From the IMG/VR virus record IMGVR_UViG_3300037247_000864, positions 1 to 46,265 of that record: 46,265 bases of DNA. One strand, 5' to 3'. The stretch's first letter is position 1. Each line of letters opens with the position of its first letter. This DNA is from a virus. A program made the position numbers and the translations under genes. The notes under the pieces were generated by a model. That model had not been told where the DNA came from. It made no database searches and saw nothing but the letters and a program-made list of their open reading frames with translations. Positions 1-46,265 of the stretch are shown here, piece after piece.

Positions 1-82
1 CCTGTTCCCACATGGGCGACAGAACAGCCCATACGAGCTATTGCGCCAACTGAAAACCTCACTCACGGCCCGCTTGGAGCAG
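1..82. repeat. Terminal direct repeat, left copy
   Basis: The first 82 bases recur at the right end of the window (46184-46265) with one difference, C at 62 versus A at 46245. A continuous minus-strand gene reads across the join. The repeat is therefore best read as the overlap of a circular or circularly permuted genome. It is too short and too well embedded in a gene to look like an insertion sequence. Confidence 0.9.
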
Positions 83-126
83 AGGCTATTCTGGCAACCG
101 AGAGTCAATTCCTTGCTGTACGCCAT
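1..126 (-). CDS. Small CxxC protein, N-terminal part, gene crosses the window join
   Basis: When the ends are joined, a 59-residue protein starts at the ATG at 126. It runs off the left edge and continues at the right end to a stop at 46130-46132. This part encodes about 42 residues. It carries one cysteine pair (C11, C16) and a second motif CRPC near residue 36, so it is probably a small zinc-binding protein. A GAGG ribosome site lies about 8 bases upstream of the ATG. The end of the preceding DnaA-like gene is 25 bases away and the following gene overlaps by one base. Function is unknown. The single mismatch between the terminal copies changes residue 22 from Ser to Ile. Confidence 0.75.
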   Translation of the reverse strand, partial: MAYSKELTLGCQNSLCSKRAVSEVFSWRNSSYGLFCRPCGNR

Positions 127-151
127 CAGTACCTCGTTCCTTGCTTCGTTA

Positions 152-805
152 TCATACTCGTCCCTGCTCGGTGCCCACTTGGAAAGCTACCTGGTCATCA
201 CTCGCGCCCTGATCCTGCACAGCCTGTAAGACCAGGCTGTACATTCGCTCTTCTAGCATCGACGCCACCATCTCGTTCGCTACGCCAACGACGAGCGTAT
301 TCCCCGAGTAGCCTAAGCCAACGGTATCCTTCAGCCAAGTCTCGAAGCTCGGACGAGTGACCTGTAGCTGAAGCCGGCCGAGTGCCTTTGCCCAAACGCC
401 ACCGTCGCCCCGAGCCACCTTGCCCAGAGTGGCCCGCTCTGGCTTGCGGATCACAGGGGTGGGCCTACTCCCATTCCGGCGCGCCTCGAGGTTCATCCAC
501 GAGTACCAGGTCAGGACGGCGACCTTGTAGTATTTGCGCTTCTCTTTCTTGCCCTCTACCTGAAGCGTATACCAGGCCTCACGCTCTTCGTCATGCCAGA
601 GGGCGTTGAACATCGCCCTGGCGACCCTGAGAGCCATCTCGTCCGAGTAGCCGTTCTCGTCCAGCCAGGTGTCACAGTGGGCCTGAGAGGGGATTTGATT
701 GCTAATCCTGAACAGCACGGCCCAGTAATGGTTCGGGACAACAAGATCCTCGGTGGGCGCATCGGGCTCTATGTCACGCGACCCGCATTCACGACAAACT
801 GGCAT
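152..805 (-). CDS. DnaA N-terminal-domain protein, probable replication accessory factor
   Basis: The protein is 217 residues from the ATG at 805. A TTG at 823 would add six. The last 75 or so residues match the pattern of the DnaA N-terminal (domain I) fold: a W-x-KAL helix, a SFETWL motif, a GNTLVVGVANE strand and a LEERMYSLV helix. That domain in DnaA contacts DnaB helicase and DiaA-type partners. No AAA+ ATPase or DNA-binding domain IV is present. The N-terminus has one CREC motif. A plausible role is to recruit the host replicative helicase to phage DNA. The domain call rests on motif recognition; the role is inference. It sits in the leftward operon next to RNase HI. Confidence 0.7.
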   Translation of the reverse strand: MPVCRECGSRDIEPDAPTEDLVVPNHYWAVLFRISNQIPSQAHCDTWLDENGYSDEMALRVARAMFNALWHDEEREAWYTLQVEGKKEKRKYYKVAVLTWYSWMNLEARRNGSRPTPVIRKPERATLGKVARGDGGVWAKALGRLQLQVTRPSFETWLKDTVGLGYSGNTLVVGVANEMVASMLEERMYSLVLQAVQDQGASDDQVAFQVGTEQGRV

Positions 806-807
806 GA

Positions 808-1044
808 TTACTTCGGTCTCCAAAGAGCTTCGATTACACCTCGTTCAGCTTCAGTCCGCCGATGCTCCTGTAGCCCAAGGTGGCAAACAGAAAGGAGGTA
901 AGGACTCTCCGATACTCGGATTTCAAGGAGCCGGACGCGAGGCCCGTGGTTCTTCCCGTGAGCGTGACACCGCTCTCTTTTACGAGGTTCCCGAAGTTCT
1001 CTGACCTCATGCCAAGTCGGCACCGGTCTTAACCACCAATGCAT
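808..1044 (-). CDS. Hypothetical basic protein between RNase HI and the DnaA-like gene
   Basis: This 78-residue frame starts at the ATG at 1044, which overlaps the RNase HI stop as TGATG. It ends at 808, two bases before the ATG of the DnaA-like gene. That tight spacing is typical of this operon and is the main reason to accept it. The protein is rich in Arg, His and Glu, with no recognised domain or membrane segment. Its last codons carry the GGAG that could serve as ribosome site for the next gene. Without that context I would not call it, so confidence is moderate. Confidence 0.5.
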   Translation of the reverse strand: MHWWLRPVPTWHEVRELREPRKRERCHAHGKNHGPRVRLLEIRVSESPYLLSVCHLGLQEHRRTEAERGVIEALWRPK

Positions 1045-1466
1045 CACACACTCTTCAGGCGCCGCATCGGCGTGTCGCTAGAGCCACGTTGCGCAGCCTC
1101 ATAGGCCAGCGAATCGGCGATATTGTTCTCCAGCGAGAAGTCGTGGCCACGGACCCACTCCAGCAACACCGGCCTGGCTTCTATCAGCCGCAATGCCTCC
1201 TGAACAAGGTCAAGATTCTTCTTCGGTCTCCAATTGCCTGAGAGCACTTTGATGCTCAACTGAGAGTCTGACAAGACCTTCACGGCTCCTAATGGATGCG
1301 CCTCTCCAGCCCACTTCAGCGCCTCAATGATAGCTTGGAGCTCCATCCGGTTGTTGGTCGTATCGGGCACTGAACCTGAGTCCGATTTTTCAGACGGGCA
1401 CACAAATGCCCAACCGCCAGATCCAGGATTACCGATGCAGGAACCGTCTGTGTAGATTGATAACAT
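1044..1466 (-). CDS. rnhA: Ribonuclease HI
   Basis: The protein has 140 residues, close to the usual length for bacterial RNase HI. The opening strand contains YTDGSCIGNPG, with the first catalytic Asp. A TTNNRMELQAIIEAL helix supplies the catalytic Glu, LSDSQ supplies the third acid, and a later WVRGHDFSLENNIADSLA segment supplies the last Asp. It removes RNA from RNA-DNA hybrids such as primers or R-loops. It is one of the few replication enzymes this phage carries. A GAGG site precedes the ATG. A gene-poor 540-base stretch lies upstream of it. Confidence 0.93.
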   Translation of the reverse strand: MLSIYTDGSCIGNPGSGGWAFVCPSEKSDSGSVPDTTNNRMELQAIIEALKWAGEAHPLGAVKVLSDSQLSIKVLSGNWRPKKNLDLVQEALRLIEARPVLLEWVRGHDFSLENNIADSLAYEAAQRGSSDTPMRRLKSV

Positions 1467-1469
1467 TGG

Positions 1470-2007
1470 ATTATCCTCTACGCTTTGCTATTCTCATTAC
1501 ACCCTTGCCTTAGCACAGCCCCTTAGACCGGTTGAGGGAGGGAGCGAAGCGAGACAGAACACCCCAGGGTTATGGGATGTCCTGCTCAAGCTCACGTTGA
1601 CCGTATATCGGTCGGTCGCTTCGCTCAACAGGCCCTCTCGGGCGACAGACTTCACAGGGAGGCTCTCAGGGGGCGGGTAGCCGGGGAACCAAAGGGTAGC
1701 AAAACGCCAAGGGTATCCACAGAAGCGTACCCGCGCCCTCAGAACCTCCCTGAACGTGCCCAGGTCGTGCTTTACCACTCGTCTGCCAACACACATCACG
1801 TACGGTTTCCTTAGCGGGAGGTCTGGGTCCGTGCTGAGTCGGCTTATCCCACTCGGCTGCACGGTTGCCTGAACAGTTTTTTGGGCAACACAAAAGCCGG
1901 TTGCCTTTGTCTCCTGCTGGCCGGTCTTCTCTGGTGCCCTTACGGGAACCACGGCCAGCCGGAGAGAAGACAACCGGCCAAGGTTTGAGCTAAAGCTCAC
2001 CCACATT
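1470..2007. other. Gene-poor stretch in the early arm; possible origin or structured RNA
   Basis: No well-supported gene occupies these 540 bases, an unusual gap inside an otherwise overlapping operon. On the minus strand a frame stays open from 2024 to 1497, but its protein has no recognisable features. The stretch holds several inverted repeats, including a long one at 1919-1979 and a GTTGCC/GGCAAC pair at 1864-1889. It also contains a near match to a DnaA box at 1713-1721 (GTATCCACA, 8 of 9). An origin or a structured RNA are both possible. Neither is shown. Confidence 0.45.
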
Positions 2008-2024
2008 CTAGTCGTCTCGTACAT
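1497..2024 (-). CDS. Doubtful open frame in the gene-poor stretch
   Basis: A 175-residue frame runs from an ATG at 2024, which overlaps the end of the upstream gene by 17 bases and has a GAGGG nine bases before it. It has no domain I recognise and an odd composition rich in Arg, Ser, Pro and Val. It spans the inverted repeats at 1919-1979. It may be a chance open frame over non-coding DNA. It is listed because start spacing and ribosome site are acceptable and nothing else fills this gap. Confidence 0.25.
   Translation of the reverse strand: MYETTRMWVSFSSNLGRLSSLRLAVVPVRAPEKTGQQETKATGFCVAQKTVQATVQPSGISRLSTDPDLPLRKPYVMCVGRRVVKHDLGTFREVLRARVRFCGYPWRFATLWFPGYPPPESLPVKSVAREGLLSEATDRYTVNVSLSRTSHNPGVFCLASLPPSTGLRGCAKARV
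1919..1979. repeat. Long interrupted inverted repeat
   Basis: The left arm GGCCGGTCTTCTCT (1919-1932) pairs with the right arm AGAGAAGACAACCGGCC (1963-1979), leaving two bases unpaired. Within the loop GGTGCCC and GGGAACC can form a second, weaker stem. Either strand could fold into a long hairpin. There is no U-tract, so it does not look like an ordinary terminator. Confidence 0.6.
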
Positions 2025-2283
2025 CGGTGTCAACCCTCGCTCCTGGGAAATGCTTGCTGTCCACCCCATCCACGATCTCGCCATGGGTGCGGCACATCGC
2101 GGTGTCGGCCTCCTCGTCGATGACCCAATCGCAGGTAGCGCGGTCGAGGACGATGGCATTGCGTCTGTTGCGATTGAGTCTTTCGTAATGGGCCAAGTGG
2201 TCGTTACCCAACGCCAGCCGCCTGTAATCGGCAATACTGTCTCTGATCGTGTCTCGCCCATCTCGGCGTTTTTTCGTTGCCAT
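2008..2283 (-). CDS. Hypothetical small protein
   Basis: The gene encodes 91 residues from the ATG at 2283, which has a GGAGG seven bases upstream. Longer frames from further upstream lack a ribosome site. The N-terminus is very basic (MATKKRRDGRD). The middle is an acidic-basic helical stretch, followed by a CDW...MCRTHGE segment with two cysteines and two histidines that might bind a metal. No family is recognised. It follows the 85-residue gene by 22 bases in the leftward operon. Confidence 0.7.
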   Translation of the reverse strand: MATKKRRDGRDTIRDSIADYRRLALGNDHLAHYERLNRNRRNAIVLDRATCDWVIDEEADTAMCRTHGEIVDGVDSKHFPGARVDTDVRDD

Positions 2284-2305
2284 CGCTACGCCTCCGTGCT
2301 CTCGA

Positions 2306-2563
2306 CTATGGTCGGTATGGCAGATCGATGGCGGGGAAGAAATGTCTGGCGGTGGCCTCATCGAGCTTGCACCCCCATTTGAGAACGAACTCCAGACAGT
2401 CCTCCTCGCGTTCAGGAGGGCCGCCACCAATGTAGGCCGCCCACTCGTGTTCAGCGGCAACGCTGGCAACAACGGCCGTGGCGTACCCGTTGGCGTTCCA
2501 GTACCGGCCTTCGTATTTGTCTGGTGCGAACTGGTAGTAGGGGTATTGTTTCGTAGTCGTCAT
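2306..2563 (-). CDS. Hypothetical small protein, Tyr-rich N-terminus
   Basis: The gene encodes 85 residues. Its ATG overlaps the stop of the recombination-like gene as ATGA and is preceded by AAGGAGAC. The first 25 residues are rich in Tyr (QYPYYQFAPDKYEGRYW). The rest is a mixed helix region with several Glu and Cys. There is no membrane segment and no known domain. The coupling suggests co-expression with the upstream gene. Confidence 0.75.
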   Translation of the reverse strand: MTTTKQYPYYQFAPDKYEGRYWNANGYATAVVASVAAEHEWAAYIGGGPPEREEDCLEFVLKWGCKLDEATARHFFPAIDLPYRP

Positions 2564-3555
2564 GCTGTCTCCTTATTCTTGGTCGGTTGTCCGCGGTGTG
2601 CGGCGAGGTTGGCGTAGGCTTCGTCCAGGTTGCCCAGCTCTGCCAGCGGCCCCAGTCCGGCCTCATCAAGGGCCTTGTTGACCTCAGCCGTGGTGGCTAG
2701 GCCGAAGTTGTCCTTCAGCGCCTTGCGGAACGCGCCCACGTCGGCGAAGTGGTCGCCACGCAGGGAGAGCGCAGGGCCGCCGTCGCTCTCGGCAGGTTTG
2801 TGGAATAGAGGGCCTTCAAGGCTATCTGCTGCTAAGGCCACACCGCCGTCGCCAAGCACTTCCGTACCCTCGGGCTCGGAAACGGGCTCTGTGTACGCGC
2901 TGGGGGCCTTGGCGGCGAAGTCTGCGTCGTCATCCGGTCTGTTACACCACTTGTCCTTTGTGGTGTCGTCCTTGTGCCCTGGACTGGTCATGGCGCCGCG
3001 CTTGAAATAGGGCACATTGTGCTTCGGGCAGATGCCGTAGTCGTTGCCGCCGTTGCTTGGCGCAGGGCCGCCCTTCATCTCGCTGGCCGGTGTGGGCTCA
3101 AAGCCCGCCAGGACGGCGACCCAAGAGAAGGCCATGCGGGCCGCCTTGCTGATTGCCCAGGTCTGCGCTGCGCTCTTGGCCGCCTTGTCCTTGTCCCGAC
3201 CCACTCTGCCCTTGGTGGGGAAGCTGTCCAGGCTGCACTCGGCGATGCCGGAGCCGCGGAGGGCGCCACTGCGATCAACGAGGTTCACCTTGGCCTCGTA
3301 GGCGACGACCTCATCGTTCTCGTAGATGGGCTTGACGTACACGACGTCGGGCGCCACGTTGTTGAACGCGCAGATCACCTCCCACGCTTCGGCTTCCAGA
3401 TACATCTTGCCGCCCACGGTGGCGAAGAGTTTGCGGGCCTGGACGATCTCCATCAGCACGGTGGCCTGCTCCGTAGCGCCCGCGATGACCTCACGGGGCC
3501 TCAAAGCCAGGGCTTGCTCATCTCGGATTGCTAGGGTCTGTGCGTCGTTACTCAT
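2560..3555 (-). CDS. Probable phage recombination or ssDNA-annealing-type protein
   Basis: The protein has 331 residues from the ATG at 3555, which has a strong GGAGG site. An upstream in-frame ATG at 3570 lacks one. Residues about 30-160 form an alpha-beta core ending in AAKSAAQTWAISKAARM followed by a hydrophobic helix and GFEPTPASEM. This layout is seen in a family of phage proteins that sit where Erf, Rad52 or RecT-like annealing proteins usually sit. The Ala-Gln-Thr-x-A-x-S-K-A helix is its most recognisable element. The C-terminal half is low-complexity with a CPKHNVPYFKRG stretch that may bind zinc. A DNA repair or recombination role is inferred from family resemblance and from the RusA gene in the same arm. 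Confidence 0.5.
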   Translation of the reverse strand: MSNDAQTLAIRDEQALALRPREVIAGATEQATVLMEIVQARKLFATVGGKMYLEAEAWEVICAFNNVAPDVVYVKPIYENDEVVAYEAKVNLVDRSGALRGSGIAECSLDSFPTKGRVGRDKDKAAKSAAQTWAISKAARMAFSWVAVLAGFEPTPASEMKGGPAPSNGGNDYGICPKHNVPYFKRGAMTSPGHKDDTTKDKWCNRPDDDADFAAKAPSAYTEPVSEPEGTEVLGDGGVALAADSLEGPLFHKPAESDGGPALSLRGDHFADVGAFRKALKDNFGLATTAEVNKALDEAGLGPLAELGNLDEAYANLAAHRGQPTKNKETA

Positions 3556-3749
3556 GCTGCCTCCTTCCATCGTCCTTCGCTACGTATCCATGACCGCTGC
3601 CCAACGGTGGGTCTGTATCCCAGGGCAGCGACAGCGCCTTCTAGGACTTGGCCTACAGGGGTGTCAACGAGGTAGATCCCTGGTTGGATTAGCGGGAAAG
3701 CCATCACTTCTGCCAGGGCTCCCTCAAGTTTCTTTTCGCGCTTCGTCAT
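3552..3749 (-). CDS. Hypothetical small protein
   Basis: The gene encodes 65 residues and its stop overlaps the start of the recombination-like gene as ATGA. A GGAGACA ribosome site precedes the ATG. The protein begins with a basic helix (MTKREKKLEGAL) and contains a central hydrophobic stretch too polar for a membrane span. It is not recognised. Its value lies in fixing the operon architecture, as each stop overlaps the next start. Confidence 0.7.
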   Translation of the reverse strand: MTKREKKLEGALAEVMAFPLIQPGIYLVDTPVGQVLEGAVAALGYRPTVGQRSWIRSEGRWKEAA

Positions 3750-4099
3750 GCTGTCTCCTCCTTCGCGTTCCTGAGTGCGTGCTGTCTCTCGTCCTCTGCC
3801 TCCTCGTCGGTCAGGGGCCTGAACCCGAGCTCGTGGCGTATCCGCGCCAGATCGGCCAAGCCGGCCAGGATTTCCCTTGCCGTCCTCTCAGGCTGTGGCG
3901 GCACCTCCCATGGCCCGAGGCCACAGCGCCGCTGCAGTAGATTACAACAGGTCGAGCAGGTCCGGATGTGCGTGAGGCACATCGACGGTTGGGCTACACG
4001 GTGCGCCTTAATTTTGTAAGCCAGTCGTCGGACAGTAACACCACGGCAGGTGCGCAGGATGGGCGAGCCCGTCACGTAGGGGTAGAGGTTAGCTGGCAT
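3746..4099 (-). CDS. Cys-rich hypothetical protein, possible zinc site
   Basis: The gene encodes 117 residues. It starts directly after the TAA of the upstream gene with no spacer. Residues 40-60 contain a cluster C-x6-C-x2-CC-x6-C with a nearby His, suggesting a metal site. The second half is a charged helix (REILAGLADLARIRHELGF) ending in an acidic tail. The function is not recognised. It overlaps the next gene by four bases. Confidence 0.7.
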   Translation of the reverse strand: MPANLYPYVTGSPILRTCRGVTVRRLAYKIKAHRVAQPSMCLTHIRTCSTCCNLLQRRCGLGPWEVPPQPERTAREILAGLADLARIRHELGFRPLTDEEAEDERQHALRNAKEETA

Positions 4100-4468
4100 T
4101 TAACTCACCCTCAACAGCGCGTGGTCTTTGCCTGCGTCCACGGCTTGTTTGCACCACTGAACGAGAGTCACTAAAGCGCGACGAGCATTGCCCTCAGTCG
4201 GCTCCCAATAATCGTCGGCATAGTCTTCCTCAAGAGCCTCCACGCCTTTCTCCAGGATTGGCAAAGCAAAGGCAACATCCTTCCCATCCAAGCCTCGCAG
4301 GCCGTCTTCTAGGCCAAGAACACGGTAATAGTGCGAGCTGTAGTTATACGTGATGTTCAGGTCGGCGTCGTAACTACCGCCGAGCACATAGGTGCCACCT
4401 TCAGTGAACGGTTCGACGACCATGTATTGGTCAGTCTCGGGATCTGTAATGCTAACCCACCAGCTCAT
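4100..4468 (-). CDS. Hypothetical protein with a histone-like or adaptor-like fold not recognised
   Basis: The gene encodes 122 residues. The N-terminal half is rich in beta-type segments (WWVSITDPETDQYMVVEPF, GGTYVLGGS, ITYNYSSHYYRV). The second half is helical (KDVAFALPILEKGVEALEED; ARRALVTLVQWCKQAVD). It resembles a class of small phage proteins of unknown role that carry a short Asn-Tyr-rich strand region. I give no function. The start is set by the ATG two bases after the preceding TGA. Confidence 0.7.
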   Translation of the reverse strand: MSWWVSITDPETDQYMVVEPFTEGGTYVLGGSYDADLNITYNYSSHYYRVLGLEDGLRGLDGKDVAFALPILEKGVEALEEDYADDYWEPTEGNARRALVTLVQWCKQAVDAGKDHALLRVS

Positions 4469-4469
4469 C

Positions 4470-4664
4470 TCAGCCCTCTCTCGGGTACTGGTCGTTCAGC
4501 ATCGCCATGAGGCTGCCCAAGCGGGTGAGGGCCTGAGCTTCCAGCCGCTCGGCCCAATCCAGCTCGACCAGCTCGGTGTTTTCCAGAGTGGCCTCGACGC
4601 TGTAGCCCTTGGCGGTGCGAGAAGCGTTGACCCTAATTCGCATCGATTTGGTTTGTTCAGTCAT
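4470..4664 (-). CDS. Hypothetical small protein
   Basis: The gene encodes 64 residues. Its ATG overlaps the preceding stop as ATGA. A basic strand-forming N-terminus (SMRIRVNASRTAKGYSVEA) is followed by an acidic C-terminal helix. This beta-beta-beta-alpha pattern resembles small host-takeover proteins, but no family is recognised. It belongs to the same tightly packed minus-strand operon. Confidence 0.7.
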   Translation of the reverse strand: MTEQTKSMRIRVNASRTAKGYSVEATLENTELVELDWAERLEAQALTRLGSLMAMLNDQYPREG

Positions 4665-4879
4665 AGGTGACTCCTTTTGCCGACTATGATGGCCTCGCCC
4701 AGGGTTTTGATCGTATCAGTTACCTTTTCAAAAGCGTCCCAGGTCCGATTCTCAGAGTGTTCGATTAGGTCTAGCATGGCTTGGAATCGGTCTTCCAGCG
4801 CCTTGACGCGTTGGCTTAGGGCCTCAAGAGTCTCCAGGGTGGTCTTTACGAATTCTCGCAGAGGGTTATCTTCAGCCAT
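4661..4879 (-). CDS. Small coiled-coil protein
   Basis: The gene encodes 72 residues from the ATG at 4879. An in-frame GTG at 4888 is an alternative start. Residues 10-60 form a continuous heptad-like helix (LETLEALSQRVKALEDRFQAMLDLIEH), so a coiled-coil dimer or oligomer is likely. The C-terminus is a short basic tail. Function unknown. It overlaps the upstream zinc-ribbon gene by eight bases. Confidence 0.7.
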   Translation of the reverse strand: MAEDNPLREFVKTTLETLEALSQRVKALEDRFQAMLDLIEHSENRTWDAFEKVTDTIKTLGEAIIVGKRSHL

Positions 4880-5078
4880 CCAGTTCACCTGCCTTTATGA
4901 GCGCGATTCGGTCCTCGTAGTCCGTTGCCGAGAACTCCGTGCAGTTGCACTCGGGGCAAATCTGATGCGTGGGCTCGACGCCGCGGATGCGCAGCTCATT
5001 GCCAGCAGCATCGGTCGTGTGGAAGCAGGTGGGTTGCTCACTCAGGGTGTGTTCATGCCCACAATTGTTACATCCCAT
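4872..5078 (-). CDS. Small zinc-ribbon protein
   Basis: The gene encodes 68 residues. Two CxxC knuckles, C3/C6 and C42/C45 with a further Cys at 47, give a four-cysteine zinc-ribbon layout. A His-rich spacer lies between them. Such ribbons bind nucleic acid or protein partners. Nothing specifies which here. A GGAGGA site precedes the ATG. It is one of more than a dozen CxxC proteins in the early arm. Confidence 0.75.
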   Translation of the reverse strand: MGCNNCGHEHTLSEQPTCFHTTDAAGNELRIRGVEPTHQICPECNCTEFSATDYEDRIALIKAGELDG

Positions 5079-5088
5079 CGTCGTCCTC

Positions 5089-5502
5089 CTAGCTCGTGTC
5101 TTGGTCGCGCCTCACAGCTTCCTCAAGGCCAGCCTGCAGCTCTGCGCCCTCGCGGCGCTGGATGGGTGCGGCGCGGTTTGAAAACGCGATGCCTTCAGGG
5201 CAGTTGATACGGTGGCCCACTTCTCCATGGCAGGTATCACAGACCTCTTCGCCAGGTATGTGCGAGGGCCGTTCGGTGGCCTCGCGGTACTCGTCTGCCG
5301 TCATGGGCTTCAACCTAGGGTTAGGGTGATAGTGGTAATGGGGTTGAGGCGGACACTCTCCACTCCACGGCACGCGGAGACGGTTGTCCTCCTCGTCCTC
5401 CTCGAGCTCTCGCAGCCGACCGACGGCCATGTCGCGGACCTTACCGGCATCGTGGGCGTTCATCCGCACGAGCATGTCGAGGATTCGCTGTAGGTCGTTC
5501 AT
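5089..5502 (-). CDS. Hypothetical protein with CxxCH motif
   Basis: The gene encodes 137 residues. An N-terminal helix (LQRILDMLVRMNAHDAGKVRDMA) is followed by an acidic linker and a Pro-, His- and Tyr-rich stretch (PPQPHYHYHPNP). Then comes a CDTCHGEVGHRINC motif near residue 87 that could bind zinc. CxxCH is also the haem-attachment motif. There is no signal peptide, so cytochrome c is unlikely. The stop and start overlap with neighbours follows the ATGA pattern. Confidence 0.7.
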   Translation of the reverse strand: MNDLQRILDMLVRMNAHDAGKVRDMAVGRLRELEEDEEDNRLRVPWSGECPPQPHYHYHPNPRLKPMTADEYREATERPSHIPGEEVCDTCHGEVGHRINCPEGIAFSNRAAPIQRREGAELQAGLEEAVRRDQDTS

Positions 5503-5861
5503 GATGTCCAGCTATCGGGCAAATTGGGGGCATCGACCGTGAGCCGCCCATCCTCAAAGTCAAGAATCCATTCAGAGGCCGCCTGCTTAAGGAGCCACGT
5601 CAGGGGCATATGAGAAGCCACCTCTATTCTGCGCACCTCACCATCGGGGAAACGCACTTGGGGATGTTCGCCGTTAGCTATGACCTTACCGTGCCGCCAG
5701 AGTGGATTTGCTCTCAACTCCCAAGTAGGGGCGGCCTCGCCAGCAGCCTTGTTCATCATTCCTTGACCTTTCCACCTCAGAATATGAAAACTGGCGCCGA
5801 AGACGGCGTAGCCATGATGGGAAATCCCTGCTACTAGGCGCTCCGCATTAGATTTGTTCAT
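5499..5861 (-). CDS. Hypothetical protein
   Basis: The gene encodes 120 residues from the ATG at 5861. A second in-frame ATG at 5873 is possible. The ATG overlaps the end of the upstream gene, which supports coupling. It carries strand-like segments (GYAVFGASFHILRW, PQVRFPDGEVRRIEVASH) and a C-terminal region with Trp and acidic residues. There is no motif, membrane span or cysteine pair. Not recognised. Confidence 0.65.
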   Translation of the reverse strand: MNKSNAERLVAGISHHGYAVFGASFHILRWKGQGMMNKAAGEAAPTWELRANPLWRHGKVIANGEHPQVRFPDGEVRRIEVASHMPLTWLLKQAASEWILDFEDGRLTVDAPNLPDSWTS

Positions 5862-6075
5862 GAAACATCTCATCAAGTACCCGCTCTACCACGGGGCGGC
5901 GGGTGAGCTTGTGGGTTCCACTGGCTCTGACCACCCGTTCTGCCAGCTCAGCGCGAGGGTAGTTGCCAAAGACGACAGCAATCTGCATCAGGTCTCTCGC
6001 AGGCTTACTGAGCCAACCATCTCCGAAGTCGAGGCGGTAGGCGGCTAGGAGACCTTGCTTGGCGGTCGGGGTCAT
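5848..6075 (-). CDS. Hypothetical small protein
   Basis: The gene encodes 75 residues, mostly helical, with a basic patch (KLTRRPVVERVLDEM) near the C-terminus and an ATG overlapping the preceding stop. The pattern helix, turn, helix in residues 35-70 could be a small DNA-binding fold, but no canonical helix-turn-helix is evident. It continues the chain of four-base overlaps. Confidence 0.65.
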   Translation of the reverse strand: MTPTAKQGLLAAYRLDFGDGWLSKPARDLMQIAVVFGNYPRAELAERVVRASGTHKLTRRPVVERVLDEMFHEQI

Positions 6076-6203
6076 GGTGTCCTCTCCGTGAGGCTATGCA
6101 GTATTAGATGCCCGAGTCGTTCAAGCTCGCCACGCAGGTACCTCCAGCCTCTTCCACAGACGGGGCACTGCTCAGGCGGTAGAATGCCTCTGTACCGGTT
6201 CAT
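6072..6203 (-). CDS. Tiny CxxC protein
   Basis: The gene encodes 43 residues from the ATG at 6203, which has AGGAG eight bases upstream. A longer in-frame version lacks a ribosome site. It has one knuckle, CPVC, in residues 14-17, followed by a helix (RYLRGELERLGHLILHSL) with two His that might complete a metal site. It overlaps both neighbours by four bases. Confidence 0.65.
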   Translation of the reverse strand: MNRYRGILPPEQCPVCGRGWRYLRGELERLGHLILHSLTERTP

Positions 6204-6412
6204 GGGCTCACTCCTAGCGAGCTCCCGTCGCTTGTCCACATCTCCGCAGCGCCGTGGTGAGCCATGCGGTCGAAGACGGTGATACCCTCTCCGCACTTAT
6301 TGTGGAAGGCGCTTCGCAGCGTCTTGGCGAATGCGAGAGCCGCCGTCTTGGTTTCTCGGGTGTCTACGAAACCGCAGACGTTACAACTGATTGAGTATCG
6401 CTCCATATCCAT
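6200..6412 (-). CDS. Small CxxC protein
   Basis: The gene encodes 70 residues. Three clustered ATGs (6415, 6412, 6406) are candidates, and an AGAGGA site favours 6412. One CNVCG knuckle is at residue 9, and a third Cys lies further on (HNKCGEG). A conserved-looking helix (ETKTAALAFAKTLRSAF) separates them. This is a small zinc-finger-like protein of unknown target. Confidence 0.65.
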   Translation of the reverse strand: MDMERYSISCNVCGFVDTRETKTAALAFAKTLRSAFHNKCGEGITVFDRMAHHGAAEMWTSDGSSLGVSP

Positions 6413-6588
6413 CATGTCCTCTCGGCAAGAAGCCGTTGGTTGCGGATCCACGCGCCGTTCAGGTCGATCCTGAACTCTTGAAATAGGTCAGTCTCAATCT
6501 TTTTGACTTTGATCGACTCCGATGGCCCCAGTTGGGAGGCCAGTAGATCTAAGGCCCTGAGTAAGAGTAAGAGTTGGTCATCTGTCAT
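6412..6588 (-). CDS. Tiny hypothetical protein
   Basis: The gene encodes 58 residues. An AGGAGGAC site lies just upstream of two adjacent ATGs (6591 and 6588), and its stop overlaps the next gene's start cluster as TGATG. The sequence starts with a Leu-rich helix (MTDDQLLLLLRALDLLAS), and a basic, strand-forming middle follows. There is no motif. Strong ribosome site and overlap spacing are the evidence for it. Confidence 0.65.
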   Translation of the reverse strand: MTDDQLLLLLRALDLLASQLGPSESIKVKKIETDLFQEFRIDLNGAWIRNQRLLAERT

Positions 6589-6634
6589 CATGTCCTCCTG
6601 TCGCTAGTCGGCTCGCAGGGCGGGTCCAGGTCGT

Positions 6635-6871
6635 TCAGGCTCGGCCCACCGTGGCGTCTGTGTGGGCTACGCTGGCCCGCTGGCCTATGATCCGGCGGGC
6701 TTTGGTGATCGCGGCGCCAGTGTAGCCCTGAGCCATAATAGACTGCGCTTCACCAGTTAGGGGCATTGCGTCCTGTAACTGGCCTAATACGGCCTCACAG
6801 GCTTTGAGCGCCTCTAGCACAGGATCTTTGCCTTCAACAAAGTCCGCTGTAATTTCACGCATTTCTCTCAT
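6635..6871 (-). CDS. Hypothetical small helical protein
   Basis: The gene encodes 78 residues. It is almost entirely helical: an N-terminal acidic helix, then an Ala- and Gly-rich segment, then a basic helix (ITKARRIIGQRA). There is a second in-frame ATG three codons in. The upstream ribosome site is weak (GGGGGT). It is flanked by short gaps of 46 and 22 bases with nothing else visible. Confidence 0.6.
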   Translation of the reverse strand: MREMREITADFVEGKDPVLEALKACEAVLGQLQDAMPLTGEAQSIMAQGYTGAAITKARRIIGQRASVAHTDATVGRA

Positions 6872-6893
6872 GTGATATTGACCCCCATGAAGG

Positions 6894-7207
6894 CTAGCCG
6901 TGGATGGCTGGGCGGTAGACGTAAATGTGCGTGTGCGCTGCTTTCGGGCTGTATTTGCGACGCCAGCCCCGCACGGCGTCCAGGGTTACAAGGCGCACTC
7001 GTTTCATATCGCCTCTACGCTGAACCATGTTGAAGCATCGTTCCCATTCGTCATGCGTACAGGCCCACCCCGCATAGGACGCACCATCCTCGGCCTCGCA
7101 CCATCCTCGGCCTCGCACCATCCGCTCATGCCGGGGTCCGTGCCCACTACGGCGAGCAGATGTGTCTTGCGTTGCTCGTCGGTTCTGTCATCCACGTATG
7201 CGCTCAC
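6894..7207 (-). pseudogene. Small early gene broken by a 17-base tandem duplication
   Basis: A frame starting at GTG 7207 (GAGGA upstream) gives a 67-residue product that goes out of character after GMSGWCEAEDGA and stops at 7004. A second frame continues from the same point as SYAGWACTHDEWERCFNMVQ and ends at 6894. Removing one 17-base repeat unit joins them into one smooth protein of about 98 residues. In the sequence as given, translation could restart at the ATG at 7007, which overlaps the stop and has AGAGGCG upstream. That would yield a 37-residue basic tail protein. Family not recognised. The break may be real, phase-variable, or an assembly error. Confidence 0.65.
7080..7123. repeat. 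17-base tandem repeat (2.6 copies)
   Basis: The unit TCGGCCTCGCACCATCC occurs in full at 7090-7106 and 7107-7123, preceded by its last ten bases at 7080-7089. All copies are identical. The unit length is not a multiple of three, so gain or loss of one copy shifts the frame of the gene it lies in. Confidence 0.9.
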
Positions 7208-7284
7208 AATGTCCTCACTTCCTTGCTAAACCCGCTCACTGGGTACGCCAAGGTCTCCACGTTGGCGCACCTGGGTGAAGGGGG

Positions 7285-7461
7285 TTAACTACGGCGGTCG
7301 TGTCCCTCACAGATTACGCAGCTGTGATTAGGGACATCGCCCGGACATCGGTTCAGGGCGTTTAGAAGCTCTTGGGAGGGCATCCTGTCGCCCGCCAGCA
7401 GTTTGTTGCGCTCCTCAGTGGTTCCGGTCGTCCACTCGTTCAGACCAATACTTTGGGCCAT
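7285..7461 (-). CDS. Tiny CxxC protein
   Basis: The gene encodes 58 residues from the ATG at 7461, which has AGGAGG eight bases upstream. It starts with a polar region and a helix (PSQELLNALNRC). It ends with HSCVICEGHDRRS, a C-x2-C-x2-H group that together with the earlier Cys could bind zinc. Function unknown. A 77-base gap separates it from the broken gene downstream. Confidence 0.65.
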   Translation of the reverse strand: MAQSIGLNEWTTGTTEERNKLLAGDRMPSQELLNALNRCPGDVPNHSCVICEGHDRRS

Positions 7462-7484
7462 CGCCGTGCCTCCTCTGCGTTAGT

Positions 7485-7679
7485 CTATGGGCTAGCTTCG
7501 TCGTCTGTCAGCTCGTCGTTCGCGGCAAGGGTCCACAGCGCCAGCTTGTCGGCGTCGTCGGCCCAGTCGGAGAGCCCTAGTTGCTTCGGCTTTGGCTCCC
7601 ATGCTCCACGGTCCTCGGTGAGCTTTGTGGGTGCCACGTAGACCTTACCGTCATCGTCGAAGGTGTACTGTCCGGTCAT
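7485..7679 (-). CDS. Hypothetical small acidic protein
   Basis: The gene encodes 64 residues. Its ATG overlaps the stop of the ArdC-like gene by four bases. It is rich in Asp and Trp (FDDDGKVYVAP, DWADDADKLALWTL), with no cysteines and no membrane span. Small acidic early proteins sometimes mimic DNA, but that is a guess here. It is probably co-translated with the ArdC-like protein. Confidence 0.65.
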   Translation of the reverse strand: MTGQYTFDDDGKVYVAPTKLTEDRGAWEPKPKQLGLSDWADDADKLALWTLAANDELTDDEASP

Positions 7680-8353
7680 GCGGCCACCGCCTTAATCTCG
7701 TCTACCTGGCATCGGCAGAATAGGCGTGACGTGCCCAGGATGCGGCGCGACTTGACCACTTCGCCGCCATCGTCCAGCTCTTCAACATTCTTGACCAGTG
7801 GCAGGCGGATGCACTCTGAGCCCTTACGAACCTGGAATTTCTGGGCCAACCACCGATTGTAGGTAAATAGGTCCACGTAGGGCGCACACGCGCACGAGAG
7901 CGCCCTCTGGGCCATGAGGGTTGAGCCCACGCTGAACGAGTCGAACGAGCGCGCTTGGTCGGCGGTCATGGCTGGGCGCTTGTCACGTTTGGGCCGGCGT
8001 GCTACTCTGGAGTTTGCTTTGGCATGGCCATTGGGCCGGGATGCGGCGCTCGCCACAACGGGCGCCGTTTCCTTTGCCGCCAAGTCAGCCAGATACTGCT
8101 CGAGGTCCGTCATAGGGTTGCCTCCCATTCTGGATTCTTCGCATTGTTTGACTGCGTAGCAGATGCCACACAGATAGACGCGATGGTCCCGCACGCCCTT
8201 GTACTTGCGCGCATAGGGTATGAATTGGTCGCCAACCCAGCCGTTTTGCTTGTAGGGAATGGACTCGGATTCAGTCCACGGCTGGGCGTTGGTCGTCACG
8301 CGCCCGCAGTGGGCGCAGTCCCTAGAGCGTGCCAACGTATTCGCCAGTCTCAT
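7676..8353 (-). CDS. CxxC protein with ArdC-like ssDNA-binding C-terminal segment
   Basis: The gene encodes 225 residues. Residues 12-71 carry CAHC and, 50 residues later, CGIC, a probable zinc finger. A basic linker (RVARRPKRDKRPAM) follows. The last 75 residues contain YNRWLAQKFQVRKGSECIRL, KSRRILGTSRLF and CRCQV. These match the W...QVRKGEKG...I layout of the ArdC N-terminal single-strand DNA-binding domain used by anti-restriction proteins. An internal ATG at 8113 has GGGAGG eight bases upstream and could give a second, shorter product without the zinc finger. The upstream gene overlaps its start by 32 bases, and no good ribosome site precedes 8353. Domain assignment is moderate; function is inferred. 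Confidence 0.55.
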   Translation of the reverse strand: MRLANTLARSRDCAHCGRVTTNAQPWTESESIPYKQNGWVGDQFIPYARKYKGVRDHRVYLCGICYAVKQCEESRMGGNPMTDLEQYLADLAAKETAPVVASAASRPNGHAKANSRVARRPKRDKRPAMTADQARSFDSFSVGSTLMAQRALSCACAPYVDLFTYNRWLAQKFQVRKGSECIRLPLVKNVEELDDGGEVVKSRRILGTSRLFCRCQVDEIKAVAA

Positions 8354-8492
8354 CGTAAACGTCGATAACTAGAGATGCGCCAACGGTGCGCGTCTTGTAG
8401 GTCCAGCCGTCATCGTCGTCGGCGAGCGCGATTGAAGCCGCCAACACTCTTAGGCCGTGACTGTCGATGTCCTGGTCGGGCTGCTGAGCCAT
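8322..8492 (-). CDS. First gene of the leftward operon, tiny acidic protein
   Basis: The gene encodes 56 residues from the ATG at 8492, with AGGAG nine bases upstream and a promoter just beyond. It contains a run of Asp (ADDDDGW) and a strand-like end (TYKTRTVGASLVIDVYDETGEYVG). No family is recognised. Being first in the early operon it is expected to be made early and abundantly. It overlaps the next gene by 32 bases. Confidence 0.65.
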   Translation of the reverse strand: MAQQPDQDIDSHGLRVLAASIALADDDDGWTYKTRTVGASLVIDVYDETGEYVGTL

Positions 8493-8522
8493 GTCCGATC
8501 TCCTCTACGTTAATCTATGGGC

Positions 8523-8551
8523 ACGGTAACACACATGACAAGGGTTGTCAA
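8523..8551 (-). promoter_or_regulatory. Leftward early promoter
   Basis: On the minus strand TTGACA (8551-8546) is followed after 17 bases by TACCGT (8528-8523). The -35 box is perfect and the -10 box is weak. The start would fall near 8516, giving a 24-base leader that contains the AGGAG of the first gene. An operator-like palindrome covers the -35. Confidence 0.5.
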
Positions 8552-8558
8552 TACCCTT
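8540..8558. promoter_or_regulatory. Palindromic operator candidate over the leftward -35 box
   Basis: AAGGGT (8540-8545) and ACCCTT (8553-8558) form a perfect six-base inverted repeat with a seven-base centre that contains the TTGACA of the leftward promoter. A dimeric repressor bound here would block that promoter. The zinc-ribbon gene transcribed away from this site is one candidate for its ligand. Confidence 0.5.
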
Positions 8559-8572
8559 TGGCGATATTGGGG

Positions 8573-8601
8573 TTGACAGGCGGTGGACGGCATGAGAGAC
8601 T
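8573..8601 (+). promoter_or_regulatory. Rightward promoter for the leaderless gene
   Basis: TTGACA at 8573-8578 is followed after 17 bases by GAGACT (8596-8601), a weak -10. A start seven bases further falls on the A of the ATG at 8608. This suggests a leaderless message. The two TTGACA boxes in this region point away from each other, 21 bases apart. Confidence 0.45.
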
Positions 8602-8607
8602 AGGCAC

Positions 8608-8781
8608 ATGGTTATCAAAGAGCCACCGCGGCCGCCCAGGATCTTAAGATGTGCCAAATGTGGCGGGTCCTGGTTCAACCAGTCTCGCCGTGATCCCCTG
8701 CGGTGTTCAATCCAGGCGTGCCGGACCTACCACTGGCGTACCGGGAAGGGGGCGCAGAATGGGCGCAGGGGTAAGGGCTAG
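8608..8781 (+). CDS. Leaderless zinc-ribbon protein, possible regulator
   Basis: The gene encodes 57 residues with no ribosome site. The ATG sits where the rightward promoter is expected to start transcription. Four cysteines (CAKC at 15-18, then C33 and C38) form a treble-clef or ribbon-like site. The protein is very basic, with Arg-rich ends (PPRPPRILRC, NGRRGKG), as expected for nucleic-acid binding. It is the only plus-strand gene immediately facing the early operon, so a role in controlling the divergent promoters is a reasonable guess. Confidence 0.6.
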   Translation: MVIKEPPRPPRILRCAKCGGSWFNQSRRDPLRCSIQACRTYHWRTGKGAQNGRRGKG

Positions 8782-8792
8782 GGGGTTTGTAG

Positions 8793-8877
8793 GCTGAGAG
8801 CTGGGTTAAAGGGCTGCGCGTGGCCTATGCCCTGGTGAGTCCTCGTGCGGGCAAAATCCAGGAGCCCAGCTCTCAGC
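8793..8877. ncRNA. Candidate structured RNA closed by a perfect 13-base stem
   Basis: GCTGAGAGCTGGG (8793-8805) is exactly complementary to CCCAGCTCTCAGC (8865-8877). The 59 bases between can form two further helices, GGGC/GCCC (8811-8814 with 8829-8832) or CCTGG/CCAGG (8831-8835 with 8858-8862). The result is a multi-branched fold of 85 bases starting 12 bases after the zinc-ribbon stop. No U-tract follows, so it is not a simple terminator. Either strand could be the functional one. It matches no RNA class I know. A DNA site for packaging or replication is an alternative. Confidence 0.4.
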
Positions 8878-8890
8878 ATGCAAGCTTGAG

Positions 8891-9109
8891 GTGACGGGAT
8901 TGGCCGATCCTGGAGACGATAGGACAGCAGTGACGGTGTTGTCCAATGCGGGGCGCGAGGAGATGTTGAAGCGCGCCCACGTTAACGTGAAGCGGGATCC
9001 GTGCGAGCCCAACTGGTCTGGCAAGGTTAGGGTCAAGGCGGTTTTAGCCCGACGTCCCAAACGCCGCCGAGACGGCTTCAAACGACGAAGCGGGGGATAC
9101 GGCCGGTAG
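8891..9109 (+). CDS. Possible small basic protein
   Basis: This 72-residue frame starts at GTG 8891. An internal ATG at 8963 would give 48 residues. The C-terminal half is strongly basic (VKAVLARRPKRRRDGFKRRSGG), suggesting nucleic-acid contact. The ribosome site is poor for both starts, and its end overlaps one arm of an inverted repeat. It may be real or a chance frame in the stretch before the terminase genes. Confidence 0.4.
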   Translation: MTGLADPGDDRTAVTVLSNAGREEMLKRAHVNVKRDPCEPNWSGKVRVKAVLARRPKRRRDGFKRRSGGYGR

Positions 9110-9138
9110 ACGCTAGGAACATATTCGTCGCTTCGTCG
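9083..9138. repeat. Inverted repeat downstream of the small basic frame
   Basis: CGACGAAGCG (9083-9092) is matched by CGCTTCGTCG (9129-9138), a perfect ten-base inverted repeat with a 36-base centre. TCGTCG also recurs inside the right arm. No U-tract follows. Confidence 0.6.
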
Positions 9139-9459
9139 CCTCAACAAGAGGTGGGACGTAGACCCCGGGAACTTGCGGCTCGGGTGCAAGGTGTCAAGGT
9201 GGATGTAGCAAGGGTACAATACTGGTGGGCTCGCAGCAGTCAGGCGATGAAGATCACCGATAGCAATGCGGCCGCTTACAGGACGAGAGACTCACGAGCC
9301 CTTAGATGTGCAACGTGGTTCAGAATCACTTCACCACATCAAACGCCAGCCCCCCCTGAGCGGGTAGGGCAAGCATAAGACAAGAGACTTGACATAATAG
9401 CTAGGTTGGGCGGGCATTATAAGGGCGGAGTACGTACCCACCATGCTAGGATACGGGGT
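9110..9459. other. Poorly coding stretch before the terminase genes
   Basis: This stretch of about 350 bases has no convincing gene. A 75-residue frame from GTG 9151 to 9378 (rich in Arg and Ala) is possible but has no ribosome site and no recognised domain. The region ends in a promoter-like stretch. Location next to the small terminase gene makes a packaging (pac) recognition site plausible, but nothing in the sequence proves it. Confidence 0.4.
9389..9452 (+). promoter_or_regulatory. Candidate promoter region for the terminase and virion genes
   Basis: A TTGACA (9389-9394) and a TATAAG (9418-9423) are both good boxes but are 23 bases apart, too far to pair normally. Nearer the gene, TGCTAGGAT (9444-9452) reads as an extended -10. 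Its start would fall at the ATG at 9460, again suggesting a leaderless transcript. One or more of these is probably the late promoter. Confidence 0.35.
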
Positions 9460-9627
9460 ATGACTGATTACGCTACGCTTGCTTGGAATCGCTGGCTCGT
9501 GATGAGACGTACCCACTTCGCTGTCGCACACCCAAAGGCCTCGCTAGCCTGTACACGTGCCTTTGCCAGAATCCTTACGCATTACAAACGCCATGAGTTT
9601 GTTACGAATGCCGATGGCACCACGTAA
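9460..9627 (+). CDS. Small protein directly upstream of the small terminase
   Basis: The gene encodes 55 residues from the ATG at 9460, ending with TAA immediately followed by the terminase ATG. A longer in-frame version from 9406 has no ribosome site. It is aromatic and basic (YATLAWNRWLVMRRTHFAV; ARILTHYKRHEFV), with no cysteine pair. The zero-base spacing suggests it is translated together with the terminase. Function unknown. Confidence 0.6.
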   Translation: MTDYATLAWNRWLVMRRTHFAVAHPKASLACTRAFARILTHYKRHEFVTNADGTT

Positions 9628-10179
9628 ATGACGAATAAGGCCAAGCTCACCGCTAAACAAGAACGCTTCGCTCAACTGGTCGCGTCTGGCAAAACTCAGG
9701 TAGACGCCTATAGGCTAGCCTACGATGGCTCAGACGAACCCCGTAATGGCCTTTATGCCGATTCGGGTAGCCTTGCCGCTCATCCTATGGTCAGCCTACG
9801 AATCGCTGAACTGGCTAAACGCTACGCCAATGTGGCTGAAATAGACGCCATTTACGTGCTCAGCAGTCTAAAGGCTAACGTAGAGCGCGCCATGCAAGCC
9901 ACACCCGTCCTAGATCGCGCCGGCAAACCTACCGGGGAATGGCAATACGAAGGCGCCGTGGCCAACAAAGCCCTCGAGCTTTTGGGCAAACACCTCGGCA
10001 TGTTCATCAACCGGATTGAACACACTGGCCCACTTCTCCTCCAGGCCGAACGCTTCGCCAGCCTGAGCGATGATGATCTCGATGCGCTCATACAGGCAGG
10101 CAAGGCGCTACTCGAGGCTAAGGCCCAGGTGATTGAGGGCGAGGCTCGGATGTTGGAAGCAGGCGAAGGCGCTGATTGA
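9628..10179 (+). CDS. terS: Terminase small subunit
   Basis: The gene encodes 183 residues. The opening KLTAKQERFAQLVASGKTQVDAYRLAY is the typical helix-turn-helix start of phage small terminases: the KQ-x-F-x-x-x-Y/V pattern, then the 'A-Y/R-x-A-Y' segment. A middle helical part (ALELLGKHLGMF) and an acidic tail follow, as in the family. It recognises phage DNA for packaging and loads the large subunit. The large subunit follows 1.5 kb later, separated by a series of very small genes, which is unusual. Confidence 0.85.
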   Translation: MTNKAKLTAKQERFAQLVASGKTQVDAYRLAYDGSDEPRNGLYADSGSLAAHPMVSLRIAELAKRYANVAEIDAIYVLSSLKANVERAMQATPVLDRAGKPTGEWQYEGAVANKALELLGKHLGMFINRIEHTGPLLLQAERFASLSDDDLDALIQAGKALLEAKAQVIEGEARMLEAGEGAD

Positions 10180-10312
10180 AGCCAATAGGTACGCGTACGC
10201 GCGCGAGGTGATTGTGCGATGATTCACAAAGGCCGTAGTTTAGGGCTGACGTGAAAGGTGATCGTGCGTGCGATAGTGTTAGCGAAGTCTATAGACTGGC
10301 GTAGAGGTTAAG
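10180..10312 (+). other. Micro-ORF and repeated initiation-signal region
   Basis: The region has a GTACGCGTAC palindrome, then AGGTGATTGTGCG directly before an ATG (10219) that opens an 11-residue frame ending at 10254. It then has a near copy AGGTGATCGTGCG followed by GTG-CGA-TAG. These look like ribosome sites attached to almost no coding sequence. No larger gene is visible. Confidence 0.4.
10286..10297. repeat. 12-base palindrome, copy 1
   Basis: AGTCTATAGACT is a perfect palindrome. It sits 16 bases before the ATG of the 48-residue membrane protein and recurs at 10451-10462. Both copies are followed by a near-identical GCGNAGAGGT stretch, so the repeat unit includes a ribosome site. Confidence 0.7.
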
Positions 10313-10459
10313 ATGTTCTGGTTCAAGGGGCGGGTCAAGGGCGGACTATTCGGGCTCACGTATGACGGGAAGCGGTGGGAGATGGCGATAGGCCTCGGCG
10401 CCGCGTTGGTGGCTGGCATCGCCATCTGGGTAAGCATCCAGCGCGCGTTTAGTCTATAG
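10313..10459 (+). CDS. Small single-span membrane protein
   Basis: The gene encodes 48 residues with AGAGG seven bases before the ATG. An amphipathic basic N-terminus (WFKGRVKGGLFGLTYDGKRW) is followed by one hydrophobic helix (MAIGLGAALVAGIAIWVSI). Its stop codon lies inside the second copy of the 12-base palindrome. Role unknown. The size and topology fit a minor lysis or membrane-associated protein. Confidence 0.6.
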   Translation: MFWFKGRVKGGLFGLTYDGKRWEMAIGLGAALVAGIAIWVSIQRAFSL

Positions 10460-10462
10460 ACT
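10451..10462. repeat. 12-base palindrome, copy 2
   Basis: This is a second AGTCTATAGACT, 165 bases after the first, overlapping the stop codon of the 48-residue membrane protein. It is followed by GCGCAGAGGTGAAG, matching the downstream flank of copy 1. A 19-residue basic frame (GTG 10472 to 10531) starts just after it. Confidence 0.7.
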
Positions 10463-10566
10463 AGCGCAGAGGTGAAGAAAAAGCCAGACTCGCAGACTAG
10501 ACCTGCCCACCGGAGTCCCGAGCGTGGGTAGGAATCCTTGGGCTCGGAGTCAGAGAAGTGAGGCAT

Positions 10567-10644
10567 ATGGGTGCAGGACTCGTATTCGGTCTCGGCGTTC
10601 TGGTGGGCGCGATCCTAATGGGTATTTGGAAGGAGGGCGGCTAA
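10567..10644 (+). CDS. Tiny membrane peptide
   Basis: The gene encodes 25 residues, almost all one hydrophobic helix (AGLVFGLGVLVGAILMGIW), ending in a short charged tail. AGTGAGG lies just upstream of the ATG. Such peptides can be missed by gene finders. Function unknown. Confidence 0.4.
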   Translation: MGAGLVFGLGVLVGAILMGIWKEGG

Positions 10645-10762
10645 CCCCTTCTGGAGGGCGGGTATCCACGAGAGCCATCGTTCTGCGGTCGCTCTGCGGC
10701 GTGTAAGTCCTGGACCTTGTCTAGGCCGTTGATGGGTGTACGCGACACGATACCTGCCCTGG

Positions 10763-10781
10763 CCAGAGGTGATTAGCGGTG
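10763..10781 (+). repeat. Repeated translation-start module, copy 1
   Basis: A 19-base stretch beginning CCAGAGGT and ending AGCGGTG carries the ribosome site and GTG start of the 60-residue CxxC gene. It recurs with one mismatch at 10938-10956, where the same bases encode the end of that protein. Confidence 0.6.
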
Positions 10782-10961
10782 AATAGTCCAAAGTGCCTTC
10801 GTTGCCGGCACCCGATAGAGTTTCATTCCGGTAGACATTGCGGCTGGTTAACTCCAGCTATGCCAGACCTGACTGCAACGAATCTGGGCGCCGAGGTTAA
10901 ACTAACACCGCCTCCAGAGCCGATGAGGTGCATGTGCCCAGAGGTTATTAGCGGTGTGTGA
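10779..10961 (+). CDS. Small CxxC protein
   Basis: The gene encodes 60 residues from a GTG with AGAGGTGA eight bases upstream. It has cysteines at CLRC (6-9) and at C21, then CMC near residue 51, with His at 11, 16 and 20. This is probably a zinc-binding protein. Its final codons (PEVISGV) are the second copy of the repeated start module. The protein may thus have arisen by, or be under constraint from, that repeat. Confidence 0.6.
   Translation: MNSPKCLRCRHPIEFHSGRHCGWLTPAMPDLTATNLGAEVKLTPPPEPMRCMCPEVISGV
10938..10956 (+). repeat. Repeated translation-start module, copy 2
   Basis: This is the second copy, one mismatch from 10763-10781 and 175 bases downstream. It ends in GTG followed by TGA, so the GTG itself opens nothing. 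Another start (ATG at 10964) follows a few bases on and opens a 19-residue frame. Confidence 0.55.
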
Positions 10962-11038
10962 GCATGACTGGAGGCCGAGCTCGGACAGCAGGCGTTTTTG
11001 GCTCTGCTTCCGATGTGGCATAGTGAGAAAGGAGCGTG

Positions 11039-11119
11039 ATGCCTGAGCATTGCATGAGCCCTGGCGCTTGCAATCACATGGAGCAAATACTGGTCTGCGA
11101 GGCTAGCTCGTCGGCGTAA
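11039..11119 (+). CDS. Micro-protein with CxxxC and His
   Basis: The gene encodes 26 residues with a strong AAGGAG seven bases before the ATG. Three cysteines and two histidines (PEHCMSPGACNHMEQILVC) crowd into 20 residues, so it could bind a metal. The very good ribosome site is the main evidence. Not recognised. Confidence 0.4.
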   Translation: MPEHCMSPGACNHMEQILVCEASSSA

Positions 11120-11124
11120 GTCTC

Positions 11125-11220
11125 ATGAAATCAATGGCCATGGGGGCCGGTATAGACGAGCCGTGGACGTTCTCGCCCTCTGGCGGGGTAATGCCGAAAG
11201 CGGCCCCTAACGGGGTTTGA
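11125..11220 (+). CDS. Possible micro-protein
   Basis: This 31-residue frame starts five bases after the previous stop. The ribosome site is weak. It is Gly- and Pro-rich with no motif. It is included because the gap between the terminases seems packed with minimal genes, but it may be chance. Confidence 0.25.
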   Translation: MKSMAMGAGIDEPWTFSPSGGVMPKAAPNGV

Positions 11221-11281
11221 GCGGCTGGCGTTTAAAGCGCAGTCGTGTCTCACGGCCGCTCAAGTCCACGTCCTGGGAGGG

Positions 11282-11440
11282 ATGATGATTAGACGAACCT
11301 GGCACCGACTGTTCGGCCACCCACCGCTCGGTTCGACGACGACCACGAATACGGGTACGAATATCTGGTGGCTTGTCTCTTTGAAGGCGCCTCGATGCCG
11401 ATGTGGGGCAGTCCACGACCATCCCATTCGGATATTATGA
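11282..11440 (+). CDS. Small protein with CxC and His cluster
   Basis: The gene encodes 52 residues with two adjacent ATGs (11282, 11285) preceded by GGGAGG. It has a Thr-rich middle (LGSTTTTNTGTN) and a C-terminal CRCGAVHDHP group that could hold a metal ion. Not recognised. The frame ends about 20 bases before the next gene. Confidence 0.5.
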   Translation: MMIRRTWHRLFGHPPLGSTTTTNTGTNIWWLVSLKAPRCRCGAVHDHPIRIL

Positions 11441-11465
11441 GTAGCTGCCGAATCAGGGGCTTACT

Positions 11466-11669
11466 GTGAGAATCTTCCTCTCCGGTCTCGCCTTCGGCGC
11501 CTGTGCAGTCACGCTCTGGGCCGTGCTGACGAAGCCGAAGCGGCTCCCCTGGATTGGCAAGGAGATGGTGTTGGATGGCCGCACTGTGACCGTGACAGAC
11601 TACGACCCCACTACCCAGACATGGACGTTCGACAGGGATCTGGCGCCTAGGATTCACGCTGATGGCTGA
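11466..11669 (+). CDS. Small membrane-anchored protein
   Basis: The gene encodes 67 residues from a GTG at 11466. One N-terminal hydrophobic helix (FLSGLAFGACAVTLWAVL) is followed by a basic turn and a soluble, strand-rich tail (MVLDGRTVTVTDYDPTTQTWTF). It overlaps the start of the large terminase by eight bases. Its role is unknown. It could be a signal-anchored periplasmic protein. Confidence 0.6.
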   Translation: MRIFLSGLAFGACAVTLWAVLTKPKRLPWIGKEMVLDGRTVTVTDYDPTTQTWTFDRDLAPRIHADG

Positions 11670-13236
11670 CCTAACTCAGACACCGGACCTGATTGAAGAG
11701 GCCCTTCCGCTCCTCGAGCGTGAGCGGGCGTCTCGTAGCTTCATCGCCTTCCTGGGCCATGTCTGGATTCTGGAGCCACCCCAGGCCGGCGCCCCCACGG
11801 GCGGACGGATTAAGTTCCAGCTCTGGCCTCACCTCGTTGAGGGCGCTGAACAGCTCGAACGCCCCTGGAAGATGACTGCCGAAGGTCGTCAAAGCGAAAT
11901 TAGACCCGAAGACCTCCAGACCGTCATAGGTAAGTCCCGTCAGGTTGGCTGGTCTTGGCTTGTCGCCGCCTTTGTAGCCTGGCTATCTATGTTCCATGAC
12001 GGCGCCCTCTCTTTGATGGAGTCCGAGGGCCAGAAACAAGCTGCGGAGCTGATGAGGAAGGCTCGATACGTTTACGAGAACTTGCCCGAGCCGTGGCAAC
12101 TTCCCCTCGACGCTCAAAGTACTGAACACCTCTCATTCAAAGGGTCTGACTCCGAAATCCACGCTCTGCCCAGCACGCAGAAGGCTGGGCATGGCTTCAC
12201 CGCCACCATCGCAATCATGGATGAAGCTGACAACCATGAATATCTCGCGGAGGGGATGGCAGCGATTAAACCGACAACCGACGCGGGCGGCCAAGTTGTG
12301 GTGCTCAGCACCGTAGAGAAGCGTAAAGCCTCGTCGATGTTCCAGTCCATCTACCGGCAGGCCATGGCTGGTAAGGGCGGCTGGACCAAACTCTTCGTGG
12401 GTGTCTTCGCCCGCCCTGGTCGGGATGAAGAGTGGTACGAACGCACGAAGGACTCCATCCCTCCCGAAGAACTGAAAGGGATGTCGCCCCAGCTCTACAT
12501 GGAGCAGAACTACCCCAGAACCGAAGAGGAGATGCTGGCCCCACCCAAAGTGGAAGCGTTCTTCGACATCGATGTCATCAGTCAGTACCTTATGACGCTG
12601 TGCCGAGAGCCCATGCTGGCCGAGGGGCCGCTCAACATCTATGAGAAGTTTCTGCTCGGCCACAAGTACGTCGCGGGCACGGACACGTCGGAGGGCGTGG
12701 GTCGGGACTACTCCGTCACGGCAGTGCTGGACTTGACGACCATGCACGTTGTGGCCGATATTATGTCTAAGGAGATTGCGTCTGACGATCTCGTGTACTG
12801 GTCGATGAAGCTGCTGGAGATGTACCGCTGGCCCCTCTGGGCGATTGAAAATATCGGATACGGGCGTGACACGGCGCGGAAGGCGCGGGATCTGCGGTAC
12901 AGGCGGCTGTTCAGGATGCACACGAAGCGCATACTGGGCGGAGTGGACCATCAGCGAGAGGAGCCTGGCTGGCACACCGATGGGGTCAACCGATGGGACA
13001 TCTGGAACGACATGAAGCCCCAGGTGGACAAGGGCGCCCTGGTCGTGTTCAACCGAGTGGGACTCCAGCAATTTCTGGACGTGATTAAAACCGGCAAAGA
13101 TTCTAGGCCCGAAGCGCGGGTTGGGGCCAACGACGACTACCCCATGGCGGTCGGGATCGCACTCCAGATGCGCAAGTGGGCCGGCTCCGCGATGGGCGCT
13201 GATGACAAGGTGGTCGTCCGCCCGCTGAGTTTCTGA
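11662..13236 (+). CDS. terL: Terminase large subunit
   Basis: The gene encodes 524 residues, a normal length for this motor. The ATPase has a deviant Walker A, GKSRQVGWSW (residues 90-99), and Walker B with catalytic Glu in AIMDEAD (184-190). A VVVLSTV motif III-like stretch follows near residue 212. The nuclease half shows AGTDTSEGVGRDYS (Asp341 and Asp349), AIEN (Glu396) and a C-terminal NDDYPMAVGIAL helix, matching the RNase H-like nuclease of terminases. It cuts and pumps DNA into the procapsid through the portal. Confidence 0.95.
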   Translation: MADLTQTPDLIEEALPLLERERASRSFIAFLGHVWILEPPQAGAPTGGRIKFQLWPHLVEGAEQLERPWKMTAEGRQSEIRPEDLQTVIGKSRQVGWSWLVAAFVAWLSMFHDGALSLMESEGQKQAAELMRKARYVYENLPEPWQLPLDAQSTEHLSFKGSDSEIHALPSTQKAGHGFTATIAIMDEADNHEYLAEGMAAIKPTTDAGGQVVVLSTVEKRKASSMFQSIYRQAMAGKGGWTKLFVGVFARPGRDEEWYERTKDSIPPEELKGMSPQLYMEQNYPRTEEEMLAPPKVEAFFDIDVISQYLMTLCREPMLAEGPLNIYEKFLLGHKYVAGTDTSEGVGRDYSVTAVLDLTTMHVVADIMSKEIASDDLVYWSMKLLEMYRWPLWAIENIGYGRDTARKARDLRYRRLFRMHTKRILGGVDHQREEPGWHTDGVNRWDIWNDMKPQVDKGALVVFNRVGLQQFLDVIKTGKDSRPEARVGANDDYPMAVGIALQMRKWAGSAMGADDKVVVRPLSF

Positions 13237-13288
13237 GCCCGACCAAAAAGATAAGTGAACGTTTTCCGTACGGTAGTGGAGGTGACTG

Positions 13289-13459
13289 ATGCCAGTCACT
13301 ATAAGAAAAGTTGGTCGTGGTAAGGTATCTGTGCGGACACCTGGCGGTGTTAAGAGCAAAGCCACGACTCCAGCGAAGGCCGAGGCCCAGAAGCGCCTTC
13401 TCAATGCCACCGAGCATGACCCTGGATTCAAACCTACGAGGCGGCGAAAGAAGGGCTGA
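13289..13459 (+). CDS. Small basic protein between terminase and portal
   Basis: The gene encodes 56 residues with GGAGG-like spacing before the ATG. Its stop overlaps the portal ATG as TGATG. It is highly basic from end to end (TIRKVGRGKVSVRTPGGVKSK; PTRRRKKG), so it probably binds nucleic acid. Small basic proteins occur at this position in several tailed phages without an assigned role. Confidence 0.6.
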   Translation: MPVTIRKVGRGKVSVRTPGGVKSKATTPAKAEAQKRLLNATEHDPGFKPTRRRKKG

Positions 13460-15264
13460 TGCCTAACTTTGACGAGAAGCCCACCGCGGCGTTCATAGAC
13501 CAGGCTGTGGCTCACCTCACGACCACATGGGGGGAGGCCCATGAGGGCTGGACTACCCGAGATAGCTTCTACCATCGCAACTACACGCTCTGGCCCCACC
13601 ATACTGACCGGCCGAAGACCTACCCATCGCGGCCAACCGCCATCGTGGATCGCGCCGCCGACACGCTCATTAACTTCTCCCCGAACGTGCATCGAGTGGC
13701 GCGCAAGGAGACTCACGCCGCCTCAGAGGGTGCGGACAGCATCGAGGTGGCGCTCAAGACGGTCATGGACGACTCGTCTCTACGCGAGATGGTCTTGCCT
13801 TTCAGTCAGATGTGGCTCCACCTTATCCACTACCAGTACGCGATCATCGAGGTGGGCTTTGACTGGATGTCCAGACCGATAGAGCCCAAACGGAACGAGG
13901 GCAAGTTCAAGGGCGAGTCGGACGATGAGTTCGCCGCCCGCATGGTGAGGTTCAAGGTCGGCAAGGACAACTGGAATCCCATCCGCATCCGCGCCCCCGA
14001 CCCCAGAACGGTGCTCATCGACCCAGAGCAGAAGCAGCCCCCCTACGCGATTCAGATGCAGGGTATGCCCGCCCATGAGCTAGAGACGCTGACTAAGAGG
14101 AAGGCGCAGCCAGGGCCGAGAGTGCGAAGGCAGGATGTGCAGCAGTTTCTCGTTGCGGACCACACTGAACTGAATCCGTTCGACACCGTAGACCTGCTGC
14201 ACTACTGGACCAAGGACTACCATGCGGTGAAGCTGGCAAAGGGCGAACTGCTCTGGATCGAGCGCAACCCCTGGGGGTTCGTCCAGTTCGCTCACGCCTA
14301 CGCGCGCGCCGGCATCATGCCTCGAGAGGGCAGTCAGAACGGCGGCTTCAACCCAAAGTACGTCGCAAGGGGCATCCTGGAGCCCGTCGAGGACGAGCTT
14401 CGTATGGCCGCGCAGGGCATTGCGGCTCGGCATAAGCTCAGCGTGGATGCCGCTTTCGCCCTGGTGGGCACGGAAGACCTCAGTCCCGAGGAACTGGCCG
14501 AGGCCGAAAAGGCGGGAGGCTACGTTCAGGGCAGTAAGGATAGCGTTTGGATCGTGCAGACCCCGCCGCTTCAGAACTCGATGTTCCAGCAGGGGCAAGA
14601 AGTTGATGCGGGCATAGACCGCGGCACCTTCACCGACATCCTGAGCGGGAATCGGCAGCAAGGCGTCAGCACAGTCGGGCAGCACGCGATGCAGTCTCAG
14701 GCCGCCAATCGCCAGTTCCAGACGCCCATTATCCAGTTACAGCACCTGGCCAGTCTCGGGGGCCAGTTCATCCTCCAGATGGTGATGGTCTTGGATCAGA
14801 ACTCGACCTTCGACCAGATTGGCATCAACGGCAAGATACTGAAGGCATCGGAGATTGGCCACGATACCTCCGTGACCATCACGTTCTCCGACATCAACCC
14901 CGCAGTGGCGCTTCAGGCCAAGGAGTCCGACAGGCGAGACTTCGAGCTCGGTCTGTTAAGCGAGGAAGACTACATCCGGCGGCACCACACAGAGGATGTC
15001 ACGGGCCACCTTGAGCGGATAGACGAGACCCGCCTGAACCGCAAACCCGCCCTGGTGGAGATACGGGCTACCGACATCGCCGAACGGAAGGGCATTGAGG
15101 ACCAGCTTGCGCGGGCCAGAGAGCTTGAGGCAGAGCAGACCGACCGCGCCCGCAGCGCCGACGAGGTCACTAACCCCGCTGAGGGGCAGCCCATACCGGA
15201 GAGCACGGTCAATCCTTTACGCGAAAGCTTAGATGGCGCTACGCAAAACCCAGCGAGGCAGTAG
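13459..15264 (+). CDS. Portal protein
   Basis: The gene encodes 601 residues directly after the terminase, the standard portal position. The first 130 residues contain the family-like opening (AHLTTTWGEAHEGWTTRDSFYHRNYTLW) and RAADTLINFSPNVHRV. The middle has a strand-rich RIRAPDPRTVLIDPEQK region and a WTKDYHAVKLAKGELLW strand pair. There is a helix-rich stretch around 320-420. The C-terminal 60 residues are a charged coil. It forms the dodecameric DNA entry channel at the capsid vertex. Confidence 0.8.
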   Translation: MPNFDEKPTAAFIDQAVAHLTTTWGEAHEGWTTRDSFYHRNYTLWPHHTDRPKTYPSRPTAIVDRAADTLINFSPNVHRVARKETHAASEGADSIEVALKTVMDDSSLREMVLPFSQMWLHLIHYQYAIIEVGFDWMSRPIEPKRNEGKFKGESDDEFAARMVRFKVGKDNWNPIRIRAPDPRTVLIDPEQKQPPYAIQMQGMPAHELETLTKRKAQPGPRVRRQDVQQFLVADHTELNPFDTVDLLHYWTKDYHAVKLAKGELLWIERNPWGFVQFAHAYARAGIMPREGSQNGGFNPKYVARGILEPVEDELRMAAQGIAARHKLSVDAAFALVGTEDLSPEELAEAEKAGGYVQGSKDSVWIVQTPPLQNSMFQQGQEVDAGIDRGTFTDILSGNRQQGVSTVGQHAMQSQAANRQFQTPIIQLQHLASLGGQFILQMVMVLDQNSTFDQIGINGKILKASEIGHDTSVTITFSDINPAVALQAKESDRRDFELGLLSEEDYIRRHHTEDVTGHLERIDETRLNRKPALVEIRATDIAERKGIEDQLARARELEAEQTDRARSADEVTNPAEGQPIPESTVNPLRESLDGATQNPARQ

Positions 15265-15266
15265 AG

Positions 15267-15479
15267 ATGGCTGAAATCAAAAATTCGTTCGCCCGCTCGG
15301 AAGAGCGTGTTCTGGCCAGGCTCAGGGCGGGTAGCGATAAGGCCAAACGTGAGCGCCCCCTGCCCAAGCTGGGCGCCGAGGGTGGGAAGGTGTCTAGGCG
15401 GCGCAGCAGCCCCATCATGGCCTTATACAAACGCCTCGGTGTGAATCTGAAGAACTTGCAGGTCGAACAGGATGCCTGA
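15267..15479 (+). CDS. Small basic protein after the portal
   Basis: The gene encodes 70 residues and overlaps the next large gene by eight bases. It has a basic N-terminal helix (FARSEERVLARLRAGSDKAKRERPLPK) and a second basic cluster (SRRRSSPIM). A role in head assembly or DNA binding is possible. Not recognised. Confidence 0.6.
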   Translation: MAEIKNSFARSEERVLARLRAGSDKAKRERPLPKLGAEGGKVSRRRSSPIMALYKRLGVNLKNLQVEQDA

Positions 15480-18114
15480 ACAGCCGCCTGAAATCCGTCG
15501 CGTCAATACCGTTCTGGAACGTATCCTACAGTTCCTGAACGACGCGGTGAACAAGTCGCCGTCAGAGATCGCGCTCCTGGCGGAATTAAGGGCGCAGCTT
15601 CTGGTTGCCCGAAAAGCTGTGGCGGAACAGGGCCTATCGGAGCGCGACGCTCTCATACAGGCTTTGTCCGCGGCTCCCAGCTTTGAGCAGCTTGAAAGAG
15701 ACATCGCGCAGGAAGAACAGGCTCCCGCGCTTCCAGACGCACCGCCACCTCAGCGAGAGGTCTACACGCTCGCAGATGCCAGAGCCGTTCTGGCCGACAG
15801 TCAGATCATGGCCGAGCAGTTGTTCTCCCAGCGAACGGGGCGGCAGCCCGATAGGGCGACGAGAACCGCCATTGGCAGATACCTGCTTGATAATCTTCTC
15901 AGTGGCCAGCGCGGAGCGCCCACCAATCCGGTTGAGGAGTTTACTGAACAGGTCGTGGCCCTTCAGGGCGAGACGATTACGAGGTTCCCCCTCCGCGCCA
16001 CCGCTGACCGCCGCCTTGGTTCTTTCTTCAATGCCCTCCTGGACAGCGACAACCCGAGCGCCCAGATAGATCAGGACACCTACAACGCCCTCGTCTTCCC
16101 CACGACGCCGCTTGTAGAGATACCGGCGCGTTTTCGTGCCGGTGGCCCGTCAGAGGCGAAGATTGCGGAGCAAAAAGCCCTTGGGGCCCTCAACACGCTC
16201 TCCACTAATATGCTGACCAACTTGCAAAAGAGCGTGGATGTTGCCGGTGGGCCAACGGGAGTCACAAACTTCTCAGAGGCCGCTGGCAGAATAGTCAGTG
16301 AGCAAACCGAAGAGGATGTCCTGGCGGGGACGAACACGCTGCCCGCAGTCGACAGCCCGTCGGAAATCAGGGCGCGTCAACGCGACGCAGAGGCGCTGGC
16401 GACACTTGAGGATGTGAAAGGGATCAAGAAGGCGGTCACGGCCCAGGTGGGTGACCCTGAGCTTGAAACTGACCCAGGACTGAAAAAGGACAAGGCTCAG
16501 GCCATACGGTTGGCGGCCAGCCGCATCGAGGAGCGGCGGCGTGAGATTCTTCAGTCTAACCCGGGCATTTCCGATACCGACCTCAATGCGCAATTGGCCC
16601 CAGCGATGGGGCAGGAAGTCGCAGCCTTCGACCAGACCCTTGCCACAGTGTCCCAGGAATCTGCTGCCAGAAAGTTTGTGGACCTTGACTCGGTTAGGAC
16701 CGAATTGAAGGACATCTTGGGCAGGGAGGGGCTTAACGCCAGTGAGATAGACGATGATCTGCTCACTCAGGTTGCCCAGTTCGTGATGGAGTCCGAGAAC
16801 CCCGCGCAGACGGCACAGAGCGTCGTGGGGGCCTTCTCAGGACTTCAGCAGGAGTCGGAGCGTCTGAGGACTGTCGGCGACCTTGCCCTTGCCAAGAAAC
16901 GCATCGCTGATGCTCTGGGTGAAGCAGGCCTAGATGTTGGTGAAATAACCGATGAGCGCCTGACGCAGATAGCTGCGGCGTCGGTGCGGGCTGGGCGGCT
17001 TCCTGAGGCCCAGGGACTCGTTGACGCCTTCCCCATGTTTGCGCGAGAGGCTGCGAACCTAGAGTTCGTAGAGGGGGGGGCGGGTGCCATTACGGAGCGG
17101 TTGGAGCATGCCGCGGGGTTTCGGTTCCCCGACCTGCCAGGGCGGGAAGAGGCCGTACAGCGACTCGCGGACACCATCAGATTCCGCGTTCAGCGGGAAC
17201 CGTTCGCAGACGTTGACCGGCTGCTTCAAAGTGCGTTTCAACCTGTCAGACCTGACCTGGAAGCCTTCGGCGCGCCGCAGATCGCGGGAGAGCCCGATGA
17301 AGGGCCGCTGACTGGCCCCATCTTTGACCCCGACTTTGCGCCCGATAACCCCCTGCTGCGGGCCGTGTTCGAGAGGCTTCGGTTTGAGCCGACGGGGGGC
17401 GGGCTCATTAGCCCGATGGATGCGGCGGTCATCGCGGGCACGCCTGGAGCGCGGCAGCGTTTCGGCGCAGCCCCTCCGACCCTGCCTGGTCTGCCACCCT
17501 TTAACTTTGCGAATGTTCGCTCTCAAACGGAGACTCTACCGCCCGAAGCCCCCCCTGGCTTTGGCGTGCTGGCCCCGCTGTTCCGAGAGGCTGCCGGAGA
17601 AAATGTTCCGCTTCTGCAGTTCCTCTTCCAGCAGACCCCACAACTCCAGGAGGAATTTCTTGCCGGACGCCGAGCTGAAGTTAGGCGTGGCCGCAGGGAA
17701 GCGCGTGGTGAATTTCAGACCCTGGGCCGAGGTCTCAGCGAGGGGCTTGGTGCTGCAAAGTCTGCTCTTGCGGCGGTAGGAGGGGTTACAGGACCAGGTG
17801 GAGAGCAGATAGAAGCCGAGCGGGCACGACTACGTCGACAACTTGATACACTGCGGTTCTTTGGCCCCAATAGGCCTTCTAGGCCCAAAGGGACGTTCGA
17901 GGACTTCTTCGGCTCACGGGTTGAGGGTTTGCGAGAGCGGTTCAGCCAGACGCCCGCTGGGTTGCAAGAGGAACTGAGGCTTGAAAGTCAGGCTGAGAGT
18001 GATGCTCGGCGGGCTGAGGTCGAGGCGCGGCGGGTTGAGAGCGAGGCCGAACGCGACCGGCGCCGGCTGCTGCGTGGCGGTGGCCGGACGATGTTCCAGC
18101 GCATCGGAGCCTAG
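15472..18114 (+). CDS. Large helical virion protein, probable internal or ejection protein
   Basis: The gene encodes 880 residues, predicted almost entirely helical and rich in Ala, Glu, Gln and Arg. Long coiled-coil stretches occur at both ends (IALLAELRAQLLVARKAVAE; the last 60 residues are EAR/AES repeats). No enzyme motif is seen. It lies between the portal and the scaffold with another giant protein. In short-tailed phages this region often encodes internal core proteins that are ejected with the DNA. That role is inference from size, composition and position. Confidence 0.6.
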   Translation: MPEQPPEIRRVNTVLERILQFLNDAVNKSPSEIALLAELRAQLLVARKAVAEQGLSERDALIQALSAAPSFEQLERDIAQEEQAPALPDAPPPQREVYTLADARAVLADSQIMAEQLFSQRTGRQPDRATRTAIGRYLLDNLLSGQRGAPTNPVEEFTEQVVALQGETITRFPLRATADRRLGSFFNALLDSDNPSAQIDQDTYNALVFPTTPLVEIPARFRAGGPSEAKIAEQKALGALNTLSTNMLTNLQKSVDVAGGPTGVTNFSEAAGRIVSEQTEEDVLAGTNTLPAVDSPSEIRARQRDAEALATLEDVKGIKKAVTAQVGDPELETDPGLKKDKAQAIRLAASRIEERRREILQSNPGISDTDLNAQLAPAMGQEVAAFDQTLATVSQESAARKFVDLDSVRTELKDILGREGLNASEIDDDLLTQVAQFVMESENPAQTAQSVVGAFSGLQQESERLRTVGDLALAKKRIADALGEAGLDVGEITDERLTQIAAASVRAGRLPEAQGLVDAFPMFAREAANLEFVEGGAGAITERLEHAAGFRFPDLPGREEAVQRLADTIRFRVQREPFADVDRLLQSAFQPVRPDLEAFGAPQIAGEPDEGPLTGPIFDPDFAPDNPLLRAVFERLRFEPTGGGLISPMDAAVIAGTPGARQRFGAAPPTLPGLPPFNFANVRSQTETLPPEAPPGFGVLAPLFREAAGENVPLLQFLFQQTPQLQEEFLAGRRAEVRRGRREARGEFQTLGRGLSEGLGAAKSALAAVGGVTGPGGEQIEAERARLRRQLDTLRFFGPNRPSRPKGTFEDFFGSRVEGLRERFSQTPAGLQEELRLESQAESDARRAEVEARRVESEAERDRRRLLRGGGRTMFQRIGA

Positions 18115-18117
18115 ACG

Positions 18118-21100
18118 ATGGTTGGTCCGCCAGATTTCTCGGATGAAATCCTGGACCTTATTCGGGGCGGCCGGCCCTTGCCACCGCCAGATACTGGGGC
18201 GGCACCTGTGTCGGCGCCGACGGCATTGGCACAGAGGCCCCCTTCAGAAGACTTCCCGCTATTTCAAGCTGAGGGCGAGGGCGGCATCCTCCCTGGCCCT
18301 GGCCAGTTTCCTCGTTTTGCCGCCCCGCCTGAAGCCGACCCTGAGATCGCTGCGTTTAACCAGGAGATGCGCCGCATCCTGGCACTTCAGCAGCAGTTCG
18401 CGGAGACCTCCCCCGATTTTGTTGGTGAGCGCATCCTTGATCCCCTAACGCGATTTCAGCGCACAGGCGCTGGGGCATTGCTCCAGGCTGGTGCCCGCAC
18501 TCCTGGTGTAGGCCGTATCTCAGGACTCAGCGAGTTTGAGGAAAACGTCGCGGCCTTCAGAGCGCAGGGTGCTGGGCGACTGGAATCCCTGAGACTTGCT
18601 AGAGAACAGGCCGAACGGCAGACCGAGCAGTTTCCCTCAGCCACATTGCCACTGTCGAAGATACCTTTGCCTGGCGACAGGGCTCTTCCTGATATCCAGG
18701 CTGGCGTGCTCGGTGCTGCGGATATCTTTGCGGACCCGACGCTACTGGTGCCAGGGATAGGAATAACCGGAACTGTGGCCAGAAAGGGAGTCACGGTTTC
18801 GGGCAAGCAGATAGTTAAGGAATTGATGCGTGATGCAGCGCGTACTGCTCGGGTAGCGGCTGCGCCGGAGTTCCCGCGGGGCGCTGTGGGCGCCCTAGCC
18901 CGAGAGGCCGTCGAGGAGGTCCCTGAAGTTGCTGCTAGGGCTGCGCCTGCCGTGCGTGAGGCGGTCGAGACCGTTCCGCCCGCCGTAGTGACCGAGCCCG
19001 CAGCGGCGGAACAACTCGCGCTCGGCGCTCCCGCAGAACGACTCGCTCTTGCCGCGCCGGAAACGCCCACGCCGACCACGGCGGTAGAGCGCGCAAAGGC
19101 CGCAATACCACTGCCAGGGGAAACGGCGCCTCCCCCCGCCCCGATTGGCCGGCAGGCCTTACCCCAACCGTCAACGCCCAGTGCGCCCTCAACTCCGGCG
19201 GGGTTGATGGCGCCTGCGGACGCAGAGGAGACGGTGAAGTGGTTCGGGGCCCTACTCGCAGATCCCGACACGGCACGGGCGATGGAGTTGACCCAGGAAC
19301 TACGCACCCACGCACTGGGGCGCCGCTTCGCGGCCTTCCAGTCTCGTGCCAAACAGCTTGTTGATGAGGGGGTTCCGGCAGAGGACGCCTTGAAGCAAGC
19401 CCGACAGGAGCTTTCGGGCGAACTGCCCCGCATCCGAACTGGCGTCGAGTCGGTCATAACGGAAGAGGTTCGCAACGCTCTGTTCTCGCGCGTCTACACC
19501 GTGTTGGCCAACGATGTGCCGGAGCAGCTTGCGACCGCGACCGCACTCACCAACGCCCTGCTGGGTAAGCCCATACCGCGCGTGCCTGGCATTGCGGGCC
19601 AATCTGCGTTCAGCCGCCTCTCACGCATCTTCCCGCCTGAGATCATGGACGTGTTGGGGAAGAAGCAGACACTTGACGAGCTCCTTCTGAGCAAGTTCCC
19701 ACGCCCTCGCGGAGTTGCTGGTGTGGACATCCCGCCCAGTGTTCCGTTCGGTCAGGCTCGGTTGGGCGAAGAGGCCATTCCTCTAAGGCAGTTGCCGCCA
19801 GACCTACGTTCTGCGACGCAGCGAGACCTGGAATTGCTGGACTTCCGCGCCTCCTTGGCGGGCAGGGCACGAGGGGTATCTGAGGCAGCGGACTTTGCGC
19901 CCGCGGGCGCCCTGGACGCACCCCAGCAAGGCCGCCTACTGACCGAGCCCTTTGAACAAAGGCGGCTACCGCTTGATCCACGGACCAGGGCTGCGAAGCG
20001 GCTTGACCTCGAGACATTTGAGACAGGCCTCGCAGAGCCGCCCCCAACTGCCGCAGGCGGGCGCCGTCCGCCCCTTGGCCCGATTGATGAGGTCGTCATT
20101 GGCCAGCTTCGGCAGCAGCCACCCGGCTTCATGGAGCGCCTTTTGGCGGCTGCGAGGGTCGCGGGGATGCAGGGCGTGGATGCGGCCAACCTAGTGAGAT
20201 CCAACGTGGCCTCATTCGACCTCTCATACCTGCGGCAGCAAGCCTTGCTCATCCCAGGCAACCCAATAAAGTTTGGGCAGTCCTTCTACGACAGCCTGCG
20301 TTCCGTCTGGAGCGCGAAGTACGCCGAAGACATCATGCAGGCGATTCACAACGACCCTCTCTTTGCCATCTACGATAGGATCGGCGCGGACTTCCTGAGA
20401 CCCCTTTCAGGCAAGGTCGCGGGCCAGTGGGAGGCTGCTGAGGACTTTATGATATTGTCCCGCGTGGCGGGCGAGACGCGCCCACGGCCGTTTCAGTGGA
20501 TAGCGGAGAACCTCCCCTGGATTCGCATTTCAGCTCGTGCCCACGTCATCGGCACGAACAGCATGAACTGGCGTATCTTCAAGAGCTACTACAAAGAACT
20601 GCTCAACATGAATGAGCAGATCGCGGCCGGCTCCATGAAGGCTCCTAAGAACTGGAGCATTGAGGGATCGCTGAAGTCGTCGTCGTCAATGCTGGCGGAT
20701 ATGTCAGGCAGGGGGCCGTTGGGTCCGTTAAAGGCCATATCTCCGGCCCTAAATGGCTTCTTCTTCTCCATGAGGCTCAATATCGGCAGGCTCATAGCGC
20801 CACGTCACCTGTTCTCCGCAGATCCATTTACCCGTCGCAAAGCGTGGAAGAACTTCGCCACCGCCATCGGGACGTATAGCTCGTTCATCCTGGCGGGCGA
20901 GCAGATGGGCTTGTGGAACGTGGAAAGCGACCCGCGTAGCGCTGACTTTATGAAGATCATCCTTGCGGGTCGTGTCAGAGTGGACATCTGGGGCGGGATG
21001 CAGCAGTACGTCGTGCTCTATGGGCGCCTGCTCTCCGTTATAGGGACAGGAGAACTTGAGCCTCGACTGAAGTCTACCGAGACGGGGCAGGTGAGTGAGG

Positions 21101-21618
21101 CTGATCCGATAGAACTGGCGGGCCGGATGGTGCGCACCAAGGCATCGCCCGCGCTGTCCAATGTGCTGGAGGGCTGGGTCGGCACGGACTTTAAGGGATC
21201 GGAAATCGACCGCACAGACTGGCAGCGATGGCTGGGTCGCAACGCACCCATTGCGGGCCAGGATATCTACGAGGTCTATAACGCTTTTGGGCTTACGGGC
21301 CTTCCACTTGCCGTTGCGGGTGCGTTGGGCACTGGGGTGGTCGCCTACGACCTCCCTAGATGGCCAGAACTGGACGAGTATTATACGTTCTCGGAAGGCC
21401 GATCTCAGAGGCACGCGAACACGCTGCGGAAGAGGTTCAGGCAGAACCCCGACAATGAGGCGAAGCTGTTCCTGCGAGGGCAGATCACGACATTGAGCAC
21501 CGACGTGGCCAGACGGCGAGTTCTCGAACTCATGCGGGAGTTCAAGGTTGATCGCGCTGATGTGCCTGGGTTCGACAATGTCTTTGGTGGTCAACGACCG
21601 GCGGGGGTTTCGCGTTAG
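18118..21618 (+). CDS. Giant virion protein with hydrophobic C-terminal part
   Basis: The gene encodes 1166 residues. Residues 1-200 are helical. Residues about 270-370 are low-complexity Ala/Pro-rich linker (VVTEPAAAEQLALGAPAERL). Residues 370-470 are helical. The last 480 residues are well ordered and contain several hydrophobic helices (AISPALNGFFFSM, SFILAGEQMGLW, GLPLAVAGALGTGVVAYDLP). That C-terminal part resembles regions of very large phage polyproteins that are packaged and injected, some of which span membranes. No catalytic motif is seen. With its 880-residue neighbour it probably forms an internal core or a DNA-delivery channel. Confidence 0.55.
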   Translation: MVGPPDFSDEILDLIRGGRPLPPPDTGAAPVSAPTALAQRPPSEDFPLFQAEGEGGILPGPGQFPRFAAPPEADPEIAAFNQEMRRILALQQQFAETSPDFVGERILDPLTRFQRTGAGALLQAGARTPGVGRISGLSEFEENVAAFRAQGAGRLESLRLAREQAERQTEQFPSATLPLSKIPLPGDRALPDIQAGVLGAADIFADPTLLVPGIGITGTVARKGVTVSGKQIVKELMRDAARTARVAAAPEFPRGAVGALAREAVEEVPEVAARAAPAVREAVETVPPAVVTEPAAAEQLALGAPAERLALAAPETPTPTTAVERAKAAIPLPGETAPPPAPIGRQALPQPSTPSAPSTPAGLMAPADAEETVKWFGALLADPDTARAMELTQELRTHALGRRFAAFQSRAKQLVDEGVPAEDALKQARQELSGELPRIRTGVESVITEEVRNALFSRVYTVLANDVPEQLATATALTNALLGKPIPRVPGIAGQSAFSRLSRIFPPEIMDVLGKKQTLDELLLSKFPRPRGVAGVDIPPSVPFGQARLGEEAIPLRQLPPDLRSATQRDLELLDFRASLAGRARGVSEAADFAPAGALDAPQQGRLLTEPFEQRRLPLDPRTRAAKRLDLETFETGLAEPPPTAAGGRRPPLGPIDEVVIGQLRQQPPGFMERLLAAARVAGMQGVDAANLVRSNVASFDLSYLRQQALLIPGNPIKFGQSFYDSLRSVWSAKYAEDIMQAIHNDPLFAIYDRIGADFLRPLSGKVAGQWEAAEDFMILSRVAGETRPRPFQWIAENLPWIRISARAHVIGTNSMNWRIFKSYYKELLNMNEQIAAGSMKAPKNWSIEGSLKSSSSMLADMSGRGPLGPLKAISPALNGFFFSMRLNIGRLIAPRHLFSADPFTRRKAWKNFATAIGTYSSFILAGEQMGLWNVESDPRSADFMKIILAGRVRVDIWGGMQQYVVLYGRLLSVIGTGELEPRLKSTETGQVSEADPIELAGRMVRTKASPALSNVLEGWVGTDFKGSEIDRTDWQRWLGRNAPIAGQDIYEVYNAFGLTGLPLAVAGALGTGVVAYDLPRWPELDEYYTFSEGRSQRHANTLRKRFRQNPDNEAKLFLRGQITTLSTDVARRRVLELMREFKVDRADVPGFDNVFGGQRPAGVSR

Positions 21619-21619
21619 C

Positions 21620-21901
21620 ATGTTACGTCATAATCGGGTTGCGCTTGCTTGGGGTATTGGGGCGGTGTTCTTTTTCTGGATGGCTCTAAGTGCGTTCACG
21701 GGAGACACCCATCAGGTTTGCGTAGGTGGGGGTGGCGTCAGTCAGGGCGCACCAGGGGGAGAGTGCTATGAGTGGGAGACGGTGGCAGGCCCTCCTGATT
21801 GGCGCGAAGGTGTTTGGTTCGCGGCGGTTCCTGTCGGCCTTACCTTCATGTTTGGATATGCGGCGGTGCAGACCTGGAAACGAGAGTCTAGGGCACGCTG
21901 A
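21620..21901 (+). CDS. Two-span membrane protein
   Basis: The gene encodes 93 residues from the ATG at 21620. Earlier in-frame starts lie inside the preceding gene. Hydrophobic helices (ALAWGIGAVFFFWMALSAF and FAAVPVGLTFMFGYAAV) flank a short loop containing two cysteines. The topology would put both ends inside. A holin is possible, but its place before the scaffold gene is unusual. The stop overlaps the next ATG as TGATG. Confidence 0.55.
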   Translation: MLRHNRVALAWGIGAVFFFWMALSAFTGDTHQVCVGGGGVSQGAPGGECYEWETVAGPPDWREGVWFAAVPVGLTFMFGYAAVQTWKRESRAR

Positions 21902-22071
21902 TGGTGACAGTCTTGAAAGAAGGCCCTCTACGGTGCGACTGCTGCGGTATTGAGCAGTTGGCCCGCGTTCAGAATGGCAAGCTCATCATCACCGACCGTC
22001 GTGGTGGTAAGCGGCACGTTCTTGTGCTGCCGCTTGACAGCAAGAAATCGGTGGTGCTAGACTCAGCTTAA
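21901..22071 (+). CDS. Tiny CxCC protein
   Basis: The gene encodes 56 residues overlapping the previous stop by one base. A CDCCG motif at residues 12-16 is followed by a strand-rich tail (RVQNGKLIITDRRGGKRHVLVLPL). The pattern recalls the front half of Com-like zinc ribbons, but the second cysteine pair is missing. Function unknown. It ends just before a hairpin and terminator. Confidence 0.6.
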   Translation: MVTVLKEGPLRCDCCGIEQLARVQNGKLIITDRRGGKRHVLVLPLDSKKSVVLDSA

Positions 22072-22080
22072 TTGAATAGC

Positions 22081-22094
22081 GACGCTTCGGCGTC
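22081..22094. terminator. UUCG-tetraloop hairpin
   Basis: GACGC-TTCG-GCGTC forms a very stable five-base stem with a UUCG loop. No U-tract follows directly, so it may act together with the second hairpin 16 bases downstream or stabilise the 3' end of the upstream message. Confidence 0.5.
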
Positions 22095-22110
22095 CACCTA
22101 GCGGTCTTGA

Positions 22111-22158
22111 GGCCCTGAAAGCGGCACGGGATGTGCCCTTCGGGGTCTTTTCTTTTTT
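22111..22158 (+). terminator. Intrinsic terminator before the scaffold gene
   Basis: GGCAC and GTGCC form an inner stem at about 22123-22137. The flanking GGCCCTGAAAG and CTTCGGGGTC extend it with wobble pairs. The run TCTTTTCTTTTTT follows directly. The whole fits a rho-independent terminator and separates the terminase-portal block from the capsid block. Confidence 0.65.
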
Positions 22159-22170
22159 GGGAGGAAACCG

Positions 22171-23049
22171 ATGGCTGAAGACACCGCGCTGGACACGCCG
22201 CTGATCGGCGGAGACAGCCCGCCCCAGCCGTTAAACGGGGCCACTGAGACTGCCACGGCTCAGGCTGACCCGCCCGCAGAGCCGCAGACAGACGGCGAGG
22301 CGGACGCCAAGGGTGGCGAGGAAGAGGTTGACTACAAGACCAAGTTTGAGGCCGCCGATCAGGAGTTGGCGAAACTCAGGCTTGACCGCAAGTCCGAGCA
22401 GGTCGGCCGACAGCGAACCGCCGAGCGGGACGCGAAGATGGACGAAATCCTGGATGGCCAAAAGGCTGTCATGGATAGCAATGCGGCGCTCATCAAGGCA
22501 CTTAACTCGGGAGAGACCGATGCGCTGCCGGCGGAACTGGAGACGATAACCCAGGATAGCCGGAGTCGCACATCAATGTCACGCATACGAGTGCAGGCGC
22601 AAGGACTGTTGGAGGCCCTGACGGACATTGGCAAGGACGAGGATGGCAACACCGTCGTGGACATCCAGCAGGACGAGCGTTTCGCCACCGTGCGGGACAA
22701 CTGGAACAGAATCAGCGGGGACGCCGCCCTAGAGCCCTCGGAAAAACTGGCTCAACTTTCTCGAGTCGTCACCCAGGCGAATGTGGCTATGAGGGGGATT
22801 GACCGTCAGTTGGCTAAGAAGGCGATAGAGGACGCGAAGAACGCTGGTGAGACTGAGCGCAAGAAGGCGCTGGAGGAAACGGGCCTGCTGGACACCGACA
22901 CGGGTGGCAGGACGGGACCCAGCGAGGGCTCCGTACAGGCCCTGATCGGGAAGTTCAACACTGGCGCGCGTGTGAATAAGGCCGAGCAAACACGAATAGA
23001 CGAACACTTAGAGGCGCTGGACGATACGCCTGGTAGCGCCCTGGGCTAG
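22171..23049 (+). CDS. Capsid scaffold protein
   Basis: The gene encodes 292 residues directly upstream of the major capsid gene, the usual place. The first 55 residues are acidic and disordered. A long coiled coil follows (YKTKFEAADQELAKLRLDRKSEQVGRQ and onward), then helical bundles and a Gly-rich end. Composition and order are typical of phage scaffolds, which shape the procapsid and are then removed. A GGGAGG site is present after the terminator. Confidence 0.75.
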   Translation: MAEDTALDTPLIGGDSPPQPLNGATETATAQADPPAEPQTDGEADAKGGEEEVDYKTKFEAADQELAKLRLDRKSEQVGRQRTAERDAKMDEILDGQKAVMDSNAALIKALNSGETDALPAELETITQDSRSRTSMSRIRVQAQGLLEALTDIGKDEDGNTVVDIQQDERFATVRDNWNRISGDAALEPSEKLAQLSRVVTQANVAMRGIDRQLAKKAIEDAKNAGETERKKALEETGLLDTDTGGRTGPSEGSVQALIGKFNTGARVNKAEQTRIDEHLEALDDTPGSALG

Positions 23050-23061
23050 GAGTAACCAGAC

Positions 23062-23934
23062 ATGGCGAGTACAACCACAGATGCCCTGAACGACTCGATG
23101 GACGTGACCCTGGCACAAGCTAGACGCACGCGAGAGCACGAGCCCGGCTTCCAGAGGACGGTGCTAAATGTCACGCTCATGGAGGGCTCTGGCCTCAACT
23201 GGCGTGAAGCACTCTACGTCCAGCTTAACGCCTTCGCGGTCGGCGAAGACCAGGAGTTCGACAATCCCGAGACGATTACCGATACGCTCATTAGCTTTCG
23301 GCCGCAAGGTATGGTTGTCCAATACTTCCTGCTCGACGAGGTAGCGCGGCGCATGTCCAAGCGAGGGTTCTCCCTGCTCGGACCTCTGGGCCAAGAGGCC
23401 ATTGAGCGACGCAAGGATGAGGACGGCCTGGCCACTCTGGACAGCTTTACCAATGTGCTGGGCACCGCGAACACCACGCCTCAGTCCGGTCACATATCGG
23501 CGGGCGTGTCTCGCATCGTTGGGAATACCACTGAGCCCGGAGCGGGGCCGTATCATGCCACCAACCACCCGTTCATCATCAAGGACCTTCAGGACGAGAT
23601 TGTGGCTGCGCTTGGTACAGCCGCTCTTCCCGAAGGCCCCACCGCACAGGTGATGAAGGGTGGGTTTATGGCTGTGGGAGTGCTGTTCTTGGCGCGAGTC
23701 AATATGGCAGGCAACTTGGCCATCGACTCCAACACTGATGCCAAAGGGGGCATCTACGGCGAGGGCGGCGTGGTGATGGTGCAGGGCGCATCGCCCACGA
23801 TGGTCGCGGTCAGGAACGAGAAGCGCGGCCTGGGCGGGTCGGACATCATCCACCGCGACCAGTACGTGTACGGCATCAGGAACCAGAACTGGGGCTTTGA
23901 GTGGATAGGCGATGCGACCGCACCCACAAGTTGA
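23062..23934 (+). CDS. Major capsid protein (probable HK97 fold)
   Basis: The gene encodes 290 residues. Placed after the scaffold, it starts with a helical arm rich in Arg and Glu (AQARRTREHEPGFQR). It then shows alternating strands and helices (MVVQYFLLDEVARRMSKRGF, GGFMAVGVLFLARVNMAGNLAI, GGIYGEGGVVMVQGASP), consistent with an HK97-like capsid fold. There is no cleavage signal that I can define. Its position, size and composition make this the best capsid candidate. Confidence 0.8.
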   Translation: MASTTTDALNDSMDVTLAQARRTREHEPGFQRTVLNVTLMEGSGLNWREALYVQLNAFAVGEDQEFDNPETITDTLISFRPQGMVVQYFLLDEVARRMSKRGFSLLGPLGQEAIERRKDEDGLATLDSFTNVLGTANTTPQSGHISAGVSRIVGNTTEPGAGPYHATNHPFIIKDLQDEIVAALGTAALPEGPTAQVMKGGFMAVGVLFLARVNMAGNLAIDSNTDAKGGIYGEGGVVMVQGASPTMVAVRNEKRGLGGSDIIHRDQYVYGIRNQNWGFEWIGDATAPTS

Positions 23935-23997
23935 TTTCGTTTCCTCAGTAATTACCCATTAGCCGCCTGAGAAGCGGATGGGAAGGAGAAACAAGAA

Positions 23998-24741
23998 ATG
24001 GCGAGAGGTTCTTTCGGAAGAACACGAGCGTTCCAAGACTTCCTCAACACCTTTGAGGATGTGACCTGGGCCTCCACCTCTGTAGACCTGGGCGAGGGCT
24101 GGTTCATGGTGTCCGTCAACGAGGGCACTCTAAACGATGTCACCGACGAGTCCGGTGGGGTGCAGCAGTTCCTGACCGACACGGGTTCCGCCGACAACGT
24201 CGTGCTGGCATCCGGCCTATATCGACCCGCTGACGGGGAGTTGAACACCGAGTCACGGTTCAAGGTGGCTGACGATATTTTGAACACGGCCATCTACGCT
24301 GGATTCACCGAGACACTGGCGCTGGACACTCCGGTAATGCCCGCCGAGTTCTCCACCACCACCATGACCCACAACGGCACTGGAGGCATGACGGGCTTCA
24401 ACTGGGACTCGGACGCCACTGACAATGACTTCAGAGCCCTGATGGGCGATGCAGGCGCAGCGGCGGCATCGTCCGGTGACGGGACCCGTCTCGATAAGGG
24501 CGCCTGGGTTGTCAATGAGTATGCCGTGCTTCAGGTAGCGTTGGGACCGTCAGGGTCAGGCATCTGTCGGGCAGGACTCACCGATGGTAACGAGCTCTCC
24601 ATCGTGCAGACGTATACCGAAGGCCTCACCAACACTGACCTCTTCTACGCCATCCTGATGTGTGAGACCCGTACCGGCGCGGCCCTTGAGTTCGAGGTCG
24701 ACTACGTGTACGCGAGCGGCGGACGCAACTGGACGGTGTAG
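23998..24741 (+). CDS. Probable head decoration or fibre protein, strand-rich
   Basis: The gene encodes 247 residues, dominated by beta segments and Asp, Gly and Thr (GEGWFMVSVNEGTLNDVTDESGG; LFYAILMCETRTGAALEFEVDYVYASGGRNWTV). The ending resembles jelly-roll or lectin-like folds found in phage head fibres. It lies directly after the capsid gene with a GGAGAAA site. A short CCGC/GCGG hairpin sits in the gap before it. Confidence 0.55.
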   Translation: MARGSFGRTRAFQDFLNTFEDVTWASTSVDLGEGWFMVSVNEGTLNDVTDESGGVQQFLTDTGSADNVVLASGLYRPADGELNTESRFKVADDILNTAIYAGFTETLALDTPVMPAEFSTTTMTHNGTGGMTGFNWDSDATDNDFRALMGDAGAAAASSGDGTRLDKGAWVVNEYAVLQVALGPSGSGICRAGLTDGNELSIVQTYTEGLTNTDLFYAILMCETRTGAALEFEVDYVYASGGRNWTV

Positions 24742-24743
24742 GC

Positions 24744-25037
24744 TTGGTAAGCAAGGTTATTCCTATTGGCGGTGGAAGCCGCCTGCACGTCCCAGCGCAT
24801 CTGCGTGGGCGCACGCCCTGGGGTGAGATAGAGATAACCCGAACGATGGTGACGCTGGCCAATGCGAAGGACCGCAAGCTAGTGTTCACGTTCCCCGACA
24901 AGGGGGTAGGCTACGTCATCTCGAGCCCGAAGGAGTTAAGAGGTCTGATAGAGCGCTTGGAGTCAGTGGAGTTGGAACTGTTCGACCAGGGCGGTAAGAA
25001 CATGGCCCAGGCGCTCCGGAAAGACATAACTGGTTAG
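24744..25037 (+). CDS. Hypothetical virion-region protein
   Basis: The gene encodes 97 residues from a TTG at 24744, two bases after the previous stop. A later in-frame ATG at 24846 is an alternative. The first part is strand-rich and basic; the second is a helix (LRGLIERLESVELELFDQGGKNMAQALRK). Not recognised. A minor head or connector protein is possible by position. Confidence 0.55.
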   Translation: MVSKVIPIGGGSRLHVPAHLRGRTPWGEIEITRTMVTLANAKDRKLVFTFPDKGVGYVISSPKELRGLIERLESVELELFDQGGKNMAQALRKDITG

Positions 25038-25081
25038 GTCCCTTAGTTCAGGTGCGGCCCAGATCGCACTAGGAGGATAAG

Positions 25082-25804
25082 ATGCCCCCCAATAACCCAA
25101 TCTATCGCGGGTGGTGGCTCAACAGACCCAACTCTTCGCTTGACCTCTACGTGGGGTTCGGCGGGGCTAGCGACCCCGTTGAGGTTTTCCAGACCAGCAC
25201 GACCGGCCTGCTCTTTGCTGGCACACGGACGCTGCGGATGGGCACCTCGGGATCACCGCTGACGGTCACTACGGGCTCTCCGTATCTGACCGCATACACG
25301 ACCAGCTCGTCTACGACTGGCACGAGCGTAGAGCCCGTCCTGTTCAACCATGTGATGACTGGCGCAGGCGGCGTGGGTGGTCGAGTGGCCATCAGGATGG
25401 AGACCAACGTAGCTCTTGGCGGCTGGGCCAATGCTTTGAGAGTTCTGGTGGACCGCAAGACCAACGGGCGCGCCACTGGCCTGATGTCGGTAATCAACGC
25501 CGAGATGGTCTTCCCCGCCAGCTCAATCGGCGCAGGCACAACCTGCATCTACGAGTGCGAGATCGTCATGCCCACGAGCTTTGTCGGGGATGGCTCGCCC
25601 ATATCGGTGATGTACATCGAGGCCAGCGGGGCCACCAAGGCGCAGTTCGATACCAATGGGTTCCTTTTCGATATCGCGGGCGTAACGGCTGGGTCTGAGA
25701 AGTTCTGGGACACCTCTGCATCTGCGGCGGCGGGTGACAACACCATCCGGATACGGGTGAACGGCGCTACCAAATACATCCTGGTAGCTGACGACAACAA
25801 CTAA
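25082..25804 (+). CDS. Probable capsid-surface or fibre protein, strand-rich
   Basis: The gene encodes 240 residues with a perfect AGGAGG. It is rich in Thr, Ser and Gly (LFAGTRTLRMGTSGSPLTVTTGS), with regular beta strands through the rest and no cysteine motif beyond one isolated pair. It resembles metagenomic phage structural proteins of the head-decoration kind. It overlaps the next gene as TAATG. Confidence 0.55.
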   Translation: MPPNNPIYRGWWLNRPNSSLDLYVGFGGASDPVEVFQTSTTGLLFAGTRTLRMGTSGSPLTVTTGSPYLTAYTTSSSTTGTSVEPVLFNHVMTGAGGVGGRVAIRMETNVALGGWANALRVLVDRKTNGRATGLMSVINAEMVFPASSIGAGTTCIYECEIVMPTSFVGDGSPISVMYIEASGATKAQFDTNGFLFDIAGVTAGSEKFWDTSASAAAGDNTIRIRVNGATKYILVADDNN

Positions 25805-26181
25805 TGGAGCTTCAGAACGGCGAGGTTTGGGCAGCTTGGGAGCCACTCAGCAAACTGCTGGAAAAAGAGTGGCCCGTGAAGGTCAGCTACAAGCTGGCCC
25901 AGATGGCGCGGTTGCTGCGTGAGGAATATGACCTCATCGAGCAGGTCAGGTCGGGGCTCATCAAGAAATATGGCACTGAGAATGGCGCCAACCAGGTGAG
26001 CGTCGACCCCGAAAGCGAACAGATGCCTAAGTTCATCCTGGAGTACAACGAGCTGATGGAGGGGGCGGTGGAGATAGCCTTCACAAAGAAGGTCGTGCTC
26101 CCAGCAACGGCGGATGGACAGGAGATTCAGGTGGAGCCCCTTGTCTTGATGGCTCTCGACAAGTTCGTGACGGTGGAGTAG
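25804..26181 (+). CDS. Helical virion-region protein, DUF1617-like
   Basis: The gene encodes 125 residues, helical. The pattern is LPVKVSYKLAQMARLLREEYDLIEQVRSGLIKKYG near residues 24-58, then a polar segment and a C-terminal LVLMALDKF helix. This recalls the DUF1617 family of small phage proteins, whose role is unknown. The resemblance is by pattern only. Confidence 0.5.
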   Translation: MELQNGEVWAAWEPLSKLLEKEWPVKVSYKLAQMARLLREEYDLIEQVRSGLIKKYGTENGANQVSVDPESEQMPKFILEYNELMEGAVEIAFTKKVVLPATADGQEIQVEPLVLMALDKFVTVE

Positions 26182-26660
26182 TGGCTACCAGAGCTCTGGA
26201 CAGCCCGGTCCTAATGGTCACCAAGGACGAGAAGTGCCTTTGGCTGAAGGAAGAGGACAGGTTGGCGCCGCCGAGTTACCAGAAATGGCATCGGTTCCAG
26301 GAGATCAGAGTGATGAGGGGTGAACGCCCCGCGACGTTCACATGGGACATGGGGCCGCGGGAGAGATACAACCGTGCTGCGCTCTTCGTGCCTACCGGGA
26401 TAACTCATCTCCACAATGGCGACAGGCTGGCCTCGGATGAGAACGTGCCATGGGAGCAAGTACAGCGTTACGAGCCTCTGTATCGCGTGGGCGAGGTGAT
26501 GGATATGGCGGACGAGCTTCGGGTAGAAGCCCCGGATGAAGACCTGTTGCCGCCACCTAGGGACTTGATTCAAGAATACGTGAACAGGGCCGAGGAGATA
26601 GAGAGGTGGCGGACGTACCGCTCCACGTTCGGTCCTGGAGGAAATCTGGTGAGGAACTAG
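26181..26660 (+). CDS. Hypothetical virion-region protein
   Basis: The gene encodes 159 residues from a GTG overlapping the previous stop as TAGTG. It has a strand-rich N-terminus (SPVLMVTKDEKCLWLKEEDRL) and a helical acidic C-terminus (DLIQEYVNRAEEIERWRTY). No family is recognised. It sits in the block of genes between capsid and tail proteins. Confidence 0.6.
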   Translation: MATRALDSPVLMVTKDEKCLWLKEEDRLAPPSYQKWHRFQEIRVMRGERPATFTWDMGPRERYNRAALFVPTGITHLHNGDRLASDENVPWEQVQRYEPLYRVGEVMDMADELRVEAPDEDLLPPPRDLIQEYVNRAEEIERWRTYRSTFGPGGNLVRN

Positions 26661-26661
26661 C

Positions 26662-27393
26662 ATGACGACAGAACAAGAGCAGGCGGTTGCTGGATTCTTG
26701 GGCGAGGAAGTGCCGGCGCCAGTTGGCGACTTCCCCATGCAGCCTGGGCAGACACTTGCCTCTTCCGTGGGTGGCCAGCCGATTGGCGCCAAGGTCACGG
26801 AGGTGGACAGAGGGCGCTGGATAAAGTTCTACAACACTCGCACTGGGGATTCCTCGAAAACGAACGTAGTCCATCGGCCATTCTTTGACCCGGCCAATCC
26901 AAGGGCATGGAGGTGGAGTGACGGCACGATGATGTGCTCCCTTACTCCGCCCATCGGGATAACCCCCGCACGAGGCGAGTTCATCTGCCGGTTGCATCCC
27001 AATTACGAGAAGCGGGCGTACTACGACGAGATTGGCCTACGAGGCAAGGGGTGCTTCGAGGCCGGCGGCGGCAAAGAGGGAATCCCGTCTGAGTTCGATG
27101 TTCATCTCCACATGGAAAAGCGGCATCGGCGCGAGTGGGCCCTCATCAAAGAGGATGAGTTGCGACGTGAGAGGCTGGACGAACGAGAGTGGCAGCGCAC
27201 CTTGTTGCTGATGGCTAGAGGTGAGGCTCCTGTTGGGGCTAGTGCCCCATCCACGGCGGTCGCCACCAAGTCTGAAAAACCCAAGCAGTCCGTCACCTGT
27301 GGGCAGTGCCCAGAGGTGTTCGAGGGTGGCACGGTGATGATCGCCCAGAACAAACTGAAGAGCCATGTCAGGAAGGAGCACTCTGACTCGTGA
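26662..27393 (+). CDS. Virion-region protein with two C2H2-like zinc fingers
   Basis: The gene encodes 243 residues. Near the C-terminus it has C-G-Q-C-x18-H-x4-H (CGQCPEVF...HVRKEH), a C2H2-like finger with a long loop. Before it, CRLH...GKGC...VHLHMEKRHRREW has two Cys and H-x4-H and may be a second finger. Finger motifs are unusual in a structural block. A DNA- or host-interacting role is possible, but it could simply be a metal-stabilised connector. Confidence 0.5.
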   Translation: MTTEQEQAVAGFLGEEVPAPVGDFPMQPGQTLASSVGGQPIGAKVTEVDRGRWIKFYNTRTGDSSKTNVVHRPFFDPANPRAWRWSDGTMMCSLTPPIGITPARGEFICRLHPNYEKRAYYDEIGLRGKGCFEAGGGKEGIPSEFDVHLHMEKRHRREWALIKEDELRRERLDEREWQRTLLLMARGEAPVGASAPSTAVATKSEKPKQSVTCGQCPEVFEGGTVMIAQNKLKSHVRKEHSDS

Positions 27394-27740
27394 CTGCGCG
27401 AATTATCCCGTTCTACGACGAGACGGCAGATGAGACAGTCGCGGCCATTGCGACGGCAGGCATGATGCTGCATTTCGTCGAGGTCAGCAACGTGGACAAC
27501 GACAGCTACTTCCTCCAGTTGTTCAATGTAGCGGCGACGACAGACGTAACCCTCGGCACCACAACGCCGACACAGTCCTTTTTGATTCCCGCAGGAAACG
27601 GAACCCTCCACGGTGCGATGGACAAAGTTTTCGATCCGCCCATTGATTTCACGTTGGGGCTCAGCTACGCCATTACGACCACGGCTGGCGGCAACACAGG
27701 TCCGACAACCGCGATGGCCCTCAATGCTGGGTATCGATAG
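27390..27740 (+). CDS. Strand-rich structural protein
   Basis: The gene encodes 116 residues from a GTG that overlaps the preceding stop. It is Thr- and Ala-rich with beta alternation (VEVSNVDNDSYFLQLFNVAATTDVTLG; LGLSYAITTTAGGNTGP). It is likely a small tail or head decoration protein. No family recognised. Confidence 0.55.
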   Translation: MTARIIPFYDETADETVAAIATAGMMLHFVEVSNVDNDSYFLQLFNVAATTDVTLGTTTPTQSFLIPAGNGTLHGAMDKVFDPPIDFTLGLSYAITTTAGGNTGPTTAMALNAGYR

Positions 27741-27742
27741 GT

Positions 27743-28381
27743 GTGCCGTACTACTATCCGCCGCCTATTGAGTGGATACACCTACATGAGTTTGGGGCTT
27801 GGGTCACGTCAGCCAATTCGGGTACAGGGGCTTCGGGTGGTAAAACCCATTCGATGCAGGTTGTCACAGGATCGACGGCAGGCTCAGAGGCCGAATGGCA
27901 TTCAGCCGATGAGGACATGGGGTGGTCGATTGGCTCAGCCTTCGATGTCATTAACTGGGCAAAGGAAGCCCGACTTCACTTCACCTTCTCCAGTGTGGCG
28001 AATACCACAAATGGCGTCACAACGTTTACATGGGGCAAGGCATCAATCTATATCGGAGTGCTCACCGATAAGGGCATTGGCATCGAGATCGACAACCTGG
28101 CCCTCAGAGGCATCGTGCATGACGGGACTGACTTGAAAACGGTTAACCTCAACACGACCCTGGTTGACAACCAGGTTTACGGCATCGAGGTTGTGTCTTC
28201 TGGAAACGGCAATGCCCAATGGTTTCTGGACGGAATCTTGGTCGGTACGGCAGTTGGTGAGGGGCCAAGCGCAGCGGGTCCAACGAGCGGGACTAGCTTC
28301 ATGCTCGACGCGACCAACGGCGCGGACTCAGCAACGCAGTCCGCGCAGGGTCACGGACTCAGAGTCTATCTGGCTCCGTGA
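27743..28381 (+). CDS. Probable lectin-like fold structural protein
   Basis: The gene encodes 212 residues from a GTG at 27743. The body has an alternating-strand pattern ending FLDGILVGTAVGEGPSA, as in LamG or concanavalin-like carbohydrate-binding domains. The first residues MPYYYPPPIEW resemble the starts of the next two genes (MPFYSPETP, MPFFSPGTP). This suggests a shared attachment segment. A receptor- or glycan-binding surface protein is inferred. Confidence 0.5.
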   Translation: MPYYYPPPIEWIHLHEFGAWVTSANSGTGASGGKTHSMQVVTGSTAGSEAEWHSADEDMGWSIGSAFDVINWAKEARLHFTFSSVANTTNGVTTFTWGKASIYIGVLTDKGIGIEIDNLALRGIVHDGTDLKTVNLNTTLVDNQVYGIEVVSSGNGNAQWFLDGILVGTAVGEGPSAAGPTSGTSFMLDATNGADSATQSAQGHGLRVYLAP

Positions 28382-28393
28382 AGTTTATATCTG

Positions 28394-28819
28394 ATGCCTT
28401 TCTACTCGCCCGAGACGCCCATAATGGTCGAGCTCGCGTCAGACGTCACCCACACTCAGAGCAGTACCAACCTCGAGGATGTCACGGGGATGTCTTTCCC
28501 CGTCGTGAGTGGTGGGACGTACAGTTGGATACTGTTCCTTCTTCACAACACCTCGGCCGCCGCCGACATAGACGTCGCTTATTCTGTGCCCGCTGGCGCA
28601 GGCCGCCACTCAGGCACAGTCCTAAGCGGCACTGCCACAGGACTTACTGCTAAAATACAACTTATTGGTGCCGGCGCAGATGCTACCTCTTTCTGTTGGG
28701 CGCACTACCAACCCACCGCCGACGGCACTATCCAGCTTCGGTTCGCACAACGCGGGTCAGAGGCCTCCGACACCAAGGTCCTTGATGGCACTACCCTCAT
28801 CGTGTGGCGCTCGGCCTAA
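28394..28819 (+). CDS. Strand-rich structural protein with shared N-terminal motif
   Basis: The gene encodes 141 residues starting MPFYSPETP, followed by a beta-sandwich-like sequence rich in Thr, Ala and Gly (TGLTAKIQLIGAGADATSF). There is no enzymatic motif. Its N-terminal motif is shared with the genes on either side, so the three may dock to the same site. Confidence 0.55.
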   Translation: MPFYSPETPIMVELASDVTHTQSSTNLEDVTGMSFPVVSGGTYSWILFLLHNTSAAADIDVAYSVPAGAGRHSGTVLSGTATGLTAKIQLIGAGADATSFCWAHYQPTADGTIQLRFAQRGSEASDTKVLDGTTLIVWRSA

Positions 28820-28831
28820 AGCAGTGCCGAA

Positions 28832-30073
28832 ATGCCTTTCTTCTCGCCTGGGACGCCCGAGGTTGACTACTCAGACAACCACCACATTGACGCCTTTGGG
28901 CGACTGCGTGTCTCGGAGCCCGTAAACCTCTGGACATCCACATTCCAGCACAACCTGCACCCCCTGTTCTTCAATGAGACCACGGCAAACAATGGTTCAG
29001 TCACCCATCTGCCGAACGAGTCCGCAGCTGCACTGGCAGTCGCTACAGACAATGGCTCTAAGGCCATCTTGCAGACCTTTGAGTACTTCCAATACCAGCC
29101 TGGTAAGTCTCATACCATAGCGATGACATTTGTGGCCGACTCGCAGCAGGCCAACACGGACGTGCGAATCGGCTACTTCGATGACGACAACGGTATCTTC
29201 CTGGAGCTTACAGGAGCCTCGACCATCAACCTGGTGCGGCGAACCAAGACCTCCGGTTCGGTGGTGAACAACAAGGTGGCCCAGGCCAGTTGGAACATTG
29301 ATCCGTTCGACGGCACGGGGCCATCAGGGGTGACGATAGACCTGACCCTGGGCCAAATCCTCTGGATAGACCTGCAGTGGCTCTCCCTGGGGCGTATCAG
29401 GGTGGGGTTCGACATTGATGGTGTCCTTTTCTACGCCCACCAGTTTCTTGTTGCTAACGTTCTTACTGTCCCGTCGCTCACAACGGGCAACCTGCCCGTG
29501 CGCTGGGAGATAGTCAATACCGGCGTGGCGTCCGCAACCAAGACGCTCACCGCTATTTGCTCAACGGTGTTTTCTGAGGGCGGGGCCAGCTTTGAGTTAG
29601 GACACGCCTTTGCAGGTGGCAACGGCGCTACCTTCAGAACAGGTATTGGGACCACTGCTATCCCGATCTTCTCACTACGGCCTGCAACCACGTTCAATAG
29701 CATTACCAATCGGATCAAGGTAAGACTCTCCAACTTGGATATTTTTGCCGATGACAGCATGCTGTGGCAGATTATCTACAAGCCGACCAGCATTACTGAC
29801 GCCACCTTTGCAGTTGGTCCTGTCGCTCACTCGTCTGTAGAGGTAGATATTGCAGGCACGGCCATAGTGGGCGGCATTATAGCCGCCAGCGGTTATATTG
29901 CTGCAAGCAATAAGGGCGGTCTGGCTTCAGCAGTGGATCTAGGATCGAAGTATCCCTTCTTTTTAGATGCTGCCGGCACGGGTCAGGGAAACAGTTTCTC
30001 AGTGACCGTCCAGACTCTGGGTGGGACAAACAAGCAGGCGGCAGGGACGGCCAACTGGACTGAAATACGATGA
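28832..30073 (+). CDS. Virion structural protein with DAFGRLRVSEP motif
   Basis: The gene encodes 413 residues. The motif HHIDAFGRLRVSEPVNLW near residue 17 is widespread in tailed-phage virion proteins of unknown exact role. The rest is beta-rich: ITNRIKVRLSNLDIFADD, SSVEVDIAGTAIVGGIIA. It begins MPFFSPGTP, like its neighbours. It overlaps the next gene by four bases. Confidence 0.65.
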   Translation: MPFFSPGTPEVDYSDNHHIDAFGRLRVSEPVNLWTSTFQHNLHPLFFNETTANNGSVTHLPNESAAALAVATDNGSKAILQTFEYFQYQPGKSHTIAMTFVADSQQANTDVRIGYFDDDNGIFLELTGASTINLVRRTKTSGSVVNNKVAQASWNIDPFDGTGPSGVTIDLTLGQILWIDLQWLSLGRIRVGFDIDGVLFYAHQFLVANVLTVPSLTTGNLPVRWEIVNTGVASATKTLTAICSTVFSEGGASFELGHAFAGGNGATFRTGIGTTAIPIFSLRPATTFNSITNRIKVRLSNLDIFADDSMLWQIIYKPTSITDATFAVGPVAHSSVEVDIAGTAIVGGIIAASGYIAASNKGGLASAVDLGSKYPFFLDAAGTGQGNSFSVTVQTLGGTNKQAAGTANWTEIR

Positions 30074-30861
30074 CGTTTAGCTACATACCCGAAGATACAC
30101 TACTGCAAGTCGCTCGTGGGAAAGCTGAGGGCTTTACTAGCGTCAACAAATTTGGGGCCAACATCGAAATAGATAACGGCGTGACTGCCGATATCTGGGA
30201 TGGAGGCCATACTCTAGCCAGCGGTGGCGTGTCTCTTCTCTGGGTGGCGCCGACCCAGGCCCGCACGCACGATATCGTTTCTAGCTCCACTAGCGATGAC
30301 GGTGACCCTGCGGGCGTCGGCGCTCGTACCCTCCGCATCTACGGGCTCACCGACTGGGACACGGCTGAGGTCACGGAGGATATAACCCTGAACGGCACCA
30401 CCAATGTTGCGACTTCCAACGCCTACGTCATCATCCATCGAATGCGCGTCCTCACCAAGGGCGCGACCAACGTCAACGTGGGCGTCATCAAGGCCACAGC
30501 TCAAACTGACAACACGATAACAGCCCAGATTCGCGTCTCTCAGGGTCAGACCCAGATGGCCATCTATGGCATCCCCTCAACGCAGAAGGCCTACATGGGC
30601 ATGTGGTACGCTAGCATAGCCAGGGCGGCAGGCGCCGCAGGGATACACCTCGAGTTTAACCCTGAGCCTGGGGATGAGATTGCCAACTTCCTCATCAAAC
30701 ATACTATGGGGCTGGAAACCACTGGCACGTCTGCTCTCGTGGTTCCCTACTACACGCCCAAGGTCTTCGCAGGCCCTGGTATCATAAGGATACAGGCTCA
30801 GAGCGCGGTGAATGATCTGGATGTGTCGGCAGGCTTCGATATAGTGCTGGTGGATAACTAA
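30070..30861 (+). CDS. Virion structural protein
   Basis: The gene encodes 263 residues, strand-rich in the middle (AYVIIHRMRVLTKGATNVNVGVIKATA; TITAQIRVSQGQTQMAIYGIPSTQKAYM). Similar proteins follow the DAFGRLRVS-type gene in other environmental phages. The exact place in the particle is unknown. There is no signal or membrane span. Confidence 0.6.
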   Translation: MTFSYIPEDTLLQVARGKAEGFTSVNKFGANIEIDNGVTADIWDGGHTLASGGVSLLWVAPTQARTHDIVSSSTSDDGDPAGVGARTLRIYGLTDWDTAEVTEDITLNGTTNVATSNAYVIIHRMRVLTKGATNVNVGVIKATAQTDNTITAQIRVSQGQTQMAIYGIPSTQKAYMGMWYASIARAAGAAGIHLEFNPEPGDEIANFLIKHTMGLETTGTSALVVPYYTPKVFAGPGIIRIQAQSAVNDLDVSAGFDIVLVDN

Positions 30862-30876
30862 CGGGGGCTGCATTAG

Positions 30877-32175
30877 ATGGCGGATACAACAAGACTGCTG
30901 CTGCTCCAATACCTGTCGGAGTTCGTCGGTGACTGGCTCTCCCTGACCGCAGATGACCAGCCTAGCGGCGCCACTACGACGACCATTAAGGACGCCAACC
31001 TGGCCAACCTGACCGAGGACGACGACGGCATACAGGGCTGGATTCGGATAGCGGACTCGGACAGTGACGCAGACCAGGACGTACGGCGCATCAAGGCCAG
31101 CAGCGGCTACACGGCATCTTCGACCACCCTTACGGTCAACCGAGCCTTCACCGCCGACCCCGACGCGGCCATTACGGGCTCCAACGGCGTGAAGTACGAG
31201 CTGCACACCATCGACCCAACGTACAAGTTCAACGCCATTGACCGCGCCATCGAGAGCCTGTTTTCCGACCTGTACGTGTATCGGCGCGACGAGACGCTGA
31301 CAGTCGATAATTTGCTGCTGAATCAGGACTTCGAAACGTTCTCAAGCGGGTTCTCGGGATGGGGGAACATAGGCACGCCGACCGTGACGGTGGAGACCAA
31401 CAGGGTCATCCACGGCACCCAGGCGGCCAAGATCGTGGCGTCCGGCGCCGTAGAGGGCATCGAGCAGAACTTCTTCTCATCGGTGAACATCAACGAGCTG
31501 GCGGGTCGCACGCTGCACTTCGCGGGCTGGATATGGGCCTCTGTGGCCAGCGCGGCACGACTCCGCGTCACCTTCGATGGCTCAACCTACACCAACGGCG
31601 CGTACCACGCTGGTGAGAGCGACTGGGAGGGGCCTGGGGTAACGCTTGTCAACGCTGTGGTGCCCACCGACGCCACCAGGATGGCCGTGGACTGCGTGGT
31701 CGCGGACGGAGAGACGGCCTACTTTGACGCCATGCACGCCTACGTGGGGCCGCCCATCACCCGCTACACGCTCCCAACGAGCATACGAACCCTACTGGGC
31801 GTGTCCGTGCAGGCTGAGATGAGCCGGCCTAACGGTAACTACTTCCCCCTGAGCGAGAACGTGGCGCCCAGCGCAGGGCAGATCCTCCGGCTTACCGGCA
31901 TGGGCGCCCTGACCCTGCCCACCGCGGACACCTCCACCGTGGAGATAGACGGGGAGCAGGTCGACCTCCTGGTGGCCAGGGCGGCTGAGATTCTGAGCAG
32001 GACCGAGTGGGCTCGTACTCGAGACCCCTTCTGGAAAGAGAAGCAGCAGGATGCTAGCGGCGAGGTGGCGCGGTTGCTGCCCCGAGCCCGCATGAGGCGT
32101 TTGGCGGCGTCTAAGCGGTTCCGTTGGGGGCAGGACGCGGATTCTAGTAGCCGGTCCCTGGTCCTGGAACGCTGA
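30877..32175 (+). CDS. Adaptor-like tail protein with CBM-like insertion
   Basis: The gene encodes 432 residues. The two ends together look like a head-tail connector: helical LLLLQYLSEFVGDWLSLTADD at the start, a strand-rich segment, and later RYTLPTSIRTLLGVSVQ with a helical LVARAAEILSRTEW end. Between them, residues about 147-287 form a block that begins LLLNQDFETFSSGFSGWGN and continues through a beta-sandwich. This resembles family 4/9-type carbohydrate-binding modules. A sugar-binding module set inside a connector would be unusual. The N- and C-terminal assignment is inference. Confidence 0.5.
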   Translation: MADTTRLLLLQYLSEFVGDWLSLTADDQPSGATTTTIKDANLANLTEDDDGIQGWIRIADSDSDADQDVRRIKASSGYTASSTTLTVNRAFTADPDAAITGSNGVKYELHTIDPTYKFNAIDRAIESLFSDLYVYRRDETLTVDNLLLNQDFETFSSGFSGWGNIGTPTVTVETNRVIHGTQAAKIVASGAVEGIEQNFFSSVNINELAGRTLHFAGWIWASVASAARLRVTFDGSTYTNGAYHAGESDWEGPGVTLVNAVVPTDATRMAVDCVVADGETAYFDAMHAYVGPPITRYTLPTSIRTLLGVSVQAEMSRPNGNYFPLSENVAPSAGQILRLTGMGALTLPTADTSTVEIDGEQVDLLVARAAEILSRTEWARTRDPFWKEKQQDASGEVARLLPRARMRRLAASKRFRWGQDADSSSRSLVLER

Positions 32176-35100
32176 TGCTGATCCAACTCAACGAGGCTGG
32201 CGGCACCAAGCGTGATTACGTCGTCGTGCCGCGGCGTGTAAGGCGCAACGGGCGCGACATCCTCGTACCCGTTGAGGAATACGATGTCGAGATGTTTACG
32301 GACAGCTTCGACACCCTCGGGGGCCAGAGCCAGGAGCGCATAGGCCCCTACACGTCCAGGATATTTCCCAACTTCATGCTCGGCTTTGGCCGCGACCGCA
32401 TAGCATCGGACTCGGCCCGCAATCCAGCCGAGTATCGTAGATTCTTCGATTCGACTTGTGATACTCGCTTCGAGAAGATATACCTGCCCATCCTGGAAGA
32501 AAATAGTACAGAGACGGGCCTGGAGGTTATCAGGGCGTCGGCCGCGTTCAAGAGCAACCTCTGGGGCATTTGGGAGGACGGAACAAGCACAGACCTTCTG
32601 GCTCGTAAATACGTTGGCTCTACAACAGCCTGGACGGCCGGGGGCAATGTTCTGGCCGATGCCACAACGAAGGTAGGTCTCGACCTTCTGGCGCATAAGA
32701 CCCATCTGCTCGCTCTGTTTGCACAGAGCAACGACCATCTCATTTACCGTTCCACAGACGGCGCCACTTGGACTGCCGCCACCACTGCGCCGACACTTAA
32801 CCTTCTCTCAAACGCCGTAACCGCGAACGAGGACATTGACGCTGGCCTTCTTGCTGAGCTCAGCGGTCTCGCCATTGCGGTGGTCTGGGATGAGGTGGCG
32901 GGCAACATCGTCTTCTTCTCCAGCCGTAATGCGGGTGATACCTGGGATAAACAAGAGGACATCCGTCCTCACACGACCAAGACCTTTGGTCCACTGACTG
33001 GTGGCTTTGGGCGAGACCGCATAACTGCGCTCAAGGCCGACGACCCTGCTGAGTATCAGCGTTTGTTCGACGCCACAGCGGACACACGCTGGGATAGTGG
33101 CATATACCTGCCCATCTTGGAAGAAGACAGCACCGAGACGGGATTGGAGGTAATCAGGGGTTCAACATCCCTTCGAGGCGACCTTTGGGCAATGTGGGAA
33201 GATGATACCAGCACAGATATCGTCGCTCGAAAATATACAGGTTCGTCTACCTCATGGACTGATGGCGGGAATATCCAAGCGGCTGCGGCCGCCCAGGTGG
33301 GCTTGGACATCATTACTCATAAAAATCGTGTTATCGCGTTACTCGCCAGTGCTAATGACCATCTGGTGTTTTATAGCAATGGCGCTACGCCTACTTTGTC
33401 TTCTTGGACTGCGGCTGCAACACAAATCACGGCTAACTTGTTGATCAATGATGTGACCGCGCATGAGAATATAGATGCGGGACTTCTTACAAGTATTGGG
33501 GGTGAAGCAGTAGCCCTAATCTGGGAGGAGAATGGCGGCGTCATCACATTCTTTTCAAGCACCAATGCTGGGGGGGCTTGGGCGGACGAGGTGCTCAATA
33601 TACCATCGTCGACTGGTATCAAGGGTGTAGCTGTTCTGCCTGGGATTGATGGTGAAGATAAAATCTATGTTGGAGTCGACGATGGTATATTTGAAGTCGA
33701 CACAGCGCCAGCCACCTGGACTGCCAGACTCATCTTCCCCATGCCCTCGCACAAAGATAATTGTAGGCGTATGACATTTCATACCGATGGCTCGCTCTGG
33801 TTTGCCCAGGGAGTCGATGACGACTCGCCTCCGCCCATATACCGAATGACAGTTTCTGGCGATAGCCGAGTCTTTGAGAGTCTAGGCTTGAATCGTGGCG
33901 ATGGTATTCCCTCCGACAGGCTTGGCCCAGTATGGTGGTTTAAGTCTGCTGGTGGGTTCCTGTTTTGCTCTCAGGGGGGCGGCAAGGCTGGCCGTAACGC
34001 AACGATCTGGTGCTGGAATGGCAGAGGCTGGCATTCAATGCGCAAGCATGGAACAGAGAATCAGAAGATAGAGTGGATAGATGTCTCATCGGGCGATGAC
34101 GACACTTCTCGACTGCACTACTCCATCAGGACAGCAGCAGGAATATCGGATACCGTCTTCCTTGGCCAGCCCTTAGTCAATCCCGCATCTGGCGTCTCTA
34201 TCAAACGAGAGGCCAGTGGCTACATCGACTACCCGTATATCGACGGCGGGATGCCCAGCGACAATGCTCTCTGGATTCGAGCGTCAGTGGATGCCGACGA
34301 CCTCAGCGCCACGAACTCCAATGAGTTCATAGACTGCACTCACGGTATCAACGGTGCGGCCAGGACGACGACAGACCTGGGTGACTTCCTCAGCGGTACC
34401 AAGACGTTGGAGTACGCCGCTGATACGTCGGCCATCAATGATGGTATCCGGCTGGTGCTGAATCACGATGATGGGGGCACGGACACCGACACACCAATTC
34501 TGCGCACACTGGAGATGGACTTCGTCAAGCCCCTGGATACCTTCGGCAAGATTGCATCTGGCAATGGCCCGCAGGGAGTAGCTGCCTTCAACGATCGCCT
34601 CTATGTAGGAGCGCGAGAGGGCATCTACGAGGTTCTGGCCCGTGACTTCGCCCTATGGGAGATGAAGCTGGTCGTCCCGCTACCACCTCACAACGACAAC
34701 GGGCGGCGCATGACGGTTCACCAGGACAAGCTCTGGTTCGGGTTGGGTGTGGACGATGACTCGCCAGCACCGATATGGACGCTTGATGCTGCGGGCAACG
34801 TTGATACCAGAATGGGGCTGGACCAGGGCGATAGCGTGCCTGCGGAGATGATGGGGCCAGTCCGGTGGATGAAGTCAGTCGGGGATTTCCTGTTCATGAC
34901 GGTAGGCGGCGGCAAGGCTAGCAGGAACGCCCGTGTCCTCTGCCACAATGGACGCGGGTGGCACTCGATGCGCCAGCACGGCACTGCTAACCAGAAGATT
35001 GAGTGGCTGGACTTCAGCTCGGACGATGACGACACTCCTCGACTGCACTACTCCATCAGGACAGCAGCAGGAATATCGGATACCGTCTTCCTTGGCCAGC

Positions 35101-35765
35101 CCTTAGTCAATCCCGCCTCGGGCGTGAGTATCAAGCGTGAGGCCACTGGCTACATCGACCTGCCCTACATGGACGGCGGGATGCCGCTCATCAACGCCGC
35201 GTGGCTGCGATTCGGCATCAACGCCTCGTCGTTGTCGGCTTCCAATAGCGGTGAGTACATCCAGATGAAGTACGGGCTGAATGGGGCCAGCAGAACAACA
35301 AGCCCCGCAACGGCGTTCGAGTTCGTATCTGGCACGCTGACACAGGACCTGCCGTCGGGGGCCACGGCGGGGGCGGGAGTGTCGGCACGGAACATTGGCA
35401 CACGGGTTACACTGAACCGCGATGCAAGTGACAACACCCACACGCCAGAACTTGAGGATGTGGAGATCAACTACCTGAAGATTCCCCCGACCCTGGAGGG
35501 CTACATCTTCACCGTGGACGTGAAAGCGACAGCGACCAAGCAATCCACCAAGCCCGAGGTGGTCATAACGCGTCTGAAAGCCGCCCGTGACCTCGGCACG
35601 CTGCCCGTGCTGGTCTATGGCCCATCTGGGAGCAAGAACGTGAAGGTTCGAGACGTGCGATGGCTGCCAGAAGTTACTGAGGGCAGTGCGTCAGGAGCCG
35701 CGGCACCCGACGTGTTGGCGCAGAGGGCAGGCTACTTAGAGGTCCGATGCGAGGAAGTGATCTAA
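32175..35765 (+). CDS. Large Asp-box beta-propeller fibre or receptor-binding protein
   Basis: The gene encodes 1196 residues. Asp-box-like motifs (STDGATW, SSRNAGDTW, SSTNAGGAW) mark sialidase-type propeller blades. Residues about 70-470 contain two related repeats, each with GFGRDRI, ENSTETGLEVIR or EDSTETGLEVIR, and WEDxTSTDxxARKYxGSxxxW. Residues about 480-1030 hold a second duplicated unit with GxxDGIFEV/REGIYEV, GGGKAxRNA, NGRGWHSMR and IKREAxGYID. No sialidase catalytic residues can be confirmed. Location before the holin-like gene and length make a tail fibre or receptor-binding protein most likely. Confidence 0.7.
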   Translation: MLIQLNEAGGTKRDYVVVPRRVRRNGRDILVPVEEYDVEMFTDSFDTLGGQSQERIGPYTSRIFPNFMLGFGRDRIASDSARNPAEYRRFFDSTCDTRFEKIYLPILEENSTETGLEVIRASAAFKSNLWGIWEDGTSTDLLARKYVGSTTAWTAGGNVLADATTKVGLDLLAHKTHLLALFAQSNDHLIYRSTDGATWTAATTAPTLNLLSNAVTANEDIDAGLLAELSGLAIAVVWDEVAGNIVFFSSRNAGDTWDKQEDIRPHTTKTFGPLTGGFGRDRITALKADDPAEYQRLFDATADTRWDSGIYLPILEEDSTETGLEVIRGSTSLRGDLWAMWEDDTSTDIVARKYTGSSTSWTDGGNIQAAAAAQVGLDIITHKNRVIALLASANDHLVFYSNGATPTLSSWTAAATQITANLLINDVTAHENIDAGLLTSIGGEAVALIWEENGGVITFFSSTNAGGAWADEVLNIPSSTGIKGVAVLPGIDGEDKIYVGVDDGIFEVDTAPATWTARLIFPMPSHKDNCRRMTFHTDGSLWFAQGVDDDSPPPIYRMTVSGDSRVFESLGLNRGDGIPSDRLGPVWWFKSAGGFLFCSQGGGKAGRNATIWCWNGRGWHSMRKHGTENQKIEWIDVSSGDDDTSRLHYSIRTAAGISDTVFLGQPLVNPASGVSIKREASGYIDYPYIDGGMPSDNALWIRASVDADDLSATNSNEFIDCTHGINGAARTTTDLGDFLSGTKTLEYAADTSAINDGIRLVLNHDDGGTDTDTPILRTLEMDFVKPLDTFGKIASGNGPQGVAAFNDRLYVGAREGIYEVLARDFALWEMKLVVPLPPHNDNGRRMTVHQDKLWFGLGVDDDSPAPIWTLDAAGNVDTRMGLDQGDSVPAEMMGPVRWMKSVGDFLFMTVGGGKASRNARVLCHNGRGWHSMRQHGTANQKIEWLDFSSDDDDTPRLHYSIRTAAGISDTVFLGQPLVNPASGVSIKREATGYIDLPYMDGGMPLINAAWLRFGINASSLSASNSGEYIQMKYGLNGASRTTSPATAFEFVSGTLTQDLPSGATAGAGVSARNIGTRVTLNRDASDNTHTPELEDVEINYLKIPPTLEGYIFTVDVKATATKQSTKPEVVITRLKAARDLGTLPVLVYGPSGSKNVKVRDVRWLPEVTEGSASGAAAPDVLAQRAGYLEVRCEEVI
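34108..34186. repeat. Perfect 79-base repeat inside the fibre gene, copy 1
   Basis: The 79 bases here are identical to 35038-35116, although flanking parts of the duplicated unit have diverged widely. They encode LHYSIRTAAGISDTVFLGQP and the residues after it. Identity without sequence drift at third positions suggests recent copying. Confidence 0.9.
35038..35116. repeat. Perfect 79-base repeat inside the fibre gene, copy 2
   Basis: This is the second copy, 930 bases after the first and in the same reading frame. Bases on both sides differ between the copies, so the identical block is sharply bounded. Confidence 0.9.
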
Positions 35766-36017
35766 GTGGCTAGGCTGCGGGTCTGGAAGCTAGACGAGAC
35801 CGACAAAGATGTCATCCTCGCCGTCATGCTGGAGGCCGACGATGGCAAGTCGCATCTTGGCGTTCGCCATGTCGCGCTGCTCAAGACGGCGAGTGCTGCG
35901 GAGGTCCAAGCGGCGATACTTCAGGCCCGCACGGATATCAAGGACGTGCCAAAAGGTGGCGTCGAGGACATGGCCCGTGCTATCGTGGACCGGATCAACT
36001 CGGGGGACTTGCCATGA
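35766..36017 (+). CDS. Hypothetical small protein
   Basis: The gene encodes 83 residues from a GTG directly after the fibre gene's stop. It has a strand-rich start (RLRVWKLDETDKDVILAVMLEADD) and a helical end (EVQAAILQARTDIK), with no cysteine or membrane span. It overlaps the holin-like gene by four bases, so it may assist lysis or tail assembly. Not recognised. Confidence 0.6.
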   Translation: MARLRVWKLDETDKDVILAVMLEADDGKSHLGVRHVALLKTASAAEVQAAILQARTDIKDVPKGGVEDMARAIVDRINSGDLP

Positions 36018-36220
36018 CAGAGCCGAGTAGGCTGGAGCAAGAGGTCGCGGGCATCCGTGAGGCGCTGAACGAGCTGCTGAAGAACCATCTGCCCACCCTG
36101 AATAAGCGCCTGGTGAAGGCCGAGGAGCGGGGCGCGTTCCACACCACGCTGATTCTAGGCGTCTACGCGGCCACCTTCGCAGGCGCCATCGCCGTCATCA
36201 TCACGGTGCTGGTGAAGTGA
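36014..36220 (+). CDS. Holin-like protein (XhlA-type topology)
   Basis: The gene encodes 68 residues. A coiled-coil helix with heptads (LEQEVAGIREALNELLKNHLPTLNKRLVKAEER) is followed by one hydrophobic helix (TLILGVYAATFAGAIAVIITVLV) and a short basic end. This is the layout of XhlA-type lysis accessory proteins and small holins. No endolysin is seen nearby, so the lysis role is inferred from topology and from its place at the end of the rightward block. Confidence 0.6.
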   Translation: MTEPSRLEQEVAGIREALNELLKNHLPTLNKRLVKAEERGAFHTTLILGVYAATFAGAIAVIITVLVK

Positions 36221-36223
36221 GGC

Positions 36224-36745
36224 TCATAACATTCGCAGGAGTTCTGGGACTGTAGCATTCTTTTGTTCTTTCCAAAGTTCCCAAGCCTCAGTTACAGCGC
36301 CAGCGCCCAGGAAGAGGTCATCAAACTGGTCGTCGGGATGCAAGTGCAATACGCTGAACAGCCAGAAACAGAACGCACGTGGCTTCGCGCCCACGAGCCC
36401 TCGTCTAAGAGTCACGCTTTCCGACACCCAATCCCGCACCGTTTCCAGATCGCGCCCTCTCGGCCTCCCGCCCCTCACAATAACGGGCTCCCAGGCATAG
36501 GCGGGGTTCACGTTGGGCTTGAAGATGGCGAAGGGCTTGACCCAGGCCATGACGCGCACATCGTCGGGACAGAGCGCCAACAGGTATTGCAAGGACGGCG
36601 AGCTGGCAGAGAGCGCCCAGCCATCGGGGTAGTCGGCGCTGAGACGAGCAATCAGGGCCTCGTGGTCAACCTCGGGCATGGCGTAGTGGCGCTTCGCTTG
36701 CCCAACGTAGGGCGGGTCTGCGTAGGCCATCTTCATTGTTGACAT
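36224..36745 (-). CDS. Small DNA methyltransferase
   Basis: The gene encodes 173 residues from the ATG at 36745, with AGGAG upstream. A catalytic DPPY (residues 10-13) comes first and an FxGxG-type cofactor motif (DLFLGAGAVTEAW) comes near the end. This is the permuted order of beta-class amino-methyltransferases. The central WVKPFAIFKPNVNPAYAWEPVIVRGGR is a conserved-looking feature of small phage versions. It probably methylates adenine or cytosine on phage DNA to evade restriction. No target domain is visible. Confidence 0.75.
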   Translation of the reverse strand: MSTMKMAYADPPYVGQAKRHYAMPEVDHEALIARLSADYPDGWALSASSPSLQYLLALCPDDVRVMAWVKPFAIFKPNVNPAYAWEPVIVRGGRPRGRDLETVRDWVSESVTLRRGLVGAKPRAFCFWLFSVLHLHPDDQFDDLFLGAGAVTEAWELWKEQKNATVPELLRML

Positions 36746-36792
36746 CGCTTCGTAATCTCCTTCGCTACTTCTGGGATGGCCTGGGTGGGCAG

Positions 36793-36918
36793 ATGGCCGA
36801 GGTCTCGTTCACGCTCAAGGTGCCGGCGCAGATCGCGCTGGTCATCGTTCTCGCCGCGCTGGCCTACTTCGGTCTCAGCCTGTGCGGTGGCGACGAGGGC
36901 GCTAGGCTGTACGAGTAG
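36793..36918 (+). CDS. Small membrane protein lying between two minus-strand genes
   Basis: The gene encodes 41 residues from the ATG at 36793. In-frame starts further upstream (TTG at 36736) are possible. One hydrophobic helix (IALVIVLAALAYFGLSLC) is followed by an acidic tail. Ribosome site GGGTGGG is only fair. It is the only plus-strand frame in the 177-base gap between the methyltransferase and Ro60 genes, which face away from it. It may be a lysis-related small protein, or an artefact. Confidence 0.45.
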   Translation: MAEVSFTLKVPAQIALVIVLAALAYFGLSLCGGDEGARLYE

Positions 36919-36922
36919 GGCC

Positions 36923-38371
36923 TTAAAGCTCTATCGCCTCAATGGCCTGCACCAAAGCCCCCTCACCCTCCTGAAGCAAGGCCATCAGGTCAAATGCCTT
37001 GTCGCTGAAGCCAGCGAGGGCGTAGATGTTAGGTTCAGGGAACATAAGCGTGCCGTAGCCCTGGAGGTCGAACGAGAAGACCGTGGGCCGCACCCCGAAC
37101 CTCTCGCGATACTCGTTGAACGCCATCGTCGGCGCCCCACCTGGCGAATATACTCGGTCGCTCATCCAGCCCTGCATGTCGGACAGAATGACGATGGTGT
37201 CGTAGGCGGCCTTGGCCCGGGTGAAGACCGAGTTGAAGTTGGTGCCAGACATCGCCGCGTTGTTGGCCAGCTCTCTCTGGATGGACAACAGGCTGTCGTC
37301 CTGATTGAGCGCCACGTATCGGGCGTCATCGGAGAACACTAGGACATCCGCACCGTTCCTCTTGAACAAGGCGGCCGCAAAAAGGCTTCCTATATCTATG
37401 GGCTGGCCCCGCATGGAGCCCGAACCGTCAAGGGCGACCAGAATGCGCCCCTTGAGTTCAGGCACATTGGCAAGAGCAATCTCCGCAGCCCTGTTGAGAG
37501 CCTGCACGACCTCTGAAGCGCCATGCTTGAGCTGGTCGCGAGCGGTGATGAACCGGAAGGGCAACAGTTTCGAGCCCCTGATGCGCTTCTCGTCCACAAG
37601 TTGCTCGCACACGGCCGGCAGGATGTTAGGAGCCTGGTCGATGATGTTGCGGAGGTTACGCACGAGGGCCATGTAGCCTAGCTTCCCAGAGTTGATGAGG
37701 TCGGCCCAGACTGAGGCCTTCAACTCTGCCTTGTGCTCTTCAGTCTCCGCCTCTTGCCCAGCCTGAGACAGCATGGCCTCCCAGGTCTGTTCCTCCCGCA
37801 GGGTGCCGTTCATCAGCGCCTCAAGGGCCTCACGGTTCCGCTCAACAGGCGTTGGGTGGACGAGGTTCACCACGTCCCGCAGCTTCACCTGGTGTCCCGC
37901 GCCCTGGTATCGCGCAAGCTGGTATCGATCGAACTTGCCGAAGGCATCGGCTAGCCCGCGCTTGAGCGCATTGGGCAATGGACGCTTCCCATGGGCCTGG
38001 TGGTAGTAGGCGACAATCTCGGTCATGTCGTCGGGGCGCTGCACGACCTTCGCAATAAAAGGGCGCATCCAGCGCGTACCCTTGTGGCCCGCCACCAACT
38101 CTACCGCCACCACATGGCTGACCGAACGCATGTAGAAGGCCGTGCGGGCATGGTAGGCCGCCTTGGCCGCAAAGGTGGGCGAGACATCCCCCACAGCTCC
38201 GACAAGCCCACTGAGGGCATCTGAGCCGGAGCGATAGTGTTGGTCTTTGAGGAAGTTGGTGAGCAGCAACGTAACTAGCCGCAGCTCTGGGCTCTGGTCG
38301 TAGGCTGCGCCGCCCGCAAGGTTCTTCGCAGGCGCACGGGGATGGTCGATGGCAACGTTAAACCTGGGCAC
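36923..38371 (-). CDS. rsr: Ro60/Rsr RNA-binding protein (TROVE + vWA)
   Basis: The gene encodes 482 residues from a GTG at 38371 with GAGGTG upstream. Residues 15-300 are the TROVE ring of helical repeats, with diagnostic blocks KLRDVVNLVHPTP (163-175) and GKLGYMALVRNLRNI (229-243). Residues 308-482 form a von Willebrand A domain with an intact metal site: DGSGS (315-319), T377 and D398. Ro60 binds Y RNAs and misfolded RNAs and, with PNPase, takes part in RNA decay. It usually lies near its Y RNA gene. Here a candidate sits directly upstream. The gene is at the end of the long early operon. The family call is secure; the benefit to the phage is unknown. Confidence 0.92.
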   Translation of the reverse strand: MPRFNVAIDHPRAPAKNLAGGAAYDQSPELRLVTLLLTNFLKDQHYRSGSDALSGLVGAVGDVSPTFAAKAAYHARTAFYMRSVSHVVAVELVAGHKGTRWMRPFIAKVVQRPDDMTEIVAYYHQAHGKRPLPNALKRGLADAFGKFDRYQLARYQGAGHQVKLRDVVNLVHPTPVERNREALEALMNGTLREEQTWEAMLSQAGQEAETEEHKAELKASVWADLINSGKLGYMALVRNLRNIIDQAPNILPAVCEQLVDEKRIRGSKLLPFRFITARDQLKHGASEVVQALNRAAEIALANVPELKGRILVALDGSGSMRGQPIDIGSLFAAALFKRNGADVLVFSDDARYVALNQDDSLLSIQRELANNAAMSGTNFNSVFTRAKAAYDTIVILSDMQGWMSDRVYSPGGAPTMAFNEYRERFGVRPTVFSFDLQGYGTLMFPEPNIYALAGFSDKAFDLMALLQEGEGALVQAIEAIEL

Positions 38372-38383
38372 AAGTCACCTCAC

Positions 38384-38486
38384 AAAAAGGGGAAAGAAAA
38401 AGGCGGAGAATGCTGGCGAAGGGTGTATGAGTCCGGTTTCCCGGGCTTTCGTTTCAAGCGAAGTAACCCTCAGCCTCACTGCCGCC
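38384..38486 (-). ncRNA. Candidate Y RNA upstream of the Ro60 gene
   Basis: Predicted RNA starts at 38486. Number its bases from 1. GGCGG (1-5) pairs with CCGCC (81-85). AGUG (7-10) pairs with CAUU (75-78). GGCUGAGGGU (12-21) pairs with ACCCUUCGCC (63-72) except for one mismatch. The result is an imperfect stem of about 20 bases with a bulge and two small internal loops. The distal loop holds two hairpins: CUUCG/CGAAAG with a seven-base loop, and CCGG-GAAA-CCGG with a GNRA tetraloop. UUUUUCUUUCCCCUUUUU follows the last pair as terminator. Stem formed by the two ends, bulge, distal module and position next to Ro60 all fit bacterial Y RNA. I could not align a canonical Ro60-binding or tRNA-like motif, so the name is inference. 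Confidence 0.6.
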
Positions 38487-38492
38487 AATCGT

Positions 38493-38522
38493 ATTTTACA
38501 CGACGGCGGGACTATGCGTCAA
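38493..38522 (-). promoter_or_regulatory. Promoter of the candidate Y RNA
   Basis: On the minus strand TTGACG (38522-38517) is followed after 18 bases by TAAAAT (38498-38493). Each matches the sigma70 consensus at five of six positions. Seven bases further is a G at 38486, the first base of the predicted stem. The -35 overlaps the stop codon of the upstream 74-residue gene. A dedicated promoter inside the operon means the RNA can be made independently of the early transcript. Confidence 0.6.
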
Positions 38523-38743
38523 GTCATGGGAGCCTCCGCCGTAGGGCGCTCGATGTTGGCCTGCTCTAGGGCATCTTTGAGTTCACTAGGTTCGGGATCC
38601 CAGGTTTCGAGCCAGTGGTATGTGCCCCATAGGGCCTTGGCTAGCTGGGCGTCGGCGACCTCCGAGACCGCTCCCTGTTTCGCAACAAACGCCTCCGTGC
38701 GCTCCTCATATGTCAGCCGCAGCCCGTCGATGTCCAAACCCAT
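38519..38743 (-). CDS. Hypothetical small protein upstream of the Y RNA promoter
   Basis: The gene encodes 74 residues, acidic and helical (YEERTEAFVAKQGAVSEVADAQLAKALWGTYHWLETW), with GGAGG seven bases upstream. No family recognised. Its stop codon is shared with the -35 box of the candidate small RNA promoter. Confidence 0.65.
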   Translation of the reverse strand: MGLDIDGLRLTYEERTEAFVAKQGAVSEVADAQLAKALWGTYHWLETWDPEPSELKDALEQANIERPTAEAPMT

Positions 38744-38784
38744 GTCCTTGCCTCCAGTGCCCTCTCATCGGGCGTAAGTCCTAT

Positions 38785-39201
38785 TTAGGCAGTGCCGGTG
38801 TCCCTGCCAATGTCCATCTCCTCGACCACGATCTCAACCCGCGACTCACCCTTCGGCGCCTTGACCCAGGCGTGCTCGCCGTAGGTGACATGCTCGGGAT
38901 CATCATCGCTGACCACATTGGTGTCGATCAGCCCATCGACCCAATTCTTCATCATTAGAGGGTATGCGTCGAGGTCTATCTTCCGATAATGGTAGACGGT
39001 GTAGGTTAGCTTGATGCGCCCCACCCCCGGCCAGGTGCCGAGCTCGGCCTTCCCATGCTCGTAGCCCGAGGCGCGCATCAGCTTCTTCTTCTTGGTCTTG
39101 ATGATGTGCCCGATCCTGCTGTGCGGCTCATGGTTGGGCGCGAGTTCTCGTGGCGGTATGAATCCGAGCTCGATGGTGATCTTGCGGGCCTGCGACGTCA
39201 T
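38785..39201 (-). CDS. rusA: RusA-like Holliday junction resolvase
   Basis: The gene encodes 138 residues. The pattern KIDLDAYPLMMKNWVDGLID...VVSDDD has Asp76, Asp78, Lys85, Asp89 and Asp99/100 at the spacing of RusA catalytic residues (D-x-D ... K ... D-x-L ... DD). A basic patch (KTKKKKLMR) before it would bind DNA. RusA cleaves four-way junctions during phage recombination and prepares branched DNA for packaging. It complements the annealing-type gene in the other part of the early arm. Confidence 0.78.
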   Translation of the reverse strand: MTSQARKITIELGFIPPRELAPNHEPHSRIGHIIKTKKKKLMRASGYEHGKAELGTWPGVGRIKLTYTVYHYRKIDLDAYPLMMKNWVDGLIDTNVVSDDDPEHVTYGEHAWVKAPKGESRVEIVVEEMDIGRDTGTA

Positions 39202-39527
39202 TGGCTTCTTTCCAGCTTAGGCGCCCTCTTTCTGTATGCGAGAAGCCTGCGTACTGACACCTCAGACCAGCCCAAACGGGTGTATCTCTTAACAGGGTCT
39301 ATTAGATTAACGCACTCGCGATACCGGCCATCCTCTTGAAGCACCAATCCAACTTGCCTGCCTGGATACTTGTCGTCCCTGGCCAGCATTGCACATTCGG
39401 CACAGTCGGCCATGACGGTGGCGACTATTACCTGATTCAGTATTATCAGATATTCATGCTCGAAACGGCCTTGGTCAGATTGGCCAGTGCTGGGCTCCGT
39501 CTGTGTGTCAGCTTCTTGCGTCGTCAT
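39198..39527 (-). CDS. Hypothetical protein with CxxC
   Basis: The gene encodes 109 residues from the ATG at 39527, overlapping the RusA start. The first 25 residues are polar and disordered. A strand-helix core follows (FEHEYLIILNQVIVATVMADCAECAMLARDD), with one CAEC. The C-terminus is basic. No family recognised. It is co-translated with the resolvase. Confidence 0.6.
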   Translation of the reverse strand: MTTQEADTQTEPSTGQSDQGRFEHEYLIILNQVIVATVMADCAECAMLARDDKYPGRQVGLVLQEDGRYRECVNLIDPVKRYTRLGWSEVSVRRLLAYRKRAPKLERSQ

Positions 39528-39582
39528 CATCTCTCTCCCACAGGCAGGCTGTACTCCAGGCGTAGGGTGCGCGGCGCGGCGG

Positions 39583-40092
39583 TCACGAGAACCTTTGTCG
39601 CTCAGTCGTCTTGGGAAGGTAGAGCGGGTGTTTCGGGTACCCGCCTTTGGTCAGCCCAAGGTGATAGACCCGCCCTGGTGCTATCCTCGTCAGCATCCCC
39701 AGAACTTTAGCACCTCGCTCATGAAGGGCGCCATGAACCCCCCAGGCTACGATAAATTGGTCTGCCTCCCATAACGCCTTAACAATGTACTCGTCATTCT
39801 GCGGACCGACAGGGTCGGGGTGAGAGTACAGTTCCTTGGGGTCAGTGGCCGCAAGGCCGAAGGCGTTCACCACTCGGAGCCACCGAAATCCCCACCCCCG
39901 AGCGAATCCAATAGTGCGTGTCACGGTGGGGTCATTGTCGTTCTCGTTCGCGGTGGAGCCATTCAGCATCCCGAAAGCGACCATGCCCTCTCCGAGCGCG
40001 TTAACCTCTCGCGTTAGCTCGTAGCGGTATACACGGTCAGGACTGAAAACGGCTCCCACTCTCATCCTCGTTTCTCGCTGCACTAGCAGCAT
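39583..40092 (-). CDS. DUF1643 family protein
   Basis: The gene encodes 169 residues from the ATG at 40092. Conserved features of DUF1643 are present: FGMLNGSTANENDNDPTVTRTIGFARGWG, VNAFGLAATDPKELYSHPDPVGPQND, AWGVHG and LGLTKGGYPKHPLYL. The fold is related to uracil-DNA-glycosylase-like proteins, and the function is unknown. It lies next to a DNA base-modification gene. A link to modified DNA is therefore possible. Confidence 0.8.
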   Translation of the reverse strand: MLLVQRETRMRVGAVFSPDRVYRYELTREVNALGEGMVAFGMLNGSTANENDNDPTVTRTIGFARGWGFRWLRVVNAFGLAATDPKELYSHPDPVGPQNDEYIVKALWEADQFIVAWGVHGALHERGAKVLGMLTRIAPGRVYHLGLTKGGYPKHPLYLPKTTERQRFS

Positions 40093-40153
40093 CGCTCGCA
40101 CCCCGCATGGCGCTGCATGAGCCAGCAGTGCAGGTGCTTCACGCCCATGTGAG

Positions 40154-40885
40154 TCACACGAACAGGCTTCCCTGGGCTGGCATCCCCGTGAGTTGCGCTA
40201 CATACTGGTGCGCCTCTCGCGGGTCGTTGGCATTCCGCCCCTCTCTACGGGCTGCGAGCGACCATGCCATCGAATCGCAGGAATACAGCAGCTCATTGAC
40301 CAGGTGGTTCTCTAAGGCAGTCCGCTTCAGCCCGAATCCGTGCAGCCGAAGGTCGGGGCGCACCTCTGCGATGGCCGATAGTAATGCCTCCACCTGACGT
40401 GGCGTGCCATTGCGCTTGCAGACGGAACCGACACCGACCCAGGCGCCCTCTTCGAGGTCATCGCCGTAGTCTGCGATGTGCGTCTGGTACTCCCGTGGCG
40501 TGTAGCCCTGAAGGACCGGCATGATGTACGTAGTGCCGCCGCAGCTGCGCAGCAGGCGATATCGCTGGGTGGTCAACCGCTGATGTTCAGCCACTGTTGA
40601 CCCCGTAATGCCAAGGATAAACGGCTCGCACATATAGTCCTGACTGACCGCAGCCACCAGATTACCGCATCGAGCCCATCGTTGAATCTGCCGCGCATAC
40701 TCCTGGACCTCCATGTGACCAACACCACGAGCGATGCGGGTGAACGCACCTGAATCTAAAATCCATTTCTGCGGATCGAAGTCACTCTTGCGATGTTCCA
40801 ATCTATTTACGGACACCATGCTGCGCTCGAACTGCGACGCGTCCGGCGGCTGGTGAAGGCCGACGTAGAAGATGGGCTGCTTCAT
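40154..40885 (-). CDS. dpdA: DpdA-like DNA deazaguanine transglycosylase
   Basis: The gene encodes 243 residues from the ATG at 40885, overlapping the upstream stop as ATGA. ILDSGAF (44-49 region) holds the probable catalytic Asp. QDY, MPVLQGYTPREY, GVGS, LHGFGLK and CDSMAW follow in the order found in phage DpdA-type tRNA-guanine-transglycosylase relatives. These replace guanine in DNA with a 7-deazaguanine derivative such as preQ0, blocking restriction enzymes. No preQ0 synthesis genes (FolE, QueD, QueE, QueC) are seen in the window, so the precursor would come from the host. The upstream zinc gene may be a partner. Confidence 0.72.
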   Translation of the reverse strand: MKQPIFYVGLHQPPDASQFERSMVSVNRLEHRKSDFDPQKWILDSGAFTRIARGVGHMEVQEYARQIQRWARCGNLVAAVSQDYMCEPFILGITGSTVAEHQRLTTQRYRLLRSCGGTTYIMPVLQGYTPREYQTHIADYGDDLEEGAWVGVGSVCKRNGTPRQVEALLSAIAEVRPDLRLHGFGLKRTALENHLVNELLYSCDSMAWSLAARREGRNANDPREAHQYVAQLTGMPAQGSLFV

Positions 40886-41289
40886 TCCCATATCAGCTCA
40901 CCGAGATTGATGAAAATCCTGTGCTGATTTTCACAGATGTAGGCCTCCCAGTTAATCCGTACCATTCGATACGCCAGCTTTGTCCGACTCATCCGCCCTT
41001 CGCATTCTGGGAATGGGCAGCCTAGGTCGAAGCGTGCGTCAGAACGCTTGCTCTTTGGATTCAGCAGCATCCCTCTGACTCGAGTCCTCTTGAAGGCCTC
41101 ATTAGGGCCGTAGTAATCGAAGATGTTGGCCGCCCCAACATGGGGTATACGCCGCTCAGGGGGCATGTCGACGTCAAGGTGGAACCCGCACCTAAAACAC
41201 TGCCAATATGGGCCGTACTGGTCGCGCTGCTTGGCCAGCGGCCCATTACAGCGGGGGCAGGCGTGGAGACGGAGCGCGGTGGTGGTCAT
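40882..41289 (-). CDS. Zinc-ribbon protein upstream of the DpdA-like gene
   Basis: The gene encodes 135 residues from the ATG at 41289, with GAGG upstream. Two ribbons are visible: CPRC and CFRC near the N-terminus (residues 10-32), then CPFPEC and a later C-E-N-Q-H group. The middle is basic (KRTRVRGMLLNPKSKRSDARF). It overlaps the DpdA-like gene by four bases. A DNA- or protein-binding adaptor for it is conceivable. Confidence 0.65.
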   Translation of the reverse strand: MTTTALRLHACPRCNGPLAKQRDQYGPYWQCFRCGFHLDVDMPPERRIPHVGAANIFDYYGPNEAFKRTRVRGMLLNPKSKRSDARFDLGCPFPECEGRMSRTKLAYRMVRINWEAYICENQHRIFINLGELIWE

Positions 41290-41486
41290 GCCATCCTCAT
41301 TTGGGCTTGAACGCATGCCTGACAGGCTGGGCCTTCGTCATCACGTTCCCAAATATCATCGGCCTCGCGCGACCAGCCAGCTCTGGCCCTCTTTTCAATC
41401 CCACAGGCAAATTGCTGTTCAGAGATAAGTAAGTGGCGTACACCTTGACCAAGGAAACTGAGCCAATTATCTTTCAGCTTGGACAC
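41286..41486 (-). CDS. Small protein with CxxC
   Basis: The gene encodes 66 residues from a GTG at 41486 with GGAGGG just upstream. A longer in-frame version overlaps the neighbouring gene entirely and is less likely. It has a helical N-terminus (SKLKDNWLSFLGQGVRHLLISEQQF) and a CQAC knuckle at the end. The target is not recognised. Confidence 0.6.
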   Translation of the reverse strand: MSKLKDNWLSFLGQGVRHLLISEQQFACGIEKRARAGWSREADDIWERDDEGPACQACVQAQMRMA

Positions 41487-41487
41487 A

Positions 41488-41754
41488 TCACCCTCCCCCA
41501 GAGCCTTCGGAGCGCGTAGGCGCCCTGCGCTGTCGCCCATAAGCGCGAGCCTTCTCGCGGCAGTCGAAGCATTTCGTCTGGCGACGCATAGGCTGCCCAC
41601 TACAGGATGCGCAGCGGCCAGACTCAATCCGGTTGTTGTAATAGCGAGCTTGAGCCTGCGCCCTAGTCCGTGTTGGGGGCCCTTCGCTGAAACATCCTGT
41701 CATGGGATCTCGATACGGGTTGCGTTCCTTGAGCAATCCAAGTTTCGTCTTCAC
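41488..41754 (-). CDS. Small basic zinc protein
   Basis: The gene encodes 88 residues from a GTG at 41754 that overlaps the upstream stop (GTGTGA), with AAGGAG upstream. CASC and CFDC (residues about 47 and 62) form a four-cysteine site, surrounded by a Tyr- and Arg-rich region (ARYYNNRIESGRC; KARAYGRQRRAPTR). This arrangement resembles zinc knuckles that accompany HNH proteins, but no HNH motif is present. Confidence 0.65.
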   Translation of the reverse strand: MKTKLGLLKERNPYRDPMTGCFSEGPPTRTRAQAQARYYNNRIESGRCASCSGQPMRRQTKCFDCREKARAYGRQRRAPTRSEGSGGG

Positions 41755-41981
41755 ACTCCAAGCTCCTTGTGGTGCGCTGCTAGGCACTCGGCACAGGCGC
41801 GGCGGTCGGACAGCGAGACGCCGTTCCGCGCCTGCTCAGCGGTTCGCTCATAGAAATGGCCACACTCGAGCTTCTGGCGCCAGGAGCCGTCTGGTTGAAA
41901 CTTCGAGACACCGAACTGCTCGACCACCTTGCGGTAGATGCGGCTCCGGAACTCCAGGTGGCAGCGCGGGCACTTAGCCAT
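41751..41981 (-). CDS. Small double-CxxC protein
   Basis: The gene encodes 76 residues from the ATG at 41981 with GAGGATG upstream. CPRC starts at residue 4. A central C-G-H and a final CAEC plus His suggest one or two metal sites. The protein is basic throughout. It overlaps both neighbours by a few bases. Confidence 0.65.
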   Translation of the reverse strand: MAKCPRCHLEFRSRIYRKVVEQFGVSKFQPDGSWRQKLECGHFYERTAEQARNGVSLSDRRACAECLAAHHKELGV

Positions 41982-42154
41982 CAGACATCCTCTTCTTTAT
42001 GGCACCAACACGAGCACCGCCAGCGCCGCCCGCTGTTTGCGATGAAGCCGACGCCCGAGCATTCCGCGTGCATCCCCGCAGCTATAAGTAGAGAGACGAA
42101 CCCAAATGCCCCGGCGCGATCGCAAATCCAACTGGTGAACCACTTGTCAGCCAT
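41981..42154 (-). CDS. Tiny Cys-rich protein, possible membrane segment
   Basis: The gene encodes 57 residues overlapping both neighbours by one base (TGATG at each end). A hydrophobic stretch (AGAFGFVSLLIAAGMHAE) is followed by a CxCxC group (WRCSCWCHKEED). The coupled stops and starts are the main evidence. Function unknown. Confidence 0.6.
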   Translation of the reverse strand: MADKWFTSWICDRAGAFGFVSLLIAAGMHAECSGVGFIANSGRRWRCSCWCHKEEDV

Positions 42155-42669
42155 CACGCAGCCCCGCCTGCTTCACCTTGTCGCCAGCTATCTTCGTAGG
42201 CGCCAGCTAGCACACCGCGGGCGTAATGCAAACTGATGGCAGTATGGTCTCGGTGGGCGCCCATCCACTCGCTGCCACTTCGATACATATACCTGAAGTC
42301 CTTCCCCCAGAGTTGGCTGAACACTTCCCATGCCTCTCGCCCAACGCCCTTTTCTGGCTGCTCGAAATACTTGCCTCGCGCCTCCGCGTTGAGTCGCGCT
42401 TGGCGAAGTTCAGCAGCGGACTCCTTCGCCCTGACATCCACATAGGCGCGAGTTCGCCATTCCCTCGCCAGGAGTTGGAGATACCAAAACGGGTCAAGTT
42501 GCTTGTCGCATTCCTTACAGGTAACGGTGTGACTCTCACGATCCAAACGAACCTGCATGTGCTTGCATTGGTCGAGCGACCAAACTTTAGGGTAGTCGCC
42601 GTCTTCAATGGGCTCAGAGCGGTTCAGGTAAGACTCAAAGTCGATAATGGTTGGGCCGTCGGCGCTCAT
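42154..42669 (-). CDS. Hypothetical protein with CxxC and helical tail
   Basis: The gene encodes 171 residues from the ATG at 42669, where ATGA overlaps the upstream stop. The first part has a CKHMQ...HTVTCKEC group that could bind zinc. A long helical region follows (WYLQLLAREWRTRAYVDVRAKESAAELRQARLN) and an aromatic C-terminus (WGKDFRYMYRSGSEWMG). No family recognised. Confidence 0.65.
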   Translation of the reverse strand: MSADGPTIIDFESYLNRSEPIEDGDYPKVWSLDQCKHMQVRLDRESHTVTCKECDKQLDPFWYLQLLAREWRTRAYVDVRAKESAAELRQARLNAEARGKYFEQPEKGVGREAWEVFSQLWGKDFRYMYRSGSEWMGAHRDHTAISLHYARGVLAGAYEDSWRQGEAGGAA

Positions 42670-43130
42670 CGCATCCCCGCCTGCTTCGCCACCGCTCTGA
42701 GGGCGGCCAGCAGGGGGGTCTCGCCTTGCCCCCAAAAGTCCTTCATGTGCCCCGCCATCAAGCGGCACTCCCATTTCCCTTGACGTAGGTTTAGGTTTAT
42801 ACAATCAACGATGCCCGATGCAACTTCCAGTAGTTCCTCCAGCCCCAGCGCCTTCGGGACACGGCCAGAGCCGTTGCAACCACCCTCCAAAACCGTGGTA
42901 CACGTCGGTAGACCCTTAGCGGAAGTGCCAAAACAGAGATGGCACAACTTGCTGGCCCACGGGTGGGCGCGGCCTGTGCCTTTGCACCCGGGGCGGCAAA
43001 GAGCGAACCCACTAGCTGGGCTGAGATGAGGCGCAGCAGGAACACGACCTGTGCCGCCACAATCGGAGCACGGCTGCCCGGCAAGCCAGGCGCGTATCTG
43101 CTCGATGGTGGGGTCGGTGACCTGGGTCAT
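42666..43130 (-). CDS. DnaJ-type Cys-rich zinc protein
   Basis: The gene encodes 154 residues. CSDCGGTGR, CRPGCKGTGR, CHLCFG and CNGSGR are repeats of the DnaJ-like CxxCxGxG pattern, spaced to bind two zinc ions. There is no J-domain. The rest is a helical C-terminal region. It sits beside another protein with the same repeats (43383-44108). A protein-binding or RNA-binding scaffold is possible. Confidence 0.7.
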   Translation of the reverse strand: MTQVTDPTIEQIRAWLAGQPCSDCGGTGRVPAAPHLSPASGFALCRPGCKGTGRAHPWASKLCHLCFGTSAKGLPTCTTVLEGGCNGSGRVPKALGLEELLEVASGIVDCINLNLRQGKWECRLMAGHMKDFWGQGETPLLAALRAVAKQAGMR

Positions 43131-43390
43131 AGCCCTTCATCTCCGTACTGCCAGACAGGGGCTCCGTTCTTGGCGTCGGTGGGGTGCCAGTGCGGCTCAC
43201 CTTCGCCACACTCGCCGCCAACGCAATGACGCAGGCGGGTCTCTGTAATCTCATCCTCTGAGAACTCATCCGCTTCGGGATAGCTTTCCTTTTCAAGTGC
43301 CACGAGGAACAAGGCTTTGTCGGGGTAGAGGCGCTTAGAGCCCCACCAGCATCCACCAGTCCAAGCAAGCACAATGTCCAGTTTAGGCAT
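43127..43390 (-). CDS. Hypothetical small protein
   Basis: The gene encodes 87 residues from the ATG at 43390, which has GGAGG six bases upstream. It is Trp- and acid-rich (LAWTGGCWWGSKRLYPDKALFLVALEKESYP), with two Cys and several His near the end (RHCVGGECGEGEPHWHPT). It is not recognised. It overlaps the upstream gene by eight bases and the downstream gene by four. Confidence 0.6.
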   Translation of the reverse strand: MPKLDIVLAWTGGCWWGSKRLYPDKALFLVALEKESYPEADEFSEDEITETRLRHCVGGECGEGEPHWHPTDAKNGAPVWQYGDEGL

Positions 43391-44108
43391 CAGGCACCTC
43401 CAGTCCCGCAGCCTCATCGTCTAACTTTTGTCGCATCTGGTCAGCGGTTAGTAACTTTTCACGTGGAGTATCCAGCGATGCCCTGAGTCTCTCCACTACC
43501 TCTGATCTTAGCTCGCCATCGTCATCCAGTCCCGCCGCATCGCAGATCAGCTCCAGCTCCTTGACTCGGATTGCGAGGGCGGAGGGCATGGGGCCATCTC
43601 GTACACCCGAGGACTTCCAGTAGTGTTGTGTGAGCCTTTCATATACAGCAGCCGCTTGCTTCCGAGTTAGCCCCGCCAGCCCGTCCGCCGAGTCGCCAGC
43701 GCGGACCTGCCAGCCGAGGCCGTTGCAGCGAGGGTCTTTTTCCCAGCGGTGCGGGCAAACAGAGTCATGGTATCCAGCCATACGACATCCAAAGCAGGCA
43801 CCACGCTGGTTGGTCTCTCCTATAGAGCCATCTCTGTTCGAGGCTAACTCACATTTGCAGACTTCACCCTCATGCCCCTCTTCCTCGATGCACGGACACA
43901 CCTGCCGAAACTCGGGGAAGCGGGCGACTTCGCCGGTGCCTTTGCAGATAGAGCAGGTAGTAGGCTCTGGGGGCTCAAGTTCGTACCCTCGAAGGGCCGC
44001 TACCATAATCTCCCCTGAACCTTTGCAGACAGGGCATTCCGTCGTTGCCTCGGCCAGCGTGGCTTGCAGGGTGGCTAGGCGCTGGTTCAGGTCTGTTTCG
44101 GTGGTCAT
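43383..44108 (-). CDS. CxxCxGxG zinc protein
   Basis: The gene encodes 241 residues. CPVCKGSGE and CSICKGTGE form a DnaJ-like zinc pair. A second group follows (CPCIEEEG, CKCELAS, CFGCRMAGYHDSVC). The last 120 residues are helical (LAIRVKELELICDAAGLDDDGELRSEVVERLR). It has GGGAGGCAG before the ATG. The repeats suggest a family relationship with the 154-residue gene nearby. Function unknown. Confidence 0.7.
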   Translation of the reverse strand: MTTETDLNQRLATLQATLAEATTECPVCKGSGEIMVAALRGYELEPPEPTTCSICKGTGEVARFPEFRQVCPCIEEEGHEGEVCKCELASNRDGSIGETNQRGACFGCRMAGYHDSVCPHRWEKDPRCNGLGWQVRAGDSADGLAGLTRKQAAAVYERLTQHYWKSSGVRDGPMPSALAIRVKELELICDAAGLDDDGELRSEVVERLRASLDTPREKLLTADQMRQKLDDEAAGLEVPDA

Positions 44109-44118
44109 GGCTGCCTCC

Positions 44119-44280
44119 CTAACTCAACATGAAAACTGCACCACCTGCTGATAAGAGAAAAGCAGATAGAGCAATACCGAGATACCACCTATCCTGGGGC
44201 GTTGTTAACTCCTTAGCGACAGAACCTAGGCCGGCAATACCACCCGCAATGACTAGGACGTACCCTAATTCAAGAGACAT
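44119..44280 (-). CDS. Small two-span membrane protein
   Basis: The gene encodes 53 residues from the ATG at 44280, with GGAGG six bases upstream. Two hydrophobic helices (GYVLVIAGGIAGLGSVA and YLGIALSAFLLSAGGAVFM) are joined by a short polar turn. The size and topology would suit a holin-like or membrane-modulating early protein. It lies 10 bases upstream of the 241-residue zinc gene. Confidence 0.6.
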   Translation of the reverse strand: MSLELGYVLVIAGGIAGLGSVAKELTTPQDRWYLGIALSAFLLSAGGAVFMLS

Positions 44281-44316
44281 CAGTATCCTCCGTTAGAGGC
44301 TAGGCGGGCTGTGAGA

Positions 44317-44529
44317 TCAGTCTGGGCTGTCATCGGCGTCCTCCGGTTCATCCGCTCCTTCTGGCTCTTCCAACGCCGATTGCGTTTCGTGGTAGAAGGC
44401 GATGGCGAGAGCCAAGTCCACACAGGACTTACGGCCGCATGTGGCGTACGGCCCTCTGTGCGATTGCCGAAAGTGGAACAGCGAGCGTAGGGTCTCAGGA
44501 ACGATGGTCTGCGTCAGTACCTCCTTCAT
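44317..44529 (-). CDS. Hypothetical small protein with acidic tail
   Basis: The gene encodes 70 residues from the ATG at 44529. A longer version from 44562 overlaps its neighbour even more. The first part has aromatic and His residues plus CGRKSC, possibly a metal site. The last 20 residues are Glu/Asp/Pro-rich. It overlaps the upstream gene by 35 bases. No family is recognised. Confidence 0.6.
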   Translation of the reverse strand: MKEVLTQTIVPETLRSLFHFRQSHRGPYATCGRKSCVDLALAIAFYHETQSALEEPEGADEPEDADDSPD

Positions 44530-44887
44530 AAATCCACCGCCGCGCGATCTCACATAGGGCAACGAACACGGCGTCCTTGTCCTGTTCTAGCTGCCCCAAC
44601 TCCGCATACGGCACAAGGTCTGGGTGCACCTTGCCCTCCCGGTCGTATTTATCCCCGTACACCCAGCCCATGGCGTAGTATGCCTGCATCCAACTACCAT
44701 GTAATTCTTCGGGTGAACTAGACCTATGTGGGCCACATTGCCGAGTTATCACGTCCAAAAACTGCTGTTTAAAAGGTGACTCCCGCTCGGCCCAAGGAAC
44801 CGGAACAATTGGAGCCTGACTTGCGATAGCCGCTATCCTCGCCCCGTTGTAAACGAACATGGCACGCCTCTCAGTTAGTGTCGGCAT
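44495..44887 (-). CDS. Hypothetical protein
   Basis: The gene encodes 130 residues from the ATG at 44887, which has AAGGAG eight bases upstream. A second ATG nine codons in is possible. It is helical, with aromatic residues (SWMQAYYAMGWVYGDKYDREGKV) and an acidic C-terminal part. It has no metal motif. It overlaps the upstream gene by 17 bases. Confidence 0.65.
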   Translation of the reverse strand: MPTLTERRAMFVYNGARIAAIASQAPIVPVPWAERESPFKQQFLDVITRQCGPHRSSSPEELHGSWMQAYYAMGWVYGDKYDREGKVHPDLVPYAELGQLEQDKDAVFVALCEIARRWIYEGGTDADHRS

Positions 44888-45224
44888 CGGCGTCTCCTTC
44901 ACCTGCAGGTGCAATGACCTTGGCCTTGAGCGCACATTCAGGACAGCAGTGGGCGTCTCCTTCGGCCAGGGCGGCCAGAGCGGCCCTAGCATAGGCCTTC
45001 AGTTCACGACCGCTCTCCGTTTCCAGATAGGCTAACCGAGTAAGTGCGGCCTCTGTCTGTGCCCCCCGCGCCTGGGCCTTGTTCCGCTCGTTAGACTGCA
45101 GCACGAGTTCCTTTGTTGCAGTGTCAAGTTGGGCGGCCAGCCGCCCGATCTCGGTCTGGAGCTTTTTCTCAATGTCATAGCAGCCGTTATGGACAAGGTC
45201 GTAGTCGCCTTTTGTCATAGCCAT
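44871..45224 (-). CDS. Coiled-coil protein with CCPEC knuckle
   Basis: The gene encodes 117 residues. A long coiled coil (LQTEIGRLAAQLDTATKELVLQSNERNKAQARG) is followed by a helical stretch and then HCCPEC, a probable half zinc site. It ends in an acidic tail. A 19-base stretch coding ALAEG is shared with the neighbouring gene. The start overlaps the upstream stop as TGATG. Confidence 0.65.
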   Translation of the reverse strand: MAMTKGDYDLVHNGCYDIEKKLQTEIGRLAAQLDTATKELVLQSNERNKAQARGAQTEAALTRLAYLETESGRELKAYARAALAALAEGDAHCCPECALKAKVIAPAGEGDADADTN

Positions 45225-45565
45225 CAGCTGCCTCCTTCGGCCAGGGCGGCCTCCAACCCACAGTCACAGGCAGTTTCATCAAGGCAGGCCCCGCCGTGTC
45301 TGCCATATCTTCGCAGGGCCTCCTCCAGTCGCTTCACCCGTGCCTGGGCCTGCTCCAGGTCGTCTCTTAGCTCTGCCGCCTTATGCCACAAGCGAGCGCC
45401 GCCATCCTGTGATGCTTCCACGCCAGCCTTCAGCCGCTCGATCTCAGCCTGGGCCTGCTCGCGTTGATAGAGGGCTGTGCTTCTTTGGCTCTCTAGTAGA
45501 CTGATGCGGTCAGACTGGACACGCATTCTGTCTTGTAGGCTAACAATCACCTCATCCTTATCCAT
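45224..45565 (-). CDS. Coiled-coil protein with CxC near the end
   Basis: The gene encodes 113 residues, a continuous coiled coil from residue 5 to about 88 (LQDRMRVQSDRISLLESQRST; REQAQAEIERLKAGVEAS; LEQAQARVKRLEEALRRYG). It ends in a short Cys-rich tail (ACDCGLEAALAEGG). Its C-terminal bases are nearly the same as a segment of the next gene, so the two may have a common origin. Confidence 0.65.
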   Translation of the reverse strand: MDKDEVIVSLQDRMRVQSDRISLLESQRSTALYQREQAQAEIERLKAGVEASQDGGARLWHKAAELRDDLEQAQARVKRLEEALRRYGRHGGACLDETACDCGLEAALAEGGS

Positions 45566-45927
45566 CAGCTACCTCCTGGGCTGGTCGAGGCGGCGCTCTC
45601 AACGCAGGCCCTCAGCCCTCTCGCCAAGGCCTCCGCCGCCTCAATGGCCTCCAGCAGGCGCTCTCTATTGACCTTAAACACCCGCACCGCGCGACCTTTG
45701 CGTCTTAGTGTCTCAGTGAGTACGATTGGCCCATGCTGGTATTCGTGGTCATAGGGCTTTGAGCCCGCGCCATGGCCATATCGAGGCCCATGAGCAACCG
45801 TGTGTTTCGCATGGCCGCAGACGATGCAGTCACCACAAAGACAGCCCTTGCGACCGCGAGGGGTTCTGGGTCCGCCGCCTTCAGGACACTGCTCATTCAT
45901 CACGGCGCCAGACTGCTCATCTACCAT
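45565..45927 (-). CDS. Hypothetical zinc protein with HGP repeats
   Basis: The gene encodes 120 residues. CLCGDCIVCGHAKH (residues 29-42) is a dense Cys-His cluster. HGPRYGHGAG and EYQHGPIVL follow, with a helical C-terminus. Its final codons read SPGGS and share a 25-base stretch with the next gene's end, which also carries the ribosome site for the following gene. Function unknown. Confidence 0.65.
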   Translation of the reverse strand: MVDEQSGAVMNEQCPEGGGPRTPRGRKGCLCGDCIVCGHAKHTVAHGPRYGHGAGSKPYDHEYQHGPIVLTETLRRKGRAVRVFKVNRERLLEAIEAAEALARGLRACVESAASTSPGGS

Positions 45928-46130
45928 CAGTTACCTCCTGGGCTGGTCGCACAAACTGGGCAACACCACCACGATTCTGGGCGCTCGTCGTCGGGGCTCT
46001 CGGATCGCCAGCCCTGCTCTCGGAAGGCTTGCAAGGCCACACGGCCATCGGCGAGCCTCACGGGGTCCAGCGCGCCCACCTCGCCACAGGCGCCGCACCG
46101 CAGCACGGGGATGTACTCAACGCCAGCCAT
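45927..46130 (-). CDS. Small zinc-ribbon protein
   Basis: The gene encodes 67 residues from the ATG at 46130, which overlaps the TAA of the join-spanning gene as TAATG. Two CxxC knuckles, CGAC at residues 12-15 and CPVC near residue 57, with an extra Cys, give a ribbon layout. It ends SPGGN, like its neighbour. The target is unknown. Confidence 0.7.
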   Translation of the reverse strand: MAGVEYIPVLRCGACGEVGALDPVRLADGRVALQAFREQGWRSESPDDERPESWWCCPVCATSPGGN

Positions 46131-46265
46131 TAGGCGACCTGTTCCCAGCCAGTCTTCTCGTCTGCCTTCATCTGACGTAGCTTCCTGTTCCCACATGGGC
46201 GACAGAACAGCCCATACGAGCTATTGCGCCAACTGAAAACCTCAATCACGGCCCGCTTGGAGCAG
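46130..46265 (-). CDS. Small CxxC protein, C-terminal part, continues at the left end
   Basis: This is the right-hand part of the 59-residue gene that begins at 126. It includes residues about 16-59 with CRPC and a basic end (RKLRQMKADEKTGWEQVA). The terminal overlap means its first bases repeat 1-82. Residue 22 reads Ile here and Ser in the left copy. Confidence 0.75.
   Translation of the reverse strand, partial: CSKRAVIEVFSWRNSSYGLFCRPCGNRKLRQMKADEKTGWEQVA
46184..46265. repeat. Terminal direct repeat, right copy
   Basis: These are the last 82 bases, identical to 1-82 except A at 46245 for C at 62. See the left copy for interpretation. Confidence 0.9.

Follow-up and report, generated by a model that had tools for sequence, protein, structure and literature searches.

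A phage gene for a Ro60-type protein preceded by a probable Y RNA gene of a covarying, Ro-linked RNA family

The sequence analyzed here, referred to as the window, is a single virus record of 46,265 bases, which is identified as phage DNA by a terminase large subunit gene (11662-13236) and a gene for a virion structural protein (28832-30073). Searches via structural proteins gave no near relatives of this phage or distant ones only (35-44% identity), and a scan of the whole 46-kb window found no tRNA genes. One region holds a gene for a Ro60-type protein and, just upstream on the same strand, a probable Y RNA gene. The features of this region are the following, with (-) marking the minus strand.

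36923-38371 (-): Ro60/Rsr-like protein with TROVE ring and vWA domain, 482 amino acids, GTG start, MIDAS intact
38381-38375 (-): putative ribosome-binding site GAGGTGA of the Ro60 gene, from the sequence
38384-38401 (-): T-rich tract TTTTTCTTTCCCCTTTTT, perhaps a terminator or a 3' tail
38401-38487 (-): predicted Y RNA stem-and-module region, match to covariance model R1 (43.1 bits, E 3.1e-9)
38402-38406 (-): 3' arm of the lower stem, CCGCC, from the R1 alignment and the fold
38427-38458 (-): variable distal module of two small hairpins, from the fold
38459-38465 (-): signature UACUUCG, immediately after the upper stem
38466-38475 (-): 5' arm of the upper stem, GGCUGAGGGU, pairing with ACCCUUCGCC at 38424-38415 (9 of 10 pairs)
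38481 (-): bulged C between the lower stem and an A-U/G-C step
38482-38486 (-): 5' arm of the lower stem, GGCGG, pairing with CCGCC at 38406-38402
38522-38493 (-): predicted sigma-70-type promoter TTGACG-N18-TAAAAT
38519-38743: upstream open reading frame, its stop codon overlapped by the -35 hexamer of the Y RNA promoter
38785-39201 (-): RusA-like resolvase
39583-40101 (-): DUF1643 protein
40154-40891 (-): DpdA/tRNA-ribosyltransferase-like protein

We additionally observed that the DpdA-like gene at 40154-40891 (-), of a type linked to 7-deazaguanine insertion into DNA, has the RusA and DUF1643 genes close by.

A Ro60-type protein is encoded in full at 36923-38371 (-), in agreement with an earlier note on this DNA that had described a complete TROVE plus vWA protein. 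Its TROVE domain (PF05731) scores 98.6 bits against a Pfam cut-off of 23, while the vWA domain is diverged and reaches 20.7 bits in the Pfam vWA_Ro60 family, under the cut-off of 27.7. The five positions of the MIDAS motif DxSxS...T...D (D315, S317, S319, T377 and D398) are invariant across 32 aligned sequences, and the protein falls into PHROG 850 'RNA-binding protein' with an E value of 2.5e-49. An AlphaFold2 model (pLDDT 85.9, pTM 0.81) predicted a Ro60 fold: the top 13 Foldseek matches were all Ro60/TROVE structures (E 7e-17 to 2e-12), including Thermus phage phiLo Ro60, vertebrate Ro60 with misfolded RNA, and Deinococcus radiodurans Rsr. The NCBIfam cut-off for Rsr equivalogs was not reached (25.8 versus 900 bits). 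Judged by its sequence, the protein is a distant branch and not a canonical Rsr equivalog.

H187, the histidine of animal Ro60 that is essential for Y RNA contact (PMC4030889), is not kept in the window protein, where L164 aligns with this vertebrate residue. According to our alignment, D. radiodurans Rsr likewise has no equivalent of H187. The Deinococcus protein works with Y RNA and, since it also lacks this histidine, H187 is not diagnostic for the bacterial branch. In a phage collection of 50,697 records, 95 matched the window protein, every one at less than 60% identity and the nearest, LR745206, at 50%. Ro60 homologues are thus uncommon in phages, as had been stated before, but they are known and form an established phage family.

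The predicted promoter upstream of the RNA agrees with the consensus at 10 of 12 positions, and 0.2 such sites are expected by chance in the searched stretch. The transcript start predicted from it, G38486, is the base with which the lower stem begins. Above the bulged C38481, A38480 pairs with U38407 and G38479 with C38408. The distal module folds into the hairpins GCUU-GAAACGA-AAGC, whose 5' base is G38459, and CCGG-GAAA-CCGG (38444-38433); no tRNA-like T or D arm was found in it. The window RNA has a predicted folding energy of -34.2 kcal/mol (z -2.8, with a range of about -2.0 to -2.8 over runs), which is only moderately unusual, and folding alone is insufficient to settle the reality of the RNA. 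The near-consensus promoter, the RNA start at the first stem base and the two distal hairpins had all been described in the earlier note and were recovered here. Its U-rich terminator holds in part: the T-rich tract at 38401-38384 is present, whereas no canonical intrinsic terminator was found between the RNA and the Ro gene. The match to the Rfam YrlA or Y RNA models considered there was not obtained, as gathering and permissive Rfam scans of the window and of the RNA returned spurious lncRNA matches only and no YrlA. The YrlA model rests mostly on a tRNA-like module, and it likely misses the window RNA because the latter shares the Ro-docking architecture while the tRNA-like module is absent.

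In order to compare the RNA across relatives, we started from the Ro proteins. A single-sequence protein search of viral contigs gave no relatives, and an alignment of the two nearest Ro proteins yielded 74 relatives in viral contigs and 6 in bacterial genome contigs. The motif G[AT]UACUUC[GA] occurred 130 times in the 51 kb upstream of the Ro genes compared to 22 times in the remaining 451 kb; on the opposite strand of the same loci it was found 9 times in all. It lay within 700 nt of the Ro gene in 61 of 73 loci, and reading outward from the motif revealed a matching 3' arm for most copies. The covariance model R1 was built from 39 short RNA copies located before the relatives' Ro genes, with the window excluded. 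Its stems covary strongly, as shown by 157 cells in which both sides had changed, compared to 54 +/- 5.5 after shuffling, and by a covariation score of 0.656 compared to 0.195 for shuffled alignments and at most 0.268 when the partner was slid, a control that preserves relatedness. Covariation in relatives, named beforehand in the earlier note as a point on which the RNA would stand or fall, is therefore present. A previous covariation count that took the 3' arm from the lower stem only (6.16 versus 4.70 +/- 0.11 pairs of 10) was noisy in register and has been superseded by the covariance model.

Applied to the 46-kb window, R1 gave one match only, at 38401-38487 (-), with 14 of the 15 model pairs formed. 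At E <= 0.01 it gave 97 matches, a number that includes the 39 training copies. The matches are spread over 62 of the 80 Ro loci, with 95 located upstream of Ro and on the Ro strand. All four clostridial Ro loci, which had been picked by protein alone, were matched. Among 201 Chloroflexota genomes, the single R1 match stands in front of that genome's Ro gene, and five bacterial genomes reached via their Ro locus had four matches in three genomes, all beside Ro, and two genomes without a match. No significant match was seen at the phiLo and Vibrio phage loci, and none on the contigs of the distant structural-protein relatives (35-44% identity). The independent model, the strong covariation and the near-perfect positional linkage bear out the earlier proposal of a phage Ro60 gene paired with a Y RNA gene. 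We regard it as very likely that the locus is a phage-encoded paired Ro60-Y RNA cassette, a statement that concerns the pairing only and excludes its biological effect.

The conserved order of elements is a lower stem, a bulged pyrimidine, two pairs, an asymmetric loop, an upper stem of ~10 bp, UACUUC, a module, and the 3' arms. The bulged pyrimidine is present in 38 of the 39 relatives' copies. It is followed by an A-U or G-C pair and then by a G-C-type pair that is formed in 39/39 copies. UACUUC is likewise found in all 39, an invariance that is partly by construction because this hexamer was the search seed for the copies. A bulged cytosine is a known feature by which Y RNAs bind Ro60 and is retained in bacteria (PMC4030889), and we infer that the bulge of the phage copies is equivalent to C9 of animal Y RNAs. 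The window RNA almost certainly belongs to the Y class.

The distal module varies among copies. Many first copies have none and carry a loop of 12-21 nt instead; the window and locus L085 have two hairpins; permuted tRNA mimics are found in L007, L016, L019, L030, L042, L079 and other relatives, and the longer copies described below carry a large module. L085, from an Anaerolineaceae metagenome-assembled genome, follows the same two-hairpin plan as the window; it has a TTGACA...TAAACT promoter of its own and, upstream of Ro, a terminator-like site. Across copies, a -10-like hexamer just upstream of the Y RNA is mildly enriched only (18/64 versus 12%). Phage Y RNAs might be an exchangeable-module platform, in which one Ro-docking stem bears varied modules and the Ro60 ring is aimed at different targets, although we consider this possible rather than probable. 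The modules would then be absent, or consist of two hairpins, permuted tRNA mimics or a structured module that may reach a few hundred nucleotides, and a phage could carry several Y RNAs, even scattered in tRNA arrays. The two-hairpin module of the window would then address a partner that is neither PNPase nor a tRNA-binding enzyme.

Several further loci are worth recording. A larger second Y RNA candidate (210-320 nt, 27 listed) lies downstream of a short first Y RNA and upstream of the Ro gene, for example at L003 2626-2908, L010 2693-2916, L013 2701-2916 and L018 2685-2935, with ~23 similar loci. It combines the same Ro stem with a large conserved module, AGCGACAGCAAAGCUACC...GGUGAAAAAGUCCG...UAUCGGCAAAGUUUCGGGAGAAUUCUUUGUAACG; an assignment of this module to RNase P or another known RNA was rejected, as there was no meaningful Rfam match. 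Six tandem Y RNA signatures, each with a different distal module, precede one Ro gene at L042 2230-2960. In Bacillus phage G, at least three unannotated Y RNA candidates (L118 1203-1705) are located before the TROVE gene gp540. In the archaeal virus HGTV-1 (L005), a UACUUC motif with a pairable 3' arm lies 82 nt upstream of the TROVE gene 129, and R1 gave no match in the gap before this gene. The 635-kb phage LR745206.1 has Y RNA genes within tRNA arrays at 342959-343028, 369033-369172 and 388895-389000 (L120-L122); these array copies are 100-150 kb from the Ro gene, and one has a permuted tRNA module. In Xanthomonas phage 10KY502B, an annotated tRNA-Thr (L007 1711-1778, corresponding to OQ622092.1 20624-20691) coincides with part of a Y RNA copy. 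It probably is no true tRNA, because it overlaps a YrlA-model match (20634-20738 of OQ622092.1) within the tRNA-mimic module of that copy.

Equipped with both a Ro60 gene and, immediately upstream, the gene for a docking RNA, the phage very probably supplies the cell it infects with an RNA-handling particle of phage origin. From its own promoter, a short Y RNA would be transcribed just upstream of the TROVE-vWA gene, on the same strand, and by analogy with known pairs it is likely bound by the window Ro60. As in known Ro60/Rsr systems, its stem would dock on the outer face of the TROVE ring, thereby gating the cavity for RNAs that are structured or misfolded; the distal module would contact a partner that it recruits or blocks. 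The Deinococcus Y RNA tethers Rsr to PNPase and thereby forms a degradation machine for structured RNA (PMC7790460; PMC8394870). The earlier note had suggested that the particle could divert host RNA decay or shield phage RNA, which stays a conjecture. The most likely net effect would be phage control, in the course of infection, over how structured RNA is degraded or quality-checked; for such a role in decay or quality control we see about an even chance, and it is proposed by analogy only.

Alternatively, the Y RNA could act mainly as an inhibitor or decoy, either by occluding the cavity of Ro or by titrating a host factor for RNA processing, a reading that rivals the tether mechanism only and leaves the identity of the cassette untouched. 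The very short module of the window would suit such a role, and in D. radiodurans Y RNA sequesters Rsr in 23S maturation (PMC4030889). The role shown experimentally in Deinococcus is, however, that of a tether (PMC7790460), and we hold a predominantly inhibitory Y RNA to be rather unlikely.

The structure could also be a cis-acting leader, with Ro60 binding its own 5' untranslated region and regulating itself, and no free small RNA being made. Ro proteins bind structured RNA, and in the window the RNA ends ~30 nt before the GTG start with no canonical terminator in between, so that part of the RNA may belong to the leader of the Ro mRNA. The wider set of loci argues for a free RNA instead: of 78 loci, 34 have an intrinsic-terminator-like site in the 170 nt preceding Ro, in most cases downstream of the final Y RNA, and many loci contain two to five tandem copies. 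In addition, phage Atuin has one copy downstream of Ro (L006 3464-3534), and LR745206 has three confident copies and one weak copy at least 100 kb from Ro, of which three were read and all lie in tRNA arrays. These observations make an exclusively cis-acting leader improbable. A chance hairpin behind a promoter-like sequence, for which the moderately unusual fold (z about -2.0 to -2.8) would leave room, is refuted by the independent R1 match (E 3.1e-9) with its exact signature and paired arms and by the clade-wide covariation, and its probability is negligible. The preferred reading thus remains a free Y RNA paired with the phage Ro60.

Ro60-Y RNA pairs are already known from other phages and bacteria. 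No annotated record that we examined, from Bacillus phage G and from Streptomyces, Caulobacter, Gordonia, Xanthomonas and crAss-like phages, labels this RNA as a Y RNA, and part of one copy is annotated as a tRNA in one Xanthomonas phage. The present analysis contributes a covariance model of broad reach and a view of module diversity, although this breadth may already be described in the primary literature. With a specific model for the Ro-docking stem, phage Ro60 particles can be searched for and put to direct test.

Among known systems, the Listeria phage CKA15/A511 has been described as a lytic phage with a putative Ro RNP and very highly expressed RNAs nearby (PMC12282133). A511 gp57, which we took as the equivalent of CKA15_055 by position and size, is a DUF2828/DUF7788 protein and not a TROVE protein, and R1 gave no significant match beside it. 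We therefore rejected A511 as expression evidence for the R1 family. Three tandem stem-forming repeats with CAGCAAUUACUA or a close variant precede gp57 in A511 (L123 25300-25570, (-)); perhaps they form a comparable set of RNAs serving a TROVE-like protein. Mycobacteriophages, too, are reported to encode Y RNAs (Chen et al. 2014, as cited in PMC12282133).

The closest solved structure is that of another phage TROVE-vWA protein, Ro60 of Thermus phage phiLo (PDB 9L5Y, 9KOP), which matched the window protein with a phmmer E value of 1e-21, held Foldseek ranks 1-2 and is about 22% identical; the phiLo locus differs in that no R1-family RNA was found there. The Rsr-Y RNA-PNPase system of D. radiodurans similarly joins a TROVE-vWA protein (Foldseek match 2NVO) to a Y RNA, but the phage protein has diverged to 18% identity in the structural alignment.

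With YrlA (Rfam RF02553), the phage RNA shares the location beside a Ro gene and a basal stem interrupted by an asymmetric loop, in which the YrlA consensus AUGCU stands against eight 3' nucleotides while the phage copies have six against eight. The 'UAC' right after the upper stem is also common to the YrlA consensus and R1. The window copy differs in that it lacks a tRNA-like module with T, acceptor and D arms, and neither YrlA nor tRNA matches were obtained for it. In contrast, L019, L030, L042, L079 and other relatives carry a permuted tRNA module on an R1-type stem.
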